Below, one piece after another: positions 1 to 64,000 of a stretch of 64,000 nucleotides of DNA (the stretch's first letter is position 1; the number at the start of each line of letters is the position of its first letter). The position numbers and the translations under genes were made by a program. The notes beneath the pieces were generated by a model. That model worked only from the letters and a program-made list of their open reading frames with translations, made no database searches and was not told where the DNA came from. Source of the stretch: Oxynema aestuarii AP17 (GTDB lineage Bacteria > Cyanobacteriota > Cyanobacteriia > Cyanobacteriales > Laspinemataceae); contig NZ_CP051167.1 of NCBI RefSeq assembly GCF_012295525.1, positions 2,666,001-2,730,000 on the forward strand, written 5' to 3'.

Positions 1-213
1 ATTGGCCGTTGGATGAACGGACGGCGGCAGTTTAATATTTACTTCCCGGCGGAGGATATTAAAGGGCCGAGGGCTTTTTCTTGCTTTGAAGGGTCGAGTC
101 AACCGAGTACGTTGGAACCGTTTTTGATTGACGAACGCAAGATCGATTTAGATTTGTTGGTCTTTTATGTGGTGCAGCGTTTGAACGGTCAAAAGTGGCT
201 CGGCCCGAATTAG
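1..213 (+). CDS. C-terminal end of an unrecognised protein (5' end outside window)
   Basis: The reading frame is open from the first base and ends at a TAG at 211-213, so this is the last 70 residues of a gene that begins upstream. An in-frame ATG at 13 is not convincing as a start because coding continues to its left. The tail is moderately hydrophilic, with a short hydrophobic stretch (LDLLVFYVV) near the end. I do not recognise the family. It is followed by transposon-like debris rather than by a cotranscribed gene. Confidence 0.5.
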   Translation: MGRWMNGRRQFNIYFPAEDIKGPRAFSCFEGSSQPSTLEPFLIDERKIDLDLLVFYVVQRLNGQKWLGPN

Positions 214-700
214 CTTAATCGGCGGGAAGACCCGCACTCTACGCGAAGCTGTCGGGATGAAAGCCGAGGCGATCGAGTGGAACGGACTCGCCAATCTGGT
301 CAACTTGAACTGGCACGGCAGCAATGCCCTTGATGGCCAAGACTAGCGGCGGCTTTCTGTCCCGACACCAACGTACAGCCATACAATTCGGCTGGTGAAC
401 AGTGCGGCGGATAGGAAATGCACCCTCAAAACGAAATCCTCTCAATCTGCGGCTGGACGGATCGTGGATGTCAAACAAAATGCCTGTGGACGGGTTCGGT
501 CGGGGGCGTTGCCTAGACCAGACCGGATGAAACAGGAACTTCCCAAGACGCCGGGGCAGATGGACTTCTGTCCGTGAGGTGGGAAGCCCGCGTTGTACCC
601 TTGGCGAAGCTTGCGCGAAGCGCATAGGTCAGCGTCGGGAGAACGTCACATCGACGGAGATGGCTGTCACTGACTGGATGCTTTCCCGCGCAGAGGTTAA
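214..700 (+). mobile_element. Decayed IS200/IS605-type remnant (TnpB tail and right end)
   Basis: No intact gene is present. Two short plus-strand frames (257-346 and 395-577) resemble the variable C-terminal tails of cyanobacterial TnpB proteins: the second has NACGRVR followed by a MKQE motif and a stop. After it comes GAAGCCCGCG and then CAGCGTCGGGAGAACGTCAC, a pattern recalled from the 3' ends of IS605-family elements, where the guide (omega) RNA scaffold lies. The catalytic RuvC part and TnpA are missing, so the element would be inactive. Identification rests on recalled tail and end patterns; a search against ISfinder would decide it. Confidence 0.45.
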
Positions 701-745
701 GGGTTCCCGATGGGGAAGCGTTACCCGGGGAGGGTGAAGGTCGGG

Positions 746-2197
746 TCAGAATTCATTAAAGCGATAGAGGACGACTCCAGTGATGGGGTCGTTTTCTATG
801 CTGACGTAACCGGAGGAGACCATTTTGGTGAGGGTGGCTTCGACGTCGCTAAAACCGATTTCGGTATCCATGACGGCTTGGGTGACGGAGAGCTGGCCGC
901 CGCGTGCTTGGGCGGCTTTGAGGAGTTTGATGGCGATTTGGTCGTGACGGTTGGGGGTGAGGGTTTGGGCGATCGCCGCTTGCTGACGTAAGGGAATTCC
1001 GCGTTCGGAAATTCCCAGTTTCGCGCGGATTTTGGCTTGTTGTTCTTCGGCCATTCCCGGAATCAGGAAGACATCGACGATCTGACCGAGACCGAATAAG
1101 CCTCCGGTGCAGAACCACAAGGCGCCGGAGAAGATTTTGCCGTTATAAAGTCGGTGCAAGCCACTGATGCCGACCCAACCGACGACCCAGAGTAAGTAAC
1201 TGGTGCCGATTCGTTTTTGGAGGTCTTCGTCGGCGGGGACGAGTTCGCCGCGAGGGGGAGGGGAGGGCGTGACGGAGGGCGCGGAGGGCGCCGGGTTGAC
1301 GATCGCCCGGGCGGGAGAACGCTGTAGGTCTTGGAGAACCTCGCTCGCACTGTGATAGCGTCGCGATAGGGGATTTTCGAGCAGTTTGTCGAGGACGCGG
1401 GCGAGGCGATCGCTGACGGTGCGATCGACTAAATAATCGCGCCATACCCATTGCCCCTCCCGGGCGTCGAACAGGTCGAACGGTTCGATTTGAGTGAGCA
1501 AGTGAACGCAGGTGACGCCCAAGCTATACAAGTCGCTGGCAAAGGTGGCTTTACCGATGGTTTGCTCCGGGGCGCAGTAGCCCGCACTGCCGATGACGGT
1601 TCCGGTATGGCCTAAGGTGGCGGCGGTGACGGCTTTAGCGGCGCCGAAGTCTACGAGAAATAGCTGGCCGTCGCGATCGCGCCGAATGATATTTTCCGGT
1701 TTGATGTCGCGGTGGATGACTTCTCGCTCGTGGATGAATTCTAAAATCGGCAGGATATTTTCGAGCAGTTCTCGGATTTGTCGTTCGTCAAAGGTGCCCG
1801 TGAGGGCGAGTTCTTCGGCTAAGTTCTGACCGTCTACGAACTCTTGCACGAGATATTGCCGTCCTTCTTGGTCGAAATGGGCCAGGAGGTCGGGAATTTG
1901 CGGGTGTTGTCCGAGTTGTTCCAAGCGGATCGCTTCTTGTCGGAACAGTTCGCAGGCTTTTTGGTAGTGGGAGCTCCGTCCTTCGTCGGGGGTGTAGAAT
2001 TGCTTGATCGCACAACGGGGGTGGGAGGGTTTGTATTCGTCTACGCCGAGAAAAGTGCGCCCAAATCCTCCCGAACCAATCAGTTTGACGGAACGATAAC
2101 GATCGCCGAGCAGCAATTTCGCGCCGCAAGTCTGGCAAAATTGGGAGCGATCGGGATTATTCGGTTGCGGACAGTGCGGATTGAGGCAAACAGTCAT
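746..2197 (-). CDS. Serine/threonine protein kinase with N-terminal zinc ribbon and TM2 domain
   Basis: Start chosen at the ATG opening MTVCLNPHCP because cyanobacterial kinases of this class begin with that zinc-ribbon sequence; an in-frame ATG lies 41 codons upstream. Order of parts: two CxxC-type pairs (residues ~4-25), glycine loop GSGGFGRTF, catalytic HRDIKPENII and DFGAAKAV, APEQ-type activation segment, then a proline-rich linker, a TM2 domain of two hydrophobic helices joined by a GLHRLYNGK-type turn, and a ~70-residue C-terminal region that looks like a winged helix. It probably sits in the membrane and phosphorylates unknown targets. It is monocistronic and divergent from acsF. Confidence 0.85.
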   Translation of the reverse strand: MTVCLNPHCPQPNNPDRSQFCQTCGAKLLLGDRYRSVKLIGSGGFGRTFLGVDEYKPSHPRCAIKQFYTPDEGRSSHYQKACELFRQEAIRLEQLGQHPQIPDLLAHFDQEGRQYLVQEFVDGQNLAEELALTGTFDERQIRELLENILPILEFIHEREVIHRDIKPENIIRRDRDGQLFLVDFGAAKAVTAATLGHTGTVIGSAGYCAPEQTIGKATFASDLYSLGVTCVHLLTQIEPFDLFDAREGQWVWRDYLVDRTVSDRLARVLDKLLENPLSRRYHSASEVLQDLQRSPARAIVNPAPSAPSVTPSPPPRGELVPADEDLQKRIGTSYLLWVVGWVGISGLHRLYNGKIFSGALWFCTGGLFGLGQIVDVFLIPGMAEEQQAKIRAKLGISERGIPLRQQAAIAQTLTPNRHDQIAIKLLKAAQARGGQLSVTQAVMDTEIGFSDVEATLTKMVSSGYVSIENDPITGVVLYRFNEF

Positions 2198-2595
2198 ACG
2201 GGGACGCCATCGAGCTAATGCCTTTCCTTTTATGTTGGCACAATCTCCCCGGACTCTGGGCGATCGCCCCACGGGTCTCGGTCGGTGGCGATCGGATTTT
2301 GTTCTCTCCATCGAACCCAAACTGGGGGCGATCGCTCAAAAAATTGAGTAATTCTACTCAGTTATTGCAAATTTTTAACAAAAATTGACTGACTGTTGCG
2401 AATCTTAACGCGATCGGATGCGGTTAACTCAGTTTACACTGATAGACTGAAGGCAATACGACTTCACGGGCGTATAACTCTAGGCACGCCTTAAGGGCGA
2501 TCGACCTACTCAAGCGGCGATTTCGTCGGCGTTTTCGGGTCGGATACTCGTCAGACACCCGTCAGGCACATTTAAGAACATCAACAACGAATCCT
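2198..2595. other. Intergenic region between the divergent kinase gene and acsF
   Basis: About 400 bases separating two divergent genes, so both promoters should lie here. Apart from scattered HIP1-type octamers I see no clear -35/-10 pair, RNA gene or open frame that looks coding. Confidence 0.4.
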
Positions 2596-3672
2596 ATGGT
2601 AGATTCCCTCAAAAAACCTGCCTTTGATGAAATTCGCCCTGGGGTCAAAGCCCCGGCGAAGGACACCATCCTCACCCCTCGGTTTTACACCACCGACTTC
2701 GAGGAGATGGCTCAAATGGACATCTCCCCGAATGAAGACGAACTCCAAGCGATTCTCGAAGAGTTTCGCACCGACTACAACCGTCACCACTTCGTCCGTG
2801 ACGACGAGTTCGAGCAATCTTGGGACCACATCGACGGCGAAACGCGCAGGTTGTTTGTCGAATTCTTAGAACGTTCCTGCACGGCTGAATTCTCCGGCTT
2901 TCTGCTTTACAAAGAATTATCCCGTCGTCTCAAAGACAAAAGCCCGGTTTTAGCCGAGTGCTTCGCTTTGATGTCCCGTGACGAAGCCCGTCACGCCGGA
3001 TTTTTAAATAAGGCGATGTCGGATTTCAAATTATCCCTAGATTTGGGATTTTTGACCAAAAATAAGAAATACACCTTCTTTAAACCGAAGTTTATCTTCT
3101 ACGCGACCTATTTATCCGAGAAAATCGGTTATTGGCGCTATATCACCATCTATCGCCACTTAGAAGCGAATCCCGAACATCGGATTTATCCGATTTTCCG
3201 CTTCTTTGAAAATTGGTGTCAGGATGAAAACCGCCACGGCGATTTCTTCGATGCGATTATGAAGTCGCAACCGCAAATGCTCAACGACTGGAGAGCGAAA
3301 CTCTGGAGCCGTTTCTTCTTGCTCTCCGTCTTTGCTACGATGTATCTTAATGATATCCAGCGTTCCGGATTCTACGCTTGCATCGGTCTTGACGCCCGTG
3401 ATTATGACATTCACGTGATTCGCAAGACCAACGAAACTGCAGGACGGGTGTTCCCTCTGGTTCTGGATGTAGAACATCCCGAATTCTTCAGTCGGTTGGA
3501 CACCTGCACGGAAAATAATGTTAAACTTGCCGAAATTGCGAGTTCTAACACGCCGAAATTCTTGCAGTTTTTCCAAAAACTACCCCTTTATCTTTCTACT
3601 GCCTGGCAACTTCTGCGTCTGTATCTGATGAAGCCCATCGAAGTGACATCGATGGAAGGGGTAGTTCGTTAG
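2596..3672 (+). CDS. acsF: Magnesium-protoporphyrin IX monomethyl ester oxidative cyclase
   Basis: Catalyses the oxygen-dependent closure of the isocyclic ring in chlorophyll synthesis, converting Mg-protoporphyrin monomethyl ester to protochlorophyllide. The 358-residue length is typical of AcsF/ChlE. Diiron ligands are visible as a glutamate in [13 protein letters not shown] followed by DEARH, and then as [13 protein letters not shown], the two EX(n)DExRH half-sites of the ferritin-like fold. The C-terminus ([12 protein letters not shown]) is also characteristic. The ATG at 2596 follows an A-rich stretch with no strong Shine-Dalgarno. It is a single gene followed by a terminator-like hairpin. 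Chloroplast and cyanobacterial orthologues are highly conserved, so the assignment is firm. Confidence 0.96.
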
Positions 3673-3710
3673 TCAGTATTCCGGTTTCGCTCCTCTGTTG
3701 TTTCGTCTTT

Positions 3711-3741
3711 CGGCTCTGCACTGTCGCAGGGCCGTTTTTAT
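3711..3741 (+). terminator. Rho-independent terminator after acsF
   Basis: CGGCTCTGC pairs with GCAGGGCCG (one mismatch) around a short loop and is followed by GTTTTTA, just downstream of the acsF stop. Confidence 0.6.
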
Positions 3742-3843
3742 TGATTTTAGATTTGAGATTTGAGAGTGAGGGAGTTATTTGCTTATTGATTGTTGATTTT
3801 AACTTTTAACTTTTAACTTTTAACTTTTGCCTCTAAAATTCAC

Positions 3844-4560
3844 ATGAAAACAACCCGCCAATCCCGTTTATCTCTTCGTTTATCTCTTCTGACCTCTGGC
3901 TTTTGGCTTGTGAGTTTTTTCTTCTTTATTCTTGCTCCAATGGCGATCGCCCAAACTTCGGATGCCGAACGGTTGGATCTCGATCCGGAAGTGATTGAAA
4001 ATAGCCCGGTTTTACAACGGTGGTTGGAAGAGGTTCCTGATGTTTTAGACGATATTCGTAACGATCCGAGTTTTAAAACCCGAGTGCGGTTGGGTTACTC
4101 GCAATTTAGCGACGCGGACGACAGTAGCGGCGTCCAAATTGGGGTGGAAGATATCTTTCTCGGTCGCACCGGATTGACTCTGAGTGGGGATTATCAGGCC
4201 AGTGGGGGCGATCGCTCCGGCGGCGGTGCCGAATTGCGCTATTACCTGCTGCCGTTGGGCAATTACGTCAATATTGCTCCGGTTCTCGGCTACCGCCAAC
4301 TCGAATCTGAGGATTACTCCATCGACGGTTTACAACTCGGCGGGCGGGTGATGTTGGCCCTGTCGCGCACGGGGGCGGCAGATATTGCCCTCGGATACAG
4401 TCGGGTAGGGGTCGGCAGTGAAGAAAGCGGGGGTTTGTTTTCTGTCAATGTCGGTTATGCGGTTTTGCCACAACTGCGTTTGGGGGCGGATTGGCAGCGA
4501 CAAGATGCAGAAGGTGAGGGGGAAAATCGTTGGGGTATCGTGTTGGAATGGCTGCCGTAA
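3844..4560 (+). CDS. Exported outer-membrane beta-barrel-like protein
   Basis: 238 residues. Residues 1-36 form a signal peptide: basic start, a long hydrophobic core (FWLVSFFFFILAPMAIA) and an AxA-type cleavage site before QTSDAE. The mature part alternates polar and hydrophobic residues in strands rich in Gly, Tyr and Leu (RVRLGYSQFSD, LTLSGDYQASGG, RYYLLPLGNYVNIAP) and ends in an aromatic-containing strand, WGIVLEWLP, as in small outer-membrane barrels. No enzymatic motif is seen. It lies between acsF and rca and appears to be a single gene. The function is unknown. Confidence 0.6.
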   Translation: MKTTRQSRLSLRLSLLTSGFWLVSFFFFILAPMAIAQTSDAERLDLDPEVIENSPVLQRWLEEVPDVLDDIRNDPSFKTRVRLGYSQFSDADDSSGVQIGVEDIFLGRTGLTLSGDYQASGGDRSGGGAELRYYLLPLGNYVNIAPVLGYRQLESEDYSIDGLQLGGRVMLALSRTGAADIALGYSRVGVGSEESGGLFSVNVGYAVLPQLRLGADWQRQDAEGEGENRWGIVLEWLP

Positions 4561-4713
4561 GTTAGGGGTTGGGTGAGGCGATCGCGACGGACTTATTGCC
4601 AGAATAAAAGATTTTAATTCAATCCCTCGAAAAACATTTATTGTCTCGAAGCTTTTGTCATAAAATCTTAATACAAGAACAAAAAAGCAGCGCGATCGCG
4701 AATTTCAACAGGC

Positions 4714-5991
4714 ATGAGTTTTTATATCGCTCCGAAGTTTTTAGACAAATTAGCGGTTCACATTACCAAGAACTTTATGGATTTACCCGATGTTCGGGTT
4801 CCCTTAATTTTGGGAATTCACGGACGCAAGGGCGAGGGTAAATCCTTTCAGTGCGAACTGGTGTTCGAGAAAATGGGCGTCGAAGTCGTCCACATGTCGG
4901 CGGGAGAACTCGAAAGCCCGGACGCGGGGGATCCGGCGCGCTTGATTCGCCTGCGTTATCGCGAAGCTGCCGAACTGATTCGCACGCGCGGCAGAATGTC
5001 GGTGTTGATGATTAACGACCTCGACGCCGGGGCCGGACGATTCGATCGCTCCACCCAGTACACGGTCAACACCCAACTGGTCAACGGGACGTTGATGAAT
5101 ATTGCGGACAATCCGACCAACGTGCAGTTACCGGGGAGTTACGACGAGACTCCCCTGCACCGGGTCCCGATTATCGTCACCGGAAATGACTTTTCGACCC
5201 TCTACGAACCGTTAATCCGTGACGGTCGCATGGAGAAATTTTACTGGGAACCGACCCGGGACGATCGCATCGGTATCGTGTCGGGAATTTTTGAAGCGGA
5301 CGGACTCTCGCGCGCTCAAATCGAACAGTTAGTGGATACCTTCCCAGAGCAATCGATCGACTTTTTCGGCGCCTTGCGATCGCGCTTGTACGACGAACAA
5401 GTGCGTAAATTCATCGACCAAATCGGCTTAAATCGGGTCTCGTCGCGCTTGCTCAAAAGTACGGAAGGGGCGCCGAAGATCGAGCGACCGAACTTTAATC
5501 TAGAACATTTGCTCGAAATCGGTCATCTGATGTTCGACGAACAAGACCGAGTGCGTCGGATGCGCCTGTCGCGGGAGTACATGAGAATTGACGATCGCGA
5601 CGACGACGAGGAAATCCGGCCCGCGCGATCGCCGCAAGCGGGGAAAGCGGTAGGGCGCAACCGCACCGAACGCAGCCAACCGGAAGCCACACCCCGGGCG
5701 AATAACCATTCGGCTAACGAGGGAACCTTACCTTCAGAGATTGCCGAACCGTTGCAACAACTAGCGATCGCCGGATATAACATCGGCATCGAATTCGTGG
5801 ATAAACGCCGTTTCCAGACCAATTCCTGGAAAACTTGCGCCTGTATCGCCAGCGATCGCCACGAGGAAGCGGCCCGGGAATTAGCCAATTGTTTGCAAAC
5901 CCATCCCAACGACTACGTGCGGATTGTCGGGATCGAACCGCAAGCGAAACGCCGGGTCAGCGAGACGATCGTTCAACGTCCCAACCGCTAA
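4714..5991 (+). CDS. rca: Rubisco activase with C-terminal small-subunit-like domain
   Basis: AAA+ chaperone that removes inhibitory sugar phosphates from Rubisco. Residues ~1-290 carry the AAA+ core: Walker A GIHGRKGEGKS, Walker B MINDLDAG and a RDGRMEKF arginine-finger region. A charged linker (~290-345) leads to a ~85-residue domain (PLQQLAIAGYNIGIEFVDKRRF...) that matches the Rubisco small-subunit-like repeats of CcmM. In cyanobacteria such an SSUL tail is known to recruit the activase to Rubisco condensates and carboxysomes. The start at 4714 gives the canonical MSFYIAPKFLDKLAVHITKN. No ccm or rbc genes are next to it. Confidence 0.93.
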   Translation: MSFYIAPKFLDKLAVHITKNFMDLPDVRVPLILGIHGRKGEGKSFQCELVFEKMGVEVVHMSAGELESPDAGDPARLIRLRYREAAELIRTRGRMSVLMINDLDAGAGRFDRSTQYTVNTQLVNGTLMNIADNPTNVQLPGSYDETPLHRVPIIVTGNDFSTLYEPLIRDGRMEKFYWEPTRDDRIGIVSGIFEADGLSRAQIEQLVDTFPEQSIDFFGALRSRLYDEQVRKFIDQIGLNRVSSRLLKSTEGAPKIERPNFNLEHLLEIGHLMFDEQDRVRRMRLSREYMRIDDRDDDEEIRPARSPQAGKAVGRNRTERSQPEATPRANNHSANEGTLPSEIAEPLQQLAIAGYNIGIEFVDKRRFQTNSWKTCACIASDRHEEAARELANCLQTHPNDYVRIVGIEPQAKRRVSETIVQRPNR

Positions 5992-6005
5992 AGGGTCGGC
6001 CCACC

Positions 6006-6851
6006 CTATTGAACGCTGGTGACTTCTCCCAGGCGGGTAAAGCGGATCTCGATCCGACGGCGGGTTTCGTCGGCGTTGCGGTTGATATCCGCAAATCCGC
6101 CACTGGGAGAGACCAGTTGCGCGGCGGAATAGGCGCGAAATTCCAACCCTTGCAAGCGTTTTTCGTTTTTCTGAATATTTTGTAAAATCTGCACCACCGC
6201 CAGCGATCGCATCAACCCCAAATCCGCATTAGAACCGGGAACCAGTTGACTGACCGCCGTATTGCCACGGGCCACTTGTTCCAGGGAGCGATCGAGATTG
6301 CTGGCGCTGCTTTCGTTCGGTTGTCCGTCGGTATGGCCGATAATTTCTACTACATCAATTTGATATTGTTTGGCGTTCGCTTCGATTTGCGGGACTAACT
6401 GCGATCGCACGTAACTTTCTAAAGCATCGGGAACTTGGGCGCTCCCCGACTCAAACCGATAGGAACCCGTATCTCGAATCACGATGATTGGCGGTGCTTT
6501 GGGCGTTTCTAGCTCTTCTTGCAAGCGTCCCTTCAAATCTTCCGTTTGAGCGTTGAGCGCTTGATTTCGGGCAGCCAGGGCTTGATTTTGTTGCGTTAAA
6601 ATGCCGATTCTTTGTTCCGCCGACGCCGCGCGATCGCGCTGTTTGTCCAAACTATTTTCTAACCCGACAAGCTGTTCTCGCAAGGCGGCTTCGGTTTCGC
6701 GCATACTCGAAATCGAAACCAACGGTTTAATAATTGCCAGCAATAACAGAAAACTGAGAATCATAAACGCATTGGACATTAAGTCCGTAAATGCGGGCCA
6801 GATATCAAAATCTTCTTGAATTTCTTCCAATCGCGATCGCCCGCGTACCAT
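6006..6851 (-). CDS. MotB/OmpA-like membrane protein with coiled coil
   Basis: 281 residues. A short cytoplasmic N-terminus with DIWPAFTDLMSNAFMI is followed by one transmembrane helix (~27-47), a coiled coil with repeated Q/A/L heptads (~50-115), and an OmpA-type peptidoglycan-binding domain with HTDGQPN (~175) and the closing RRIEIRFTR. The F/W-DLM motif before the helix is typical of MotB-type proteins, where it precedes the channel aspartate. No MotA/ZorA-like partner is adjacent. Upstream on the same strand, 144 bases away, lies an AAA+ ATPase gene, so the two may form an operon. Role unknown; a Zorya-like or cell-envelope sensor role is possible but unproven. Confidence 0.7.
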   Translation of the reverse strand: MVRGRSRLEEIQEDFDIWPAFTDLMSNAFMILSFLLLLAIIKPLVSISSMRETEAALREQLVGLENSLDKQRDRAASAEQRIGILTQQNQALAARNQALNAQTEDLKGRLQEELETPKAPPIIVIRDTGSYRFESGSAQVPDALESYVRSQLVPQIEANAKQYQIDVVEIIGHTDGQPNESSASNLDRSLEQVARGNTAVSQLVPGSNADLGLMRSLAVVQILQNIQKNEKRLQGLEFRAYSAAQLVSPSGGFADINRNADETRRRIEIRFTRLGEVTSVQ

Positions 6852-6995
6852 TCGCCCTTCCTCCCGGTGAAAATTATCGTAACTTGACCCAGTTTTTAAC
6901 TTGGGTTAGATCGACTTCCGCTTAAAACATAAGTTTCTTCAAATAGGATAACAAATCCGCTATTTTTCCCGGACTCGGCCCACAAACAGACGGGT

Positions 6996-8222
6996 TCAGA
7001 CAAAACGATGGGTAAATTCGCAGGTTAAATCGATTCTCCCTTTGCGTAACATCGCCGGATCGAGTCGTTCGGTGGTGTTACAAGTCATCAAAAAGACGAT
7101 TTTCTGGGTTTCTTGGAGGCGGCGATCGTCGATGATACTTTGATAAAGGGTTCCATCGAGCAAACTTAAAATATGCTCGGTTCGATTGCTTTGTTGGGCG
7201 ATTTCGGTAGAGCGATCTTGCGCCAAGTTATCGGCTTCGTTGATAATAATACAAATTCGCTCTAAATAATTGGGCGGAATAAAGTTTTCTACGCCGTCGC
7301 GATCGAGAATAAAAATCGTATAGCCGAGAGGGACTAAAATTTCTTTAGCCACCGCTTGAGTCCACGCCGTTTTACCCGTTCCCGGAACCCCATGAACGAG
7401 AATCGCCAACTGATTTTGGTTAAAAATCGCCTGTTGCACCGCATCGGTGAAAATCTGAATATCTTGAGGGAAAGAACGAATTTCAAACTCGCTATTAAGT
7501 TGTCCGACGCGACTGTGATAGCCACTTAACATGACCGCAAGATTGTAAGTTGCTTTATTAATTAATGACCCGAGTTCTCGGGAAATCAGGGTATAGCGTT
7601 TTTGCGAACGTGCCCCAACTTGCATTTGTCCGAGATAGTCTATTTGCAACCAAATATCGTGGGATTGCCAATAAGCGAAAATGGTTCCCATGGTTTGCAG
7701 GCGTTCCCAACTGACAAAGCGTTCGACGGGATAGTAAAAACTTCGGTCTTGATAAACTTGAGTAATGAGATTGGGGCGGTCTAATAAATCTAAGATCTTA
7801 AAAACGGTAATTTCCTGAAAGCGACGCAATACGTAGTCAATAGGAATGCTATCTCGACTGACAATTTGTTCCGTGGGAGTGTCGATACTGAGGGTGTCAC
7901 ATTCTCGATAGTTGGGTGTGGGTGGGGTCGGGGTGATGTAATCCCAAAATTCATCGAGATCGCCTCGGGTATAATCGGAAAAAAGATTAAAAATATTCGC
8001 CCACCAAGCATAATCTTTCCGTCCGAGGGCGTCGGCAACATCGCTAATCACATCCAGGGTTTTTTTGGTGAGTTCAAAGGTATCGTTACAGCAAAGATGA
8101 TAGAAAAAATTCCAGTCAAATTCTCGATAAAGCGGTCGCCAACCTGCACCGAGTAATCCCTGTTCTGGGGACGAGTTGGCGCGATCGCGATCGTGGGAGT
8201 TCCCAAAATATCCGGTTCCCAT
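6996..8222 (-). CDS. AAA+ ATPase of unknown role
   Basis: 408 residues. The first ~245 residues have no recognised domain. The C-terminal part is an AAA+ module: Walker A GVPGTGKTA, Walker B ICIIINEADN, sensor-1 MTCNTT and an RKGRID arginine-finger motif, most like BCS1/FtsH-type or ClpX-like classic AAA proteins. There is no transmembrane segment. A well-formed promoter with two GTAGTA repeats lies 180 bases upstream on the same strand and is nearly identical to the promoters of the tRNA/Y-RNA island at 50.6 and 56.4 kb. The MotB/OmpA-like gene follows downstream. Its partner substrate is unknown. Confidence 0.75.
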   Translation of the reverse strand: MGTGYFGNSHDRDRANSSPEQGLLGAGWRPLYREFDWNFFYHLCCNDTFELTKKTLDVISDVADALGRKDYAWWANIFNLFSDYTRGDLDEFWDYITPTPPTPNYRECDTLSIDTPTEQIVSRDSIPIDYVLRRFQEITVFKILDLLDRPNLITQVYQDRSFYYPVERFVSWERLQTMGTIFAYWQSHDIWLQIDYLGQMQVGARSQKRYTLISRELGSLINKATYNLAVMLSGYHSRVGQLNSEFEIRSFPQDIQIFTDAVQQAIFNQNQLAILVHGVPGTGKTAWTQAVAKEILVPLGYTIFILDRDGVENFIPPNYLERICIIINEADNLAQDRSTEIAQQSNRTEHILSLLDGTLYQSIIDDRRLQETQKIVFLMTCNTTERLDPAMLRKGRIDLTCEFTHRFV

Positions 8223-8400
8223 AAGTTGTATTGTTTCTGAGGAATAGCGATAGAAAAAAAGAGATTTTAAACCCGCTCAATTTAAAGCGGTTAACGCGAT
8301 AAAATCGGTTGTATTTAGGATCGATTTCGATCGCGGGTTGGGATGAAGGCGATCGCCCGAGACCCGATCGATTGACCCGATTGAGTCGGAATCGATCTTT

Positions 8401-8429
8401 ATACTACATAAATACTACACAATTGTCAA
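8401..8429 (-). promoter_or_regulatory. Sigma70-type promoter with GTAGTA direct repeats
   Basis: On the minus strand: TTGACA (8424-8429), 17-base spacer, TAGTAT (8401-8406). The spacer carries a second GTAGTA 11 bases before the one overlapping the -10, so two direct repeats face the same way. The -35, spacer length, -10 and repeat phasing match the promoters at 50635 and 56440. It would transcribe the AAA+ gene ending at 6996. Confidence 0.75.
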
Positions 8430-8533
8430 GTCTGCGGATGGTAAGCTGAAGGCGCGATCGCCCGGACTGGCGCCCCAATCCCGGGGTATAGTGAATAGTT
8501 AAACCCAATTCATTGCGGGTGGAGGAGGAGAAA

Positions 8534-9448
8534 ATGCAATTATCCGAACCCGAAATCGATCGCTTTTACCGTCTTTATTATTCTTTATTAATTGATGTCA
8601 ACCAAAGAATTAATGGATTTGAACAATTACGCGAACTGGAGGATTTAGTTGATTTTACGATCGCAGAAATTGAAATTCTCCGCCAACAGCTTTATCAACA
8701 TCCGGAATTATTCGATCGCTTCCTCGAAGAGAATCCCCGGGATTTTTCTTCAGAAGATTTAAACTTGGTTCGCAGTTGGAAAACTTTTATTAAAGGAAAA
8801 TTCTATATTTTTGGATACCGAGAACAGTACACCCTCTTTTTAGTCGATCGCAAACCGAGTAAAGTTTATGGGGTGTTAGCTTTAGATATTCCATTTCGCG
8901 AGTTAATTGGAAGTGCGTTACCCGCGATCGTCGAAACCGTGTTGCTTCCTTTTGGCGATCGCATTATTTACGACGGTATTTTACAATCTTATCCATTTTA
9001 TTTCGGCTGTAGCATTCGCGGAACGCTTCAAGATTCTTATCAAGAAGCGGAATCTAAATTTGGGATTATTACCCGTTTAGACGAACCCGTTCGCCAAAAA
9101 AGGGAAGAGTACAGACCGCAAGCAGAAATCGCGGCGATGAGTGACGAAGCCTTAATCGACTATTATATCGAACACGAGGGCGATCGCGATCGATATCGCG
9201 AACAACTCGAAACCGCGATCGCCAATAATACTAAACTAGCCAAACAGTATTATCAAAAAATAGGTCAATATAGCGCCGATCGCGTCGCTAAAAATTATAA
9301 GAAAATTGGCATCAAAAAAGCCTGGATTGCTTTTTACGAAGAGACGGCGATCGCCACCGGAACCACAAAAGCAGAACTCGAAGGAATTTTAAAAAAACTT
9401 CTGTCCGTACAAAAACGGAAAAATGTTTATATTTATCGACTAAAATAA
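8534..9448 (+). CDS. Hypothetical protein, divergent from the AAA+ ATPase
   Basis: 304 residues from the ATG at 8534, chosen because GGAGGAGGAG lies just upstream; a TTG seven codons earlier is the alternative. The protein is soluble and rich in charged residues and isoleucine, with no transmembrane segment or signal peptide. It has a mixed alpha/beta middle (FYIFGYREQYTLFLVDRKPSKVYGV) and a strongly helical C-terminus ending in basic residues. I do not recognise the family. It is divergent from the AAA+/MotB-like pair and may share a regulatory region with it. Confidence 0.6.
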   Translation: MQLSEPEIDRFYRLYYSLLIDVNQRINGFEQLRELEDLVDFTIAEIEILRQQLYQHPELFDRFLEENPRDFSSEDLNLVRSWKTFIKGKFYIFGYREQYTLFLVDRKPSKVYGVLALDIPFRELIGSALPAIVETVLLPFGDRIIYDGILQSYPFYFGCSIRGTLQDSYQEAESKFGIITRLDEPVRQKREEYRPQAEIAAMSDEALIDYYIEHEGDRDRYREQLETAIANNTKLAKQYYQKIGQYSADRVAKNYKKIGIKKAWIAFYEETAIATGTTKAELEGILKKLLSVQKRKNVYIYRLK

Positions 9449-9594
9449 ACTAAAATAGTTTAAAATAATCTTAGATAATATCAACTCTTTTATAAAACAC
9501 CTGGAAATGTAATGTTTGAAAAATAACTCATTTCAAACTTGTTACCCTTGCCCGATCGACCGAACGTTTAAACTCGATACTTTTAACTGGATAA

Positions 9595-10944
9595 ATGATG
9601 CCTAACTTTCGATTTTTTTTACCTTACGTCACTCTCATCCTCGCCGGATGTAATGCGATCGCGCCGACAGGCGATCGGCCCGCGACGACCCCAGAAACTA
9701 CGAATACAGCAACGGAGGCGATCGGTAGCGAAACGACCCCAAGCGCCCCCAATCGCCTCGAAACGGCAGTTTTATCCCCCCAACCGATTCGCATTTCCGC
9801 CGCCAACCTCCCCGAACCGTTCCACAGCGACAGCGTCGCCAAACCGCCGCAAGTCGTCCCCATTCCCGATCGCCCCATTTTAAACGTCCCCGAAGGGTTC
9901 GAGGTCAACATTTTCGCCGAAGGACTGACGAGTCCGCGTTGGTTGGCGCTGACGCCGACCGGAGACGTTCTGGTGACCGAAACCCCAAACAACCAAATTC
10001 GCCGCTTGCGCGATACTGACGGCGACGGCGTGGCGGACGAGCAAAATATCTTTGCCGATCGCACAAATGGCTTAAATTTACCCTTTGGGATGGCGTTTAC
10101 CTCCGATTCATTCTTTTTAGGAAATACCGGAGAAGTCCGCCGCTTCAACTATCAAAACGGACAACCTCAACTCACCGGAAACGGAGAAAAAATTGCCGAC
10201 TTACCAGGAGAAGGATACCGCCAACATTGGACGCGCAACGTAGTTGTTTCTCCGGACGGACAGCAGCTTTACGTTTCCGTCGGTTCGCGATCGAATGTAG
10301 ACCGAGAAGAATTACCGCGCGCTTCCGTCCAAGTGATGAATTTAGACGGATCGCAAGTCGAAATCTTTGCCTTTGGTTTGCGTAATCCAGTGGGGTTAGA
10401 TTTTCACCCGATAACCGGAAAACTTTATACGACAGTCAACGAACGCGATGGATTGGGAAATGATTTAGTTCCGGACTATTTGACGGGATTGAATCGAGGG
10501 GAATTTTACGGATGGCCTTATGCCTATTTTTCTCCACAAAATTTAGACCCGCGCCGGACGGTCAACGGACGCAGCGAAGCGCCCGAATTAGTCCAAAAAA
10601 CAAAGATGCCCGATGTTTTATTTCAAGCCCATTCTGCGGCATTGGGGTTGCAATTTTACGACGGTGAAAGCTTTCCAGAACGCTATCACAATGGAGCATT
10701 TGTGGCCTTTCGCGGTAGTTGGAACCGCGATCGCGCGACGGGATATAAACTCGTTTTCGTTCCTTTCGACGAGAACGGACAACCCCAGGATTATTATGAG
10801 GATTTTCTCACCGGATTTTTGGCGAACGAAGAAACACCGACTACCTGGGGACGCCCGGTGAGTGTTTTAGTTTTAAATGATGGTAGTCTATTATTTACTG
10901 AAGAATCGAATAATCGCATTTATCGGATTCAGTATCGACCGTAG
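9595..10944 (+). CDS. Lipoprotein of the soluble PQQ sugar (sorbosone) dehydrogenase family
   Basis: 449 residues. The N-terminus has a hydrophobic signal followed by LILAGC, a lipobox for lipid attachment at Cys. After a Thr/Pro-rich linker the body is a six-bladed beta-propeller of the glucose/sorbosone dehydrogenase family: LNVPEGFEVNIFAEGLTSPRWLALTPTGDVLVTE is the classic opening, DTDGDGVAD looks like a calcium loop, and FGLRNPVGLDFHP and HSAALGLQFYDG follow. Such enzymes oxidise sugars with PQQ, although cyanobacterial members have not generally been shown to be active. It appears to be a single gene. Confidence 0.8.
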   Translation: MMPNFRFFLPYVTLILAGCNAIAPTGDRPATTPETTNTATEAIGSETTPSAPNRLETAVLSPQPIRISAANLPEPFHSDSVAKPPQVVPIPDRPILNVPEGFEVNIFAEGLTSPRWLALTPTGDVLVTETPNNQIRRLRDTDGDGVADEQNIFADRTNGLNLPFGMAFTSDSFFLGNTGEVRRFNYQNGQPQLTGNGEKIADLPGEGYRQHWTRNVVVSPDGQQLYVSVGSRSNVDREELPRASVQVMNLDGSQVEIFAFGLRNPVGLDFHPITGKLYTTVNERDGLGNDLVPDYLTGLNRGEFYGWPYAYFSPQNLDPRRTVNGRSEAPELVQKTKMPDVLFQAHSAALGLQFYDGESFPERYHNGAFVAFRGSWNRDRATGYKLVFVPFDENGQPQDYYEDFLTGFLANEETPTTWGRPVSVLVLNDGSLLFTEESNNRIYRIQYRP

Positions 10945-11123
10945 ACCAATGCAAGGGCGATCGTCTATTTTTAAACAATTTCATAGCTTTTCTCGCAAAT
11001 ATGCGATAATTGTTTTGGGACTAGATTTATTCCGCTCTACAGCATTTTCCTCTGCTAGGCAAGACATTTAGAACTCCCGAGAGCTGTATCTACCTGACCA
11101 ATCTGAGAAAAGCTACATCCATT

Positions 11124-11786
11124 TTACTGACAATCCCGGTTGGAAATTGTACCGTCTGGCATCGTAGTTTCGCATAACTTTACTTTTTCCATTAACGCTC
11201 CTTTTACACTGGCATAAGTAAAATCAGCACGGGTTAAATCAGCCCCAGTAAAATCAACATTAGGTAAGCCCGTTTCTCCGGCGGGAGTAAAGCCAACTGC
11301 TTGAAAATTTGCCCCAGTTAAATTGGCATGTCTAAAATTAGTATCGCTCAAGTAAGTACAAGTTCCCGCCCCACAAGAAAAATCGGCTTGAGATAAATTA
11401 GCCCCTTCAAAGTTTGCCCTTGCTAGGTTAGCTTGTCTCAAAATCGCTCTTTCCAGATTCGCCTTGGAAAAATTCGCGTCGCTTAATTGGGTGGCTCCAA
11501 AAATCGCCTCTTGAAGGTTGGCGCCGGAAAAGTCGGCTTCGTTGAAGTTTCGTAAGGCGAAATCCTCAAAAGCAAGGTCACAGTTTTGACAAGAATTGAT
11601 TTCTCGATTTAAAAATCTCTCTTTTTTAATTTCGGGTCGATTGGAATCGGCGATTAAAATCGCGGGTACGGTCATAAATCCGGCGAGGTAACAGACGCAA
11701 CCCAAGGCGCAAGAGCGAGGATTTATCCATTTTTGCCAAGGCGAACGGGAATCTTTTTGAAGTGAGTTTTGACGGTTGTCTTCCAT
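11124..11786 (-). CDS. Membrane-anchored pentapeptide-repeat protein
   Basis: 220 residues from the ATG at 11786, preferred because it gives a basic N-terminus before a transmembrane helix (CVCYLAGFMTVPAILIA); a longer frame extends 48 codons upstream. Residues ~75-200 contain A(D/N)FxxANL-type pentapeptide repeats predicted to form a right-handed quadrilateral beta-helix. Extra cysteines (SCQNCDL, CGAGTC) may make disulfides if this part is exported. Role unknown. Confidence 0.7.
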   Translation of the reverse strand: MEDNRQNSLQKDSRSPWQKWINPRSCALGCVCYLAGFMTVPAILIADSNRPEIKKERFLNREINSCQNCDLAFEDFALRNFNEADFSGANLQEAIFGATQLSDANFSKANLERAILRQANLARANFEGANLSQADFSCGAGTCTYLSDTNFRHANLTGANFQAVGFTPAGETGLPNVDFTGADLTRADFTYASVKGALMEKVKLCETTMPDGTISNRDCQ

Positions 11787-11913
11787 ATTTGCCCTCGAAG
11801 AGAAGGGGGACTGATATAGGAGCTGAAGTGACGCGCAAACTGAAAAGGTTGGATCTGATTGTAATCTAAAAATTGAATCTCTTGCTTTTTGCCTCTCGTT
11901 AACGCTGTAACCC

Positions 11914-11942
11914 AAAAAAATAACCCTCACAGAGGAGGGTTG
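11914..11942 (-). terminator. Rho-independent terminator, minus strand
   Basis: On the minus strand AACCCTC and GAGGGTT form a hairpin followed by ATTTTTTT. It lies directly after the stop of the small membrane-protein gene at 11976-12212. Confidence 0.75.
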
Positions 11943-11975
11943 GGAAAATTGGAGATTTAGGCCGAGCCACAGACA

Positions 11976-12212
11976 TTATTCAGGTAAGTTGTTGCTGGCG
12001 TAAGCATCCATGCGATAAGCGGGAACCCGATCTTTATAGTCGATATCTTGTCCGGTAATTGTTTTCGCTAATTGCTCGAAGGATTCGGAGCGCCAGTTGC
12101 GTTCGTGGATGGGTTTGGTTTGTTCGCCTCGGAAGTAAGCTTGGGTTCCGATGACGGCGGCGGCGGCCCAACCTGCGATAAATAAGGCAATCAAAATGGT
12201 GAAAGTAGCCAT
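11976..12212 (-). CDS. Small single-pass membrane protein
   Basis: 78 residues: an N-terminal hydrophobic helix (TFTILIALFIAGWAAAAVIGTQAYF) and a polar tail with NWRSESFEQLAKTITG. The size, topology and position just downstream of psb34 on the same strand suggest a small thylakoid protein of the photosystem-assembly kind, but I cannot name it with confidence. A terminator follows immediately, and a good RBS-like GAGGACAT precedes the start. Confidence 0.65.
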   Translation of the reverse strand: MATFTILIALFIAGWAAAAVIGTQAYFRGEQTKPIHERNWRSESFEQLAKTITGQDIDYKDRVPAYRMDAYASNNLPE

Positions 12213-12308
12213 ATCTGTGATGTCCTCGATTGAAATTTACAAAATTTACAAGTTTACAAACGTACAAATGTACAAAAAACGTAGATTAAAGCGAACCGAA
12301 GTGGTTTT

Positions 12309-12479
12309 CTAGCTGACCCCTGCCGCGACTAAGAGCAGTCCGGTAAACAAGAGGATGGAGAAGGCACCTTGGAGCATGTAACGGCGTTGCTGGGCTTGAG
12401 AGGGATATTGGGCGTAATACATTTTCGGTTCGGTGGCGTAGTTGTTGAGGATGCCGCGTTCGTCGGTGGTGGTGTACAT
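12309..12479 (-). CDS. psb34: Psb34 (Ssl1498 family) photosystem II assembly protein
   Basis: 56 residues. The N-terminus MYTTTDERGILNNYATEPKMY, the middle PSQAQQRRY and one C-terminal transmembrane helix (AFSILLFTGLLLVAAGVS) match the Ssl1498/Psb34 family, which binds CP47 intermediates during photosystem II assembly or repair. GGAGT is present just before the ATG. The upstream region carries an RpaB-like HLR1 box, in keeping with light-stress control. Transcription runs toward the small membrane-protein gene at 11976-12212. Confidence 0.85.
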   Translation of the reverse strand: MYTTTDERGILNNYATEPKMYYAQYPSQAQQRRYMLQGAFSILLFTGLLLVAAGVS

Positions 12480-12515
12480 GGCGATGAACTCCTTTCGTTT
12501 GCCTTGTTGTTAACT

Positions 12516-12533
12516 AATGTAACGCAGTGTAAA
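12516..12533 (-). promoter_or_regulatory. HLR1-like (RpaB) box upstream of psb34
   Basis: On the minus strand the sequence reads TTTACACT-GC-GTTACATT, two direct repeats separated by two bases. It fits the published HLR1 pattern (G/T)TTACA(T/A)(T/A)NN(G/T)TTACA(T/A)(T/A) with one mismatch, 37 bases upstream of the psb34 start. Confidence 0.6.
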
Positions 12534-12704
12534 GAAATATTACTGTGACTTGACAAGAAAAAAATCGTGATCTTTGTCACGAGGAGGAAGGGTTGGGGCG
12601 CCGACGGGGGGCAAAAACTGAGGGGGATGTCTGTTGTTTTATGCCTTGATTCAGTTAGAGTGAAAAACTGAGCAAGCCTTTAAGCAGATGATTTCCGATT
12701 GGTT

Positions 12705-13925
12705 ATGCAGCAGCCCCCGAGCGAACACCCCGAGCTCAATTGCCTTTCGATGCAACTGAGCGGTCAACCGATTTCCGACCCAACCCAAGATACGGAATTC
12801 CTCGATCTCTACGTGAGTCTCCACTTTCACGAAGCGTGGCAAAGCATCGAGGAGGGGCGTTTCAAATTTGGGGCGATCGGTGGCACCCTGAAGCTGGCGC
12901 TCGATCGCGCCGAAATGGCGGTAGACGAGAGCGAACCCCCGAGCCGTACTGTCAACTTTGACGGGGAGGCGATCGCCGTTGAGGTCACCCGAGGGGGTAG
13001 CGAACGGCAACCCACCTGGACTTGGACTCTCAAAAGTGGCGCCCCGGTTCTGCACGGCGGGATCGATCGCCTCAAACTCGGAAGAGCGCGACTGACGGGC
13101 CAACCGTTCTCCATCGAAGCCACCTTTGAAGTCAGCGCCGCCAACCTCGCCTTGATCGAAGCCGAACGGTTGTGGCCCCACGACATCAGTCCCAACAAAC
13201 ACGGCGTTCTCGAACGGCGGCTGATCCAAGAGCTAGCGGCGTTCAAACTGCAACCGTATCTCAGCCGGGTCGAACTGCGCTACAGCAGCTTAGACCGGGA
13301 ACCGAGCCTCACCCAATACGAGATCGACGCCTCGGAGACGGGATTCGATCGCCTCCAAGAAACGATCGCCCGGGTCATGGACGCCAAAACCGACGACTTC
13401 ACCGAACTGGCCCAACTCGCCGAACTCGACCTACTCCAAGATTTTGCGGGCGCCAAACTCTGGGGCTGCAATTTGAGCGGTGTCGATCTCAGTGGAGCCA
13501 ACCTGGAAGGAACCAAACTGCGCGGCGCCGACTTGTGCGATGCGGATTTAAGCGAAGCGAACTTGCGCGGCGTCCAACTCGGCGGCGCCGATCTGAGTGG
13601 GGCACTGTTGAGCGATGCCAACTTAGAACGGGCCGACTTGCATCGCTGTAGCTTGGCGTTGGCGAATTTAAGCGGCGCCAATCTGGTCGGCGCCAATTTA
13701 ACCGAAGCCAACTTAAGCAACGCCAATCTCAGCGATGCCAAGTTGATGGGAGCGAACCTGAGTGGGGCCGACCTTCACCAAGCCGGATTAGTGTTGACCG
13801 ATTTGACGGAAACGAACTTAACCGGGGTCAAAGTCGAAGGCGCGCGGTTTAAAAAAGATGCGGGTTTGTCTGTCGAAATCGAACAGATGTTAAAAGCAGG
13901 CGGCGCTATTTTTGAGGAAGCGTGA
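12705..13925 (+). CDS. Pentapeptide-repeat protein with unknown N-terminal domain
   Basis: 406 residues from the ATG at 12705; a TTG two codons earlier is possible. Residues ~1-235 form a beta-rich domain I do not recognise. Residues ~250-390 carry about 25 A(D/N)LxxANL repeats, predicted to stack as a quadrilateral beta-helix. It is soluble, with no signal peptide. The gene is 14 bases upstream of another pentapeptide gene on the same strand and probably cotranscribed with it. Confidence 0.75.
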   Translation: MQQPPSEHPELNCLSMQLSGQPISDPTQDTEFLDLYVSLHFHEAWQSIEEGRFKFGAIGGTLKLALDRAEMAVDESEPPSRTVNFDGEAIAVEVTRGGSERQPTWTWTLKSGAPVLHGGIDRLKLGRARLTGQPFSIEATFEVSAANLALIEAERLWPHDISPNKHGVLERRLIQELAAFKLQPYLSRVELRYSSLDREPSLTQYEIDASETGFDRLQETIARVMDAKTDDFTELAQLAELDLLQDFAGAKLWGCNLSGVDLSGANLEGTKLRGADLCDADLSEANLRGVQLGGADLSGALLSDANLERADLHRCSLALANLSGANLVGANLTEANLSNANLSDAKLMGANLSGADLHQAGLVLTDLTETNLTGVKVEGARFKKDAGLSVEIEQMLKAGGAIFEEA

Positions 13926-13939
13926 GCTAGGGGAGTGGG

Positions 13940-15010
13940 ATGAGTGTAGAAGAGGGCGATCGCCTGCTGAAAGCGGGAATCGAGCGCTATCAAAACAACG
14001 AATTTGAGGCGGCTTTAGATGCCTGGGAGCAGGCCGGAGAAATTTATCAAAAAGTGGGCGATCGCGCCCGCGAAGGGGCGGCTGTAGGCAACTGCGGCGC
14101 GGTTTATCAGGCACTAGGACGCTTGCACGAGGCGATCGCCGCTTACGAGCGACATCGGGCGATCGCCGACGAGATCGCCGATCGCACCGGACACCTCAAT
14201 GCGCTCTTTAATTTGAGCAACACTCATGCCGCTCTCGGCGACTTCGAGCGGGCGATCGCCTGCCAGCAGCAACGCCTCGCGATCGCCCGCCAACTCGGCG
14301 ATCGGCGCTTGGAATGCAGCGTCCTGTCCGAGTTGCAGCGTCATTACACCACCAGTGGCAACCCCTCCCAAGCCCGAGCCTGCCAGCGCGATCGCGCTTA
14401 CATCGCCCGAGAACTGTTCGATCTCAGTCCCAACCGCGATTTTCAAAACTTTTGTACCGAACTCGGTCTCGACCTGCGCCGGGACTTTGCCGGAGCGAAT
14501 TTGAGTGGCTTGGATCTCGACGACGCCGATTTTGCCAACGCCAACCTCCAAGGCACCTGTTTGAGTCGCTGTTCTCTCCAACTGGCGAACTTTTGCGGCG
14601 CCGATCTCTCCGATGCGGATCTCGTGGACACTCTTGCTATTAACGCCAACTTCAACCGCGCCAACTTACAGCGTGCCCACCTGCGTCGCGCCGATTTACG
14701 CACCAACTTAAGCGGCGCCAACTTGCAACAAGCCTGTTTGGAAGGCGCTAATTTAACCGCAGCTTACCTGCAAGGCGCCAACCTCAGCGAAGCGAATTTG
14801 AGCGGCGCCAGTCTGAAAAATGCGGATTTAAAAGGGAGCAATTTGACCGGGGCCAACCTGACTGCCGTGGATTTGACCCGGGCTGAATTGAATGAGGCGA
14901 CGGTCAGCAAAACCCGCTTTGTCGCGGCGATCGGACTGTCTCCCGAAGTGGAAAATCAATTGCGCGATCGCGGGGCGATCGTCGAAAGCGAAAGACCCGA
15001 GAGCGAGTAA
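13940..15010 (+). CDS. TPR plus pentapeptide-repeat fusion protein
   Basis: 356 residues. Residues ~1-165 contain four tetratricopeptide repeats (GIERYQNNEFEAALDAWEQAGEIYQKVGD and three more). Residues ~185-340 contain pentapeptide repeats of the A(N/D)L type. TPRs usually bind peptides, so this is likely a scaffold. It follows the preceding pentapeptide gene by only 14 bases, which suggests an operon of two paralogous scaffolds. The partner is unknown. Confidence 0.8.
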   Translation: MSVEEGDRLLKAGIERYQNNEFEAALDAWEQAGEIYQKVGDRAREGAAVGNCGAVYQALGRLHEAIAAYERHRAIADEIADRTGHLNALFNLSNTHAALGDFERAIACQQQRLAIARQLGDRRLECSVLSELQRHYTTSGNPSQARACQRDRAYIARELFDLSPNRDFQNFCTELGLDLRRDFAGANLSGLDLDDADFANANLQGTCLSRCSLQLANFCGADLSDADLVDTLAINANFNRANLQRAHLRRADLRTNLSGANLQQACLEGANLTAAYLQGANLSEANLSGASLKNADLKGSNLTGANLTAVDLTRAELNEATVSKTRFVAAIGLSPEVENQLRDRGAIVESERPESE

Positions 15011-15063
15011 ACGCGGCTCGGGCCTTGAGGTAAATGTCGAATCGATCGAACGGATGCGGCAAT

Positions 15064-15207
15064 TTACATTAAGCCAATTTGAGACAAGATCCCTTGTCCG
15101 GTCATCAACTCGGTGAGTAGACCGATCAGAAACCCGAGCATCGCCAAACGACCGTTCCAGGTTTCCGCAAATTGGGTAAAGCCAAATTTCGTGGTTTCGT
15201 TATCCAT
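15064..15207 (-). CDS. hli: High-light-inducible one-helix chlorophyll-binding protein (copy 1)
   Basis: 47 residues: a short polar start, then the chlorophyll-binding signature with ETWNGRLAMLGF in a single transmembrane helix, ending LSQIGLM. Hlips bind chlorophyll and carotenoid and protect photosystem II assembly intermediates under high light. Apart from residues 2-3 (DN against NE), the protein is identical to the next gene, so this is a recent tandem duplication. Confidence 0.93.
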   Translation of the reverse strand: MDNETTKFGFTQFAETWNGRLAMLGFLIGLLTELMTGQGILSQIGLM

Positions 15208-15271
15208 GTTTACAATTACTCCTGCTGTTGCAATTTTTAAAAACTCAAACGTCGCACAACCGACGGGAGAT

Positions 15272-15415
15272 CTACATTAAGCCGATTTGAGACAAGATCC
15301 CTTGTCCGGTCATCAGCTCGGTGAGCAGACCGATGAGGAACCCGAGCATCGCCAAGCGGCCATTCCAGGTTTCCGCAAATTGCGTGAATCCAAATTTGGT
15401 GGTTTCTTCGTTCAT
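15272..15415 (-). CDS. hli: High-light-inducible one-helix chlorophyll-binding protein (copy 2)
   Basis: 47 residues with the ETWNGRLAMLGF motif, differing from the downstream copy at 15064-15207 only in residues 2-3. The two genes are 64 bases apart on the same strand and probably cotranscribed, with this copy first. An HLR1-like sequence lies about 30 bases upstream of the start. Confidence 0.93.
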   Translation of the reverse strand: MNEETTKFGFTQFAETWNGRLAMLGFLIGLLTELMTGQGILSQIGLM

Positions 15416-15443
15416 GGCTCAGAAAACATTCCTTTTGTCAACC

Positions 15444-15461
15444 CTTGTAATATAAGTTAAC
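15444..15461 (-). promoter_or_regulatory. Possible HLR1-like (RpaB) box upstream of hli
   Basis: The minus strand reads GTTAACTT-AT-ATTACAAG, two HLR1-like halves two bases apart with several departures from consensus. The position upstream of a high-light gene supports it. Confidence 0.35.
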
Positions 15462-15805
15462 GCAAACAGCCTCGGAGTGCAACGTTTTATTAAAAAAATT
15501 TGACAAATATTGAGCAAGCCCCCCGCAGTTCCGAGGAGAGCGCCACCCCTTCAGCCCCCGAAACGACTGCCCTGCGTTCGATCGACGACGAGGGGGCGAT
15601 CGCCTCGGTATCCGTCCAAAGGCGAACTGGGGACGACCGGGGTTAAATTCTCCGGGCGAAACAAAATTATGGTTGCATCCATTCCTTATCTATAGGAGGA
15701 GATCGGGTCTTGAGGGGTCGTCCGGCGATCGCCAAACCCGGCAATGTTATTATCGCTGCTAGTCCGAGATCGGGCTGTCGTCCTTAATTTGTCCCGCTTC
15801 AATCA

Positions 15806-16480
15806 ATGTTGTTGTTAAATTTCTTCGGGCGAACTTGTCTCTATTTAGTCACGACGTTGGCGGTCGTGGCGATCGCCCTAATTGTCAAATTCTTGTCAAT
15901 TTTATTAGGAGATGAAATTGTCTATCAAATTCCCTTAATTGGCGATGCCTTTTTGAGCTTAGAAATCATGGAAATTCTGAATATTCTAGTATTCGGAATT
16001 CTCGGAATGGGATTCGGACTGGCGACAGTTTTGCTGCCCCGTTATTTCAGCAATCGAGTCAGCTTTTATACCCTCGTCGTACTCGTTCCTTTGATTTTTA
16101 GCACGAGTACAATTTTTCGTTATTATAATTGGGTTCAAGAATTCGCCTTTCGGGAAAATATTTCTTACGAACAGTCCCGAAGAATCACCAATACATTTTT
16201 AAAAAATCAGACGGGCGATCGCCAAGGCTTTGTCGGGTTCTATTTTTACACCGCGCAGTTTCCCAGCCTTCCTTATAAAGAGAAAGAAATGGTTCTGCTC
16301 GACGAACTGGAACAAAAAAGTAAAGACCGATTTTCTCGCTTCACCGGGTTAGACGATCGAATAGTTTCTTATTTATTTGCCGGACGAGGCTGGGGTTTGC
16401 GTTTCTTTTATTTATTTCTTTCGATTTTCGTGGCGATCGTTAACTTTCAAATTGGGATCAAACAAGTTAAACGGACTTGA
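15806..16480 (+). CDS. Hypothetical multi-pass membrane protein
   Basis: 224 residues with about four hydrophobic helices: residues ~10-35, ~55-78, ~88-105 and a C-terminal one (~198-215). A soluble stretch between helices 3 and 4 (residues ~110-195) is rich in aromatic and charged residues. No motif is recognised. It appears monocistronic between the hli genes and a glycosyltransferase. Confidence 0.6.
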   Translation: MLLLNFFGRTCLYLVTTLAVVAIALIVKFLSILLGDEIVYQIPLIGDAFLSLEIMEILNILVFGILGMGFGLATVLLPRYFSNRVSFYTLVVLVPLIFSTSTIFRYYNWVQEFAFRENISYEQSRRITNTFLKNQTGDRQGFVGFYFYTAQFPSLPYKEKEMVLLDELEQKSKDRFSRFTGLDDRIVSYLFAGRGWGLRFFYLFLSIFVAIVNFQIGIKQVKRT

Positions 16481-17007
16481 ACGAATGGGGGCATTTTCCG
16501 GGGCAAGGATCTACGAAGTCTTCCGATCGCCTCCCGTTTAAAAACGGCAAGTTACACTAGAAAGATGGAGATCGCTCACTTCAAGAAAAACCACTAGATT
16601 CGACGAGCGGGGCGATCGCTGTTTTCAGAAAAATCAGTATTTTTACCGAACAACCAGGATCCAGAGATGAAGCTTAGGGACAGCATGAAGGCGATCGCTC
16701 AGTCCCTCAATCTTAATCTTTAATAAAAAGCGGCGATCGATAAAGCAAATTTAAACTTAAGACTCTGATTTTTCCGATGTGGCTTCAACCATGTTATAAC
16801 GGACTCGAAGATCTGGCCAACCCTTGAATCTCAATCGAGACCGACCGCGATCGCCATTCCAGATTTTCCTTAACTCTAAGATCTCCTAGTTTCCAAAGCT
16901 TTCAAGCTCGGAACGAACCCTAATTAATATAGATAGCCAGATAAAATTTCCTCCGTCCTTACAATCGATTATTTTGCCGCCAGAAACCTGGCTCTAGACG
17001 AACCATT
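16481..17007. other. Gene-free stretch upstream of the glycosyltransferase
   Basis: 527 bases with HIP1 octamers and no convincing frame or RNA gene. It probably holds the promoter of the wcaI-like gene, but I cannot place it. Confidence 0.35.
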
Positions 17008-18264
17008 ATGCGTATTCTGATTTACTCTTACAATTATCATCCCGAACCAATTGGAATCGCTCCGTTAATGACAGAATTAGCGGAAGGAATGGCGAAAAAA
17101 GGCCATAAAGTGCGGGTGATTACCGCCATGCCCAATTATCCGGAGCGTAAAATTTATGCTCCCTATCAAGGGAAATTTTTTATGGCCGAAATCGTGAACG
17201 GAGTAGTAGTCGAACGCTGTTTTATTTTTATTCGACCTCAGCCGACCTTATGGGATCGTCTGTTGTTAGATGGCAGTTTTGTCATTAATAGTTTGCCCCA
17301 AGCATTTAACGGTTGGCGTCCGGATGTAATTTTAGCAACGGTTCCGCCTTTACCCGTGTCGGTTCCCGCAACAGTTTTAGGGAAATTATTGCGATGTCCG
17401 GTCGTCTTAAATATTCAAGATATCCAACACGAGGCGGCGGTCTCGGTGGGATTGCTCAAAAATAAATTTGCGATCGAGGCGTTTACCCGCTTGGAGAGAT
17501 TTGCCTGTCATCAGGCGGATAAAATTACGGTTATTGCGGAAGGCTTTAGAGATAATTTATTAAATAAAGGAATTCCGGAAGAAAAAATTTCGTTGATTCA
17601 CAATTGGGTCGATGTTAATTTTATTCGACCCTTGCCAAAAGAGGAGAATTATTTCCGAATTCAGAATAACTTAACGGGGAAATTTGTCGTTTTATATTCG
17701 GGCAATATTGCGCTGACTCAGGATTTACCGACAGTGATTAAAGCGGCGGCGCGACTGAAGGATATTGCGGATATTCAATTTGCGATCGTGGGAGAAGAAA
17801 AGGCGATCGATCGCGTTCGTGATTATTGCGAAATGTATGACGCCCCCAATGTAATTTTGCGACCGTTTCAACCCCGAAAAAAACTACCGGAAATGTTGGC
17901 GGCTGCCGATGTAGGGTTGGTGGTTCAAAAAGCGAATGTCATTTCTTTTAATATGCCTTCTAAAATTCCGGTGTTGTTAGCAAGTGGTCGGGCGATTGTC
18001 GGGTCGGTTCCGGATACGGGAACGGCGGCGCAAGCGATTCGTAAAAGTGGCGGAGGGTTGGTGGTTCCGCCTCAAGATCCGGACCATTTGGCGGATGCCA
18101 TTCTCAAGCTTTATCACGATCGCGATTTGACGGAAACTCTCGGTCGCAAAGGTCGCGAACATGCGCTGGAGTGTTATGGGTTTGAGGATACCTTGAATAA
18201 GTATGAGGCGCTCTTTGAAGAGGTCGTGGCGCAGTCGAAAGCGCCCGATCGCCGATCGCATTGA
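17008..18264 (+). CDS. WcaI-like family 4 glycosyltransferase
   Basis: 418 residues. The N-terminal Rossmann half opens with MRILIYSYNYHPEPIGIAPLMTELAEG, the signature of the WcaI group (colanic-acid type glycosyltransferases). The C-terminal half has VVLYSGNIALTQDLPTVIKAA and a nucleotide-sugar region with FNMPSKIPVLLASGRAIVGSVPDTG and a Glu. It would add a sugar to a lipid-linked exopolysaccharide on the cytosolic side. A WcaF-like acetyltransferase and two family 2 glycosyltransferases lie 5-8 kb downstream, so polysaccharide genes are dispersed through this area. Confidence 0.85.
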   Translation: MRILIYSYNYHPEPIGIAPLMTELAEGMAKKGHKVRVITAMPNYPERKIYAPYQGKFFMAEIVNGVVVERCFIFIRPQPTLWDRLLLDGSFVINSLPQAFNGWRPDVILATVPPLPVSVPATVLGKLLRCPVVLNIQDIQHEAAVSVGLLKNKFAIEAFTRLERFACHQADKITVIAEGFRDNLLNKGIPEEKISLIHNWVDVNFIRPLPKEENYFRIQNNLTGKFVVLYSGNIALTQDLPTVIKAAARLKDIADIQFAIVGEEKAIDRVRDYCEMYDAPNVILRPFQPRKKLPEMLAAADVGLVVQKANVISFNMPSKIPVLLASGRAIVGSVPDTGTAAQAIRKSGGGLVVPPQDPDHLADAILKLYHDRDLTETLGRKGREHALECYGFEDTLNKYEALFEEVVAQSKAPDRRSH

Positions 18265-18560
18265 GTGCGGAACGGTCCTAGGGGACTCATGGAGATCGTC
18301 GCAGGGTTTCCAGGACGAGAGATAGCCTGGTTTCTGCCGTGCGTTTCCAATGGCTTTTGAGGGGAAAAGCTGGAGGTAGGGGGGAGCATTTGCGGGGGGT
18401 CAGGCAGAGGCGATCGCTTGTCTCTTAAAAGTTTAAAAAATGTAATTTAATTTTAGGAAAATTTACGCATTTTGCAGGAATTGCGATAAAAACTTAACTG
18501 TTATAATAAATTGAGTAAATACTTTTAAGTGTTTGTTAAGTTGTCGGGGGTGAAAAGACA

Positions 18561-19175
18561 ATGCGCGATCGCATTTTGGCTTGGTTGGAAGAGCGAGTTC
18601 CTGCAGGACGAATCCGCCATATTCTGCGGGTCGAACAGATGGCGGGAGAGTTGGCTCTACTGCACGGAATCGACGAAAACCGAGCTAAATTAGCGGGGTT
18701 GCTGCACGATTTGGCGAAATATTTCAAGCCGAAAAAGTTATTAGAGATGGCGACGAGGGAGGGGTTGGAAATTGACGGAGTATTGGAAGCGAACCCGCAC
18801 CTATTACACGCCGATGTCAGCGCGATCGTCGCCCGGGAGGAGTTTGGGGTCAAAGACGAGGAGATGTTGGCGGCGATCGCCGATCATACGTTAGGGCGTC
18901 CGCAGATGAGCGCGCTCAGTTGTGTGGTGTTTTTGGCGGACAGCTTGGAACCGGGACGGGGGAATACGCCGGAGTTAGCCGAACTCAGACAAGCCTGTCG
19001 CGACGATCTTTATAAGGCGGTGTGGCTGACGGGAGATTATACCCAGCGCTACCTGATCGATCGCCAGCAGTTGATCCACCCGCGCACGATTTTGACCCGG
19101 AATTGGGCGATGCAAGCGGCGAAATCGGCCAAATCGGCTCGCAAGCAAGGCAGTGGCGATCGCGTTCCGGCTTGA
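18561..19175 (+). CDS. yqeK: YqeK-type HD-domain diadenosine tetraphosphatase
   Basis: 204 residues. HD-domain metal ligands are visible as RIRHILRVEQMA, LLHDLAKY and H in HADVSA, with IADHTLGRP and the FLADSLEPGR motif of the YqeK family, which hydrolyses Ap4A symmetrically to ADP. It lies 164 bases upstream of rsfS; yqeK-rsfS is a conserved pair across bacteria, which supports the call. The last ~25 residues are a basic low-complexity extension. Confidence 0.9.
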   Translation: MRDRILAWLEERVPAGRIRHILRVEQMAGELALLHGIDENRAKLAGLLHDLAKYFKPKKLLEMATREGLEIDGVLEANPHLLHADVSAIVAREEFGVKDEEMLAAIADHTLGRPQMSALSCVVFLADSLEPGRGNTPELAELRQACRDDLYKAVWLTGDYTQRYLIDRQQLIHPRTILTRNWAMQAAKSAKSARKQGSGDRVPA

Positions 19176-19339
19176 AATTTGCTAGGATTACATCAAAAAC
19201 AAAGGGAGATCGATTCGATCTTCACCAGACAAGTCCTTCGCTGTTTCGGTCTGGAAACGGAGGCGCGATCGCCCGAAGCGACCGACGGAATGCAGCGAGT
19301 CAAATAAAATTCGATAACAAATAAATTGATGGAGTTTTA

Positions 19340-19771
19340 ATGTCGGAATATTTTCAAGCTCAATCGAATATCCCGTTAACCTTGAATCGCGGAGGTGACT
19401 TCAGCGACGAAGACAGCCAAATGCTCGCCTTGACGATCGCCCGCGCGGCCCAAGACCGCAAAGGGGGGGATTTGGTTTTGCTGAAAGTCTCCGACGTGTC
19501 CTATTTAGCCGATTACTTCGCGATCGTCACCGGGTTTTCCAAAGTGCAAGTGCGCGCGATCGCCCAAGCGATCGAAGAGCGCGTCGAGCAAGAATGTCAC
19601 CGCAAACCCCTGCACGTCGAAGGACAAGGGGAAGGATCGTGGTTAGTTCAGGATTACGGCGACGCGATCGTTCATATCCTGATGCCCGAAGAACGAGACT
19701 ATTACAATCTCGAAGCCTTCTGGGGTCATGCGGAACGCCTCGACCTCGACGAGTACGGATTGGGAGAATAA
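19340..19771 (+). CDS. rsfS: Ribosomal silencing factor RsfS
   Basis: 143 residues. RsfS binds L14 on the 50S subunit and blocks subunit joining in starvation. Family features: DLVLLKVSDVSYLADYFAIVTG, RAIAQAIEERVEQE, then EGQGEGSWLVQDYGDAIVHILMPEERDYYNLEAFWG. The partner yqeK lies upstream. The CGLD27 gene begins 5 bases after the stop, so the two are likely cotranscribed. Confidence 0.95.
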   Translation: MSEYFQAQSNIPLTLNRGGDFSDEDSQMLALTIARAAQDRKGGDLVLLKVSDVSYLADYFAIVTGFSKVQVRAIAQAIEERVEQECHRKPLHVEGQGEGSWLVQDYGDAIVHILMPEERDYYNLEAFWGHAERLDLDEYGLGE

Positions 19772-19776
19772 CTCAG

Positions 19777-20277
19777 ATGAGGGAGACATCGATCGCGCAA
19801 TGTCCCGTCCCTGACGAACAGCAACCGCTCAACGAATACGAACAACTGAAAGAATCGTGTTTCTTCGGCTGGGCCACGCGAGATCGGCAGGATTACGCGA
19901 CCAAAATCGCCCTCATTTGGGGATGCAGTTGCGCCCTGTGTTTCCCGATTGCGGCGGCGAGTTTTGCACCGAGCAAACATCTCGGAGAATGCGTGTTGTG
20001 TACGGCGGGCGGGGGGAATTTATTTTTATCGTTAGCCTTATTGCGCTTGTATTTGGGCTGGCGTTACGTGCGCGATCGCCTCTGGAGTCCTACAATTTTC
20101 TACGAAGAATCGGGATGGTACGACGGTCAGGCATGGACGAAAACCCCCGAACTGCTCGCCCGCGATCGCCTCGTCGTCAACTACCAACTCCGACCGATCC
20201 TGACGCGCCTCAGCCGCAGTCTCGGAGCGATCGCCCTGTCCTGTATCGTAGGAGCAACCCTGTGGGCCTTCCTCTGA
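19777..20277 (+). CDS. CGLD27 (DUF1230) family membrane protein
   Basis: 166 residues from the ATG at 19777, immediately after rsfS. The N-terminus has CPVPDEQQPLNEYEQLKES and FFGW, conserved in the CGLD27 family shared by cyanobacteria and plastids. There are two to three transmembrane helices and a WYDGQAW...DRLVVNYQ motif between helices. Plant and algal members are linked to photosynthesis under stress, but the biochemical role is unknown. Confidence 0.82.
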   Translation: MRETSIAQCPVPDEQQPLNEYEQLKESCFFGWATRDRQDYATKIALIWGCSCALCFPIAAASFAPSKHLGECVLCTAGGGNLFLSLALLRLYLGWRYVRDRLWSPTIFYEESGWYDGQAWTKTPELLARDRLVVNYQLRPILTRLSRSLGAIALSCIVGATLWAFL

Positions 20278-20429
20278 AATCGGGAAGACCGAGAGGCGAT
20301 CGGCCCGGTTCCCCTTTCTCGGAACGGTTGTTTTTTGTAGGCGATCGCCTCTAATGTAATCGGGGGCTTCGTGTCCTCAATCAACTCGCCGTCGTGTCCC
20401 TCACCAAGAGGTAAATCCAACCCGTGACA

Positions 20430-21377
20430 ATGGGAAAACGTAACTCAGCCGCATCTCTTGAAGTCCGCTTACTCCGCGAAGGGATTGTCGAATCGACCCA
20501 CAACGTTCAAGCCGTCGTTTGCGATAACCGGGGTCGAGTGCTATCCGTCGCCGGGAAGGCCCAAACCACCGCCTTTATCCGCTCGGCCCTCAAACCCTTC
20601 CAAGCCCTCGCCGTCACCACTACAGGCACCTTAGAACGGTTCGATTTAACCGATCTCGACTTGGCCATTATTTGCAGTTCCCATCGCGGTACCATCGAGC
20701 AAACCCGTCAAGCCTTTAATATTTTATGGCGCTGCGATGTCGATACCTCCGCCTTGCAATGTCCGATTCCCCCAGGGAAGCAAAGCCCCCTCGAACACAA
20801 CTGCTCCGGAAAACACGCCGGAATGCTGGCGGTGTGCAAACAGCGTCATTTTCCCCTCGAAACCTATCTCAAGCGCAACCATCCGGTTCAGGAGTTGATT
20901 TTAGATAAAGTCGCCGAATTGCTGCGAATGCCCGCCGCCGAATTTATCGCCGTGCGCGACGACTGCGGGGCGCCAACCTATTTGATGGAATTAGGACAGA
21001 TGGCAACCCTTTATGCCATCCTCGCCTCCGGGGATAGTGTCGATATGGAACGGATCGTGCGCGCGATGGTCGCCCATCCCACGATGGTCGCCGGACCGGG
21101 AGAATTCGATACCGAGCTGATGAGTCTGACCGAAGGGGAAATCGTCAGCAAGTCCGGCGCCGAAGGCGTGCAATGTATCGGACGAGTCGGAGAAGGGATG
21201 GGACTGTCGATTAAGGTACTCGACGGGGCCAAACGGGCTAAATATGCCGTCGCCATCCACTTGCTCAAACAACTCGGATGGATTACCCCGACGATCGCCG
21301 AAAATCTGGCCGACAAGTTTATTGACCTCACGCCCCTCAAGCGTCTCGATGTCGTCGGGGAAGTTTCTTTTTTATAA
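20430..21377 (+). CDS. Asparaginase (type related to Rhizobium etli AnsA)
   Basis: 315 residues from the ATG at 20430; a GTG two codons earlier is possible. The family (PF06089) is recognised from VRSALKPFQA-like IRSALKPFQAL, CSSHRGT, HNCSGKHAGMLAVC (catalytic Ser/Lys region), RDDCGAPTY and MVAGPGEFDTELM. It hydrolyses L-asparagine to aspartate and ammonia. No signal peptide is present, so it is cytosolic. It is not clearly in an operon. Confidence 0.88.
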   Translation: MGKRNSAASLEVRLLREGIVESTHNVQAVVCDNRGRVLSVAGKAQTTAFIRSALKPFQALAVTTTGTLERFDLTDLDLAIICSSHRGTIEQTRQAFNILWRCDVDTSALQCPIPPGKQSPLEHNCSGKHAGMLAVCKQRHFPLETYLKRNHPVQELILDKVAELLRMPAAEFIAVRDDCGAPTYLMELGQMATLYAILASGDSVDMERIVRAMVAHPTMVAGPGEFDTELMSLTEGEIVSKSGAEGVQCIGRVGEGMGLSIKVLDGAKRAKYAVAIHLLKQLGWITPTIAENLADKFIDLTPLKRLDVVGEVSFL

Positions 21378-21557
21378 GCTTGTGATTGGGAGGAGCGATC
21401 GCCTGTCAGTCGGGGCGATCGTCGATACCTTCGGATCGATAACCCATGTTCGTCAAGGAATTAGCGGGTTCTTTCCACAGAAATAACAGGCTGAGTAAGC
21501 TTAGCCGACGATCGTCAGAAATGCTACAGCAGTTTTCGCTGTTGGGCGGTAAATTTC

Positions 21558-21598
21558 GATCCCCCTAAATCCCCCTTTTTAAGGGGGTTGGCGGGATC
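21558..21598. repeat. Palindromic C5/G5 repeat
   Basis: GATCCCCCTAAATCCCCC, then T/A, then GGGGGTTGGCGGGATC forms a near-palindrome. A related, longer element lies at 35841-35935. Such C-tract/G-tract palindromes are common dispersed repeats in cyanobacterial intergenic DNA. Confidence 0.6.
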
Positions 21599-21695
21599 TT
21601 TGCCTCTTGTCCCTCATGACAGCGCGAATTGCTGTATAAGCCGCGATCGCCTCAACAAGCAACCGCTTAATTGGCCCTATCCTCATCTGTGCAAC

Positions 21696-22604
21696 TCAGT
21701 TCTTATCTGTGGGCTTCTTCGTCACTTCACTGGATAACCAAGCCAAATTTTTACTAATGAGTAACTCCGACTTTTTGGCATGATGAGTATTTTTCATCGC
21801 CACTTGTTTCATCTCAAAATCATAAAAATTTCCCATTTCTCTTAACTCCACCGCATCATTGTAAGTCATTAAAAAATCCCCTTTTAATCGAGCGGCTAAA
21901 GCGAAAAGCTGCTGATGATTCACCTCCGAATAACGATAAAGTCTTTTGCCCGTTTTTGGATAAGGCGGATCGATGAAATAAATCACATCTTCTCGGGAAT
22001 AATTCTGTTGGCAAACATCGAATCCATCTCCTTGAATAAAATTGATTTTATCTTTAACTCTTCCAATAGCAAGAATCCGTTTTTTAAGTGTTTCGGGATA
22101 CCATCTCGACCGAATTCCTTTACCATTTTCTCCTTTTTTAACAAAGCTCGATCCATCCGCCAAAATACCGCCTCGATTGACACGATTTTTGACAATCGTA
22201 GCAAAAGCTAGAGATTCTAAAGATTCATTCGCATTTTCAATAACTTCTTTAGCATTTTCTGGAGTCAATTGAAAATTAACAATTTTATCTGCAAGCCATT
22301 GGGCACCTCCATTAAGAACAATTTGCCATACAGCCGCAACACCTTCATCTTTTTCCACCATTGTTACCCGGTGAACTAAGTTTTCACATGCAGCCGTCAA
22401 ACTGACAATCCCTCCCCCAGCAAAGGGTTCAATCAGTTCTTTACTACTAGCTTCCCGCTCATTCAACCATTGTCGAATCTTGGGAATCAACCATGTTTTC
22501 CCACCTGCATATCGAAACGGACTCCGTTGAGGGACAGTAGCAACATTGACAACTTTAGAATTTACATCCACCTTCTTAGAAGGTAATAGATTGGCTTTTG
22601 ACAT
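21696..22604 (-). CDS. D12-class DNA adenine methyltransferase
   Basis: About 302 residues from the ATG at 22604; a GTG seven codons upstream is the alternative. N6-adenine methyltransferase of the Dam type: motif X FRYAGGKTWLIPKI, motif I IEPFAGGGIVSL, catalytic motif IV DPPYPKTGKRLY. It sits 56 bases downstream of a NotI-like nuclease gene on the same strand and is probably its protecting enzyme. The gene is AT-rich and has almost no HIP1 octamers, unlike its neighbours, which points to horizontal acquisition. Confidence 0.88.
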   Translation of the reverse strand: MSKANLLPSKKVDVNSKVVNVATVPQRSPFRYAGGKTWLIPKIRQWLNEREASSKELIEPFAGGGIVSLTAACENLVHRVTMVEKDEGVAAVWQIVLNGGAQWLADKIVNFQLTPENAKEVIENANESLESLAFATIVKNRVNRGGILADGSSFVKKGENGKGIRSRWYPETLKKRILAIGRVKDKINFIQGDGFDVCQQNYSREDVIYFIDPPYPKTGKRLYRYSEVNHQQLFALAARLKGDFLMTYNDAVELREMGNFYDFEMKQVAMKNTHHAKKSELLISKNLAWLSSEVTKKPTDKN

Positions 22605-22660
22605 TCGTTTTAACCCTGTTTTCACGAGCGAAACCTACTGTACGAGCGGTTTTCATTGCT

Positions 22661-23494
22661 TCAGTTTTGTAGGTGACTATCCAGTTTTTTTTGTAAGCTT
22701 TCAATAAAATTTTCTGAATGACCGATTTCAGGAGTAGAAATTCGATTAATTGCCGCCCAATACTCAGTATAAACGACATCGGTGAGGACAAGTTGAAAGC
22801 GATCGTTCTGTTTTTGGAGGTCGTAAAGATTCCAGGCTAGATCGGCGCGATCGCGTGAAACTCGCACTAAAGAGGGTAGGGTTTCAAAAAATGCTTTTTG
22901 TACCGCAATAACCTGCTTTTTACCCCACTCATGCAAAATGGTTCCTTTGTAAAGGAGTTGAGGAATTAATCGTTTGCGCGAAGATGAAAGGTAATCTGGA
23001 GTCGGATAGTAGGGGGTTAATTGTGACTCCTTAATATTTTCCCAATTTTCAGGCTGATTCATGTAGACTTCAAACGGTTGTCGGATATTGCCTGAAATGT
23101 AGACAGACTGAACTTCAACCGCTCCAAAATCTATGATTTTCCCGCGACGGTCGTAAGCAACCAGTACCAAGTCGATATTGCCAGCCGATTGATTATTAGC
23201 ATCTTTTAAACGAACTTCTGTTAGAATTGTCCACTGTTGATTTTTCCCAAAAAAGAAATCAGCAGCATTTTCAGCAATCAACCAATCTTGACGAAAACGA
23301 ACCGGGCAAGTAATGACGGGAGCTTTCTTATGGTAAATGCTACAAACACCGAGGGGATTATTTGCTTTATCTTTGGTACAGTTAGCGACTTTATTATTGT
23401 AAGGACACAGCCGATCGCGACGATATCGATTTGCTTCTTGGGAAAAACTGTTACTAGGAAAGCCAAAAACCTCTGCAAGAGGATTATTAGACAT
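22661..23494 (-). CDS. NotI-family restriction endonuclease
   Basis: 277 residues. The N-terminus carries four spaced cysteines (RLCPYNNKVANC...GVCSIYH...ITCP), the iron-binding cluster of NotI, followed by RFRQDW and a PD-(D/E)xK-like core with TEVRL, GNIDLVLVAYD and DFGAVEVQSVYISG. The family fits NotI/PF12183. It is upstream of a D12 adenine methyltransferase. NotI itself is paired with a cytosine methylase, so the site recognised here is probably different and contains adenine. AT-rich composition suggests transfer. Confidence 0.85.
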   Translation of the reverse strand: MSNNPLAEVFGFPSNSFSQEANRYRRDRLCPYNNKVANCTKDKANNPLGVCSIYHKKAPVITCPVRFRQDWLIAENAADFFFGKNQQWTILTEVRLKDANNQSAGNIDLVLVAYDRRGKIIDFGAVEVQSVYISGNIRQPFEVYMNQPENWENIKESQLTPYYPTPDYLSSSRKRLIPQLLYKGTILHEWGKKQVIAVQKAFFETLPSLVRVSRDRADLAWNLYDLQKQNDRFQLVLTDVVYTEYWAAINRISTPEIGHSENFIESLQKKLDSHLQN

Positions 23495-23615
23495 TTGAGC
23501 TGACCTTCAATGAGGATAAGTAGGTGTCTATTTTTATTTATTGTCGAGACTGAAAAAGTTGAGCGATTGGCGATCGCCCCCCGTCACCCCTCAAGCGATC
23601 GTCGCGCGATCCTTT

Positions 23616-24242
23616 CTATCGATCCGAGGAGGAGATCTCGCGGGGGGAACGGGGACGACAGGGGGAACCGAAACAAACTTGGGCGGCGGGTAGGTCGGTG
23701 AAGACACTGCTGCGGGCGCCGACAACCGCATTGGCGCCGATCTTGACGCCGGGACCGACGAAACAATCGGCAGCGACCCAGGCGCCATTGCCGATCGCGA
23801 TCGGCGCCGTTAACAAGCCAAAGGCGGGGTCGGCGATGTCGTGATTCCCGGTACATAAATAAGTTTTTTGTGAAATTACGCAATGTTTGCCGACGGTGAT
23901 GCGATCGAGACTGTAGAAAACGACATCATCGCCGATCCAGCTAAACTCGCCGATTTCGACTTTCCAGGGATAGGTAAAACGGGCGGTGGGTCGAATCATC
24001 ACCCCCTGACCGATGCGAGCGCCAAAACGGCGCAACAACCAGCAGCGAAAGCGGTGGGCGGAATGCAGGCTTAACGGAAAAGCGATCGCCTGCACCAACC
24101 ACCACAGCAAAATGAACCAACCCGGGCGCCCGCGATCGAACCAAGATTGATCGTACTGACGTAAATCGATCGCCGGAGGGAGATCGAGAACGGGTTCGAC
24201 AGGTTCGGGAGGAGAAACGGGGCGATCGCTCATAGAAATCAC
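23616..24242 (-). CDS. WcaF-like hexapeptide-repeat acetyltransferase
   Basis: 208 residues. A hydrophobic stretch (WFILLWWLVQAIAFPLSLH) is followed by a left-handed beta-helix of hexapeptide repeats (IGQGVMIRPTARFTYPWKVEIGEFSWIGDDVVFYS, CTGNHDIADPAFG, GPGVKIGANAVVGARSSV). The pattern matches putative colanic-acid acetyltransferases that use acetyl-CoA to decorate exopolysaccharide. It is grouped with two family 2 glycosyltransferases on the same strand. Confidence 0.85.
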   Translation of the reverse strand: MISMSDRPVSPPEPVEPVLDLPPAIDLRQYDQSWFDRGRPGWFILLWWLVQAIAFPLSLHSAHRFRCWLLRRFGARIGQGVMIRPTARFTYPWKVEIGEFSWIGDDVVFYSLDRITVGKHCVISQKTYLCTGNHDIADPAFGLLTAPIAIGNGAWVAADCFVGPGVKIGANAVVGARSSVFTDLPAAQVCFGSPCRPRSPREISSSDR

Positions 24243-24319
24243 TCGCGACGTTTGGCGTTTACAGCAAAGAAAATTAACTTCAAAAAACTCCGTTTAACTC
24301 AACTGTCCTTCCAGACCAT

Positions 24320-25297
24320 TTAAGAATCAGTTTGAGCTAAAGATTTAGACGTTTCAACATCCTGGGGATGGGGATTGAGCTGACCGCCAAACTTACGAAT
24401 TTCGTAAAGCTTCACGCCGATTTGATACTCGTATTGGCTCAATAACCTGGCATAAATATAACCCTGAATGCCGTCGAGAAAACCGAGCTGAATAATATAA
24501 AACAGAATAAATCTCAGAGTTGGTTTAAATGGCAATCGTACCCAAATTCTCTTTAAAAACCGCTTCCGTTGGGCTTGGGAACCAAACAAACTCGCTTCGA
24601 TCGAATCATCCTCTTTTCCTTCGAGTAAATTGTAATAAACTCTAGCTTCCCAATTTGAATAGCGATTGTGACGCTCGATCCACTCGTAAATATCCCGAAA
24701 ATCTTCGTGAATCATATCCGCTTTGAGATGTCCGGCGGTCAGTTGCGGACTGTTTTTATCTTCGAGATTGTCTTTTAAAATCACGTGTTCGTGAACTTCA
24801 TTATCCCCCGTGTTGCGAACCCCTTCCGTCCCGAGATTTTCGTAGCGACCTTTGCAATGCTTGAACAAGCGTAAATTAAAATCGGGATATTTTCCCCCAT
24901 GACGAATCCATCGACCGAGGAAGTAAACCTTACGATTTAGATAATATCCTTCGTACTGCGGGTTTTGAATAACTTCTGCAATTTCCTGCCATAATTCGGG
25001 AGGAATGCGTTCGTCGCAATCGACAATCAACACCCATTCATTGCGAAAAGGCAGGGTTTGTAAAGACCAATTCTTTTTTTTTGGCCAATATCCGTTAAAG
25101 TCAAATTGTTTGACCTTTGCCCCCCAAGCTTCGGCGATTTCTACGGTGCGATCGCTGCTGTGTGAATCGACGAGAAAAACTTCATCCGCACATTCCAAAC
25201 TGGCCAAACAAGCGGGAAGATTGCGCTCTTCATTTTTAGCGGGAATGAGGACGGACACCGGGACTTTTTTGATAGTGGAGGTCATGTTCTTGGCCAT
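24320..25297 (-). CDS. Family 2 glycosyltransferase (LPS core WaaE/KdtX-like)
   Basis: 325 residues. GT-A fold: VSVLIPAKNEERNLPACLASL, VDSHSSDRTVEIAE, metal-binding DCDERIP, and YWPKKKNWSLQ characteristic of the WaaE/KdtX group. A C-terminal hydrophobic stretch (FILFYIIQLGFLDGIQGYIYA) may dock on the membrane. It is likely involved in cell-surface polysaccharide synthesis with the neighbouring genes. Confidence 0.85.
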   Translation of the reverse strand: MAKNMTSTIKKVPVSVLIPAKNEERNLPACLASLECADEVFLVDSHSSDRTVEIAEAWGAKVKQFDFNGYWPKKKNWSLQTLPFRNEWVLIVDCDERIPPELWQEIAEVIQNPQYEGYYLNRKVYFLGRWIRHGGKYPDFNLRLFKHCKGRYENLGTEGVRNTGDNEVHEHVILKDNLEDKNSPQLTAGHLKADMIHEDFRDIYEWIERHNRYSNWEARVYYNLLEGKEDDSIEASLFGSQAQRKRFLKRIWVRLPFKPTLRFILFYIIQLGFLDGIQGYIYARLLSQYEYQIGVKLYEIRKFGGQLNPHPQDVETSKSLAQTDS

Positions 25298-25370
25298 TAC
25301 GTCAGCAATAGAAACGGGAAAGACGATCGCTCCGCAGTGGAGATTCGAGGATGGATTGTTCCCTTAATCT

Positions 25371-26354
25371 TTATACTCCATCTCGATTTTTAAATCTTTC
25401 GGGGGTGAAAACGGGAGATTCGGATAAATTGGTCTTCGAGGGACTCAGGAGGTCGCTGACTGCGGCGGTCAAATAACCGAGATGACCGTAAGCATAGACT
25501 AAATTATCAAAGCGTCGGGCCGGATCGGGCCAGGATTTTAACGCTTTATAAACCCCTCGGGCGATGCGTTCCCCGGCGAGACCGAACTGACGCCATCCGG
25601 TGCGACCGCAGAGGCGATCGCGGTAACATTCGCTAATACCCTGCCACCATCCCCGTTGTAAAAACCACGATCGCGCCAGCCGTTCGGGAGCCACGTGGTG
25701 GGCGACCAACGCCTCGGGAAGATAAAACACCTGCCAACCGAGTTCGAGAGCGAGTTCGGTGACGTAGAGTTCTTCATTCGAGAGTAATTTCGTACCCATG
25801 CGTCCTAAATTCGGATTGAACCCGCCGATTTGGTCGAGAAACGTGCGCCTGATTGAATAGTTCAAGCCTCGGGGGGTCAAACCGGGTTGTTCGATCGCTT
25901 GTGGGAGATCGCCGAGGTCGTAAGCGCCCAAATTGCCCGCCAGTCCTTCAGACAACCACGGGGGAGGAGTATAGTGTTCCGGCCAAATCAGGGTGACTTT
26001 CCCCCCGGCGACGGCGAGGCGGTCGTTTTCACGATAGGCTTGAACGAGAACACTCAGCCATTGAGGACTCGCTACGGCGTCGTCGTCGAGATAGGCCAAA
26101 ATGCGACCCCGGGCGACCCGAGCCCCTGTATTGCGGGCGGTGGAGAGTCCGAGTTCGGCTTCGTAAACATAGTGGAGGCGATCGTCGTCCCGGCGGCGAT
26201 CGACCACGGCGCGGGTGGCGTCCGTCGAGGCGTTATCGACGACGATCGCCTCGAAGTTCCGAACATCTTGGGCCAGCAAGCTGTCGATCGCCTTCCCTAA
26301 ATACTGTTCCCGATTGTGGGTGCAGATAATTGCAGAAACTTCGAGGTCTGACAT
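25371..26354 (-). CDS. Family 2 glycosyltransferase
   Basis: 327 residues. VSAIICTHNREQYLGKAIDSLLAQ, VVDNASTDATR, and metal-binding DDDAVASP are GT-A/GT2 signatures, with SNEELYVTELALELGW as the acceptor-base region. The gene lies 73 bases upstream of the WaaE-like gene on the same strand. HpsE-type hormogonium polysaccharide enzymes are similar, but I cannot be specific. Confidence 0.85.
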   Translation of the reverse strand: MSDLEVSAIICTHNREQYLGKAIDSLLAQDVRNFEAIVVDNASTDATRAVVDRRRDDDRLHYVYEAELGLSTARNTGARVARGRILAYLDDDAVASPQWLSVLVQAYRENDRLAVAGGKVTLIWPEHYTPPPWLSEGLAGNLGAYDLGDLPQAIEQPGLTPRGLNYSIRRTFLDQIGGFNPNLGRMGTKLLSNEELYVTELALELGWQVFYLPEALVAHHVAPERLARSWFLQRGWWQGISECYRDRLCGRTGWRQFGLAGERIARGVYKALKSWPDPARRFDNLVYAYGHLGYLTAAVSDLLSPSKTNLSESPVFTPERFKNRDGV

Positions 26355-26421
26355 GAGTAAAGAAGAACCCTACGGTTCTGAGTGTTCTTCCATATTCTAG
26401 GCGCGAACGATTGAGGAAGTC

Positions 26422-26991
26422 GTGACTCATCGAGTTGTTTTAGTCACTGGCCCGGCGCGATCGGGCAAAAGCGAGTGGGCCGAAACCCTCGCGCAAAAGA
26501 CAGGCAAACCGCTTGTTTACGTGGCGACGGCCCGTCGCGATCCGACGGATCCGGAATGGAGCGATCGCATCGAACGTCACCGCCAACGTCGCGGGGGAGA
26601 GTGGACGACGTTGGAAGTCCCGATCGAGTTAGCGGCGTCCCTGCAGCAGGCGACGCCGGGGAGTTGTTGGTTGGTGGATTCATTAGGAACCTGGGTGACG
26701 AATTGTTTGGATCTCGACGAGGCGAGTTGGAGTGAGGTTCGCACTCGGCTGCTGGCGAGTTTGGCCGATTTGCCCGAAATTGAGTTAATTTTCGTCGCGG
26801 AGGAAGTGGGATGGGGGGTGATTCCCGCGTATCCGGTCGGTCGCTTGTTTCGCGATCGCCTCGGCAGTTTGGTTCGCGACCTCGGGGCGATCGCCGATCC
26901 GGTTTACCTGGTGGTGGCGGGTCGCGCCGTCAACCTCGCACGCTGGGGCGTTCCCCTCGGGCCGACCCCGACCCTCGATCGCCCGAGTTAA
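26422..26991 (+). CDS. cobU: Adenosylcobinamide kinase / guanylyltransferase
   Basis: 189 residues. Phosphorylates adenosylcobinamide and transfers GMP, in nucleotide-loop assembly of cobamides. P-loop VTGPARSGKSEWAE, YVATARRDP, HRQRRGGEWTTLE with the guanylylated histidine, VDSLGTWVTN, and VAEEVGWGVIP are all diagnostic. It is divergent from the glycosyltransferase at 25371. Confidence 0.95.
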   Translation: MTHRVVLVTGPARSGKSEWAETLAQKTGKPLVYVATARRDPTDPEWSDRIERHRQRRGGEWTTLEVPIELAASLQQATPGSCWLVDSLGTWVTNCLDLDEASWSEVRTRLLASLADLPEIELIFVAEEVGWGVIPAYPVGRLFRDRLGSLVRDLGAIADPVYLVVAGRAVNLARWGVPLGPTPTLDRPS

Positions 26992-27232
26992 GATAGAGAT
27001 CCCCACGAAGGCGATCGCCATCGGACCCACACCGCGCAACAAGAGCGATCGCCACCGTTAATAACTTGCATCGATCTGTAAAAAATCGTAATGACTTCTA
27101 ACTCTCGTTAGAGGTCAAGTCTTCAAAATCCAGATAAGATAGGGGAAAGGGGGGACGACCTGGGGAATACCATTCGAGAATTTGCAAAATTAATTCGAGC
27201 TTGGGTGGCAGTGCAAACCACGAGGATCGTTT

Positions 27233-27805
27233 ATGGCATCGCAACAGCAAATCAAAAAATATTTGGCATATTGGTTTCAGTTAGGAAAAAAAATTATTGT
27301 CGGTCGCACTCAAGTTGCCTTACGCCCGCAAGTGATTTATCGCGGCGATCGCTACTCGGAAGAATTCGAGCAGTGCTGGCAAAAGATCTGGTCCCAAGAG
27401 CGCGACTCTTGTTATCTCGAAGGAACCGATCTCAGCGTCGGCGACCTACTCGATTCCCGATGGGAAATCGTGCTGTGCGCCCGTTGCTCGATGCCGATTC
27501 CCTTACCCGTGCGGGGGATGCCGCCGGAAGTTTGCCCCTGTAACGATCTGGTCGGCTGGCCGAATACAGAACTGCCCCAACCGCGATCGCCCGTCGAAAA
27601 CCGACACCAACTCCACGGAATCCGCGATCGCCTCTTCCTCAAAGACACCGAAGCTGACGAAGAAGACAGGGATCGCCCGCATCCTGGAGATAGCACGATC
27701 GCCCCGGAATCGAGCGGCGAATTTCCCCTGTGTCCGTGCCATCCCAAACCGCTCGGGGAGTTGCGATCGAATCCGCAACCCCTCGGCCAGCGCCACCGCC
27801 TTTAA
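27233..27805 (+). CDS. Conserved cyanobacterial hypothetical protein with Cys motifs
   Basis: 190 residues. The first ~110 residues look folded, with DLLDSRWEIVLCARCSMPIP and CPCNDL forming a possible metal site. The rest is acidic, proline-rich and probably disordered. I do not know the function. Its stop overlaps the convergent RNase Z stop by four bases. Confidence 0.6.
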   Translation: MASQQQIKKYLAYWFQLGKKIIVGRTQVALRPQVIYRGDRYSEEFEQCWQKIWSQERDSCYLEGTDLSVGDLLDSRWEIVLCARCSMPIPLPVRGMPPEVCPCNDLVGWPNTELPQPRSPVENRHQLHGIRDRLFLKDTEADEEDRDRPHPGDSTIAPESSGEFPLCPCHPKPLGELRSNPQPLGQRHRL

Positions 27806-28764
27806 GGGGCGATCGCCGTCTCCGACGCGCTAGAACGGCGACGCGGCACCTCGTAACTCCAAAAATCTCGTGCCATCGCCGTTTTTGGAAAAATCGCCCG
27901 CGCTTCCGCTTCGAGATCGTCGAGTTGGATCGCATTGCCGGGAGCGTAACGGGGGCTGAAATGAGTCATCACCAACTGCTTCACCCCCGCCGCTAACGCC
28001 ACTTGAGCCGCCATCGTACTTGTAGAATGGAGGCGATCGATCGCCAGTTGGGCGTCGCGGTGGGAAAACGTCGCTTCGTGAATTAAAACATCCGCATCGC
28101 GCGCCAACTCTACCGCCCCTTCACAGAAAATCGTATCCGTACAGTAAGCAATTTTGCGTCCCACTTCCGGCTCGGCGCAAAAGTCCGCCCCACGCACCCG
28201 GCGTCCGTCCGGCAGGGTCAGAGTTTCGCCGCGTTTGAGTTTGCCGTAAAGCGGCCCGAAGGGAATCCCGAACGCTTTCGCCTTTTGAGCGTCGAAGCGT
28301 CCGGGACGGTCTTTTTCTTCAATCCGGTAACCGAACGCCGTGACTCGGTGTTCGAGCAAACCGCAATGCACCCGGTATTCCTCATCTTCGTAAATGAGAC
28401 CCCCTCGATTTTCGTGAACCGCGACCGGGTAAGAAAAATGAGTTTGGGAATAGCGGCGACAGGCTTGTAAGTATTCGTTCAACCCCGGCGGCCCGTAAAT
28501 ATCGATCCGCTCCGTATTTCCGGCCAAACCGCAACTGGCGAGCAACCCCATCAAGCCGAAAATATGGTCGCCGTGCATGTGGGTGATAAAAATGCGCGAC
28601 AGTTGGGAAATTTTGAGGTCACTTCGCAAGATTTGATGCTGGGTGCCTTCCCCGCAGTCAAACAGCCAGAATTCCGCGCGTTGGGGCAGGCGAACCGCCA
28701 CCCCCGAAACGTTGCGCGATCGCGTCGGCACGCCGGAACTCGTTCCAAGAAAGGTAATTTGCAC
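27802..28764 (-). CDS. rnz: Ribonuclease Z
   Basis: 320 residues. Endonuclease that trims the 3' ends of tRNA precursors lacking an encoded CCA. Metal ligands: THMHGDHIFGL, CTDTIF, EATFSH and MTHFSPRY; opening MQITFLGTSSGVPT is typical of the short RNase Z/ElaC form. It matters for this genome because nearly all tRNAs in the array at 50.9-54.3 kb lack an encoded CCA. It is convergent with the gene at 27233. Confidence 0.96.
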   Translation of the reverse strand: MQITFLGTSSGVPTRSRNVSGVAVRLPQRAEFWLFDCGEGTQHQILRSDLKISQLSRIFITHMHGDHIFGLMGLLASCGLAGNTERIDIYGPPGLNEYLQACRRYSQTHFSYPVAVHENRGGLIYEDEEYRVHCGLLEHRVTAFGYRIEEKDRPGRFDAQKAKAFGIPFGPLYGKLKRGETLTLPDGRRVRGADFCAEPEVGRKIAYCTDTIFCEGAVELARDADVLIHEATFSHRDAQLAIDRLHSTSTMAAQVALAAGVKQLVMTHFSPRYAPGNAIQLDDLEAEARAIFPKTAMARDFWSYEVPRRRSSASETAIAP

Positions 28765-29008
28765 GAACTGACTCTACTCTGACAACAATCACCCCGGCGA
28801 CCCGGTGGACGGGGACGCCGATGGTCGGTTCGGAGACGATCGCCTCAACGAGCGCGCGATCGCCTCCTGGACAAATGCGGTTATTTTCAGCAAAATTGAC
28901 GAATCGATCTAACCTGTATTGTAACCAGATTCCCCGAACGTAGGCCCTCGATCGCTCGACGAGAACCCGGATCGGGAGATTGCCAATCGACCATCGAATC
29001 TTGTGATT

Positions 29009-30187
29009 ATGGCCCACAACTTATTATTTCCCGTCAAGAAATTCCGAGTCAAGCTTAAGTTTCTCTGGTGGATGTGGCTGGCCATCGGCTTAATGATGGC
29101 CGCTCCCGCCCAAGCTTCACTGTTATTAAAAGTGGCGATCGAAGAAAATGTCGATCGCGTCAAAGTGGGTAGCTCTACACCTGCCATGGTGCGCGATAGT
29201 AACGGGCGCAACCTCGGCCAACTCGACGCCATGCGCTCTTTCTACGCCCAAAGCAACGGCGCGGGAATTAGCTTGCAACAATGGCAAGGGAACAGCATCA
29301 CCATCGATCCGGAAAATGACGGCTACGTTTACATTGGCGATCGCTGGTATCGCGGTCACACCATCCTCGTCCCCACCGACGGCGGTTTGACTGCCGTCAA
29401 TGCCGTAGACCTCGAAGAATATCTCTACAGCGTCGTCGGCGCCGAAATGAGTCCCAGTTGGCCCTCGGAAGCGTTAAAAGCTCAAGCCGTCGCCGCCCGT
29501 TCCTACGTCCTCTACCAGCGCCAACATCGGGGCAATGCCGTTTACGATGTCGGCGACGATACCTACTGGCAAGTTTATTCCGGTTTGGAAAAGGAAGCCA
29601 CCACCACCCATAAAGCCGTCCAAGAAACCGCCGGACAAGTACTCACCCACGACGGACAGATTATCGAAGCGGTGTTTCATTCCTCTTCAGGCGGTCATAC
29701 GGAAAACGTGGAGGACGTTTGGTCCGAAACTCGTCCTTACTTGCGTGGCGTTCCCGATTTCGATGCGGGGGCGCCCGTTTACGAATGGAAGGAAAGTTTT
29801 TCGAGTAGCCAACTGAGTGGTTTAATTTCCGGCGTGGGCAATGTTTTATCCTTGAATGTGGAAGCGATGACGCCTCAAGGTCGCGTCGTGCGCATTCGGG
29901 CGATCGGCGATGCGGGAGAACGCTCCCTCGATGGGGAAGCGTTCCGCCAAGCGCTCGATCTCAGAAGTGCCCGTTTTACGGTGCTTCCGCAATATGGATC
30001 GGCAACGAGCAAAGAGAATGCTAATGCTATTCCTACCGGGTTTTTACTCGACGGTCGCGGTTTCGGTCACGGCATCGGGATGAGTCAATGGGGGGCGTAT
30101 CATTTGGCTCATCAGGGCGCCAACTACCAGCAAATTTTGCTGCATTACTATCAAAATTCGAGTTTGGCGAAGATTAAAGTCGAATAA
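29009..30187 (+). CDS. SpoIID/LytB-domain protein (amidase enhancer type)
   Basis: 392 residues from the ATG at 29009. A signal peptide (WWMWLAIGLMMAAPAQA) is followed by an N-terminal region and the SpoIID domain: VDLEEYLYSVVGAEMSPSWPSEALKAQAVAARSYVL, HSSSGGHTENVEDVW, and GRGFGHGIGMSQWGA. SpoIID of sporulating bacteria cleaves denuded glycan; the cyanobacterial relatives are presumed to act on septal peptidoglycan in the periplasm. It is a single gene. Confidence 0.88.
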   Translation: MAHNLLFPVKKFRVKLKFLWWMWLAIGLMMAAPAQASLLLKVAIEENVDRVKVGSSTPAMVRDSNGRNLGQLDAMRSFYAQSNGAGISLQQWQGNSITIDPENDGYVYIGDRWYRGHTILVPTDGGLTAVNAVDLEEYLYSVVGAEMSPSWPSEALKAQAVAARSYVLYQRQHRGNAVYDVGDDTYWQVYSGLEKEATTTHKAVQETAGQVLTHDGQIIEAVFHSSSGGHTENVEDVWSETRPYLRGVPDFDAGAPVYEWKESFSSSQLSGLISGVGNVLSLNVEAMTPQGRVVRIRAIGDAGERSLDGEAFRQALDLRSARFTVLPQYGSATSKENANAIPTGFLLDGRGFGHGIGMSQWGAYHLAHQGANYQQILLHYYQNSSLAKIKVE

Positions 30188-30312
30188 TCGGGAATGGGGC
30201 GATCGCGCGGGGTCTCCACAGGAGAATCGCGCGATCGCCTCTCGTGCGTTCTCAATTTTCAATCTCGTCATTCAAGATTTCTGCGTTCAATCAATAGGGT
30301 AGGAGTTCGACT

Positions 30313-30534
30313 GTGCCACAGTGGGAATATCTGTTCGTCCGTTTTGACTACTTTGCAGGCGATCTCCGACCGCAAAATGCCAACGGCGAAGAAATTCGCG
30401 ACGAACGCCGTCAGCATCCTTTACACGAATATGCCAATTATCTCGGCGAACAAGGTTGGGAAATGGTCAATTTCAACTTTAGTCCGGCTTACGGTTATGG
30501 GTTTTTGACGTTGAAACGGATCAAGGGGAGTTGA
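30313..30534 (+). CDS. Small DUF4177-like protein
   Basis: 73 residues, GTG start. The pattern QWEYLFVR ... LHEYANYLGEQGWEMVNF ... LTLKR fits the DUF4177 family of small alpha/beta proteins. Function unknown. It lies 125 bases after the SpoIID gene on the same strand. Confidence 0.65.
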   Translation: MPQWEYLFVRFDYFAGDLRPQNANGEEIRDERRQHPLHEYANYLGEQGWEMVNFNFSPAYGYGFLTLKRIKGS

Positions 30535-30605
30535 GGGGGAAGCAGGGAAGATTCGATGTAAAACCTACAATCCCCACTCCCTCAATCTCCAATCAAGCGA
30601 GGAGG

Positions 30606-31919
30606 TCACTCGCCTTCCAAACGGCGGCGCCATTCAGCATCGAGGCGATCGGTTTGGGCCACTTCTTGTTCTACGAGATCGGTTTCCGTGGTATAGGCGA
30701 GATCTTGGCTGTCGATCGTGGTTTCGGCGGCAAATTTTTCGGCGTAGTTGAGTTTTTTGTGCAGTTCCGGACTGGCTTGATTTAAGGCGATCGCCCGCGA
30801 TTGACGATCTTGGTTGCGCCGTTCGATTTTCTCGTTGCGCCATTGAATCGAGAAATAACGAATTAAAGGGACCCCTAAAAAGGCGATGCCATACCCGAGT
30901 AAGAGCCAGTAAATGGAAGCGACAAAGGCGACCAATCCCCCTAGTGTGGAGGCGATCGCGCCGTCGCGCAACAAGTAACCTAAAATTAACGCGCCGACGA
31001 TGTTAACGCCACCCAAACCACTCGCTAAAACAATTTGACCGGAACTGGCGTGACTGAATTGCCAGCGAAATTCCTGGAGAAAATCAGAGGTCGAACGGTT
31101 TTGGGTGCGACTGGCGCGAACTTGTAACTCGGGGAAGTGATAGACGATTTGACCGTCGGGACTGACTTCGGGACGTCCGTTAAAGCGGGTCAGTACGGGA
31201 AGCATATAATCTTCGTTTTCGCGGTCGTAATCGGCCCCGAGATCGTCGAGATAGGGGGCGATTTGTTCGGCGACGACGGCGCCGCGAGCGTTACGGATGG
31301 TAGCGGCAATTTCTTGCCAGCGTCGTTCTTCTAAATTGGCGTTAGGATTGCCATCGCCGAACAGGAAGGAAAAGACCGCCTCGAAAAAGTTCATTTCGTC
31401 GCGATCGCCACTGCTGACCCGTTGTTGGCGTCGCTGTTGGTAGCTGCGATAATTCGGATCGAAGAACCAAAATAAATCCGGTCCCCACCAAAAATGAGGC
31501 ATGAAGAAGATGCCGCCACCGGAGCGAGAATTGCCGCTACTGCGATTGTCACCGTCGCGGTTGAGAGAGGACAAAATAATAAAAATGGTGACAAAAATCA
31601 GGACGATCGAAACAATTAAAATAATCCCGAATGAAATGCGGATCAGATAAAACAAAATCCGCCAAATTTTTTCCCACCACTGTTGAAGTTGCAAGCGGAA
31701 AAACTTTTGGCGGAGAACCGCTCGAAAATTTTGGGGAAACTGGTAAACAATATCCCCACTTTGAGCCACCTGCAAGTGACCGCCTGCTTCCGAGGCGAGT
31801 GCGAGCAGTTCGCGTTCCGCAAGTCGCACGTCCATCCCGACGTGAGCGGCGAGATCGCCGATGGTGGTGCGGTAGTCGAGCTGTTCTACCGCTTTCATGA
31901 TGGTGGGATTTGGAGCCAT
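30606..31919 (-). CDS. Large membrane protein, IAP100/At5g03900-like
   Basis: 437 residues. An N-terminal helix-turn-helix-like repeat (TIGDLAAHVGMDVRLAERELLALAS) is followed by a transmembrane helix (~95-118), a Ser/Gly/Arg-rich stretch, a second winged-helix-like segment, and two further hydrophobic helices (~310-370), ending in a charged tail. The layout resembles a cyanobacterial/plastid family that includes chloroplast IAP100; I place it there only tentatively. Role unknown. Confidence 0.6.
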   Translation of the reverse strand: MAPNPTIMKAVEQLDYRTTIGDLAAHVGMDVRLAERELLALASEAGGHLQVAQSGDIVYQFPQNFRAVLRQKFFRLQLQQWWEKIWRILFYLIRISFGIILIVSIVLIFVTIFIILSSLNRDGDNRSSGNSRSGGGIFFMPHFWWGPDLFWFFDPNYRSYQQRRQQRVSSGDRDEMNFFEAVFSFLFGDGNPNANLEERRWQEIAATIRNARGAVVAEQIAPYLDDLGADYDRENEDYMLPVLTRFNGRPEVSPDGQIVYHFPELQVRASRTQNRSTSDFLQEFRWQFSHASSGQIVLASGLGGVNIVGALILGYLLRDGAIASTLGGLVAFVASIYWLLLGYGIAFLGVPLIRYFSIQWRNEKIERRNQDRQSRAIALNQASPELHKKLNYAEKFAAETTIDSQDLAYTTETDLVEQEVAQTDRLDAEWRRRLEGE

Positions 31920-32021
31920 GTTCAGCCCTCCCTCAAAATTGGCGCTTTATTTTCCAGTATAGGAGTTTTACGCTTTCCCTATAGCGATCGGGGGAGGCGA
32001 TCGCCCGCGATCGGGTGCAGG

Positions 32022-32978
32022 TTAATGCTGTTCGTCGGACCATTGAGGGGGAAAGGAAGGATCGGGGAGACTGAAGGAATCTAAGCCGGAGCGATCGCCG
32101 CAAGAGGACACGGAAATTAAATCTTCGATATTGAGCAACATCGTTTTACAAATGTCGTCTAAGGGCAAATCGTTGGGGTCGTAATTAAACGGATTTTCAA
32201 TTTCGACGCCAATTTCTTCGATGCCAAATAAGGTAAAACTAATTAAGGCGACGACGGGAATCGTCCAAGCGCTGAGGTCGCCGACGAGTTGAAAGGGTAA
32301 AGCGAGACAGTAAATTAATAAAATTTGTTTTAAATGAATGGTATAGGCGACGGGGATGGGAGTTTTTAAAATTCGCTCGCAAATTCCGAGAACTTCGACC
32401 ATTGTATCGAGTAGTTTAAACAGGGCGGTGAGTTGATAAGTATTGACCCTGCCGAGATCGTGTTGTTTTTGCAAATAATCCCCGATCCAAAAAGCAATTT
32501 CCAAGGGGGGATGGTTCATGACTTGCAGTTTTTCATATTGGGCGGTAGACATTAATGCGGCCAATTCTGCATTGACGGATTCCCGGCGCAAGTGGAGTTT
32601 GACGGCGACGGCGAAGGCGACGAGTAGGCGCAAGACGGCGATTTTTTGGGTGCGATCGCCGTCGTTGGTTTCGGCGATCGCCACTAAGATTTGTCGCGAA
32701 AAGTTGCGAATGGTATTAACTAAGGTTCCCCAAGCTTTGCGACCTTCCCAAAAGCGATCGTAGGCGGTATTTGTTCTAAAAACTAATAAAAGTCCGAGGA
32801 CTAAATTCGGCACGAGTCCTTCGAGAACGGGCCAAGAAACGGGAATTTCAAAGGTAGATAACCAGGCGATCGCGGCGGCGAAGACGGCACAAAACAGAAC
32901 CCGAGGCCAAATGGCGGGAAGGACAGATTTTTTGAAGCCCAAGGCAATTTTAAGCCATTCGTTATTGTTGGGTTTCAT
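32022..32978 (-). CDS. Bestrophin-family anion channel
   Basis: 318 residues with four or more hydrophobic helices. Family features: FEIPVSWPVLEGLVPNLVLGLLLVFRTNTAYDRFWEGRKAWGTLVN and a late LISFTLFGIEEIGVEIENPFNYDPNDLPLDD, the acidic calcium-clasp-like segment of bestrophins. Plant and cyanobacterial members act as Cl-/HCO3- channels in thylakoids or envelopes. It is on the same strand as, and 36 bases downstream of, the kinase-WD40 gene. Confidence 0.9.
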   Translation of the reverse strand: MKPNNNEWLKIALGFKKSVLPAIWPRVLFCAVFAAAIAWLSTFEIPVSWPVLEGLVPNLVLGLLLVFRTNTAYDRFWEGRKAWGTLVNTIRNFSRQILVAIAETNDGDRTQKIAVLRLLVAFAVAVKLHLRRESVNAELAALMSTAQYEKLQVMNHPPLEIAFWIGDYLQKQHDLGRVNTYQLTALFKLLDTMVEVLGICERILKTPIPVAYTIHLKQILLIYCLALPFQLVGDLSAWTIPVVALISFTLFGIEEIGVEIENPFNYDPNDLPLDDICKTMLLNIEDLISVSSCGDRSGLDSFSLPDPSFPPQWSDEQH

Positions 32979-33014
32979 CGCACGGCTAGGCGGGAAGGGC
33001 GGCGCGCCGACAGG

Positions 33015-35138
33015 TCAACCGTCGGAGTCGTCGATCTCGGGCATTTGCCAGACTTTGATCGTTTCGTCGGGACTGCCACTGACGAGGGTTTTGCCGTCGG
33101 CGCTGACGGCGATCGCGCTCACGTATTTTCCATGTCCGCGCAAGGTGGCGGTCAGTTCCCCGGTATTTAAATTCCAAATTTTAATCGCATCTCCACTGGT
33201 GGCGAGGGCTTGACCGTCGGGGGCGATCGCCACGGACCGCACCCAACTCGCGTGAGCGTTGAGCTGGTATTTGCGCTCTCCGGTTTGAAGGTTCCAAATT
33301 TGAACGGTATTGTCCCCACTCCCACTGGCGAGAATCTTGCCGTCGGGGCTGTAGGCGAGGGAAAGCACTTCGTGAGCATGAGCGCTCAAGGTTCGCAAGC
33401 GCGCCCCGGTGGGAACGTGCCAGATGCGAATGTTGCGATCTTTGCTGCCACTGGCGAGGGTTTTGCCGTCGGGAGAGAAGCTCAAGGCGTTGACGCCGGA
33501 ACCGACTTGAATGGTGAGGATGCGGGCGCCACTATACAGATCCCAAATGCGAATGGTGTTGTCTTCGGAGCCACTGGCGAGCAATCTGCCGTCGGGACTG
33601 ATGGCGAGGGCTTGAACGGCGCCGGAGTGAGCGGGGGCGATCGTCAGAATGCGACTGCCGCGCTCGAAATCCCACAGGCGAATCGAGCGATCGGAACTGC
33701 CACTGGCTAAAATATTGCCGTCCGGGGTGAGGGCGAGGGCGTTGATCCACAGTTTGTGGGCGGCGATCGTATGCAGTAGGGTTCCGGTCCGCAGATTCCA
33801 GATCCGAATGGTGCCGTAACTGCCACTGGCGAAGGTGGCGCCTTCGGGAAAGTCCGCCGCGCCTTTGAGGGGACTCATGGCGATCGTCTGCACCTGACCG
33901 ACCCCGCGCAGGGTTTTCTTTAAATAAAAACTGCTGGGCAAACTGAGAATCAAGCGGATCGGATTGGCGGGTAAAAAACCGTAGCGCCAGTAACCGTAAA
34001 CTTGCGACAGACCCAAGATCAAACACAGCAGGGCAATACTCAATTGCCAACGACTTTTTGCCGCACTCGCGGAGCGCGCGGTGCGATACCTGTTGTCTTT
34101 GGGCAACAATAAACGGGGGGATTTGCCCCCGGAGGAATTCGACCCGCGCGAATTCAAGCTGGAGTTGGAGGAGAAGGCGGTGCGCCCGCCAAACATGGTT
34201 TTCTGATTGAATTTCCCCGTATCCTCCTCTCCGGGTAGGGTCAGGTCGATCTCGGCGAGACATTGAACGATCGCCTGTGAATTTTGCGGTCGTTTGCCCG
34301 GAAACGGCGCCATCAAGTAATCGATCACGTCGGCGAATTCTTTGGCAATTTGGGGGGCGCTGTTACGCCAGACTAATTTCCCCGTGCGCGGGTGTTCGGA
34401 AAAGGCGGTCGGCGGTTTACCCGTGAGCAAAAAAACAAAGGTGCGCCCGAGGGCGTAAAAATCGGATTGGGGAACTGCTTTCCCGTTGGCTTGTTCGGGG
34501 GGCGTGTATCCCGGCGAGACAATCCCGGTGATGTTTTGTCCCTGTCCGACTTTCGCAAAATAGGTGGCCGTCACTTCCCGGGCCGCGCCAAAATCGATCA
34601 ACACCAGTTGTCCGTTGGGTTTGACCATGATGTTGAGCGGTTTGATGTCGCGGTGAAAAAACTGCTCTTTATGGACTTGTTCGAGAATTTCCGCCAGTTG
34701 GATCATCCATTCGATCGCCTGTTTTTGGGACACCGGGCGATTCCCGCGCTGCTTCATCCAATCGCGCAGGTTGACGCCGTGGATTTTTTCCATGACCAAG
34801 CAGTGCATGGGTTCGCTAGCTTCCGGTGGCGTGAAGGTAAAGTAGGCGTCGGGTTCTACGGCGGGAATTCCGGGATGTTTGACCCGTTTGAGAACGTCGG
34901 CTTCTTGAATGAATAACTCGACGGCTTTCTCATTATTTTGCAGTAAAACTTTAATAACTTTTGACGCGCCGCGATCGTCGGCTTCAAAGGTTTTGCCGAA
35001 CCCTCCTCCCCCGAGGGGACGAATGAGGCGATACCGTCCTTGTAATACCAAGTCACAGCCACAGTGACGACAACTGAGTAGGTTCCCGTTGGCAGGGTCA
35101 CCGGGATTGGGGCACTTTGGATTAATGCAATAACTCAC
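33015..35138 (-). CDS. Serine/threonine protein kinase with C-terminal WD40 propeller
   Basis: 707 residues. An N-terminal zinc ribbon (CINPKCPNPGD...CRHCGCDL) leads into a Hanks-type kinase domain with GGGGFGKTF, HRDIKPLNIM, DFGAA and a PPEQ activation site. A transmembrane helix follows near residue 370 (WQLSIALLCLILGL). The C-terminal ~290 residues hold seven WD40 repeats, each with LASGSxDxxIRIWxL, making one propeller likely outside the cytosol. It resembles the kinase at 746-2197, but with WD40 in place of TM2. Confidence 0.9.
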   Translation of the reverse strand: MSYCINPKCPNPGDPANGNLLSCRHCGCDLVLQGRYRLIRPLGGGGFGKTFEADDRGASKVIKVLLQNNEKAVELFIQEADVLKRVKHPGIPAVEPDAYFTFTPPEASEPMHCLVMEKIHGVNLRDWMKQRGNRPVSQKQAIEWMIQLAEILEQVHKEQFFHRDIKPLNIMVKPNGQLVLIDFGAAREVTATYFAKVGQGQNITGIVSPGYTPPEQANGKAVPQSDFYALGRTFVFLLTGKPPTAFSEHPRTGKLVWRNSAPQIAKEFADVIDYLMAPFPGKRPQNSQAIVQCLAEIDLTLPGEEDTGKFNQKTMFGGRTAFSSNSSLNSRGSNSSGGKSPRLLLPKDNRYRTARSASAAKSRWQLSIALLCLILGLSQVYGYWRYGFLPANPIRLILSLPSSFYLKKTLRGVGQVQTIAMSPLKGAADFPEGATFASGSYGTIRIWNLRTGTLLHTIAAHKLWINALALTPDGNILASGSSDRSIRLWDFERGSRILTIAPAHSGAVQALAISPDGRLLASGSEDNTIRIWDLYSGARILTIQVGSGVNALSFSPDGKTLASGSKDRNIRIWHVPTGARLRTLSAHAHEVLSLAYSPDGKILASGSGDNTVQIWNLQTGERKYQLNAHASWVRSVAIAPDGQALATSGDAIKIWNLNTGELTATLRGHGKYVSAIAVSADGKTLVSGSPDETIKVWQMPEIDDSDG

Positions 35139-36047
35139 GGAAGCTACACTACCCAGATTCTGACTGCACTCTCAACAACACTATAACTTGGAGCGATCGA
35201 CCCCCCCCTGTAGGGTCATGCCAAGCGCTAAGCCTGTAGGTGCGACTTTTCCATGCTCGATTTCAAGTCAACTTCACTGGCCAACAGGCGGCTTTGACTG
35301 GAGTGCTTTACTCGTCAGAAGCTTGGCAAGACTTAGTAATCTTTTAGAGTTCGCTCCATCGATACTCGGACGTTAAAGTGGATCGGTATTTTTCCTCGTA
35401 AATTTACGGAGATGCTCGTATCGATCGCCCAGTTTTTAATAATAATTATAACGATTGTAACCTACCCTATTCAGCCTCCGAAAACCCGCGATCGCTTCTC
35501 GATCTTTCTCGGTTTTCGCGCGATCGCCCCGTTCCCCCTACGGTCGTCGCACCGGACAGGCGATCGGCATCTCCCTCTTTTGCGGACTGACGCGCGATCG
35601 CTGGCAAACCCCCCAAAACCAACCCTTCCCCGGCTGGCTGCCAGCGATCGCGCCACCGACGCTTTTTAACCTCGATCGCCTCGACTGCGGCGATCGAGCG
35701 CTTCGCTTTTGAGGAAGCGATTACCTTCAAAGGTGTTTACAGCATTTCTCAATCTGCTGAGGTATGGCAGAATCTCTTAATTTCGGGATTGGGTTGAGTT
35801 TGATGTACCTCACTGGCTTAAAAAACGCTATAGATCGCCCTAAATCCCCCGTAAAAAGGGGGACTTTCCTTGTTCCCCCCGCAATCCCCCCTTCGCCCCC
35901 CTTTCAAAGGGGGGTTGGGGGGATAGGGGGATCGGCACTGTACCTCATCAGACGCCCGAGTGCTGTATTTCCCTCCGTATTCATATTTTAAACCCCTTTG
36001 CCAGTCTCGATCGCCCTCGCCGTCAATTTTTCAGCGATTTCCTCAAT
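35139..36047. other. Gene-free region with a C/G-tract palindromic repeat
   Basis: About 900 bases. It contains HIP1 octamers, the repeat at 35841-35935 and short frames without coding character. No RNA gene is recognised. Confidence 0.4.
35841..35935. repeat. Palindromic C-tract/G-tract intergenic repeat
   Basis: CCTAAATCCCCCGT, then paired C- and G-tracts (CCCCCTTTC and AAAGGGGGGTTGGGGGGA), forms strong hairpins and resembles the shorter element at 21558-21598. It is a dispersed cyanobacterial repeat rather than a gene. Confidence 0.6.
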
Positions 36048-37268
36048 TCAGCCCTGTCTTCGCCAAACTCGGATAGTTTTATCTTCACTTCCACTTAAAA
36101 GCAATTGACTATCTTCACTAAAAATCAAATATTTCACCGAACCGGAATGACCCGTTAAGGTTTGCAACAATTTCCCGCTTTTTAAATCCCAAATCTCGAT
36201 CCGGCGATCGCCTCCCCCACTCACCAGAAGTTCGCCGTCGGGACTGATGGCTACTGCGAGAACCGTGCCTAAATCCGGGTTGTCTGTCGAAAGCAGTCGT
36301 CCCGTTTTGAGATTCCAGATCGCGATCGTTTTATCCAAACTGCCACTGGCTAATCGTTCCCCGTCCGGCGCGATCGCTACCGAACGCACGTCATTTTCAT
36401 GACCCGCGAGGGTATGGCGCAACCTTAAAGGACTCGCCGCATAAGCGTTGAGATCCCAAACTTTCAGCCCGCCGTCGCTACTCCCACTGACGAGGGTCTT
36501 TCCATCCGCCGCGATCGCCAGCGCATTAATCCCCTCGGAATGTGCTTCAACGATCTGTATGGGTGAGGTGTCGCGATCGCTCGCGATCGCCTCGGTGAGC
36601 TCTTGCAAATTGCGAACTTCGAGGGTCGCGTCATTACTCCCACTGATCAACAGACGACCATCGGGAGAAATCGCCAACGTCGTCACCGCATCTAAATGCG
36701 CCGGAATCGACCCGAGTAAATCCCCAGACCCCAAATTCCACAATTTAATCTCCTTCCACGTCCCACTGGCGAGCAGTTCGCCGTTGGGATGGATCGCTAA
36801 CGAATAAATCCACAACGCTGGAATTTCAAATTGTCCCGTTGCGGTACAAGCACGATTTTCAAAACAGTTGGCCCCCAGTTCCCACGAGCGAATTGAAGCG
36901 TAATCACTCGCGAACACTCTCTGACCGTCTGGGGTTATCGCTAAATCGTTCACGGTCCAGGTCGCTCCGGTCAACGTTGCTGCCAATCTAAACGATACTG
37001 TCGCCACCTCAGTTTCATCCCCGAGTACGGATGGCGAGGCGTTCTCGGAAGGGGTCGAATCGACGAGATCGGATGGTGCAGGGGATGAATTGGAACGATT
37101 CTGGCTTGGCGAGTTCGCTGTCGGCGTTGCACCGGAGGTTCGCGACTGGGAATAACGCCAAATTCCCCATATTCCTGCACCGAAAATGAGGGCGATCGCG
37201 CCAAGATAAAGGATGTGTTTCTTGCCACGCTTTCGCAATTTTACTCGATTTGATTTAAAAAAAACCAC
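36048..37268 (-). CDS. Membrane-anchored WD40 repeat protein
   Basis: 406 residues. A basic N-terminus is followed by one transmembrane helix (ILYLGAIALIFGAGIWGIW), a Ser/Thr/Pro-rich linker (~40-95) and seven WD40 repeats (LASGSLDKTIAIWNL type) forming a propeller. No kinase domain is present. It lies 0.9 kb upstream of the kinase-WD40 gene on the same strand and the repeats are alike, so it may have come from that gene by duplication. Partner unknown. Confidence 0.82.
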   Translation of the reverse strand: MVFFKSNRVKLRKRGKKHILYLGAIALIFGAGIWGIWRYSQSRTSGATPTANSPSQNRSNSSPAPSDLVDSTPSENASPSVLGDETEVATVSFRLAATLTGATWTVNDLAITPDGQRVFASDYASIRSWELGANCFENRACTATGQFEIPALWIYSLAIHPNGELLASGTWKEIKLWNLGSGDLLGSIPAHLDAVTTLAISPDGRLLISGSNDATLEVRNLQELTEAIASDRDTSPIQIVEAHSEGINALAIAADGKTLVSGSSDGGLKVWDLNAYAASPLRLRHTLAGHENDVRSVAIAPDGERLASGSLDKTIAIWNLKTGRLLSTDNPDLGTVLAVAISPDGELLVSGGGDRRIEIWDLKSGKLLQTLTGHSGSVKYLIFSEDSQLLLSGSEDKTIRVWRRQG

Positions 37269-37807
37269 GATCTCAATCCCGCCATCCCGTTAACCAGTTT
37301 TTCTATTGTAGGAAGTTTTCACGGGATTGACTGGTGCGATCGCCTCTGAATCGTCGTTATCTGGGATTGATGCTCTTTAAAATGACTCCAAACTAGAATC
37401 GATTTCCCTCTATTTCTCTTTTGAACTACCGCGATCGAATTCCGAATCCGGCGATCGTCCGCTCTCCAATTTGACTCAAGCCATTTAACTTAAAAACTTT
37501 TGAAAGACGTTTTTTAACCTAAATTGTTCCATTTTTCTCGTGCCGCATTGACTCACTCAAATCGGATCGCTCCCGATTCCATGGGTGCGATCGCTTTTCG
37601 CAAACCCGTTTCCGCACGCTTTCCCCACAACTTCACCACAACTTCACCACAACTTCATCCCTCTAGTGCATTAATTCGATCCACATTCTCAACACAATGC
37701 AGGGAGTTGATTCATCCAAAAAGGATTTTCGAGAACCCGCGAAGACTCTTCTCAATCCATTTCACCACTGATTTAGGATGGCTATAGCCAATCGCGATCG
37801 TCAAATC
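37269..37807. other. Gene-free stretch
   Basis: 539 bases without a coding frame that I trust. It includes the tandem repeat at 37625-37657. Confidence 0.35.
37625..37657. repeat. Three tandem copies of an 11-bp unit
   Basis: The unit CACAACTTCAC is repeated three times head to tail, with the last copy ending in T rather than C. Possibly slippage; no function apparent. Confidence 0.8.
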
Positions 37808-37984
37808 TTAGAGCGATTCTTGACAATATCTTTCGTAAGCGGCTTTAACTGTTTCTTCGGGAAGCAAAATATATTCTGCGATCGTTTTAAAGCTTTTTCC
37901 AGATTCGTACATTTTAGCAACGACCTTCTCAATGGAATCTTCTATATTTTGACGAGCCACCTGGCGAGTTAACTCGGTTTTCAT
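37808..37984 (-). CDS. Small helix-rich protein
   Basis: 58 residues, beginning MKTELTRQVARQNIEDS and containing MYESGKSFKTIAEYILLPEETVKAAYERY, which reads like a helix-turn-helix. This resembles the C-terminal segment of PD-(D/E)xK transposase-like proteins or a small regulator. It has an upstream GGAG-like sequence (GGGAGC). No partner is adjacent. It may be the remnant of a longer gene. Confidence 0.45.
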   Translation of the reverse strand: MKTELTRQVARQNIEDSIEKVVAKMYESGKSFKTIAEYILLPEETVKAAYERYCQESL

Positions 37985-39808
37985 AATTGCTCCCAGAGCG
38001 TCGATCGATTTATATCAATGATTTAATTTATTCTTCTTGTCGTTTGTTTCGAGTTCCGGAAATATTTATTAATCCGGATTCTGGCGGCGATCGCCTCTAG
38101 AGATGATTTTTATAAACTCCGTAAAAATGCGGATTTAAAAGTCATTACTTTACTCGATATTGAATTAAAAATTATTTTTTGACTGCGTTTTATGGAATCA
38201 GTGAATTCAACTGATTTGATTGAAGATAGAATCGATGATTTTTAGGTAAGTAGATGGGATTTATACCGATTTTTTGGATCGATCGCGGCGATCGTCGATT
38301 TTCCCACCGATGGCGATCCGCAAAATTCCCTAGTGAGGAGATCGCGCTCGATGTCGCGGTTCACTTTGACTCAATAACCAAGCAATTTGGGGCGATCGCA
38401 AGGGGATGAAGCCATTAGGAGAGCGGTTTTCAATCATTTGAGACCGCCCAAATTTTGGGGGTTCTATCCATTGCTGACTCGTGGTTGACGCGCGATCGTC
38501 ACGATCCGCTAATCGTTCCAATTCTTAAGTTATTTAATATTTTTTAACCTTTTGGGAAATTCAGGGATTTTTTAGCGAAGTCTTATAATGCAATTACTCT
38601 CAAAGTTTAAGAATAGAAGCTTTGAGATTTTATTATTGAAAATTGAGATAATTGTCCGAAATTTGAAAATCTTAAAATAATTCGTTTTAAAGATTTTTTA
38701 TTCTTGTTTTTAAGAAAAAATAAATTCACAAAACGATCTTGATTTTATTTTAAGCTTGTTTTTTTGTGCAAAAACGATAACCTTGCTGGACTGCATTGTC
38801 CTCAGCCTCGAATTCTTCTATGTTTACGAAAACACAATATTGACAAGGGTTAAAAACCGAGGTTCGTAGAAAGTCCTTGTCTGATTTAAGCGGATCGACG
38901 AGACGAAAATACCTCGACACTCAACTGGGAAGGATCGCCAAACGCGATCGCTCCCGAGTGTTGAGTTGCAACAGCTATTTGCATATTAATTGAAATTTTT
39001 CGATTCTCTTGAGATGCAATCGACTATTTTATCTGATTTAACCGCGTTTTTATTGATTTTTTTGTGTTTTATCTGCATTTATTAGGGGGATACTCCGGAA
39101 CGGCATTGACTCGGTTCGACGAAGTGGAGGGGGTTGGCTGGGGTTTTTGTAAAGCTGTGGCAGATCTGATGTCATCGATGGCGATGGGGTTGGAATTTCC
39201 CAGTTGCTTCTTAACCGAAGAGCGTCCCGAGACGCGAAGGCGTTGAGGTGGGTTGAGGGGGAGTTCGAGGAATGAAACGAGGAGCGATCGGCCTGAAAGT
39301 CCCTTGTAATCGTCTTTTCGAGTCTTTTTGACGGGTTGCGATCGCCCCTGCTCCCCGAAGGCGATCGGGCAATTATTACAATTCGTTAAGGATTGACCCC
39401 CTCTTCGAGAGGCGATCGGGGCGTTTTTGGGGCATTTTGGTAAGCAAATCTACTCAATTTCGGGCAGAAATAAAAATTCTTAACAACTTGTAATAAATAA
39501 TGCCTCAACTGCGGTGTATAAAAAGAACCTGGAGGGCGAAAAGGACAGAGAAAAGTTAACCCAGACACTGAATTAACAACGTTTTCAGGTTTCTCATCCA
39601 GGTGTAAAATTTTCTAAGATTTCTCGAAGGCGGCTTTTGAGGCCCCTGAGCGCTTGAAAGAATCGGACTTCGAGAGTCGGTTAACCCAGCATCCAGCATG
39701 ATGACTGGAGTCTGTCCTCAAAACCCGACAAGCTGGCAAGCTGGAACTGGCTCAGCTAACATTCCTTGAAACGAAAACAAACCCAAACAAGTTAGGAGAT
39801 TTAAGTAC
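37985..39808. other. Long AT-rich region upstream of the phycocyanin operon
   Basis: About 1.8 kb. I find no gene with good coding character; a 60-codon frame at 39064-39246 has no family features. The last 250 bases should hold the cpc promoter and leader, ending in a GTTAGGAGA ribosome-binding site at about 39790, but no sigma-type boxes stand out. Confidence 0.4.
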
Positions 39809-40327
39809 ATGCTAGACGCATTTGCCAAGGTGGTTTCCCAAGCCGACGCACGCGGCGAATTCCTCACCGACGCTCAGTTTGACGCTCTGGCCAACATGGT
39901 CAAAGACGGCAACAAGCGTTTGGATACCGTCAACCGCATCACCAGCAACGCTTCGACGATCGTTGCCGAAGCCGCTCGCTCTTTGTTTGCCGAGCAGCCC
40001 CAACTCATCCAACCCGGCGGTAACGCTTACACCAACCGTCGCATGGCTGCTTGCTTGCGCGACATGGAAATCATCTTGCGTTACGTCACCTACGCGACGA
40101 TCGCAGGTGATGCCAGCGTCCTCGACGATCGCTGCTTGAACGGTCTGCGTGAAACCTACCAAGCCCTGGGTGTCCCCGGTGGTTCCGTTGCCGTCGGCGT
40201 TCAAAAAATGAAAGAAGCTGCCGTCCGCATCGCCAACGATCCCGCAGGAATCACTCCTGGCGACTGCAGCGCCCTGATGTCTGAAGTGGCGGGCTACTTC
40301 GATCGCGCCGCCGCCGCCGTTGGCTAA
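39809..40327 (+). CDS. cpcB: Phycocyanin beta subunit
   Basis: 172 residues, the standard length. Light-harvesting phycobiliprotein of the phycobilisome rods. Chromophore cysteines are in AACLRDMEI (~Cys82) and GDCSALMSE (~Cys153), and the methylated asparagine site lies in NAYTNRRM. First gene of the cpcBACDEF operon, preceded by TTAGGAGATT. Expressed with cpcA as an alpha-beta pair. Confidence 0.99.
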
Positions 40328-40450
40328 ACAGCCATTTTAAGGCGTGAAGTCTGAGACCCCTTTAGTTTCGGACGATCGGACTTCATTGATTCATTCTTCA
40401 TAACCGACGACTCTATAAACATTGCACAACCATAGGGAGATACCTCAACA

Positions 40451-40939
40451 ATGAAAACCCCAATTACCGAAGCGATCTCTGCTGCTGACGCCCAAGGCCG
40501 TTTCCTGAGCAACACCGAACTGCAAGCCGTTGACGGTCGCTTCAAGCGCGCTGCTGCCAGCATGGAAGCCGCTCGTGCCTTGACCAGCAACTCCCAACGC
40601 TTGGTTGACGGCGCCGCTCAAGCGGTTTACAACAAATTCCCCTACACCACCACCATGCAAGGGGCCAACTACGCTTCCACCGAAACCGGGAAAGCGAAAT
40701 GCTCTCGTGACATCGGCTACTACCTGCGCATGGTGACCTACTGCTTGGTTGCGGGTGGCACCGGACCGATGGACGAATACTTGATCGCGGGTCTCGATGA
40801 AATCAACAGCACCTTCGATCTGTCTCCGAGCTGGTACGTTGAAGCCCTCAAGTACATCAAAAACAACCACGGCTTGAGCGGTCAAGCGGCGGTCGAAGCG
40901 AATGCCTACATCGACTACGCCATCAACGCCCTGAGCTAG
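40451..40939 (+). CDS. cpcA: Phycocyanin alpha subunit
   Basis: 162 residues. Chromophore-binding Cys84 lies in [17 protein letters not shown]. It forms the heterodimer with CpcB that stacks into rod hexamers. GGGAG precedes the ATG. It lies 123 bases after cpcB; CpcE/CpcF, encoded downstream, attach its phycocyanobilin. Confidence 0.99.
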
Positions 40940-40986
40940 TCTTGCTTGGAAACTCGTCAGTCTATCCACTCGGATAGACCGTAAGG

Positions 40987-41050
40987 GATGTCCGGGTAGG
41001 TATGCAGGTTGCTAGTAACAGGCTAGTTGCTGTTTACCTCTCCGGACATC
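40987..41050 (+). terminator. Stem-loop between cpcA and cpcC (attenuator-type)
   Basis: GATGTCCGG (40987-40995) pairs exactly with CCGGACATC (41042-41050) around a 46-base loop that contains further small hairpins. Only a weak T-run follows. Such hairpins after cpcBA are thought to stabilise the abundant cpcBA message and reduce read-through to the linker genes. Confidence 0.6.
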
Positions 41051-41221
41051 TTTAGCATTTTGGGGATTTCACAAAGATTGCCTCATCACGTTTTAGATTT
41101 TGGATGAGTTCGAGTAGGAATGGACTCGATCAATTGAAACAGCGAGAGGCCAATCGACGATCCCCTTTCAATCTCAAATCGAGAGACTCTAAACAAAACT
41201 ACTTCTTGGGAGATCGATCAG

Positions 41222-42082
41222 ATGGCTATTACAACAGCAGCAGCCCGTTTGGGGACTTCGGCGTTTTTAGATGCGGCTCCGGTCGAATTGCGTCCGAATT
41301 GGAGCGAACAAGACGCGATCGCCGTCATTCGCGCGGTGTACCGCCAGGTGCTCGGTAATGACTACGTGATGTCTTCGGAACGGCTCACCAGTGCCGAATC
41401 CCTGCTGAAAAATGGCAGCATCACCGTGCGCGATTTCGTGCGTTGCGTTGCCAAATCCGAGCTTTACAAAACCAAGTTTCTCTACAACAATTTCCAGACC
41501 CGGGTGATCGAGCTCAACTTCAAGCACCTCTTGGGTCGCGCTCCTTATGATGAATCTGAAGTCATCGAGCATTTAGATCTTTACGAAACCCAAGGATTCG
41601 ATGCAGAAATTGATTCCTACATCGATTCTCGGGAGTATCAAGATAACTTCGGAGACTATATCGTCCCCTACTATCGCGGTTTTAACAACCAACTGGGTCA
41701 AAAAACCGTCGGTTTCAATCGGATGTTCCGTCTGTATCGCGGTTACGCCAACAGCGATCGCGCTCAAGTGGAAGGCAACAACTCGCGCTTGGCTCGCGAA
41801 TTGGCTCAAAATACGGCGTCCACGATTGTCGGACCGTCCGGCGGTAGCTCCGGCTGGTCTTACCGCGCTGCGGTAGATTCCACCCCCAACACCTGCCTCG
41901 GCGGTGCGTTTGTCGGTTTTGGCAAACAAGGCGGAGTCTATCGGATCGAAGTCACCGGAATCCGTCAAACCGGAGTACGGCGGAGCAGCAACAGCTACAT
42001 CGTTCCTTATGAGAAGCTGTCTTCAAAAATTCAGCAGATTCTCAAAAAAGGTGGCAAGATTGCCAGCATTACTCCGGCTTAG
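41222..42082 (+). CDS. cpcC: Phycobilisome rod linker polypeptide
   Basis: 286 residues. The N-terminal Pfam00427 linker domain ([70 protein letters not shown]) is followed by a C-terminal CpcD-like domain ([10 protein letters not shown]...[24 protein letters not shown]). It sets the position of phycocyanin hexamers in the rod. Third gene of the operon. Confidence 0.97.
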
Positions 42083-42145
42083 TCAAGGTCTCAATTGAGC
42101 TATTGACCCGTCAACGGTTACTACTTTAGGAGTTAACAGACAGAT

Positions 42146-42385
42146 ATGCTCGGTCAAGTTGCAGGTGGCAGTAGCGCCAATACGGGCGCTGGAAACCGCT
42201 ACTTTCGCTATGAAGTGGCAGGGCTGCGTCAAAGCGAAGCCACGGATGACATGAATTACCAGATCCGCGAAAGTGGCAGCGTGTTCATCACGGTACCTTA
42301 CAGCCGGATGAATGAGGAAATGCAGCGCATTACCCGCATGGGCGGCAAAATTGTCAATATCCAGCCGATTGCCAATAACGACTAG
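42146..42385 (+). CDS. cpcD: Small rod-capping linker
   Basis: 79 residues, a single CpcD domain (RYFRYEVAGLRQSE...VFITVPYSRMNEEMQRITRMGGKIVNIQPI). It caps the distal end of the rod. It lies 63 bases after cpcC, with TTAGGAG upstream. Confidence 0.97.
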   Translation: MLGQVAGGSSANTGAGNRYFRYEVAGLRQSEATDDMNYQIRESGSVFITVPYSRMNEEMQRITRMGGKIVNIQPIANND

Positions 42386-42439
42386 GGTGAGGGCTAAATC
42401 TCCCGCCCGATCCTGTTAAACGGATGCACCTGACTCATC

Positions 42440-43285
42440 ATGCTGGATGATTTTGAATCAGCTTCACCGTCGGCTCCAGAGGCTGGCGGTGAGTCTCTAA
42501 CTGTAGAAGAAGCGATCGCCAATCTGCGCCACGAGGATCTGAGCTTGCGCTACTATGCGGCGTGGTGGATCGGTCGTTTTGGCGTGCGCGAACCGGAGGC
42601 GATCGATGCCTTGCTCGATTTGTTGCAAGAACACGGCGATCGCACGGAAGCAGGCGGCTATCCCTTGCAACGGAACGCGGCGCGGGCGTTGGGGAAAGTC
42701 GGCGACGATCGCGCGGTTCCCGCATTGATCGACTGCCTCGATTCCCCGGACTACTACGTTCGCGAAGCGGCGGCGGAAGGGTTGCAACGCTTGGGCGACC
42801 CGGAAGCGATTCCCGCCTTGCTCCAATTACTCGATGGCGGCGTCGAAGCCGCCGTCCGGGTTCCGGGTAAACCGCACTTAAACCAACCTTACGATACGAT
42901 TATCGAGGCGTTGGGGTCTCTGAAAGCGACGGAGGCGACGGAGGCGATCGCCCCGTTTTTAAATCATTTTTTTGAACGAGTGCAGTATTCGGCGGCGCGG
43001 GCGATGTACCAATTGACCGGAGATCCGGCGTATGGCGATCGCCTGGTAGAAGCGTTGCGCGGACCGAAGCTACAACTGCGGCGCTCGGCGTCGATCGACC
43101 TCGGGGCGATCGGCTATCTTCCCGCCGCTCCCGCGATCGCACAAACCTTAGTGGAAAATAGCATTAAACTGATTTCGCTCAAAGGGATCGTCGAACATCA
43201 TTTAGACTCGCCGGAGTCCGACAAGCCCCCCGCGCTCTCCGAAGCGGCGATCGACATCTTATATTTAATGGATTCCCTGCTTTAG
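42440..43285 (+). CDS. cpcE: Phycocyanobilin lyase subunit alpha (CpcE)
   Basis: 281 residues of HEAT-like (E/F-type lyase) repeats: AIANLRHEDLSLRYYAAWWIGRFG, ALGKVGDDRAVPALIDCL, AAAEGLQRLGDPEAIPALLQLL. With CpcF it attaches phycocyanobilin to Cys84 of CpcA. It starts 54 bases after cpcD and is cotranscribed. Confidence 0.97.
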   Translation: MLDDFESASPSAPEAGGESLTVEEAIANLRHEDLSLRYYAAWWIGRFGVREPEAIDALLDLLQEHGDRTEAGGYPLQRNAARALGKVGDDRAVPALIDCLDSPDYYVREAAAEGLQRLGDPEAIPALLQLLDGGVEAAVRVPGKPHLNQPYDTIIEALGSLKATEATEAIAPFLNHFFERVQYSAARAMYQLTGDPAYGDRLVEALRGPKLQLRRSASIDLGAIGYLPAAPAIAQTLVENSIKLISLKGIVEHHLDSPESDKPPALSEAAIDILYLMDSLL

Positions 43286-43327
43286 AAAACCCCCAACCGG
43301 GAACCGCAGCCAGATTATTTCCTGCTC

Positions 43328-43990
43328 ATGACTTCGCAACCCTCCATCCACGCCCTGATCGAAGCCGTTCGCGCTGCCGATTCCGCCCGAGCTCTGGCGG
43401 GAGCCGTTCGGAATTTAGCTCAAACTCGTTCCCCGGAAGCGATTCCCCTCCTGATCGAAGCTCTCGGCTACAACAATCCCGGCGCTGCCGTGGCTGCGGT
43501 CGAAGGGCTGGTCGGTTTGGGCGAGCTCGCGGTTCCCGCAATTTTGGAACAGCTCGACGGCTACAACTACGGCGCCCGTGCCTGGGGAATTCGTGCCTTA
43601 GCCGCAATTGGCGACCCGCGCGGCTTGGATATTTTGACCGAGGCGGCGAAGAACGATTTTGCCCTGAGCGTGCGCCGGGCCGCCGCGAGGGGATTGGGAA
43701 ATATTCTCTGGGATCGCTTGGAGGCGACCCCACGGGAGCAAGAGCGAGAACGAGTCCATCACTGTTTGATCCAGGTCACGGAGGATCCGGAATGGGTGGT
43801 GCGTTATGCGGCGGTGGTCGGAATCGAGGGACTGGTGAAAAATGGGCGATCGCCCGAACCGAGTTGGGTTCCTCAAAGTTTGGCTCGCTTGGAACGCTTA
43901 TCGAGTGAGGATGAGGTTTTAGTAGTGCGCGCTCGGGCGCTTTTGGCCTGTCAAAATTTACAAACGGGCGTCACGGCTGGGGTGAATTAA
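43328..43990 (+). CDS. cpcF: Phycocyanobilin lyase subunit beta (CpcF)
   Basis: 220 residues of the same HEAT-like repeats (NLAQTRSPEAIPLLIEALGYNNPGAAVAAVEGLVGLGELAVPAILEQL). It works as the CpcE-CpcF heterodimer. It is the last gene of the operon. Confidence 0.96.
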   Translation: MTSQPSIHALIEAVRAADSARALAGAVRNLAQTRSPEAIPLLIEALGYNNPGAAVAAVEGLVGLGELAVPAILEQLDGYNYGARAWGIRALAAIGDPRGLDILTEAAKNDFALSVRRAAARGLGNILWDRLEATPREQERERVHHCLIQVTEDPEWVVRYAAVVGIEGLVKNGRSPEPSWVPQSLARLERLSSEDEVLVVRARALLACQNLQTGVTAGVN

Positions 43991-44015
43991 ACGATCGAAA
44001 GTAGAAAACGATTGA

Positions 44016-44348
44016 ATGATTAAAGTTATGGGAAATTCGAGAATAAAACATATCGTAATGTGGCGCTTGCACGAGTCTGCGGAAGGGGCTTCTAAGGCAG
44101 AAAATGCTTTAACAATGAAGAAAATGCTCGAAGGGTTGAAAGGCACGATCGCGGAAATCGAGGCGATCGAGGTCGGCATCAATGCGATCGCCTCTCCCGC
44201 CAGTTACGATGTGGTTTTATCTTCTGAATTTGCCAGTATGGAAGCACTCGATCGCTATCAAAAACATCCAGAACATCAAAAATGTAAGGATTTTATTGTC
44301 AAAGTGGTCGGCGATCGCGCGGTGGTCGATTATGAAGTCGATTCGTGA
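44016..44348 (+). CDS. Dabb-domain (stress-responsive A/B barrel) protein
   Basis: 110 residues, or 106 from a second ATG at 44028. KHIVMWRLHES...MLEGLKGTIAEIEAIEVGINA...YDVVLSSEFASMEALDRYQKHPEHQKCKDFI is a full Dabb ferredoxin-like barrel. Function unknown. A terminator follows. Confidence 0.85.
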   Translation: MIKVMGNSRIKHIVMWRLHESAEGASKAENALTMKKMLEGLKGTIAEIEAIEVGINAIASPASYDVVLSSEFASMEALDRYQKHPEHQKCKDFIVKVVGDRAVVDYEVDS

Positions 44349-44392
44349 GGGTTTCAATGGGTTAAAAATTTAAAAGTCATGGTTTTTTGATG

Positions 44393-44420
44393 AAATCTAG
44401 GTGTAATTCCTAGATTTTTT
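44393..44420 (+). terminator. Rho-independent terminator
   Basis: AAATCTAGG and CCTAGATTT pair around seven bases and run into a T-run, just after the Dabb gene. Confidence 0.75.
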
Positions 44421-44535
44421 AATTTATAAATAAAAAAGATATTGACCTAGATGCGATCGCCTGCCCTTGCGCTTCTCAATGCTCCTAAAACAAGCAATAT
44501 GGCCGAACGACGGATCTTATAAATTTCTCGAAACG

Positions 44536-44982
44536 ATGAGCAAATACGACAAGATTTTTAATGCTTATGCCAAATCTTCGGAAAAACTCACCCCAGTTGA
44601 GGGCTTATTTGCGATCGCCTTAATTGTGGTTTATGCCGATGGGGAGATGTCGGCGAAAGAATTAGAGTTATTTCGAGATATTTTAGCCAGTGGTTCGGTC
44701 AAAGGCTATTCGCAAGCCGATTTCCGGGTCGTCTCCGGAAAAATCGATACGATTTGGGATTTACAGGGAACGGGGGCGCTGCTGAATGCGGCGATCGAGG
44801 CATTACCGACGGATATGAGAGAAGATGCGTATACCGTGGCGGTGGCTTTTGCGATCGCCGACGGTCGAGTTACGAAGGAAGAGTCGGAATATTTGGAAAA
44901 ATTAGCACGAGCTTTGGAAATTCCCGAGGCGAAAGCGGAGCAAATCGTTGCCGAAGAATGGAACAACTTCAATTCGCCGTAA
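44536..44982 (+). CDS. TerB-family tellurite-resistance-like protein
   Basis: 148 residues from the ATG opening MSKYDKIF; an earlier in-frame start adds 23 unlikely residues. An all-helical TerB fold: ALIVVYADGEMSAKELELFRDIL and VAVAFAIADGRVTKEESEYLEKLARAL, two similar halves each with an acidic ADG motif that may bind metal. Role unknown. Confidence 0.8.
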   Translation: MSKYDKIFNAYAKSSEKLTPVEGLFAIALIVVYADGEMSAKELELFRDILASGSVKGYSQADFRVVSGKIDTIWDLQGTGALLNAAIEALPTDMREDAYTVAVAFAIADGRVTKEESEYLEKLARALEIPEAKAEQIVAEEWNNFNSP

Positions 44983-45168
44983 TGCAAGTGTTCGACTGCG
45001 GATTTGTGAAGCAGGGGCGATCGCGCAAGAGTGTACTCCTTATCCAATCAAAATCAAAATCAGACAAGTAGGGGCAAACAGCCGTTCGCCCCTACAACAT
45101 CTATTGAAACAGAATTGAAAAAAACAAAATGGGGATTTGTCGCCTAAATTGTGGCCACGTCGAGCAAT

Positions 45169-45504
45169 CTAACTCGCCATACTATCTATGCTCAACGGAA
45201 CCATTTCGCCGTGTACGGTCAGTCCTAACAACATCGGCTCTTGCGGTCGGATAGTTTTGCCTGTAATCACGCAACGTTCCTCTCGTTGGGCTGTCGCTTC
45301 GAGGCTGGCGCGGATATCGGACGGTGAAAACGAGGGTCGATAATGACCGGATTTCTGCTGGACGTAATTCCAAAGGACATCGCGAATGAGGGCTTGGTAG
45401 CCCCGATCGCCTGCAATGGCTTTGAGATTGTCTTTTAGCTCTCTCTCCAAGCGGATGCTGGTGACTTCCATTTCGGTGGTCGGAGTTCGAGTAATTGCGG
45501 GCAT
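45169..45504 (-). CDS. CopG-like cyanobacterial protein
   Basis: 111 residues. EMEVTSIRLERELKDNLKAIAGDRGYQALIRDVLWNYVQQK reads as a ribbon-helix-helix DNA-binding motif. The rest contains CVITGKTIRP, a possible half zinc site. Probably a regulator. GAGGAAAA is just upstream of the start. It is divergent from the HNH gene. Confidence 0.65.
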   Translation of the reverse strand: MPAITRTPTTEMEVTSIRLERELKDNLKAIAGDRGYQALIRDVLWNYVQQKSGHYRPSFSPSDIRASLEATAQREERCVITGKTIRPQEPMLLGLTVHGEMVPLSIDSMAS

Positions 45505-45938
45505 AATTTTTTCCTCAAATGGGTAGACATCTCTGTAATATCAGTGTAGTATGTTTACTGTAGATTTCAAGTCATTCCCTTCAAAACTTTTTACTGTGAA
45601 GCTTTCAACCGCCCTCTCTATGCAACGATATCTCGCCGACGCCTTTGACTGGAGTATCGACCTCGCGCGCCGAGTCGATGCCGTCGTGGCGATCGCCAGA
45701 GATGGTTTTGCGAGTGGGTGTGATTCCTGCGCAGATGTGCTAGAGATTGGAGAAGGTTTCGTATGTTTAGCCCCGGGGAACCCCGAGGGCAATGGTGATA
45801 GAACGGGTGTAAGAAGCGGGAGGTACGCCTCAACTTGATGTCGTACCTGGAATAGATAAAACAAAACCATAAACGGATTTTGTGGCCCCCGCTTCCTCCA
45901 GCATGAGAAGTGGGGGTCATTTAATAAGGAGTTCAGCC
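45505..45938. other. Intergenic region with a hairpin upstream of the HNH gene
   Basis: 434 bases. A GTAGTA-type sequence (TGTAGTATG at 45545-45553) lies here without a good TTGACA box. GCCCCCGCTTC and GAAGTGGGGGTC (about 45885-45918) form a stable hairpin 20 bases before the HNH start. The short frame at 45551-45838 lacks family features. Confidence 0.4.
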
Positions 45939-46484
45939 GTGACGAGCAGCATAACTGACGTATTGACACATGCGGTGGTAGTTTTCTCTAAAAACTACCT
46001 GCCGATCGCGCGAGTGAACGTTAAACGGGCGATCGTGCTGTTAATCGCCGGAAAGGCGGAACCCCTCGATTTGACGGGGGGTATGGCCGCCGCCACGACG
46101 GGGATGCCTTTGAGCAAAATTTACGAAGTCCGATCGCCCTCGACGATCTTGCAGGTTCCCGAACATATCCGCCTCACGGTCAGTGGTACCGAACGGATGT
46201 GGAAAGTACCGCCCGTCAACCGCCGGGAAGTGCTGCGACGCGATCGCCATAGCTGCCAATACTGCGGCAGTACGAAACACTTGACTCTCGATCACGTCAT
46301 CCCTAAATCAAAAGGGGGCGCCCATAGTTGGGATAACGTCGTCGCAGCTTGCAGTGCGTGTAACGGTCGGAAAGGCGATCGCACGCCCCAGCAAGCGGGG
46401 ATGCCGCTCACAAGCAAGCCAAAGGCACCGATGCATCCCGCGATCGCATTTGCTGAAGAATTTTGGAATGATTTTCAGGTCTAA
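45939..46484 (+). CDS. HNH endonuclease
   Basis: 181 residues, GTG start preceded by AAGGAG. The N-terminal ~90 residues are typical of cyanobacterial HNH proteins (VVFSKNYLPIARVNVKRAIVLLIAGKAE). The HNH core has CQYCG, LTLDHVIPKSKGG, WDNVVAACSACNGRKGDRTP with both CxxC zinc pairs. Substrate unknown; these proteins are often housekeeping single-copy genes in cyanobacteria. Confidence 0.9.
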   Translation: MTSSITDVLTHAVVVFSKNYLPIARVNVKRAIVLLIAGKAEPLDLTGGMAAATTGMPLSKIYEVRSPSTILQVPEHIRLTVSGTERMWKVPPVNRREVLRRDRHSCQYCGSTKHLTLDHVIPKSKGGAHSWDNVVAACSACNGRKGDRTPQQAGMPLTSKPKAPMHPAIAFAEEFWNDFQV

Positions 46485-46680
46485 AGGGGAAAAATAGTTC
46501 GGTTCTCAGAAATTAACTGAACCCAACCCGCAGGTAGCGGCAATAAAAAGAGGGTTCCACCGCTCTTTATACTCCTCTCACCGCCTACCTCGACCCCTGT
46601 GGATCTCAAGCCCCATCGGGCAGGGCTGCGCTGACAGCCAACGAACGAGAATACTCAAAACCACGGGAGAATAACCGGGA

Positions 46681-47076
46681 ATGTTGAAGTTCACGTACAC
46701 CGAAAACGGCTTTAACTTGGAGCGTTTGGCGTCCTCCGTCGATGAGTTAGTCGCCCGGCGAGTCGTTTTGGCGATGCGCGTCGGCGAAGGAATCGTCGTC
46801 GAACCGACGAGTGCATCGTTTCTGCTCCCTGCAGACCTACCGGGGCTTAAGGGTTTGGAAACTCAAGCGCGGCGGGATCGAAATGAGGCGATCGCCCTGT
46901 GTATCGCCGACGCGGACTACGTGGAAGTGAGCTTGCACGGAACGTGGATCGCGGCAAACTCGGAAACCGCAGAAGGTGTTTTCGTGACCGCTATCGGCGA
47001 ACTGAGCGAATTCTACCTGATCGACCTGTGGGAGCAAGCCCAAACCAAAATTTCGTTACTCGAAGAAGTCGATTGA
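46681..47076 (+). CDS. Alr0857-family cyanobacterial protein
   Basis: 131 residues. MLKFTYTENGFNLERLASSVDELVARRVVLAMRVGEGI matches a conserved cyanobacterial family of unknown role. It is soluble and acidic and appears to be a single gene. Confidence 0.7.
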   Translation: MLKFTYTENGFNLERLASSVDELVARRVVLAMRVGEGIVVEPTSASFLLPADLPGLKGLETQARRDRNEAIALCIADADYVEVSLHGTWIAANSETAEGVFVTAIGELSEFYLIDLWEQAQTKISLLEEVD

Positions 47077-47161
47077 TTGAAATCGATCGATTGCAGCCGA
47101 TTCCTTGAAGGAGGGGCGATCGTATTTTAGGCGATCGCCCCTTCCTATGATTGGCAATTTT

Positions 47162-47863
47162 TTAGCTTTCACGATTAGAACACAATCCACCTCGGGTACT
47201 TTCAACTACTTCTAAATTCAAACAACCCGAATATTCCATCGCCGGACTATTCGACGGTTTAAACACAACTAAAGCCATATTTCCAGGCGGATCGATTTCC
47301 ACAACTTGCAAGTAGCCTTCGACAAAACGAACTGATTGAATGCTGCTCAAACTATAGGTTGAAAAATCGCGATCGGGCAGGGGTTCCGGTCCGGGTATAC
47401 TCCCTCGATAAATCGCATATCCTCCCGGTTGCGGGTCGATAATAAACACCGCACTCGTGGTGGTCGCCGCATAGTAATTGAGCATGACACCGACGGCAAT
47501 ATTACCTGTTTGTGGATCGACACTGTAATCGACAATGCGATCGCCGCTCATTTCTCGTGCTTTTATCGTTCCCGTTTCCGGATCCGGTGCATCCATCACG
47601 AACACATTCATTTCACTCGCATCAATCGTGAACGTTTCGCCGCCCCATTGCGCTTGTAATTGTTTGCTATTCGAGATAATTTCAACCCGAGGAAAGGTTT
47701 CAGCCGCTTGGGGAGAATTGCGCCAAATTTGGGTAAATGGCGAACCGTCTTCTAATAAAGCGGGGCGATCGGATTCGATCTGTTGCTGCAATATTTCTAA
47801 GGCATGTTTTTGATGGGGAAGTCCTTCGTAATAGGTGGCGATGTCAATTAGAGAAATGCTCAT
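47162..47863 (-). CDS. Hypothetical protein
   Basis: 233 residues. The N-terminal helical part (LIDIATYYEGLPHQKHALEILQQQI) is followed by a beta-rich region. No signal peptide and no catalytic motif. I do not recognise it. It is on the same strand as the GST gene upstream of it. Confidence 0.55.
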   Translation of the reverse strand: MSISLIDIATYYEGLPHQKHALEILQQQIESDRPALLEDGSPFTQIWRNSPQAAETFPRVEIISNSKQLQAQWGGETFTIDASEMNVFVMDAPDPETGTIKAREMSGDRIVDYSVDPQTGNIAVGVMLNYYAATTTSAVFIIDPQPGGYAIYRGSIPGPEPLPDRDFSTYSLSSIQSVRFVEGYLQVVEIDPPGNMALVVFKPSNSPAMEYSGCLNLEVVESTRGGLCSNRES

Positions 47864-48003
47864 ATTAATCCTTTGAAATTCATGAAATAATCCAGTGCAA
47901 GAAGGTGGGCAGAATGCCCGTCACACCGAAAATTTCGATCGTGGTTTTAGCCAAATCGCTAGCTTGACTCATGTAGTTTAAAAATCTAACAGCTTATGAA
48001 TGG

Positions 48004-48669
48004 TTATTCTGCTACTTTTTTAGCCATTAATGTTTTCATTTGTGCTTTAAAACTTTCTAGTTGTTCTGGTGTCGCTTGGGTTTGTTGCCAACTCGATCGC
48101 TGCATGAGGCGATCGCACCATGCTTTGAGATTTGAATAGCTATCTAATGAAAATCCCAAGAACGGTAAAACCCCGATCGCCGTCCCTGCAACAATATCGG
48201 CAAGAGTGAGGCGATCGTCGATAAAATAAGATTGTTCGCCTAACTTTTCGGCGAAAAACTCTAAAACTTTACCGACTTTTTGCTGACTCTCTTCTAGCTT
48301 TTTAACTTCGGGTTCGCCAAATCCCATACCTTTCATGATTAACGGATTCATCGCCGTTAATAGTTCGTTTAGCGTCACCATCTGCACCATTTTAACAAGT
48401 CCTAGCGATCGCGCATCTGTCGGAAGTAAGGGATTGTCTGGATATTTCGCTTCGAGATAATCGAGAATTGCGAAAGATTCAATCACTGAAAATCCATTAT
48501 CCTCCAACACCGGGATATGGTGAAAAGGATTGAGGGCTAAAAAACTCGGTTCGAATTGATCGCCATTGAGTTTAAGTTCAATTCCTTCAAATTCGATATT
48601 TTTTTCTAATAAAGCAATCCACACTCGTCGAGAATTTATCGAAATCTGGTGGTAGTAAAATTTAAGCAT
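48004..48669 (-). CDS. Glutathione S-transferase family protein
   Basis: 221 residues. Thioredoxin-like N-terminal domain (LKFYYHQISINSRRVWIALLEKNIEFE, HIPVLEDNGFSVIESFAILDYLEAKYP with the cis-Pro and glutathione-contacting ES) and an all-helical C-terminal domain (SYFIDDRLTLADIVAGTAIGVLPF). Detoxification by glutathione conjugation is likely. Confidence 0.92.
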   Translation of the reverse strand: MLKFYYHQISINSRRVWIALLEKNIEFEGIELKLNGDQFEPSFLALNPFHHIPVLEDNGFSVIESFAILDYLEAKYPDNPLLPTDARSLGLVKMVQMVTLNELLTAMNPLIMKGMGFGEPEVKKLEESQQKVGKVLEFFAEKLGEQSYFIDDRLTLADIVAGTAIGVLPFLGFSLDSYSNLKAWCDRLMQRSSWQQTQATPEQLESFKAQMKTLMAKKVAE

Positions 48670-48892
48670 TGAAAATTATCCTCAGCGAAGAAATTAAACA
48701 AAGCGAGAACTACTCGATCGGTAACTCGCTATTTGATGCAAATTGATGCGAACATCGGTAAAAGGGAAGCCTTACGATCGATCTCCTTCAATTCCATCCC
48801 CTTGAGACCGATTTAAAGCTAAGCTTAGCAAATCTTTGGCATCAGTTGCGATTTCCTAGCTAAAATATGAATTGTTTATTCACATTCAGGCT

Positions 48893-50443
48893 ATGTTCGC
48901 AATTTTTTTTCGTCAATATTCTCGTCAAATGAGCGTGGGCGCGATCGCCTTATCTCTATCTTTAGGAGGATGTCAATTAAGCGATTTTACCGTATCGCCA
49001 GCAACGGAAAGCCCCACCCCAGAAGCTCCACCCTCCCCGACGACCTACGATAATTTTGTTGATTGGTGCCAAAATAAAGAAAATCTTTCCGAACCCCTCA
49101 GACAAACGGTAGATTTATTATTAGAAAATATCCAAGCCAATCAATGCGAGCTAGCTCAATTGGAACTGCTGCAACTCTCCGAACTAGACTTGCGCGGAAC
49201 CCAGATTGTAGACCTCAAACCCCTTGCGTCTCTGAGGAATTTAACGAAGCTTTCCCTACGTAGCAACCAAATTACCGACCTCGAACCTTTACGCTCTTTA
49301 ACTTCTTTGGTCGAACTGGATTTAGGCAGTAATAAAATTACCGATCTCGAACCGCTTGCTAATTTAACCAACCTGAAGAGTTTGTCTCTTTTTAATAATC
49401 AAATTAGCGATTTAACTCCCCTTTCAGGTTTAACCAACTTACAAAATTTGACCCTATTTAACAATCAGGTTACCGATTTAACTGCATTATCGGGGTTAAA
49501 TAATCTCAGTCAGCTCGATTTAGGGAACAATCAAATTACTAATTTGGAAGCTCTGTCTACGCTCGTTAATCTAACAGCTTTAAATTTAGAAACGAATCAA
49601 ATTATTACGGTAGAACCGTTGGCTTCCCTGCGTTCTTTGACCGAACTCGACCTCGGCAGCAATCAGATTGTGGATGTCGATTCGTTGGCGGCAATCTCAA
49701 CTCTAAAAATCCTTCATTTGGGAAGTAATCAAATTATAGATATTGCCAAACTTTCAAGCCTAAATTCTTTGACAGAGCTGGATTTAAGCGGTAACACGAT
49801 CGCCGATATCGGCGCGATCGCCCCTCTTCAATCTTTAACAAAGCTCAATCTCAATACTAATGCGATTAATAGCATAGATCCGTTAGCGAACCTGACATAT
49901 TTGAGCGATTTAAGTTTAGAAAACAATCAAATTACCGAAATTGCGCCTCTGGCGAAATTGACAGCACTCGAAACGCTCAAGTTAACTAAAAATCAAATAA
50001 CTACGGTGGAGGCGATCGCGCCGTTAACGAATCTAAAACAACTCGATCTCAGTGACAATCAAATAACGGCGATCGCGCCTTTAGCAAAACTTACCGATCT
50101 CGAAGAATTATCCTTAGTTGCTAATAAAATTAGCAAGATTGAGCCATTGGCGAGCTTAACTCAGCTCAAAATTCTCAACCTCAATGGAAATCAGATCGAG
50201 ACAGTCGAACCTCTGGCGGGTTTAACTCAGCTCAAAACGTTGAATCTCAAAGACAATCAGATCGAGAATGTCAAACCCTTGGCGTCTTTGACGAACTTAA
50301 ACGAACTCGTTTTAGAAAACAACCAGATCGCTGAAATTCAGTCCCTCTCTCCCCTCAAGTCTCTCACCGGACTCTTTTTAGGTGGTAATGCGATCGCCGA
50401 AAAAACCTGTCCGGTCGAACCCGCCTCGATCTGCTCGTTTTAA
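48893..50443 (+). CDS. Leucine-rich-repeat lipoprotein
   Basis: 516 residues from the ATG at 48893; a second ATG at 48929 also leaves a full signal. A signal with LSLSLGGC is a lipobox, so Cys is lipidated. After a Pro/Thr spacer come about 16 internalin-type repeats of ~22 residues (LTxLxxLxLxxNQIxDLxPLxx). It is exported and probably binds protein ligands. It is the last gene before the tRNA island, with no shared promoter. Confidence 0.88.
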   Translation: MFAIFFRQYSRQMSVGAIALSLSLGGCQLSDFTVSPATESPTPEAPPSPTTYDNFVDWCQNKENLSEPLRQTVDLLLENIQANQCELAQLELLQLSELDLRGTQIVDLKPLASLRNLTKLSLRSNQITDLEPLRSLTSLVELDLGSNKITDLEPLANLTNLKSLSLFNNQISDLTPLSGLTNLQNLTLFNNQVTDLTALSGLNNLSQLDLGNNQITNLEALSTLVNLTALNLETNQIITVEPLASLRSLTELDLGSNQIVDVDSLAAISTLKILHLGSNQIIDIAKLSSLNSLTELDLSGNTIADIGAIAPLQSLTKLNLNTNAINSIDPLANLTYLSDLSLENNQITEIAPLAKLTALETLKLTKNQITTVEAIAPLTNLKQLDLSDNQITAIAPLAKLTDLEELSLVANKISKIEPLASLTQLKILNLNGNQIETVEPLAGLTQLKTLNLKDNQIENVKPLASLTNLNELVLENNQIAEIQSLSPLKSLTGLFLGGNAIAEKTCPVEPASICSF

Positions 50444-50465
50444 TCCGGGCTAGCAACCCTCCCTC

Positions 50466-50551
50466 TGCGTACTACACGATCGCCTTTCCCGGAATTGGCG
50501 ATCGGGGGATGGCGCTCGTGCATACTACAATTTCTAAAAATACTACAATCC
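50466..50551 (-). promoter_or_regulatory. Inverted GTAGTA motifs upstream of the array promoter
   Basis: TACTAC (the complement of GTAGTA) occurs at about 50470, 50525 and 50546, the last two about 21 bases apart with similar flanks (ATACTACAAT). They point opposite to the array promoter at 50635 and may be regulator binding sites or a divergent promoter without a good -35. Confidence 0.35.
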
Positions 50552-50634
50552 TCATAACCTTTATCTAGCAAGGATTTTGAGCATTGCTAGGCGATCGCCT
50601 ATCGAAATTTTCTCAAAAATCTCGGCCAGACCCC

Positions 50635-50663
50635 TTGACACGCATGTAGTACGTATGTAGTAT
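50635..50663 (+). promoter_or_regulatory. Promoter of the tRNA array
   Basis: TTGACA (50635-50640), a 17-base spacer, TAGTAT (50658-50663), with GTAGTA also in the spacer as a direct repeat. It is preceded by CCCC, as is the promoter at 56440. No gene other than the tRNAs lies within reach. Confidence 0.8.
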
Positions 50664-50887
50664 GTAAGTGTGGCGGACGGGAAAAGCGCTCTGACGCAAC
50701 GCCCCATCGCCCAACTTAGAACCTTGACAACTGAATAAATTCAATCATGACCTATTGGAAAGAATTCACAAAACAGGCAGATTGATGCGGGGAAAATCAT
50801 TCCCTCGAATCATTCTCTCCGGTCAACTGCCTGGGGTGAATTCAACTGGAGAAACGTGGAACAACTATCTACAAAACTCCAATAAAT
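50664..50887 (+). other. Leader of the tRNA array transcript
   Basis: 224 bases between promoter and first tRNA. It holds AGAACCTTGACAA followed by GAATAAA at 50718-50738 and GAATTCAACT at 50838, both repeated in the same order in the leader after the 56440 promoter. No coding frame is convincing. Possibly a structured leader used in processing. Confidence 0.5.
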
Positions 50888-50961
50888 GGGGGTGTAACTC
50901 AGATGTGTAGAGTGCTTGTCTGTCGAACAAGAAGTCGCGGGTTCGAGTCCCGTCATCCCCG
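50888..50961 (+). tRNA. tRNA-Asp (GUC)
   Basis: Acceptor GGGGGTG/CATCCCC, anticodon loop CTGTCGA, T arm GCGGG-TTCGAGT-CCCGT, discriminator G as expected for Asp. No encoded CCA. First gene of the array. Confidence 0.9.
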
Positions 50962-50967
50962 TTCGAT

Positions 50968-51042
50968 AGTCCCGTAGGCGAACGAATAAGCCGTCAGCCC
51001 CTCAAGCTGGAGATGCGGGTTTAAATCCCGTCGGGACTTCCA
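50968..51042 (+). tRNA. tRNA-Glu-like (CUC)
   Basis: Acceptor AGTCCCG/CGGGACT, D stem GGC/GCC, anticodon loop CCCTCAA, T loop TTTAAAT. It is related to the Glu(UUC) gene at 51196. Odd points: C instead of U at position 33, discriminator T, and an encoded CCA that its array neighbours lack. Confidence 0.7.
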
Positions 51043-51113
51043 ATTTTTTACTATTCAGGAGTAGAAAGCTCATCTCAGCCTTTTCGTGTCGATTTCATCG
51101 ATGAAAAGGTCGT

Positions 51114-51187
51114 GCGGGGATGGTGTAACAGGCAAACATCTCGGTCTCCAAAACCGAAGATTCTGAGTTCGACTCTCAGTCCCCGTG
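51114..51187 (+). tRNA. tRNA-Trp (CCA)
   Basis: Acceptor GCGGGGA/TCCCCGT, anticodon loop CTCCAAA, T arm CTGAG-TTCGACT-CTCAG, discriminator G. No CCA encoded. Confidence 0.88.
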
Positions 51188-51195
51188 TGTCATAA

Positions 51196-51269
51196 GGTGC
51201 CGTAGGCAAATTGGTAAAGCCCCCGATCTTTCAAGTCGGCGTTTGCGGGTTCAAATCCCGTCGGCACTG
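51196..51269 (+). tRNA. tRNA-Glu (UUC)
   Basis: Acceptor GGTGCCG/CGGCACT, D stem GGC/GCC, anticodon loop CTTTCAA, T arm GCGGG-TTCAAAT-CCCGT, discriminator G. Confidence 0.9.
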
Positions 51270-51338
51270 TTTTAATCTCTGTTTAAATAAATTTTTCAAA
51301 ATGATTTTAATAAGCTTTTAAAAAGAGTGTCAATTTTT

Positions 51339-51425
51339 GGGTCGGTATCCAAATTGGTGACGGAGCTTGACTGTAAATCAAGTGCTTTTATGCTAAACGT
51401 GGGGGTTCGAGTCCCTCCCGACCCT
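51339..51425 (+). tRNA. tRNA-Tyr (GUA), class II
   Basis: Acceptor GGGTCGG/CCGACCC, anticodon loop CTGTAAA, an 18-base variable arm, T arm GGGGG-TTCGAGT-CCCTC. The discriminator is T rather than the usual A. Confidence 0.88.
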
Positions 51426-51429
51426 TTGG

Positions 51430-51518
51430 GGAGAAGTGGCCGAGGGGTTGAAGGCGCTTTCCTGCTAAGAAAGAACGGTTTTAAACAGCCGTCGAGGGTT
51501 CAAATCCCTCCTTCTCCG
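51430..51518 (+). tRNA. tRNA-Ser (GCU)
   Basis: Acceptor GGAGAAG/CTTCTCC, anticodon loop CTGCTAA, long variable arm, T arm GAGGG-TTCAAAT-CCCTC, discriminator G. Canonical class II. Confidence 0.92.
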
Positions 51519-51573
51519 TTTTAATTTTGTTTTAATTTTGTTTTGATTTTGTTTTAATTTTGTTTTGATTTTT
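51519..51573. repeat. Five tandem copies of an 11-bp T-rich unit
   Basis: TTTTAATTTTG or TTTTGATTTTG is repeated five times without gaps between tRNA-Ser and tRNA-Phe. It would give a U-rich, unstructured spacer in the transcript. Confidence 0.9.
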
Positions 51574-51580
51574 CATATTT

Positions 51581-51654
51581 CCCCCGGTAGCTCAGTTGGT
51601 AGTAGCGCCTGTTTGAAGAACAGGAGGTCGTCGGTTCGATTCCGACTTGGGGGG
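51581..51654 (+). tRNA. tRNA-Phe (GAA)
   Basis: Acceptor CCCCCGG/TTGGGGG with two G-U pairs, anticodon loop TTGAAGA, T arm GTCGG-TTCGATT-CCGAC. Discriminator G and position 37 G are unusual for Phe. Confidence 0.8.
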
Positions 51655-51661
51655 CTGTTGA

Positions 51662-51734
51662 TGCCGGATGGACGATGGGTAAGTCGCCGTGACTCTGAAT
51701 CACGGAGAGGTTGGTTCGATCCCAACTCCGGCAG
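51662..51734 (+). tRNA. tRNA-Gln (CUG)
   Basis: Acceptor TGCCGGA/TCCGGCA with the U1-A72 pair typical of Gln, anticodon loop CTCTGAA, T arm GTTGG-TTCGATC-CCAAC, discriminator G. Confidence 0.88.
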
Positions 51735-51738
51735 TGAT

Positions 51739-51813
51739 TGGGGAGTAGGCGACGTTGGCAAAGCCACCCGACTTTGGATCGGGATCTCGCGGGTTCGATT
51801 CCTGCCTCCCCAG
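51739..51813 (+). tRNA. tRNA-Gln (UUG)
   Basis: Acceptor TGGGGAG/CTCCCCA with U1-A72, anticodon loop CTTTGGA, T arm GCGGG-TTCGATT-CCTGC, discriminator G. Confidence 0.9.
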
Positions 51814-51849
51814 TTAGCTCACTAAATGAGTAATAATCGTACTCACATT

Positions 51850-51922
51850 GGGTGATTGGCAGAGCGGCTGATGCATCGGGCTTTTAACCCGATTTAGGTG
51901 GGTTCGACTCCTACATCACCCC
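51850..51922 (+). tRNA. tRNA-Lys (UUU)
   Basis: Acceptor GGGTGAT/ATCACCC, anticodon loop CTTTTAA, T arm GTGGG-TTCGACT-CCTAC. Discriminator C is unusual for Lys. Confidence 0.85.
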
Positions 51923-51930
51923 CCTATTTT

Positions 51931-52005
51931 GCTCCTGTGGCGCAATTGGCAGACGCGACAGCCTTAAAATCTGTTTGTTTGCGGGTTCGAGTCCCGCCAG
52001 GAGTA
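51931..52005 (+). tRNA. tRNA-Leu-like (UAA) without long variable arm
   Basis: Acceptor GCTCCTG/CAGGAGT, Leu-like D arm (GCGCAATTGGCAGACGC), anticodon loop CTTAAAA, T arm GCGGG-TTCGAGT-CCCGC, discriminator A. At 75 bases it has only a 6-base variable region, whereas bacterial tRNA-Leu is class II. Confidence 0.75.
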
Positions 52006-52009
52006 TCGC

Positions 52010-52082
52010 CGGGATGTAATTCAGTGGCCAGAAGCCTTGGTTTGGGGCCAAGGAGTCGTTGGTTCGAGTCCAACCATCCCGA
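52010..52082 (+). tRNA. tRNA-Pro (UGG)
   Basis: Acceptor CGGGATG/CATCCCG with the C1-G72 pair of Pro, anticodon loop TTTGGGG, T arm GTTGG-TTCGAGT-CCAAC, discriminator A. Confidence 0.9.
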
Positions 52083-52088
52083 CTGTTT

Positions 52089-52162
52089 ACCCCTGTGACG
52101 CAATTGGAAGACGTGACCGACTCAGACTCGGTAGTTTGCAGGTTCGAGTCCTGTCAGGGGTA
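52089..52162 (+). tRNA. tRNA-Leu-like (CAG) without long variable arm
   Basis: Acceptor ACCCCTG/CAGGGGT, D arm like the Leu(UAA) gene, anticodon loop CTCAGAC, variable region AGTTT, discriminator A. 74 bases, class I shape. Confidence 0.75.
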
Positions 52163-52165
52163 TGA

Positions 52166-52240
52166 GCTCTCGTGGCGGAAGTGGAAGACGCGCCAGACTA
52201 AGGATCTGGTTTTTTGCAGGTTCGAGTCCTGCCGGGAGTA
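52166..52240 (+). tRNA. tRNA-Leu-like (AAG) without long variable arm
   Basis: Acceptor GCTCTCG/CGGGAGT, Leu-like D arm, anticodon loop CTAAGGA, variable region of six Ts, discriminator A. A34 anticodons other than Arg ACG are rare in bacteria. Confidence 0.75.
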
Positions 52241-52276
52241 TTTTATATAGATGTAGGCGTTTTTGGAGTTGTGAGA

Positions 52277-53053
52277 ATGAAGCGCGTTGCGATCGCCCAA
52301 GAAACAGTAAAAATCCTTGAAACAGGTCACTATTTTTATGAAGCTCGCCCGGTTGAAATTGCTCGGGAGTTAAGCGAATGCTTGGAAGGCACAAAATATT
52401 ATCATCCATATTTTTTAGCTCAAATTGAACGAGAGATTTTAGCCAGATCTCCGAGTTTTTCGCAAACTCTTTTTGAACTCAAAAATGAGACAACTTTGAT
52501 GGGAGCGGAGCGATTGGCGCGATCGCAAAATTTTGAAAAAATAGGCATTCTCAATTTCGCTTCCGCGAGAAATCCTGGGGGCGGCTTCCTCAACGGCGCT
52601 CAAGCTCAAGAGGAAAGTTTAGCTCGCAGTTCTGGTTTATATAAAAGTTTATTAAAGGCTCAAGACTATTATGATTTTCATCGGTCTTATCGATCGCTTT
52701 TGTATTCCAATCGAATGGTTTATTCTCCCGGTTGTCCCGTGTTCCGAAAAGATGACGGAACACTGTTGGCGCAACCTTATCGAGTTGATTTTATAACCAG
52801 TCCGGCTCCCAATGCAGGGGCGATCGCCCGACAACAACCGGAAGCCGTAGCACAAATTATTCCGGTATTGCGCGATCGCGCCTCCAAAGTGTTGAGTTTG
52901 GCCGCTTACCATCACTGTGATGCTTTAGTATTGGGGGCGTGGGGCTGTGGGGTGTTCCGCAACGATCCGGCGATCGTCGCCCAAATTTTCGCCGATTTTC
53001 TCTTATCCAGAACTCGATTTTGGGGCAGGTTTAAAATTTGTTTTCAGTCTTAG
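52277..53053 (+). CDS. PARG-like (TIGR02452) protein, C-terminus apparently frameshifted
   Basis: 258 residues from ATG 52277. Microbial-type poly(ADP-ribose) glycohydrolase/macrodomain relative: N-terminal helical region, then NFASARNPGGGFLNGAQAQEESLARSS, the GGG...QEE catalytic signature, and VLGAWGCGVFRNDP, the family's late conserved loop. Such enzymes remove ADP-ribose chains from protein or nucleic acid. The frame stops at 53053 after GRFKICFQS, but the -1 frame continues with LFSVLDSSKNRKIYREFEKAF to a TAA at 53118, which looks like the expected family tail. A single-base indel, or less likely frameshifting, is implied. It lies inside the tRNA array, 37 bases after tRNA-Leu(AAG). Confidence 0.8.
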   Translation: MKRVAIAQETVKILETGHYFYEARPVEIARELSECLEGTKYYHPYFLAQIEREILARSPSFSQTLFELKNETTLMGAERLARSQNFEKIGILNFASARNPGGGFLNGAQAQEESLARSSGLYKSLLKAQDYYDFHRSYRSLLYSNRMVYSPGCPVFRKDDGTLLAQPYRVDFITSPAPNAGAIARQQPEAVAQIIPVLRDRASKVLSLAAYHHCDALVLGAWGCGVFRNDPAIVAQIFADFLLSRTRFWGRFKICFQS

Positions 53054-53204
53054 ATTCGAGTAAAAATCGAAAAATTTATCGAGAGTTTGAAAAGGCATTT
53101 TCAAAGAATTTACAGTAACTTTTCGCTCCAATTCCACGATCTTAAGGGTAAAACTGGATCTAAAACTTGGGTTAAATTCAAAGGTAAAATAAACCATAAA
53201 ACAA

Positions 53205-53275
53205 GCGAATATGGTGTAGCGGTAGCATGAGAGCCTTCCAAGCTCTGGGGACGAGTTCAAATCTCGTTATTCGCT
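53205..53275 (+). tRNA. tRNA-Gly (UCC)
   Basis: Acceptor GCGAATA/TATTCGC, anticodon loop CTTCCAA, T arm ACGAG-TTCAAAT-CTCGT, discriminator T as for Gly. 71 bases. Confidence 0.9.
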
Positions 53276-53292
53276 CTTTTTTTATCCAGCTA

Positions 53293-53322
53293 TTTCTCTG
53301 CGGGTGTTTTCTCTGCGGGTGT
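53293..53322. repeat. 15-bp tandem duplication at the 5' end of tRNA-Gly(GCC)
   Basis: TTTCTCTGCGGGTGT occurs twice without spacing; the second copy includes the first eight bases of the tRNA-Gly(GCC) gene. Confidence 0.9.
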
Positions 53323-53385
53323 GATGTAGTGGTAGCATCAAAGCTTGCCAAGTTTTGCGCGCGAGTTCGAGTCTCGCCACTCGCT
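53315..53385 (+). tRNA. tRNA-Gly (GCC)
   Basis: Acceptor GCGGGTG/CACTCGC, anticodon loop TTGCCAA, T arm GCGAG-TTCGAGT-CTCGC, discriminator T. Confidence 0.9.
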
Positions 53386-53389
53386 TTTT

Positions 53390-53461
53390 AGTCCTGTAGC
53401 TCAACGGTAGAGTGCTTGCCTTACAAGCAAGATGTTATCGGTTCAAATCCGATCGGGACTA
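53390..53461 (+). tRNA. tRNA-Val (UAC)
   Basis: Acceptor AGTCCTG/CGGGACT, D arm GCTC/GAGT, anticodon loop CTTACAA, T arm ATCGG-TTCAAAT-CCGAT, discriminator A. Confidence 0.9.
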
Positions 53462-53470
53462 TTGATTAAA

Positions 53471-53544
53471 GGGAGTATAACTCAAGGGAATAGAGTCCCG
53501 ATCTTCTAAATCGGTTCGTGTAGGTTCGAGTCCTACCACTCCCG
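53471..53544 (+). tRNA. tRNA-Arg (UCU)
   Basis: Acceptor GGGAGTA/CACTCCC with one A-C mismatch at 7-66, anticodon loop CTTCTAA, T arm GTAGG-TTCGAGT-CCTAC, discriminator G. Confidence 0.85.
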
Positions 53545-53609
53545 TTTTTAAAATCACACAGGAGGTGTACTTTCACTGTTTTTAATTAACTGCCAAAACC
53601 GCGATCGCA

Positions 53610-53824
53610 CCGTAGCGTGACCCAACTTTTGGAGCTTACATACTGAGTACGAGAGGAACGGTAACACTGTTAGATACAGTGGGCGCGTGAGAACGAGGAG
53701 TGCGAAGAACCCGACAGGTGGGCCTAGAGGTAGCCATCCTTTAAAGAGTGTGTAAAAACTCATCGGCGGAGTCCCTCTAGTAACTGAGAGAGCGCACAAC
53801 GCTCCCCTAACTTGCACGCTACGG
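53610..53824 (+). ncRNA. Y-stem RNA a: carries 23S rRNA GTPase-centre look-alikes
   Basis: Outer stem CCGTAGCGTG (53610-53619) pairs exactly with CACGCTACGG (53815-53824). An internal loop with CCCAAC and AACTTG follows, then GGAGC/GCTCC, then TTACATAC, the plan shared with four other RNAs at 57.2-58.4 kb. Inside are: AGTACGAGAGGAAC (53646-53659), the sarcin-ricin loop sequence, closed by TACTG/CGGTA; CAGTGGGCGCGTGAGAACGAGG (53677-53698), like 23S helix 94; and 53711-53766, which matches the 58-base L11-binding GTPase-associated centre at roughly three positions in four (from memory of E. coli 1051-1108), with the key adenines in UAGA and GUAA kept and its stems CCGA/TCGG and GAGT/ACTC preserved by different bases. 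Confidence 0.75.
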
Positions 53825-53867
53825 GCGATTGCCTTTAACCCATCGGCGATCGTTAAAAGTATAATTT

Positions 53868-53941
53868 GGGGTCATAGCTCAACGGGCTAGAGCGCCTGCC
53901 TTGCAAGCAGGAGGTTATGGGTTCGAGTCCCATTGATTCCA
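53868..53941 (+). tRNA. tRNA-Ala (UGC)
   Basis: Acceptor GGGGTCA/TGATTCC, anticodon loop CTTGCAA, T arm ATGGG-TTCGAGT-CCCAT, discriminator A. The G3-U70 pair is replaced by a G3-C/G4-U arrangement, so Ala identity may be weakened. Confidence 0.88.
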
Positions 53942-53944
53942 TCT

Positions 53945-54019
53945 GGTGTCTGAAGTCAAAGCGGTCGAGACGCTGGTTTGTGGAACCAGTCCTAGCGGGT
54001 TCGAGTCCCGTCAGACACC
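53945..54019 (+). tRNA. tRNA-His (GUG)
   Basis: Eight-pair acceptor including the encoded G(-1) opposite C73, the His identity pair; anticodon loop TTGTGGA; T arm GCGGG-TTCGAGT-CCCGT. Confidence 0.92.
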
Positions 54020-54025
54020 CCTAAT

Positions 54026-54108
54026 GGAAGATGCCGCTAAATGGTTGGCAACTGGTCTTGAAAACCAGGGTACGGGTCACCGTAGGGGTTCGATTCCTCC
54101 ATCTTCCT
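54026..54108 (+). tRNA. tRNA-Ser (UGA)
   Basis: Acceptor GGAAGAT/ATCTTCC, anticodon loop CTTGAAA, long variable arm with GGTACGGGTCACCGTA, T loop TTCGATT. The T stem has one mismatch. Confidence 0.85.
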
Positions 54109-54112
54109 TGAA

Positions 54113-54184
54113 CCACCGAAGGCCGAAAAGTGAGGCACCGTGCTGATAACGCGGGGATAGGAGGGGCAGTACCTCCTCGGTGGA
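54113..54184 (+). tRNA. tRNA-Ile-like (GAU) with aberrant T loop
   Basis: Acceptor CCACCGA/TCGGTGG, D stem GCC/GGC, anticodon loop CTGATAA, T stem GGAGG/CCTCC but loop GGCAGTA in place of TTCRANY. The anticodon-stem pairing is weak (CCGTG/CGCGG). It could not make the normal D-T loop contacts. Confidence 0.6.
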
Positions 54185-54187
54185 TTG

Positions 54188-54257
54188 CCCTCTGCCAGGG
54201 GATTTGGCACTGACGCTACGAACGTCGGTTGTGGTGGTTCGACTCCATCCAGAGGGG
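54188..54257 (+). tRNA. tRNA-Arg-like (ACG)
   Basis: Acceptor CCCTCTG/CAGAGGG, anticodon loop CTACGAA, T arm GGTGG-TTCGACT-CCATC, discriminator G. The D arm is short and irregular (CCAGGGGATTTGG). Confidence 0.7.
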
Positions 54258-54261
54258 CTAT

Positions 54262-54333
54262 TCCTCGGTAGCTCAATGGTAGAGCGTCCGGCTGTTAACC
54301 GGAGGGTTCTTGGTTCGAGTCCAAGCCGGGGAG
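54262..54333 (+). tRNA. tRNA-Asn (GUU)
   Basis: Acceptor TCCTCGG/CCGGGGA, D stem GCTC/GAGC, anticodon loop CTGTTAA, T arm CTTGG-TTCGAGT-CCAAG, discriminator G. Last tRNA of the first unit. Confidence 0.92.
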
Positions 54334-54464
54334 TTTTAGATTAGAGATTCGATCTAATTTTCGATCTTTGTACGTAGTATTTTTAAAGATGTTTTTCAAA
54401 AAAAGTCTATTTTTTGCCTTATGATTTTAGTGATTAGAATTTAAAGAAATTTGTTGTTTGAATT

Positions 54465-55241
54465 ATGTCTATCGAGTCTCATTACGGTTCGCTTTGTGCC
54501 GAGTATTATGATTTAACTAAACCGATCGCCCGACCTTATCCCGATATTGCTTATTACTGTAAGCAATTATCAAAAATTGACTCGGAAATTGGCAGTCGAA
54601 TTCTGGAAGTTGCGGTCGGAACGGGACGATTACTCGTACCTTTGTTAGAAGCAGGATTGAATGTAGAAGGACTCGATAATTCGCCAGAAATGTTGGACTA
54701 CTGCAGGAAAAATTGCCAAAATCGCGGCTTAAATCCGGTTCTCCATCAAGGAGATATGGTCAATTTTCAACTCACGGGAAAATTTAAGGCGATTGTTGTT
54801 GCCTGGGGATCGTTTATGCTGGTGGAAACGCGATCGCGCGCTATTTCTGCTTTAGAAACATTTGCCAAGCATTTAGAATCGGGAGGGCAACTATTCATCG
54901 ATTTAGAAATACCGATTGAAGATTTTAAAACTAACGGACAAATTCAACAACTTCCTCCTGTAAATTGTCCTGATGATTCTATTATTCTTTTACAAAAAAC
55001 ATCTCAAGTCGATCCGATCGCCCAACTCAATTTAATAATGCTACGTTATGAAAAATGGAAGAATGGACAATTGATACAAACGGAATTACAGCGTTTTCCT
55101 TTACATTGGTTTGGGGTTGATGAGTTTGTGATGTTATTGCAAAAAATGGGATATCGGAAGATTCAAGTTTGTGCAAACTATCGAGAAGACCAAAAGCCCA
55201 GTCATTACAACGATGAGTTATGCTTTAAAGCAGAGATTTAG
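54465..55241 (+). CDS. Class I SAM-dependent methyltransferase
   Basis: 258 residues. Motif I ILEVAVGTGRLLVPLLEAGLNVEGLDNSPEMLDYC binds SAM. The C-terminal half has DLEIPIEDF and LHWFGVDEFVMLLQKMGY. The substrate is unknown; small molecules or RNA are both possible. It lies 131 bases after tRNA-Asn. The sequence is less rich in HIP1 sites than the housekeeping genes. Confidence 0.82.
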   Translation: MSIESHYGSLCAEYYDLTKPIARPYPDIAYYCKQLSKIDSEIGSRILEVAVGTGRLLVPLLEAGLNVEGLDNSPEMLDYCRKNCQNRGLNPVLHQGDMVNFQLTGKFKAIVVAWGSFMLVETRSRAISALETFAKHLESGGQLFIDLEIPIEDFKTNGQIQQLPPVNCPDDSIILLQKTSQVDPIAQLNLIMLRYEKWKNGQLIQTELQRFPLHWFGVDEFVMLLQKMGYRKIQVCANYREDQKPSHYNDELCFKAEI

Positions 55242-55431
55242 AAAAGAGGGCAATTGAATATAGCCATTTTCAATTCTATAGGCGACAAAATGGAGTAAAT
55301 TGCTATTCTTTTACGATTCTAACTAATTGAGGATCGATCTAGAATATTAGAGCGATCGACAAGTTTGACAGTCAATTTATATTTAAAGGCAAAGGATCGA
55401 GTTTTATTTTGTTATTGTTAAATTCAAAATC

Positions 55432-56364
55432 ATGTCAAATTATTTCTCCCGATCTTATCACGATCGCACGGATTTAGAGGCGATCGCCCCGCTACTAGAA
55501 CACTGTAAAATAGTCGATCCTGACGATGAATGGCCTTCGATTAATGATATTTTGCTACAATTCGATCGTCCCGCAGTGGACAAAGCTCGTGATGTGAGAT
55601 TATGGGAAACCGCAACTGGAGAGGCGATCGCCGTTGCTGGAATTATGTTAGATAACTTTCTCTGGTTTCGTATTCACCCAGATTATCGCAGTGAAGCTTT
55701 ACATCGGGCGATTTTAGAGTGGGGAGAAGCGAGAATGAGCGAAATTGCCCGAAAAATTGGCGAAAATAAGGAATTAATTGTCGGGACGATCGCCGAAAAC
55801 CACCGACGAATCGCTATTTTACAAAGTTGTGGCTTTACGATCGCGCGCTATTTTCTCACAATGGTGCGATCGCTCGCCGAGGCGATCGCCGAACCGCAAC
55901 TCCCCGAGGGGTTTACCCTGCGTGCGCCGAACGGGGAAACGGACGCCGAAACATGGGTTACTTTGTTTAACGAAACGTTCCGCGAGCATTGGAACTATCA
56001 CCCAGAAACGCTAGAGAATTACCGACAAAAGTTAAAAAATCCAGAGTTTCGCACTTCCTTATCGCGATTGGCGATCGCCCCAAATGGCGAAATGGCGGCT
56101 TTTTGTGACACTTACATCACCGCCGAGGGACTCGGTTGGCTCAATCCCATCGGAACTGCACCGAATTATCGCAAACGGGGTTTAGCTCGTGCCGTATTAC
56201 ATGCCGTATTACAAGAATTGAAAGCCGCAGGCATCGAGACGGCGTTGCTTTACGTCGATGCGGACAATTTATCCGGTGCGGTGCGCCTGTACGAATCAGT
56301 GGGCTTTCGTACCATCAATACCCAGATTGCTTACAGCAAAATAGTTATCGAATCACTAAAATAA
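55432..56364 (+). CDS. Protein with two GNAT acetyltransferase domains
   Basis: 310 residues. Two tandem GNAT folds: the first (~1-150) is degenerate and ends near IVGTIAENHRRIAILQSCGFTIARYF; the second (~155-310) has the acetyl-CoA loop GTAPNYRKRGLARAVLHAVLQ and ends LYVDADNLSGAVRLYESVGF. The layout resembles mycothiol synthase MshD and other double GNATs, but mycothiol is not expected in cyanobacteria. A role in modifying an aminoglycoside, peptide or aminoacyl-tRNA-type toxin product is possible; some GNAT proteins act on charged tRNAs. Confidence 0.82.
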   Translation: MSNYFSRSYHDRTDLEAIAPLLEHCKIVDPDDEWPSINDILLQFDRPAVDKARDVRLWETATGEAIAVAGIMLDNFLWFRIHPDYRSEALHRAILEWGEARMSEIARKIGENKELIVGTIAENHRRIAILQSCGFTIARYFLTMVRSLAEAIAEPQLPEGFTLRAPNGETDAETWVTLFNETFREHWNYHPETLENYRQKLKNPEFRTSLSRLAIAPNGEMAAFCDTYITAEGLGWLNPIGTAPNYRKRGLARAVLHAVLQELKAAGIETALLYVDADNLSGAVRLYESVGFRTINTQIAYSKIVIESLK

Positions 56365-56439
56365 CTCCTATTTTTCAAGGCTCGTCCTGTTCGATGCACC
56401 CACCTATTTTGAGGGGCTGAAAAAATTTTTTCCAACCCC

Positions 56440-56468
56440 TTGACAATTGTGTAGTATTTTTGTAGTAT
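56440..56468 (+). promoter_or_regulatory. Promoter of the Y-RNA/Ro60 unit
   Basis: TTGACA (56440-56445), a 17-base spacer, TAGTAT (56463-56468), with GTAGTA repeated in the spacer. Same design, spacing and flanking CCCC as the array promoter at 50635, and the first ten spacer bases are identical to those of the 8.4-kb promoter. Confidence 0.8.
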
Positions 56469-56601
56469 TTAAATATGGAAAGGAAAAAAAACAGCCAAAC
56501 TAAAGGCGTTATCTTTGTCCCAGAGAACCTTGACAATGGAATAAAAACGCGAATTTTTACAACATTTGTTTGCGGATTCTTTAAAGAGAATTCAACTCAT
56601 C
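56469..56601 (+). other. Leader shared with the tRNA array transcript
   Basis: AGAACCTTGACAATGGAATAAA at 56524-56545 and GAATTCAACT at 56588-56597 match, in the same order, the leader that follows the 50635 promoter. A frame starting at 56475 is only seven bases after the -10 and is not believed to be a gene. Confidence 0.55.
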
Positions 56602-56829
56602 ATGGTGCTAATCTATACGCACTTATTCGATCGCCCTATCTGGCCAAAAGCTCAAAAGCGTGAGGCCACAACTGACACAACTGAGACGACATTATCTAAC
56701 TTGAGCGTCCCAGAAATTGAACCTCGCGATCGCTCCGTAGAGCGCGAACTCACTCTCGCCAAATACACCACGGAAACGATCGCGCGTGGAACTGAGTTAC
56801 ACCTATTAGAACGGCGTTTTATTCTGTAG
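56602..56829 (+). CDS. Small unknown protein in the Y-RNA unit
   Basis: 75 residues, starting MVLIYTHLFDRPIW and then Thr/Glu-rich with LSVPEIEPRDRSVERELTLAKYTTETIARGTEL. It is soluble. No Shine-Dalgarno is obvious. I do not recognise it. It is first in the unit after the leader and may be cotranscribed with the next small gene. Confidence 0.5.
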   Translation: MVLIYTHLFDRPIWPKAQKREATTDTTETTLSNLSVPEIEPRDRSVERELTLAKYTTETIARGTELHLLERRFIL

Positions 56830-56924
56830 AAAGTTAGCCATTCGATCTCTTAAATTCGATCGATGGCACTTTCACCAACAGGCGATCGCCATTCCCGGAC
56901 GCGAACGACAATCCAGTTCAGTGA

Positions 56925-57137
<213 letters not shown>

Positions 57138-57175
57138 TTTTAAACACATTTAATCAAAAAATTGAAGCTTTGGAA

Positions 57176-57319
57176 ACTTCCGCGCCCCGACCGATAAAGC
57201 TTACATCCATAACTGATTTATCCTCAGTTTGTAGGTTCGACTCCTACCACCTCCGCCTCGGAGGTGTCGCTCATCGGTAAGAGCAACAATACTAACGCTT
57301 TATTAACTCGCGCGGGAGT
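57176..57319 (+). ncRNA. Y-stem RNA b: YrlA-like with a circularly permuted tRNA module
   Basis: Outer stem ACTTCCGCGC (57176-57185) pairs with GCGCGGGAGT (57310-57319) with one G-U. The internal loop has CCCGAC facing AACTC; the second stem is ATAAAGC/GCTTTAT (57194-57200, 57297-57303). The module reads in this order: anticodon-type hairpin (57211-57229), T arm GTAGG-TTCGACT-CCTAC (57231-57247), acceptor 3' strand CACCTCCG (57248-57255), loop CCT, acceptor 5' strand CGGAGGTG (57259-57266), then TC and D arm GCTC-ATCGGTAA-GAGC (57269-57284). That is a tRNA cut between positions 26 and 27 and rejoined through the ends, the arrangement described for YrlA RNAs bound by bacterial Ro60. Confidence 0.75.
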
Positions 57320-57337
57320 CCATCCAATCCCCTTAAA

Positions 57338-57471
<134 letters not shown>

Positions 57472-57547
57472 CTCCCCGAAATGAAAAGCGCGCAGTATCA
57501 TAAGAGATCGTGACAGCCAAAAATTCATTGAGGGGAGCATTCAATTT

Positions 57548-58009
57548 ATGGCACGCAAACCGATTCAAACGGCATTTTATACCTTAGTTGTCGTTCGTTC
57601 CGGCGATCGCTTTCTACTCGTGCAAGAGTGCAAGCACAATCAACAGTGGTACTTTCCCGCCGGACGAGTCGAAGCGGGAGAAACCTTCGTCGAAGCGGCG
57701 CGACGAGAAGCCCTCGAAGAAGCAGGAATTCCGATTATTATTGACGGTATCTTGAGGATGGAACATACGCCCCTCGGAAATAACGCCCGAGTTCGTATGA
57801 TTTTTGTCGCCCGTCCCGAGGACGATACACCTCCGAAAACCGTACCCGACAATCAATCGTTAGGAGCAAGTTGGTTTTCTTGGAAAGATTTAGAAAAATT
57901 GTCATTGCGATCGCCCCACGTTAAAGAAATCCTCAATTATTTAGCCCACGGCGGTCGGATTTATCCTCTCAATTTAATTAGCTTTGAAGGCGCGCCCTAT
58001 AAAATTTGA
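57548..58009 (+). CDS. Nudix hydrolase
   Basis: 153 residues. Nudix box GRVEAGETFVEAARREALEEAGI fits GX5EX7REUXEEXGU exactly. The N-terminus QTAFYTLVVVRSGDRFLLVQECKHNQQWYFPAG is typical. Substrates could be ADP-ribose, capped RNA ends (NAD or Ap4-type) or nucleotides. It is encoded between Y-stem RNAs c and d, upstream of the Ro60-like gene. Rsr and Nudix proteins are linked in some bacteria, which supports an RNA-related role. Confidence 0.92.
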   Translation: MARKPIQTAFYTLVVVRSGDRFLLVQECKHNQQWYFPAGRVEAGETFVEAARREALEEAGIPIIIDGILRMEHTPLGNNARVRMIFVARPEDDTPPKTVPDNQSLGASWFSWKDLEKLSLRSPHVKEILNYLAHGGRIYPLNLISFEGAPYKI

Positions 58010-58047
58010 GTTTTTCGATTTTATCTTAAATTCTGATTGAATCTTTT

Positions 58048-58194
<147 letters not shown>

Positions 58195-58308
58195 TTTTTA
58201 GATTTTAGATTGAGAGAAGCCTCACTTTATTGCGGGTAAGATGCCCGCACCATAGCTTTGTGAGCTATTCTTTTCTGAGTCTGAAGTTTTTCTACAAAAT
58301 CATGCAGT

Positions 58309-58437
58309 TGTCGCCGCGCCCCAACCGGAAAGGCTTACATACTCCTCCAAACTAAAGGTGTGCTTTGGAGAAAGCGCTGCAAGCCCGAACCTCAATAGCG
58401 GGTCGATGCCTTCCTCACTCGTGCGGCACAGTTTTTT
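58309..58437 (+). ncRNA. Y-stem RNA e, just upstream of the Ro60-like gene
   Basis: TGT, a bulged C, then GCCGCGC (58309-58319) pair with GTGCGGCACA (58421-58430), followed by GTTTTTT. Internal loop CCCAAC opposite CACTC; second stem GAAAGGC/GCCTTCC with one mismatch; then CTTACATAC. The enclosed part has a hairpin CTCCAAA/TTTGGAG and a CCCG/CGGG hairpin but no recognisable tRNA. The T-run gives a terminator-like 3' end. A Y RNA next to the Ro60 gene is the usual arrangement in bacteria. Confidence 0.65.
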
Positions 58438-58454
58438 GAAAGTGCGATATTTAG

Positions 58455-59963
<1,509 letters not shown>

Positions 59964-59990
59964 GCTGTAGATCTGCCAAACAGCGAACGG

Positions 59991-60022
59991 ACTGGAGTCA
60001 ATATTGACTCCAGTTTTTTTTT
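59991..60022 (+). terminator. Strong rho-independent terminator of the Ro60 unit
   Basis: ACTGGAGTCAAT and ATTGACTCCAGT form a perfect 12-pair palindrome followed by nine Ts. Confidence 0.92.
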
Positions 60023-60058
60023 GCTTATTTTTGAATTATTTTTGAATAATATATATAT

Positions 60059-60240
60059 AGCAGTCCTAAATCAGTTAAATCTGAGATCGACCCGGGAAAG
60101 TTACCAAATTCTTGTAAGGAGACGGCAATGCCGCGTCCCGACAACCGATGAATGTTACAACAACATTGAGGATCGCTATAGCAGTTCTAAATCCGTTGAA
60201 GTTGAATTTTAGATCGAGTTTGGAATGTTGCCAAACCCCG
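60059..60240. repeat. Imperfect direct repeat upstream of the CHAT gene
   Basis: ATAGCAGTCCTAAATC at 60057-60072 recurs as ATAGCAGTTCTAAATC at 60178-60193, each followed by related AGATCGA and GTTRCCAAA segments. Confidence 0.55.
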
Positions 60241-61688
60241 GTAGGGGGCCGATGCTATTGACTGTTTTCGGAAGATTGGCTTTAGGATGCCAATGTTGGC
60301 TAGTGCGGCGATCGCTCGCCATTGAAACCGTGAAATTACCGATCGGGAGAATCGTGCTGTGGGGATTCCTGCTGGTTGTGAGCTGGGCGATCGTGGCGAT
60401 CCCGGCAGGGTCGGGCGATCGCCCGCAACCCTTTTCCTGTGTGGGAACGGAGGTCACGACGATCGCGCCAGAAGCAACGCTTCCCTGGGATGACAGTTCC
60501 AGCTATTTATACAGAAAACTGCTCGATCGCCTCTTACCTGCGGGCGATCGCGAGGGAGAACTCTACCGACTCGATACACAGGAAGCGGCTAAAATCTTAC
60601 GGGCGATCGCCGCCATCCACGGCGTGGAGAACCCCAACTCGGAGGAGACGACTTGCGATCGCCTCTCGGCCCGTCGGCGCAAATCCCTCGAACAAATCGA
60701 TCCCGAAGCGGTCACCCTCTATCCGATCGTTTTGGCGGATCGATTAGAAGTCGTGGTCGGCTTTCCCGACGGACAGTTCGGACATTACACGATTGCAGTC
60801 TGCGCCCGGGAACTGAGCGATCTCGCCACCCAAATGCGCCAATCGTTACGGCGCACCTCCTTTGCGAACGAACGACTTCCCTTAGCGCAACAATTTTATC
60901 GCTGGTTGGTCGAACCGATCGCCACGGAATTAGACCGCTACACGATCGCGACTTTAGTGTTCGTTTTAGACGGTCCCTTGTGGAATTTACCGATCGCCGC
61001 CTTGCACGATGGGACGGGTTATCTCGTCGAGAAATACGCGATCGCCCTCGCCCCCTTGTTACGGGTGGTGGAACCGCGATCGCAGCCCCTCGAAGATTTC
61101 GAGGCCCTCGTCGGCGGACTCAGCCAAAGCCGAGCCGGATTTGCACCGCTACCGGGAGTCGAGCGCGAATTACACGCGATCGCCGCCTTGAGGCCCACTC
61201 GTCTGTTACTCGACGAGCGCTTTACCCGGGAACAATTGGTTTCTTCGTTGCAAGAGCGACCCTTTGAGATCGTCCACTTAGCCACCCACGGTCAATTTAG
61301 TTCCGACCCGCAACAGACGTTTATTTTGACCTGGGACGGTCCGGTCAACCTCAACGAGTTCGAGCGGTTGCTGCGATCGGGAACGGCGCGATCGATCGAA
61401 CTGCTCGTCTTGAGTGCCTGTCAGACCGCCCAAGGGGACAAGCGGGCCGCGTTGGGTCTGGCGGGGATTGCCGTGCGTTCCGGAGCGCGATCGACCCTGG
61501 CGAGCTTGTGGCCCGTGCAGGATGCCTCCAGCGCTCAATTGATGATGTCGTTCTACCACGAGCTGATGCGATCGGGCGTCGGCAAAGCCCAAGCCTTGCG
61601 CCGTGCGCAACTGAGTTTATTACAACAGCCCCAATACAAACATCCGTTTTACTGGGCGGCTTTCGTGCTCGTCGGCTTGTGGATCTGA
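60225..61688 (+). CDS. CHAT-domain (caspase-like) protein
   Basis: 487 residues. N-terminal membrane helix (IVLWGFLLVVSWAIVAIPAG), a linker, and a C-terminal CHAT peptidase domain with catalytic histidine in IVHLATHGQFS and cysteine in LVLSACQTAQG, then GARSTLASLWPVQDASSAQLMMSFY. Start at 60225 may be too early; an ATG at 60252 is close. CHAT, DUF928 and CHASE2 genes commonly cluster in cyanobacteria, as here. Likely a signalling or stress protease. Confidence 0.88.
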   Translation: MLPNPGRGPMLLTVFGRLALGCQCWLVRRSLAIETVKLPIGRIVLWGFLLVVSWAIVAIPAGSGDRPQPFSCVGTEVTTIAPEATLPWDDSSSYLYRKLLDRLLPAGDREGELYRLDTQEAAKILRAIAAIHGVENPNSEETTCDRLSARRRKSLEQIDPEAVTLYPIVLADRLEVVVGFPDGQFGHYTIAVCARELSDLATQMRQSLRRTSFANERLPLAQQFYRWLVEPIATELDRYTIATLVFVLDGPLWNLPIAALHDGTGYLVEKYAIALAPLLRVVEPRSQPLEDFEALVGGLSQSRAGFAPLPGVERELHAIAALRPTRLLLDERFTREQLVSSLQERPFEIVHLATHGQFSSDPQQTFILTWDGPVNLNEFERLLRSGTARSIELLVLSACQTAQGDKRAALGLAGIAVRSGARSTLASLWPVQDASSAQLMMSFYHELMRSGVGKAQALRRAQLSLLQQPQYKHPFYWAAFVLVGLWI

Positions 61689-62365
61689 AATCCGAGGCGA
61701 TCGCCTCCCCAAATCGTTGCAAAAATCAATAAAAATTAATATAAAAACAACCGTATTCCCGTAAAAATACGGTTGTCAAATCAATAGTTTTCTGAAATGA
61801 GACGAATTTTAAGGTTTCAGTCGGATAACCGAACGACTCCCCGAGATCCCCGAGTCCGTAAATCGCGATCTTTGGCAAGCGATACTTTTGGGGCAGATTT
61901 CGGATGACAGGAATAGCGCACAACGCCGACAATAGAGATATAAAATACCATAAAAAAAATTAGCTTTAAAAGCGAAGGAACCGAGAGGGTCTCGGAGTAC
62001 CGAATGGGGGTCGGGAACGCTCGCTGAGGGGGAAAACTAGCAATACGGTACAAGTAAGACAGATTAGAGGGGTCAAACGCCTAAAGGCTTATCCCCCTTT
62101 CATGTTTCGTCGGTAAGACCTTTACGATCGTAGAGAAGCGGATCCTAAGTATTTCTATCGGGTCTGCATTCGTACAACCAGAATGAACGCCGTTTAAACG
62201 CAATCGACACTCAGGGCGGCGATCGCGCGTTAACAAACAGCGACTCGCATCGAATCGAGGCAGATTCTGGACTTTAGGGTGATTTCAAGATCGAACGGCG
62301 ATCGCAATTCCCTTGCTGAATTGCTCGTTTTTGAGGTGCATCATATCATCAGAGGCAGATCTATC
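61689..62365. other. Intergenic region
   Basis: 677 bases. AACCGTATT and AATACGG TT form a hairpin at 61745-61773 that has a T-run on the minus-strand side. Nothing else recognisable. Confidence 0.4.
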
Positions 62366-63175
62366 ATGGCCAGGAACAGATCCGGACTGCGCAAGCGTGT
62401 CCTGTCAGCCCTCATGGGATTGGGGGCGATCGTTATTCCCCTGCAAGCTCGCGCCCAAGCTGCAGAGGTGGGAACAGACAGCCAAATTGCACGGGTGAAT
62501 CCTGCCGATATCGAAATGTTAGTGAAATTCGAGGCCCCGGAAGGGGAAGGCGATCCCGAAGAAGACGGAACGGCAGGCGGAGCGACTCGCAGTCAACATC
62601 ATTGCATCAGCCCGTCCCCAAGTTATCGAGAGCTGACTTTATTATTACCGATCGCGCAAAGCGGGCTGACCACCGCCCAACACCCCACCTTTTTCGTATA
62701 CGTCCCGCCGACGACGGCGAGTCAAGCGGAATTCGTCCTGCGCGACGGCGACGGCGACGGGATATATCAAACGACCGTCAGTTTAGGAAACGCCCCGGGG
62801 ATTCTCCGGATTGACCTGCCGGAGAGCTTGCCCGCCTTGGAATTCGGCCACCGATATCAGTGGTCGTTTGCCATGATTTGCCAGCCGAGCGATCGCCTGC
62901 AAGATTGGGTTGTCGATGGCTGGATCGAGCGCACGGAACTCGACCCCCAGCTCGCCAGTCAACTGGAGGGGGCGACCCCCCTCGAACGGGCTGCCGCTTA
63001 CGGCAATGCGGGAATTTGGTACGACACCTTAAGCACGTTGGCGAGCTTGAGAACCGCACAACCGCACAGTGATGGACTGGCAAACACCTGGGAAAACCTG
63101 TTAAAGTCGGAAGCAGTCCAGTTAGGACAAATTGCCCGCGAACCTCTGCTAAGCTGTTGCACCTCAAATCCTTGA
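62366..63175 (+). CDS. DUF928 exported protein
   Basis: 269 residues from the ATG at 62366 (MARNRSGLRKRVLSALMG); earlier starts add unlikely residues. A signal peptide ends near QARAQA. The body has the DUF928 pattern: RELTLLLPIAQSGLTTAQHPTFFVYVPP, FVLRDGDGDGIYQT, YQWSFAMICQPSDR, VDGWIERTEL, and AAAYGNAGIWYDTLSTLASLR. Function unknown. It lies between the CHAT and CHASE2 genes. Confidence 0.9.
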   Translation: MARNRSGLRKRVLSALMGLGAIVIPLQARAQAAEVGTDSQIARVNPADIEMLVKFEAPEGEGDPEEDGTAGGATRSQHHCISPSPSYRELTLLLPIAQSGLTTAQHPTFFVYVPPTTASQAEFVLRDGDGDGIYQTTVSLGNAPGILRIDLPESLPALEFGHRYQWSFAMICQPSDRLQDWVVDGWIERTELDPQLASQLEGATPLERAAAYGNAGIWYDTLSTLASLRTAQPHSDGLANTWENLLKSEAVQLGQIAREPLLSCCTSNP

Positions 63176-63253
63176 GAGGGGTTGGAGTTTTGAGGTCGGG
63201 GCTTCAAACCCGGTGCTGCCGACCCAGGCGACTTCAAAACTCAACACCGATTC

Positions 63254-64000
63254 ATGATTGGGAATGCGATGGGCGACTTGTTCAAACGGCAAATCTGGGC
63301 GTGGAGGGGAGTTTGGATGACGGCGCCGATCGTGGCTACCCTGACGATCGCCTTGCGCTTGAGCGGCGTCTTGCAACTGCTGGAGTGGGCCGCCCTCGAT
63401 CGCCTCTTCCGGATGCGACCCCCAGAACCGATCGACCCGCGCATTGCCATTGTCGAAATTACCGAGTCCGATATTCGCCAAGCCCAACAGTGGCCGATTT
63501 CCGACGCCGCCCTCACGGTTTTGTTAGAGAAAATCAAGAAACAACAGCCGCGCGCGATCGGACTGGATTTATATCGAGATTTACCCGTCGAACCGGGACA
63601 CGCGCAGTTAGTCGAATTATTCGAGAATACGCCAAACTTGATCGGCATTGAAAAGGCGATCGGCGATAACTACGGCGCCGTCGTCGCCGCCCCGCCGAAG
63701 CTCAAAGAACTCGATCGCGTCGGCGCGGTGGATTTGCTCCTCGACGGCGACGGTAAAGTTCGGCGCGCTTTGCTCTCGGTCCGACCGAACAACCAAGGTC
63801 AAACCGTCTACACCCTCGGGGTGCGATTGGCGTTGATGTATTTGGAAGGAGAAGGGATCCAACTCGAAACCGTCGAAGGCGATCGCGAGAAAGTTCGCCT
63901 GGGAAAAGCCCTCTTCGATCGCTGGCAACCGAATTCCGGGGGCTACGTGCGCGCCAATACCGGAGGCTATCAAATTCTCTATAATTTTCGGAGCTTGGCT
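63254..64000 (+). CDS. CHASE2-domain protein (3' end outside window)
   Basis: 249 codons are present and the frame is open at the window end. A membrane helix (~22-40) is followed by the extracytoplasmic CHASE2 sensor: LEWAALDRLFRMRPPEPIDPRIAIVEITESDIRQAQQWPISDAALTVLLEKIKKQQPRAIGLDLYRDLPVEPG. The output domain (kinase, cyclase or CHAT) is missing from view. It is 78 bases after the DUF928 gene. Confidence 0.88.
   Translation, partial: MIGNAMGDLFKRQIWAWRGVWMTAPIVATLTIALRLSGVLQLLEWAALDRLFRMRPPEPIDPRIAIVEITESDIRQAQQWPISDAALTVLLEKIKKQQPRAIGLDLYRDLPVEPGHAQLVELFENTPNLIGIEKAIGDNYGAVVAAPPKLKELDRVGAVDLLLDGDGKVRRALLSVRPNNQGQTVYTLGVRLALMYLEGEGIQLETVEGDREKVRLGKALFDRWQPNSGGYVRANTGGYQILYNFRSLA

Follow-up and report, generated by a model that had tools for sequence, protein, structure and literature searches.

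The window is a 64,000-nucleotide stretch of the Oxynema aestuarii AP17 chromosome, and near its left end it contains a cluster of three genes. An AAA+ ATPase gene (6996..8222, minus strand; 408 aa; PF00004 E=1e-12) lies on the same strand as a MotB/ZorB-like gene (6006..6851, minus strand; 281 aa), separated from it by a 145-bp gap. The MotB-like protein has an N-terminal WPAFTDLMSNAFMILSF segment and a weak OmpA-like domain (PF00691 E=0.002, 19 bits, below the 27.2 cut-off), and its best PADLOC model is ZorB (E=4e-10) in a scan that covered the three genes of the locus and seven proteins of relatives. The third gene is divergent (8534..9448, plus strand; 304 aa from ATG 8534) and probably starts at this ATG rather than at TTG 8513, because its relatives begin there. 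Upstream of the AAA+ gene is a promoter-like site, TTGACA-17-TAGTAT (8401..8429, minus strand; TTGACA 8429-8424, TAGTAT 8406-8401). It matches 10 of 12 consensus bases and is the best of five such sites in 6600-8700, where 3.9 are expected by chance, so five is not above chance. The three reading frames and the promoter site named in the original prediction are all real, and its placing of the AAA+ and MotB genes under one GTAGTA promoter holds for the AAA+ gene. The MotB gene could be reached only by read-through over the intergenic gap, in which their strand showed neither a promoter-like nor a terminator-like site, and the divergent gene is present as described but the promoter reads away from it.

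Overlapping part of the promoter spacer and the -10 box is a pair of GTAGTA repeats, GTAGTATTTATGTAGTA (8402..8418, minus strand), which we predict from its sequence to be an operator for TrcR. TrcR is described in the regulon passages of PMC10272220 as repressing, in Anabaena, a tRNA operon that stress induces. Its targets include a tRNA array, an ABC transporter, rtcB, a TIGR02452 protein and an AAA ATPase with threonine dehydratase downstream. The same passages report that this ATPase gene, all0263 ('AAA family ATPase'), is up 23.8-fold without TrcR, that its promoter is shifted by TrcR, and that the site 5'-TGTAGTAT-3' sits over the trn -10 box. An operator of the TGTAGTAT type overlapping the -10 box is likewise what we find at the AAA+ gene, at 8402-8418 (minus strand). 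This match to the Anabaena operator supports a role for the AAA+ gene in translational stress. Of the stress or defence role originally suggested, the stress half can be retained as an inference from the operator, and the defence half, Zorya included, finds no support, with nothing in the analysis linking MotB to a defence system.

The remainder of the window contains what appear to be other parts of the same regulatory system. We infer that a gene at 45169..45504 (minus strand; 111 aa) encodes TrcR. The protein resembles a ribbon-helix-helix protein by eye and has no match in Pfam or NCBIfam; it is consistent with TrcR in layout, size and promoter motif. The gene is divergent from a small ORF and an HNH gene, the same layout as in Anabaena sp. 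PCC 7120, and between them is a predicted TrcR site, GTAATATCAGTGTAGTA (45535..45551, plus strand; one mismatch), that resembles the trcR promoter motif given in PMC10272220's account of the regulon. Further predicted operators lie before a tRNA array (50646..50663, plus strand; first tRNA at 50888) and before an island of Ro60-type, NUDIX and tRNA genes (56451..56468, plus strand). The Ro60/TROVE-like gene (58515..59963, plus strand) encodes a protein that matches two solved TROVE-domain proteins weakly in sequence (E=1.6e-4); no TROVE model was found for it in Pfam or NCBIfam, and Pfam gives VWA models only. The promoter element said to be common to the AAA+ gene and the Ro60 island was borne out, as both carry an exact GTAGTA pair matching the Anabaena operator described in that part of PMC10272220. 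Here the system differs from the Anabaena regulon in that the AAA+ gene, predicted trcR, tRNA array and Ro60-type island all fall within ~50 kb of chromosome, and in that the AAA+ gene is followed by MotB rather than by threonine dehydratase or KptA.

We surveyed the operator in the host genome and across 244 cyanobacterial genomes. Exact GTAGTA-N5-GTAGTA occurs four times in the 6.36-Mb host genome (reversed control, 0), and three of these copies are those at the AAA+ gene, tRNA array and Ro60-type island of the window, where the GTAGTA hexamer is itself enriched (19 observed versus 6.4 expected). Permitting two mismatches gave 44 sites in this genome versus 75 for the control, and since the pattern is then not above control, the search there was limited to sites that were exact or had one mismatch. 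Among the 244 genomes, the exact sequence GTAGTAN5GTAGTAT was found at 48 sites (control 10) in the 72 genomes with a relative of the predicted TrcR and at 7 sites (control 16) in genomes without one (p=1e-5 for the contrast). We examined the genes downstream of 40 of the 51 exact sites outside the host genome. Eight sites precede tRNA arrays, six precede islands of tRNA genes that carry a conserved ORF of 66 aa (a Ro60-type gene was seen in one), three precede rtcB, two an ABC transporter and one a VWA/TROVE-like gene; the other 20 precede none of these. Upstream of AAA+ operons, sites matching at least 12 of 16 positions were present in 28 of 110 loci, against 5.1 expected, with a consensus derived partly from window sites and with loci that are related, so that their counts are not independent. 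The distribution is patchy. The remaining 82 loci score below 12/16, and the close named relatives are among them: L131 scores 11, and L132, L133, L134 and L136 do not appear among the loci scoring 11 or more. Perfect operators precede an RNA ligase-phosphatase-AAA+ operon (L060) and a KptA-AAA+ operon (L036), and a near-perfect one precedes KptA-AAA+-NADAR (L044).

The AAA+ protein belongs to a family with full-length relatives in 39 of the 244 genomes. Members share a GxPGTGKT Walker A motif and a Walker B motif that reads NE instead of the usual DE. Very little follows the arginine-finger region; the proteins stop 10-11 residues past an RxGR(I/V/F)D motif, which leaves no space for a C-terminal lid domain. 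A predicted structure (pLDDT 62.5, low confidence) returned Bcs1 as its top Foldseek matches (E=6e-11; TM-scores 0.23-0.33). Using VIA-align, the same low-confidence model aligned with B. subtilis YjoB over 233 residues (Z 9.5, rmsd 5.2), spanning residues 100-408, which comprise a beta-rich domain and the AAA core. The generic AAA core dominates the VIA-align matches, and NSF chains equal or outrank YjoB with Z up to 10.1 over ~150 residues of that core. BCS1_N is absent from the protein's Pfam matches at E<=1. The modelled fold may resemble those of Bcs1 and YjoB, from which the family differs in having no room for the lid and in its NE Walker B motif.

The usual neighbour of the AAA+ gene is an RNA-repair gene. 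KptA/Tpt1 lies within 3 kb on the same strand in 61 of 114 distinct loci, and it is present in 20/39 AAA+ genomes versus 10/205 others; it was not found in the other 19 AAA+ genomes, and in the host genome it does not adjoin the AAA+ gene. A search of the open-access literature, with subscription papers outside its scope, found no report of the AAA+-KptA linkage. KptA/Tpt1 occurs in many bacteria without the spliced tRNA introns that account for it in yeast, and a conserved AAA+ partner gene together with a repressor answering stalled translation makes the purpose of the bacterial enzyme testable in Anabaena. Threonine dehydratase follows the AAA+ gene within 3 kb in 8 of 114 loci, in the same order as all0263-all0262. 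On this recurrence, the gene layout and the trcR promoter motif, the window genes are taken as putative counterparts of Anabaena TrcR and All0263. Proteobacteria have RNA repair operons under RtcR (rtcBA; PMC7790460). The system described here would resemble them in containing regulated RNA repair genes that respond to RNA damage or translation stress, and it differs in having a ribbon-helix-helix-type repressor in place of the activator RtcR, and KptA and RNA ligase as neighbours. Ro60 and Y RNA have also been linked to RtcR-regulated operons.

The MotB-like gene appears to have a separate history. Its relatives occur in 44 of 244 genomes, and in all 12 of the family loci fetched, a ZorA-type gene precedes MotB. 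Many relatives share an operon with a Tubulin_2-type protein (cluster c4; 23/38 other loci, Pfam checked on one representative); MotA and MotB are absent from the tubulin passages of PMC7159879. The original prediction noted that no MotA-like gene is present. This is correct at the locus, but the host genome has a ZorA/MotA-like gene 308 kb from MotB. A lack of conserved co-occurrence had been named beforehand as what would refute the prediction, and for the AAA+/MotB pair it is what we see. The window holds the only one of 114 distinct loci in which MotB lies next to the AAA+ gene, in a count that includes one genome of the host genus, and none of the 38 remaining AAA+ loci in the 244-genome sample has the two side by side. 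Nor is the presence of the two associated within the host order (20/37 versus 23/38, p=0.64). A conserved island of AAA+, MotB and divergent genes was accordingly rejected. We also rejected a conserved promoter of MotB's own, inherited from the old ZorA site, as the DNA upstream of it shows no convincing alignment to that of 11 of the 12 family relatives (the motif filter passed over L228). These sequence comparisons suggest that MotB seems to have been joined to the AAA+ gene by genome rearrangement and orphaned from its ZorA-type partner.

Taken together, the operator match, family distribution, neighbour conservation and MotB/ZorA split lead us to favour, with some confidence, a reading in which the AAA+ gene is a TrcR-controlled translational-stress and RNA-repair gene that a rearrangement joined to an orphaned MotB. 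In unstressed cells, TrcR would occupy the two GTAGTA repeats over the -10 box, silencing the TTGACA-17-TAGTAT promoter. With elongation of translation blocked and TrcR declining, the AAA+ protein would be produced at the same time as the tRNA array and Ro60-type protein. A predicted switch in common with these genes points to a probable role for the AAA+ gene in helping the cell to survive damage to protein synthesis. The protein, which may be a ring ATPase of the Bcs1/YjoB-like kind that lacks a lid domain, would most likely remodel a damaged RNA-protein or repair-enzyme assembly, alongside KptA/Tpt1, RNA ligase and RtcB. MotB would be an unrelated passenger, half of a ZorA/ZorB-type inner-membrane channel that a rearrangement specific to the lineage parted from its other half, and it may now be transcribed by read-through from the TrcR promoter. 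Tentatively, one may go further and imagine that the lid-less, NE-Walker-B AAA+ protein, with its links to KptA/Tpt1, RNA ligase and NADAR genes, is an undescribed ATP-driven component of bacterial RNA repair. Switched on via TrcR when translation is under stress, it would act on damaged tRNA or ribosome complexes, stripping or remodelling them for KptA, RtcB and Ro60.

It is unlikely, though worth weighing, that the AAA+ protein is instead a general Bcs1/YjoB-like chaperone whose control by TrcR is incidental and confined to some species. The family is wider than the strong operators, and the model matches Bcs1, YjoB and other AAA proteins in structure, but a general chaperone sits poorly with a TrcR relative in 39/39 AAA+ genomes (37/37 versus 27/38 within the host order, p=4e-4), with operator-like sites at about five times the level in control upstream regions, and with the strong KptA linkage. 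We give still less weight to a functional pair of AAA+ and MotB in this lineage, that is, a membrane machine induced by stress, of Zorya-like or envelope-remodelling type, with MotB and the distant ZorA as its channel and the AAA+ protein as its effector in the cytoplasm. The uninterrupted same-strand arrangement and the FTDLMSNAFMILSF segment retained in MotB are compatible with such a machine, and a ZorA-like gene in the genome makes a complete channel possible; the solitary adjacency, the invariable position of MotB behind ZorA in the fetched family loci and the lack of association within the host order count against it.

An anti-phage system, either Zorya or a CBASS with a TRIP13-like AAA+ protein, is highly improbable. 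The ZorB match is accompanied by a partial PADLOC match of the AAA+ protein to TRIP13 (E=1.5e-7), but the best stretch of the latter covers only residues 322-396 of the AAA core, and the recurring AAA+ neighbours are RNA-repair genes. The likeness of the MotB-like protein to Zorya and MotA/MotB components is that it matches ZorB models and its relatives pair with ZorA-like proteins; it differs in having no adjacent ZorA. With the ZorA-like gene 308 kb away and no such gene in any of the 114 AAA+ loci, Zorya was rejected at the window locus. A ZorB/MotB-type gene beside an AAA+ gene thus need not signal a Zorya system.

The divergent gene was found in 2 of 244 genomes. Its protein matches nothing in Pfam or PADLOC at E<=1 and has a single NCBIfam match at E=0.12, and a predicted structure (pLDDT 59) has no PDB match at E<=0.001. 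Its pairing with the AAA+ gene is kept in 8 of 114 loci, but these are the window and close relatives only, and the divergent gene accompanies the AAA+ gene within a narrow clade.

Reading frames for the AAA+ ATPase gene (window 8222-6996, minus strand), the MotB/OmpA-like gene (6851-6006, minus strand) and the divergent gene lie where the original prediction placed them, on a chromosome represented by a single 6.36-Mb contig. The divergent gene (plus strand) probably starts at ATG 8534, the residue at which its relatives begin, so the earlier choice of TTG 8513 is probably wrong. Convergent with MotB is a gene (4714-5991, plus strand) for RuBisCO activase, whose C-terminal domain resembles the RuBisCO small subunit (PF21228, PF00101).

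The AAA+ gene and the Ro60 island had been proposed to share a promoter, and exact copies of GTAGTA-N5-GTAGTA indeed precede both. This pattern occurs four times in the genome (backward control, 0); at two mismatches it is not above control (44 sites versus 75). The copy before the AAA+ gene overlaps a promoter-like TTGACA-17-TAGTAT, while those at 50646 and 56451 precede a tRNA array and the Ro60-type/NUDIX/tRNA island. The fourth lies outside the window, in fetched locus L001, before a gene whose 57%-identical relative in another genome (L262:279-1613) also has this operator upstream. This L001 gene (457 aa) and a neighbour of 322 aa occupy L001:7022-9437 (minus strand); the 457-aa protein had no Pfam match and neither protein an NCBIfam match.

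The GTAGTA pair at the AAA+ gene matches the operator of TrcR and is a predicted TrcR site here. As described in the TrcR study (PMC10272220), this Anabaena ribbon-helix-helix repressor silences its targets until translation is blocked; among them are a 26-tRNA operon, rtcB, a TIGR02452 gene, an ABC transporter gene and the AAA ATPase operon all0263-all0261. A predicted trcR in the window (45504-45169, minus strand) has the Anabaena layout: a small ORF and an HNH gene run divergently from it, and the space between holds an operator with one mismatch. Its product appears ribbon-helix-helix-like by eye and had no match in Pfam or NCBIfam.

Across 244 genomes of the phylum, we found 55 exact GTAGTAN5GTAGTAT sites. 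Genomes with a TrcR relative, 72 in all, hold 48 of them (backward control, 10) and those without hold 7 (control, 16; p=1e-5). Behind 40 operator sites examined lay tRNA arrays of 7-29 tRNAs (8 sites), islands in which a conserved 66-aa ORF accompanies 1-3 tRNA-like genes (6 sites; at one, L260, the island also encodes a protein sharing 71% identity with the Ro60-type protein of the window), rtcB (3), an ABC transporter (2) and a VWA/TROVE-like gene (1). None of these gene types fell within the stretch read at the other 20, among which L280, L281, L283 and L284 encode similar proteins of ~250 aa downstream. RtcB is split by an intein (PF14890) behind TrcR-type operators at L273:4357-6102 and L274:4304-6076 (both minus strand), and L286 has a shorter RtcB ORF preceded by the same operator. 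Upstream of AAA+ operons, 28/110 loci had a correctly oriented site that fits the operator at 12 or more of its 16 positions, versus 5.1 expected from upstream regions of other genes (14 or more: 10 versus 1.0); the other 82 lacked a strong site. These figures are descriptive, since the loci share ancestry and the consensus was partly shaped by the site in the window itself.

Full-length AAA+ relatives occur in 39 of the 244 genomes (E<=1.1e-150), and all 14 genomes of the same taxonomic family have one. Any match extends to 136 genomes; among the matches listed, those not full-length cover the common AAA core alone, and the closest named relatives (69-71% identity) are from Oscillatoria sp. 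HE19RPO, Phormidium pseudopriestleyi and Laspinema species, which makes the host a cyanobacterium. Every one of the 39 genomes has a TrcR relative; within the order, the figures are 37/37 versus 27/38 without the AAA+ relative (p=4e-4). The RNA-repair enzyme KptA/Tpt1 (PF01885) is present in 20/39 versus 10/205 genomes (p=8.5e-12), or 19/37 versus 4/38 within the order (p=1.5e-4). Of 114 distinct loci, 61 have KptA within 3 kb of the AAA+ gene and on its strand (upstream at 46, downstream at 15). Rarer at that distance were threonine dehydratase (8/114; the gene downstream of all0263 in Anabaena), RNA ligase PF09414 (7/114) and NADAR (2/114). A perfect TrcR-type operator heads two gene groups: KptA-AAA+ in L036 and, in L060 (5248-8332), genes for RNA ligase (PF09414) and a low-molecular-weight phosphatase (PF01451) with the AAA+ gene behind them; a near-perfect one precedes KptA-AAA+-NADAR in L044.

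Walker B reads NE, never DE, in 127/127 AAA+ loci read (duplicates included). The motif RxGR(I/V/F)D, present at 126 loci, is followed by 10 residues up to the C-terminus at 125 of them and by 11 at one, too few for a lid domain. Foldseek of the AlphaFold model (pLDDT 62.5, built on 14 sequences) placed Bcs1 first (E=6e-11, TM 0.23-0.33). VIA-align gave its longest stretch to YjoB (233 residues, Z 9.5, rmsd 5.2), and NSF chains, aligned to no more than the AAA core, equalled or exceeded that score (Z up to 10.1). This weak similarity suggests that the protein may act as a chaperone-like ring ATPase.

MotB relatives, present in 44/244 genomes, typically accompany ZorA. Of the 38 other loci fetched, 34 have a ZorA-like gene directly upstream (31 belong to cluster c3 and 3 to c39; representatives of both match PADLOC ZorA models) and 3 have it elsewhere in the locus (L103, L110, L116); in the remaining one (L109) it was not recognised. 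All 12 fetched loci from the same family have ZorA just upstream. This genome's ZorA (C1:2362398-2363630, chromosome coordinates; 67% identity to family ZorA proteins) adjoins recR, and its neighbour on the MotB side has the opposite orientation; the pair is therefore split by a distance of 308 kb. The channel segment shows a W..F.D pattern in 34/39 MotB-like proteins, and two more show FTDLMSNAF; in MotB and ZorB, this Asp carries ions. Tubulin_2-type cluster c4 occurs at 23/38 loci; L092 and other loci from many cyanobacteria show a recurrent operon of VWA-like (by eye), Tubulin_2 (PF13809), ZorA-like and ZorB-like genes.

In Laspinema-type relatives, the divergent gene is followed on the opposite strand by AAA+, KptA, g3 and a ThiF-like gene; the other flank carries gene g9 and, judged by eye, a pentapeptide-repeat-like gene. 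Here, KptA, an extra NUDIX gene, g3, the ThiF-like gene, g9 and a pentapeptide-repeat-like gene remain together at C1:2443567, and the divergent and AAA+ genes are apart from them, beside MotB. The simplest reading, from one genome of the genus, has MotB and the block of divergent gene and AAA+ gene each relocated and joined at this place.

We therefore favour, with moderate confidence, a stress or RNA-repair AAA+ gene of the TrcR regulon beside a MotB displaced by rearrangement; a defence role is not supported. TrcR would repress the AAA+ gene, with induction once TrcR falls, as demonstrated in Anabaena. Linkage to KptA and RNA ligase, with the company of the regulon, points to a part in RNA repair. 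Transcription could possibly read through into MotB, no same-strand promoter- or terminator-like site having been found in the gap. Our confidence is not higher because the window's trcR and AAA+ genes are putative counterparts of the Anabaena genes, equated on layout; the same point lends something to an unlikely alternative, a general chaperone whose TrcR control is incidental and limited to some species. The feature as a whole is real and partly explained. On the favoured reading, an uncharacterised member of an AAA+ family belongs to a known stress regulon, has a link to KptA that can be tested, and sits beside a displaced motor subunit.

Rfam identifies 22 tRNA genes at 50888-54333 and 57368-58165 (both plus strand), including the array behind the second operator. 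That array also encloses a PARG-type gene (PF10021; 52214-53053), an arrangement shared by relative L258. The 66-aa ORF at 56937-57137 (plus strand) has counterparts behind TrcR-type operators in L259, L260, L261, L263, L265 and L266. In the Ro60-type island (~57180-58340, plus strand), repeats GCGCCCC...CTTACATA, seen by eye, flank tRNA-like sequences and are possibly Y-RNA-like.
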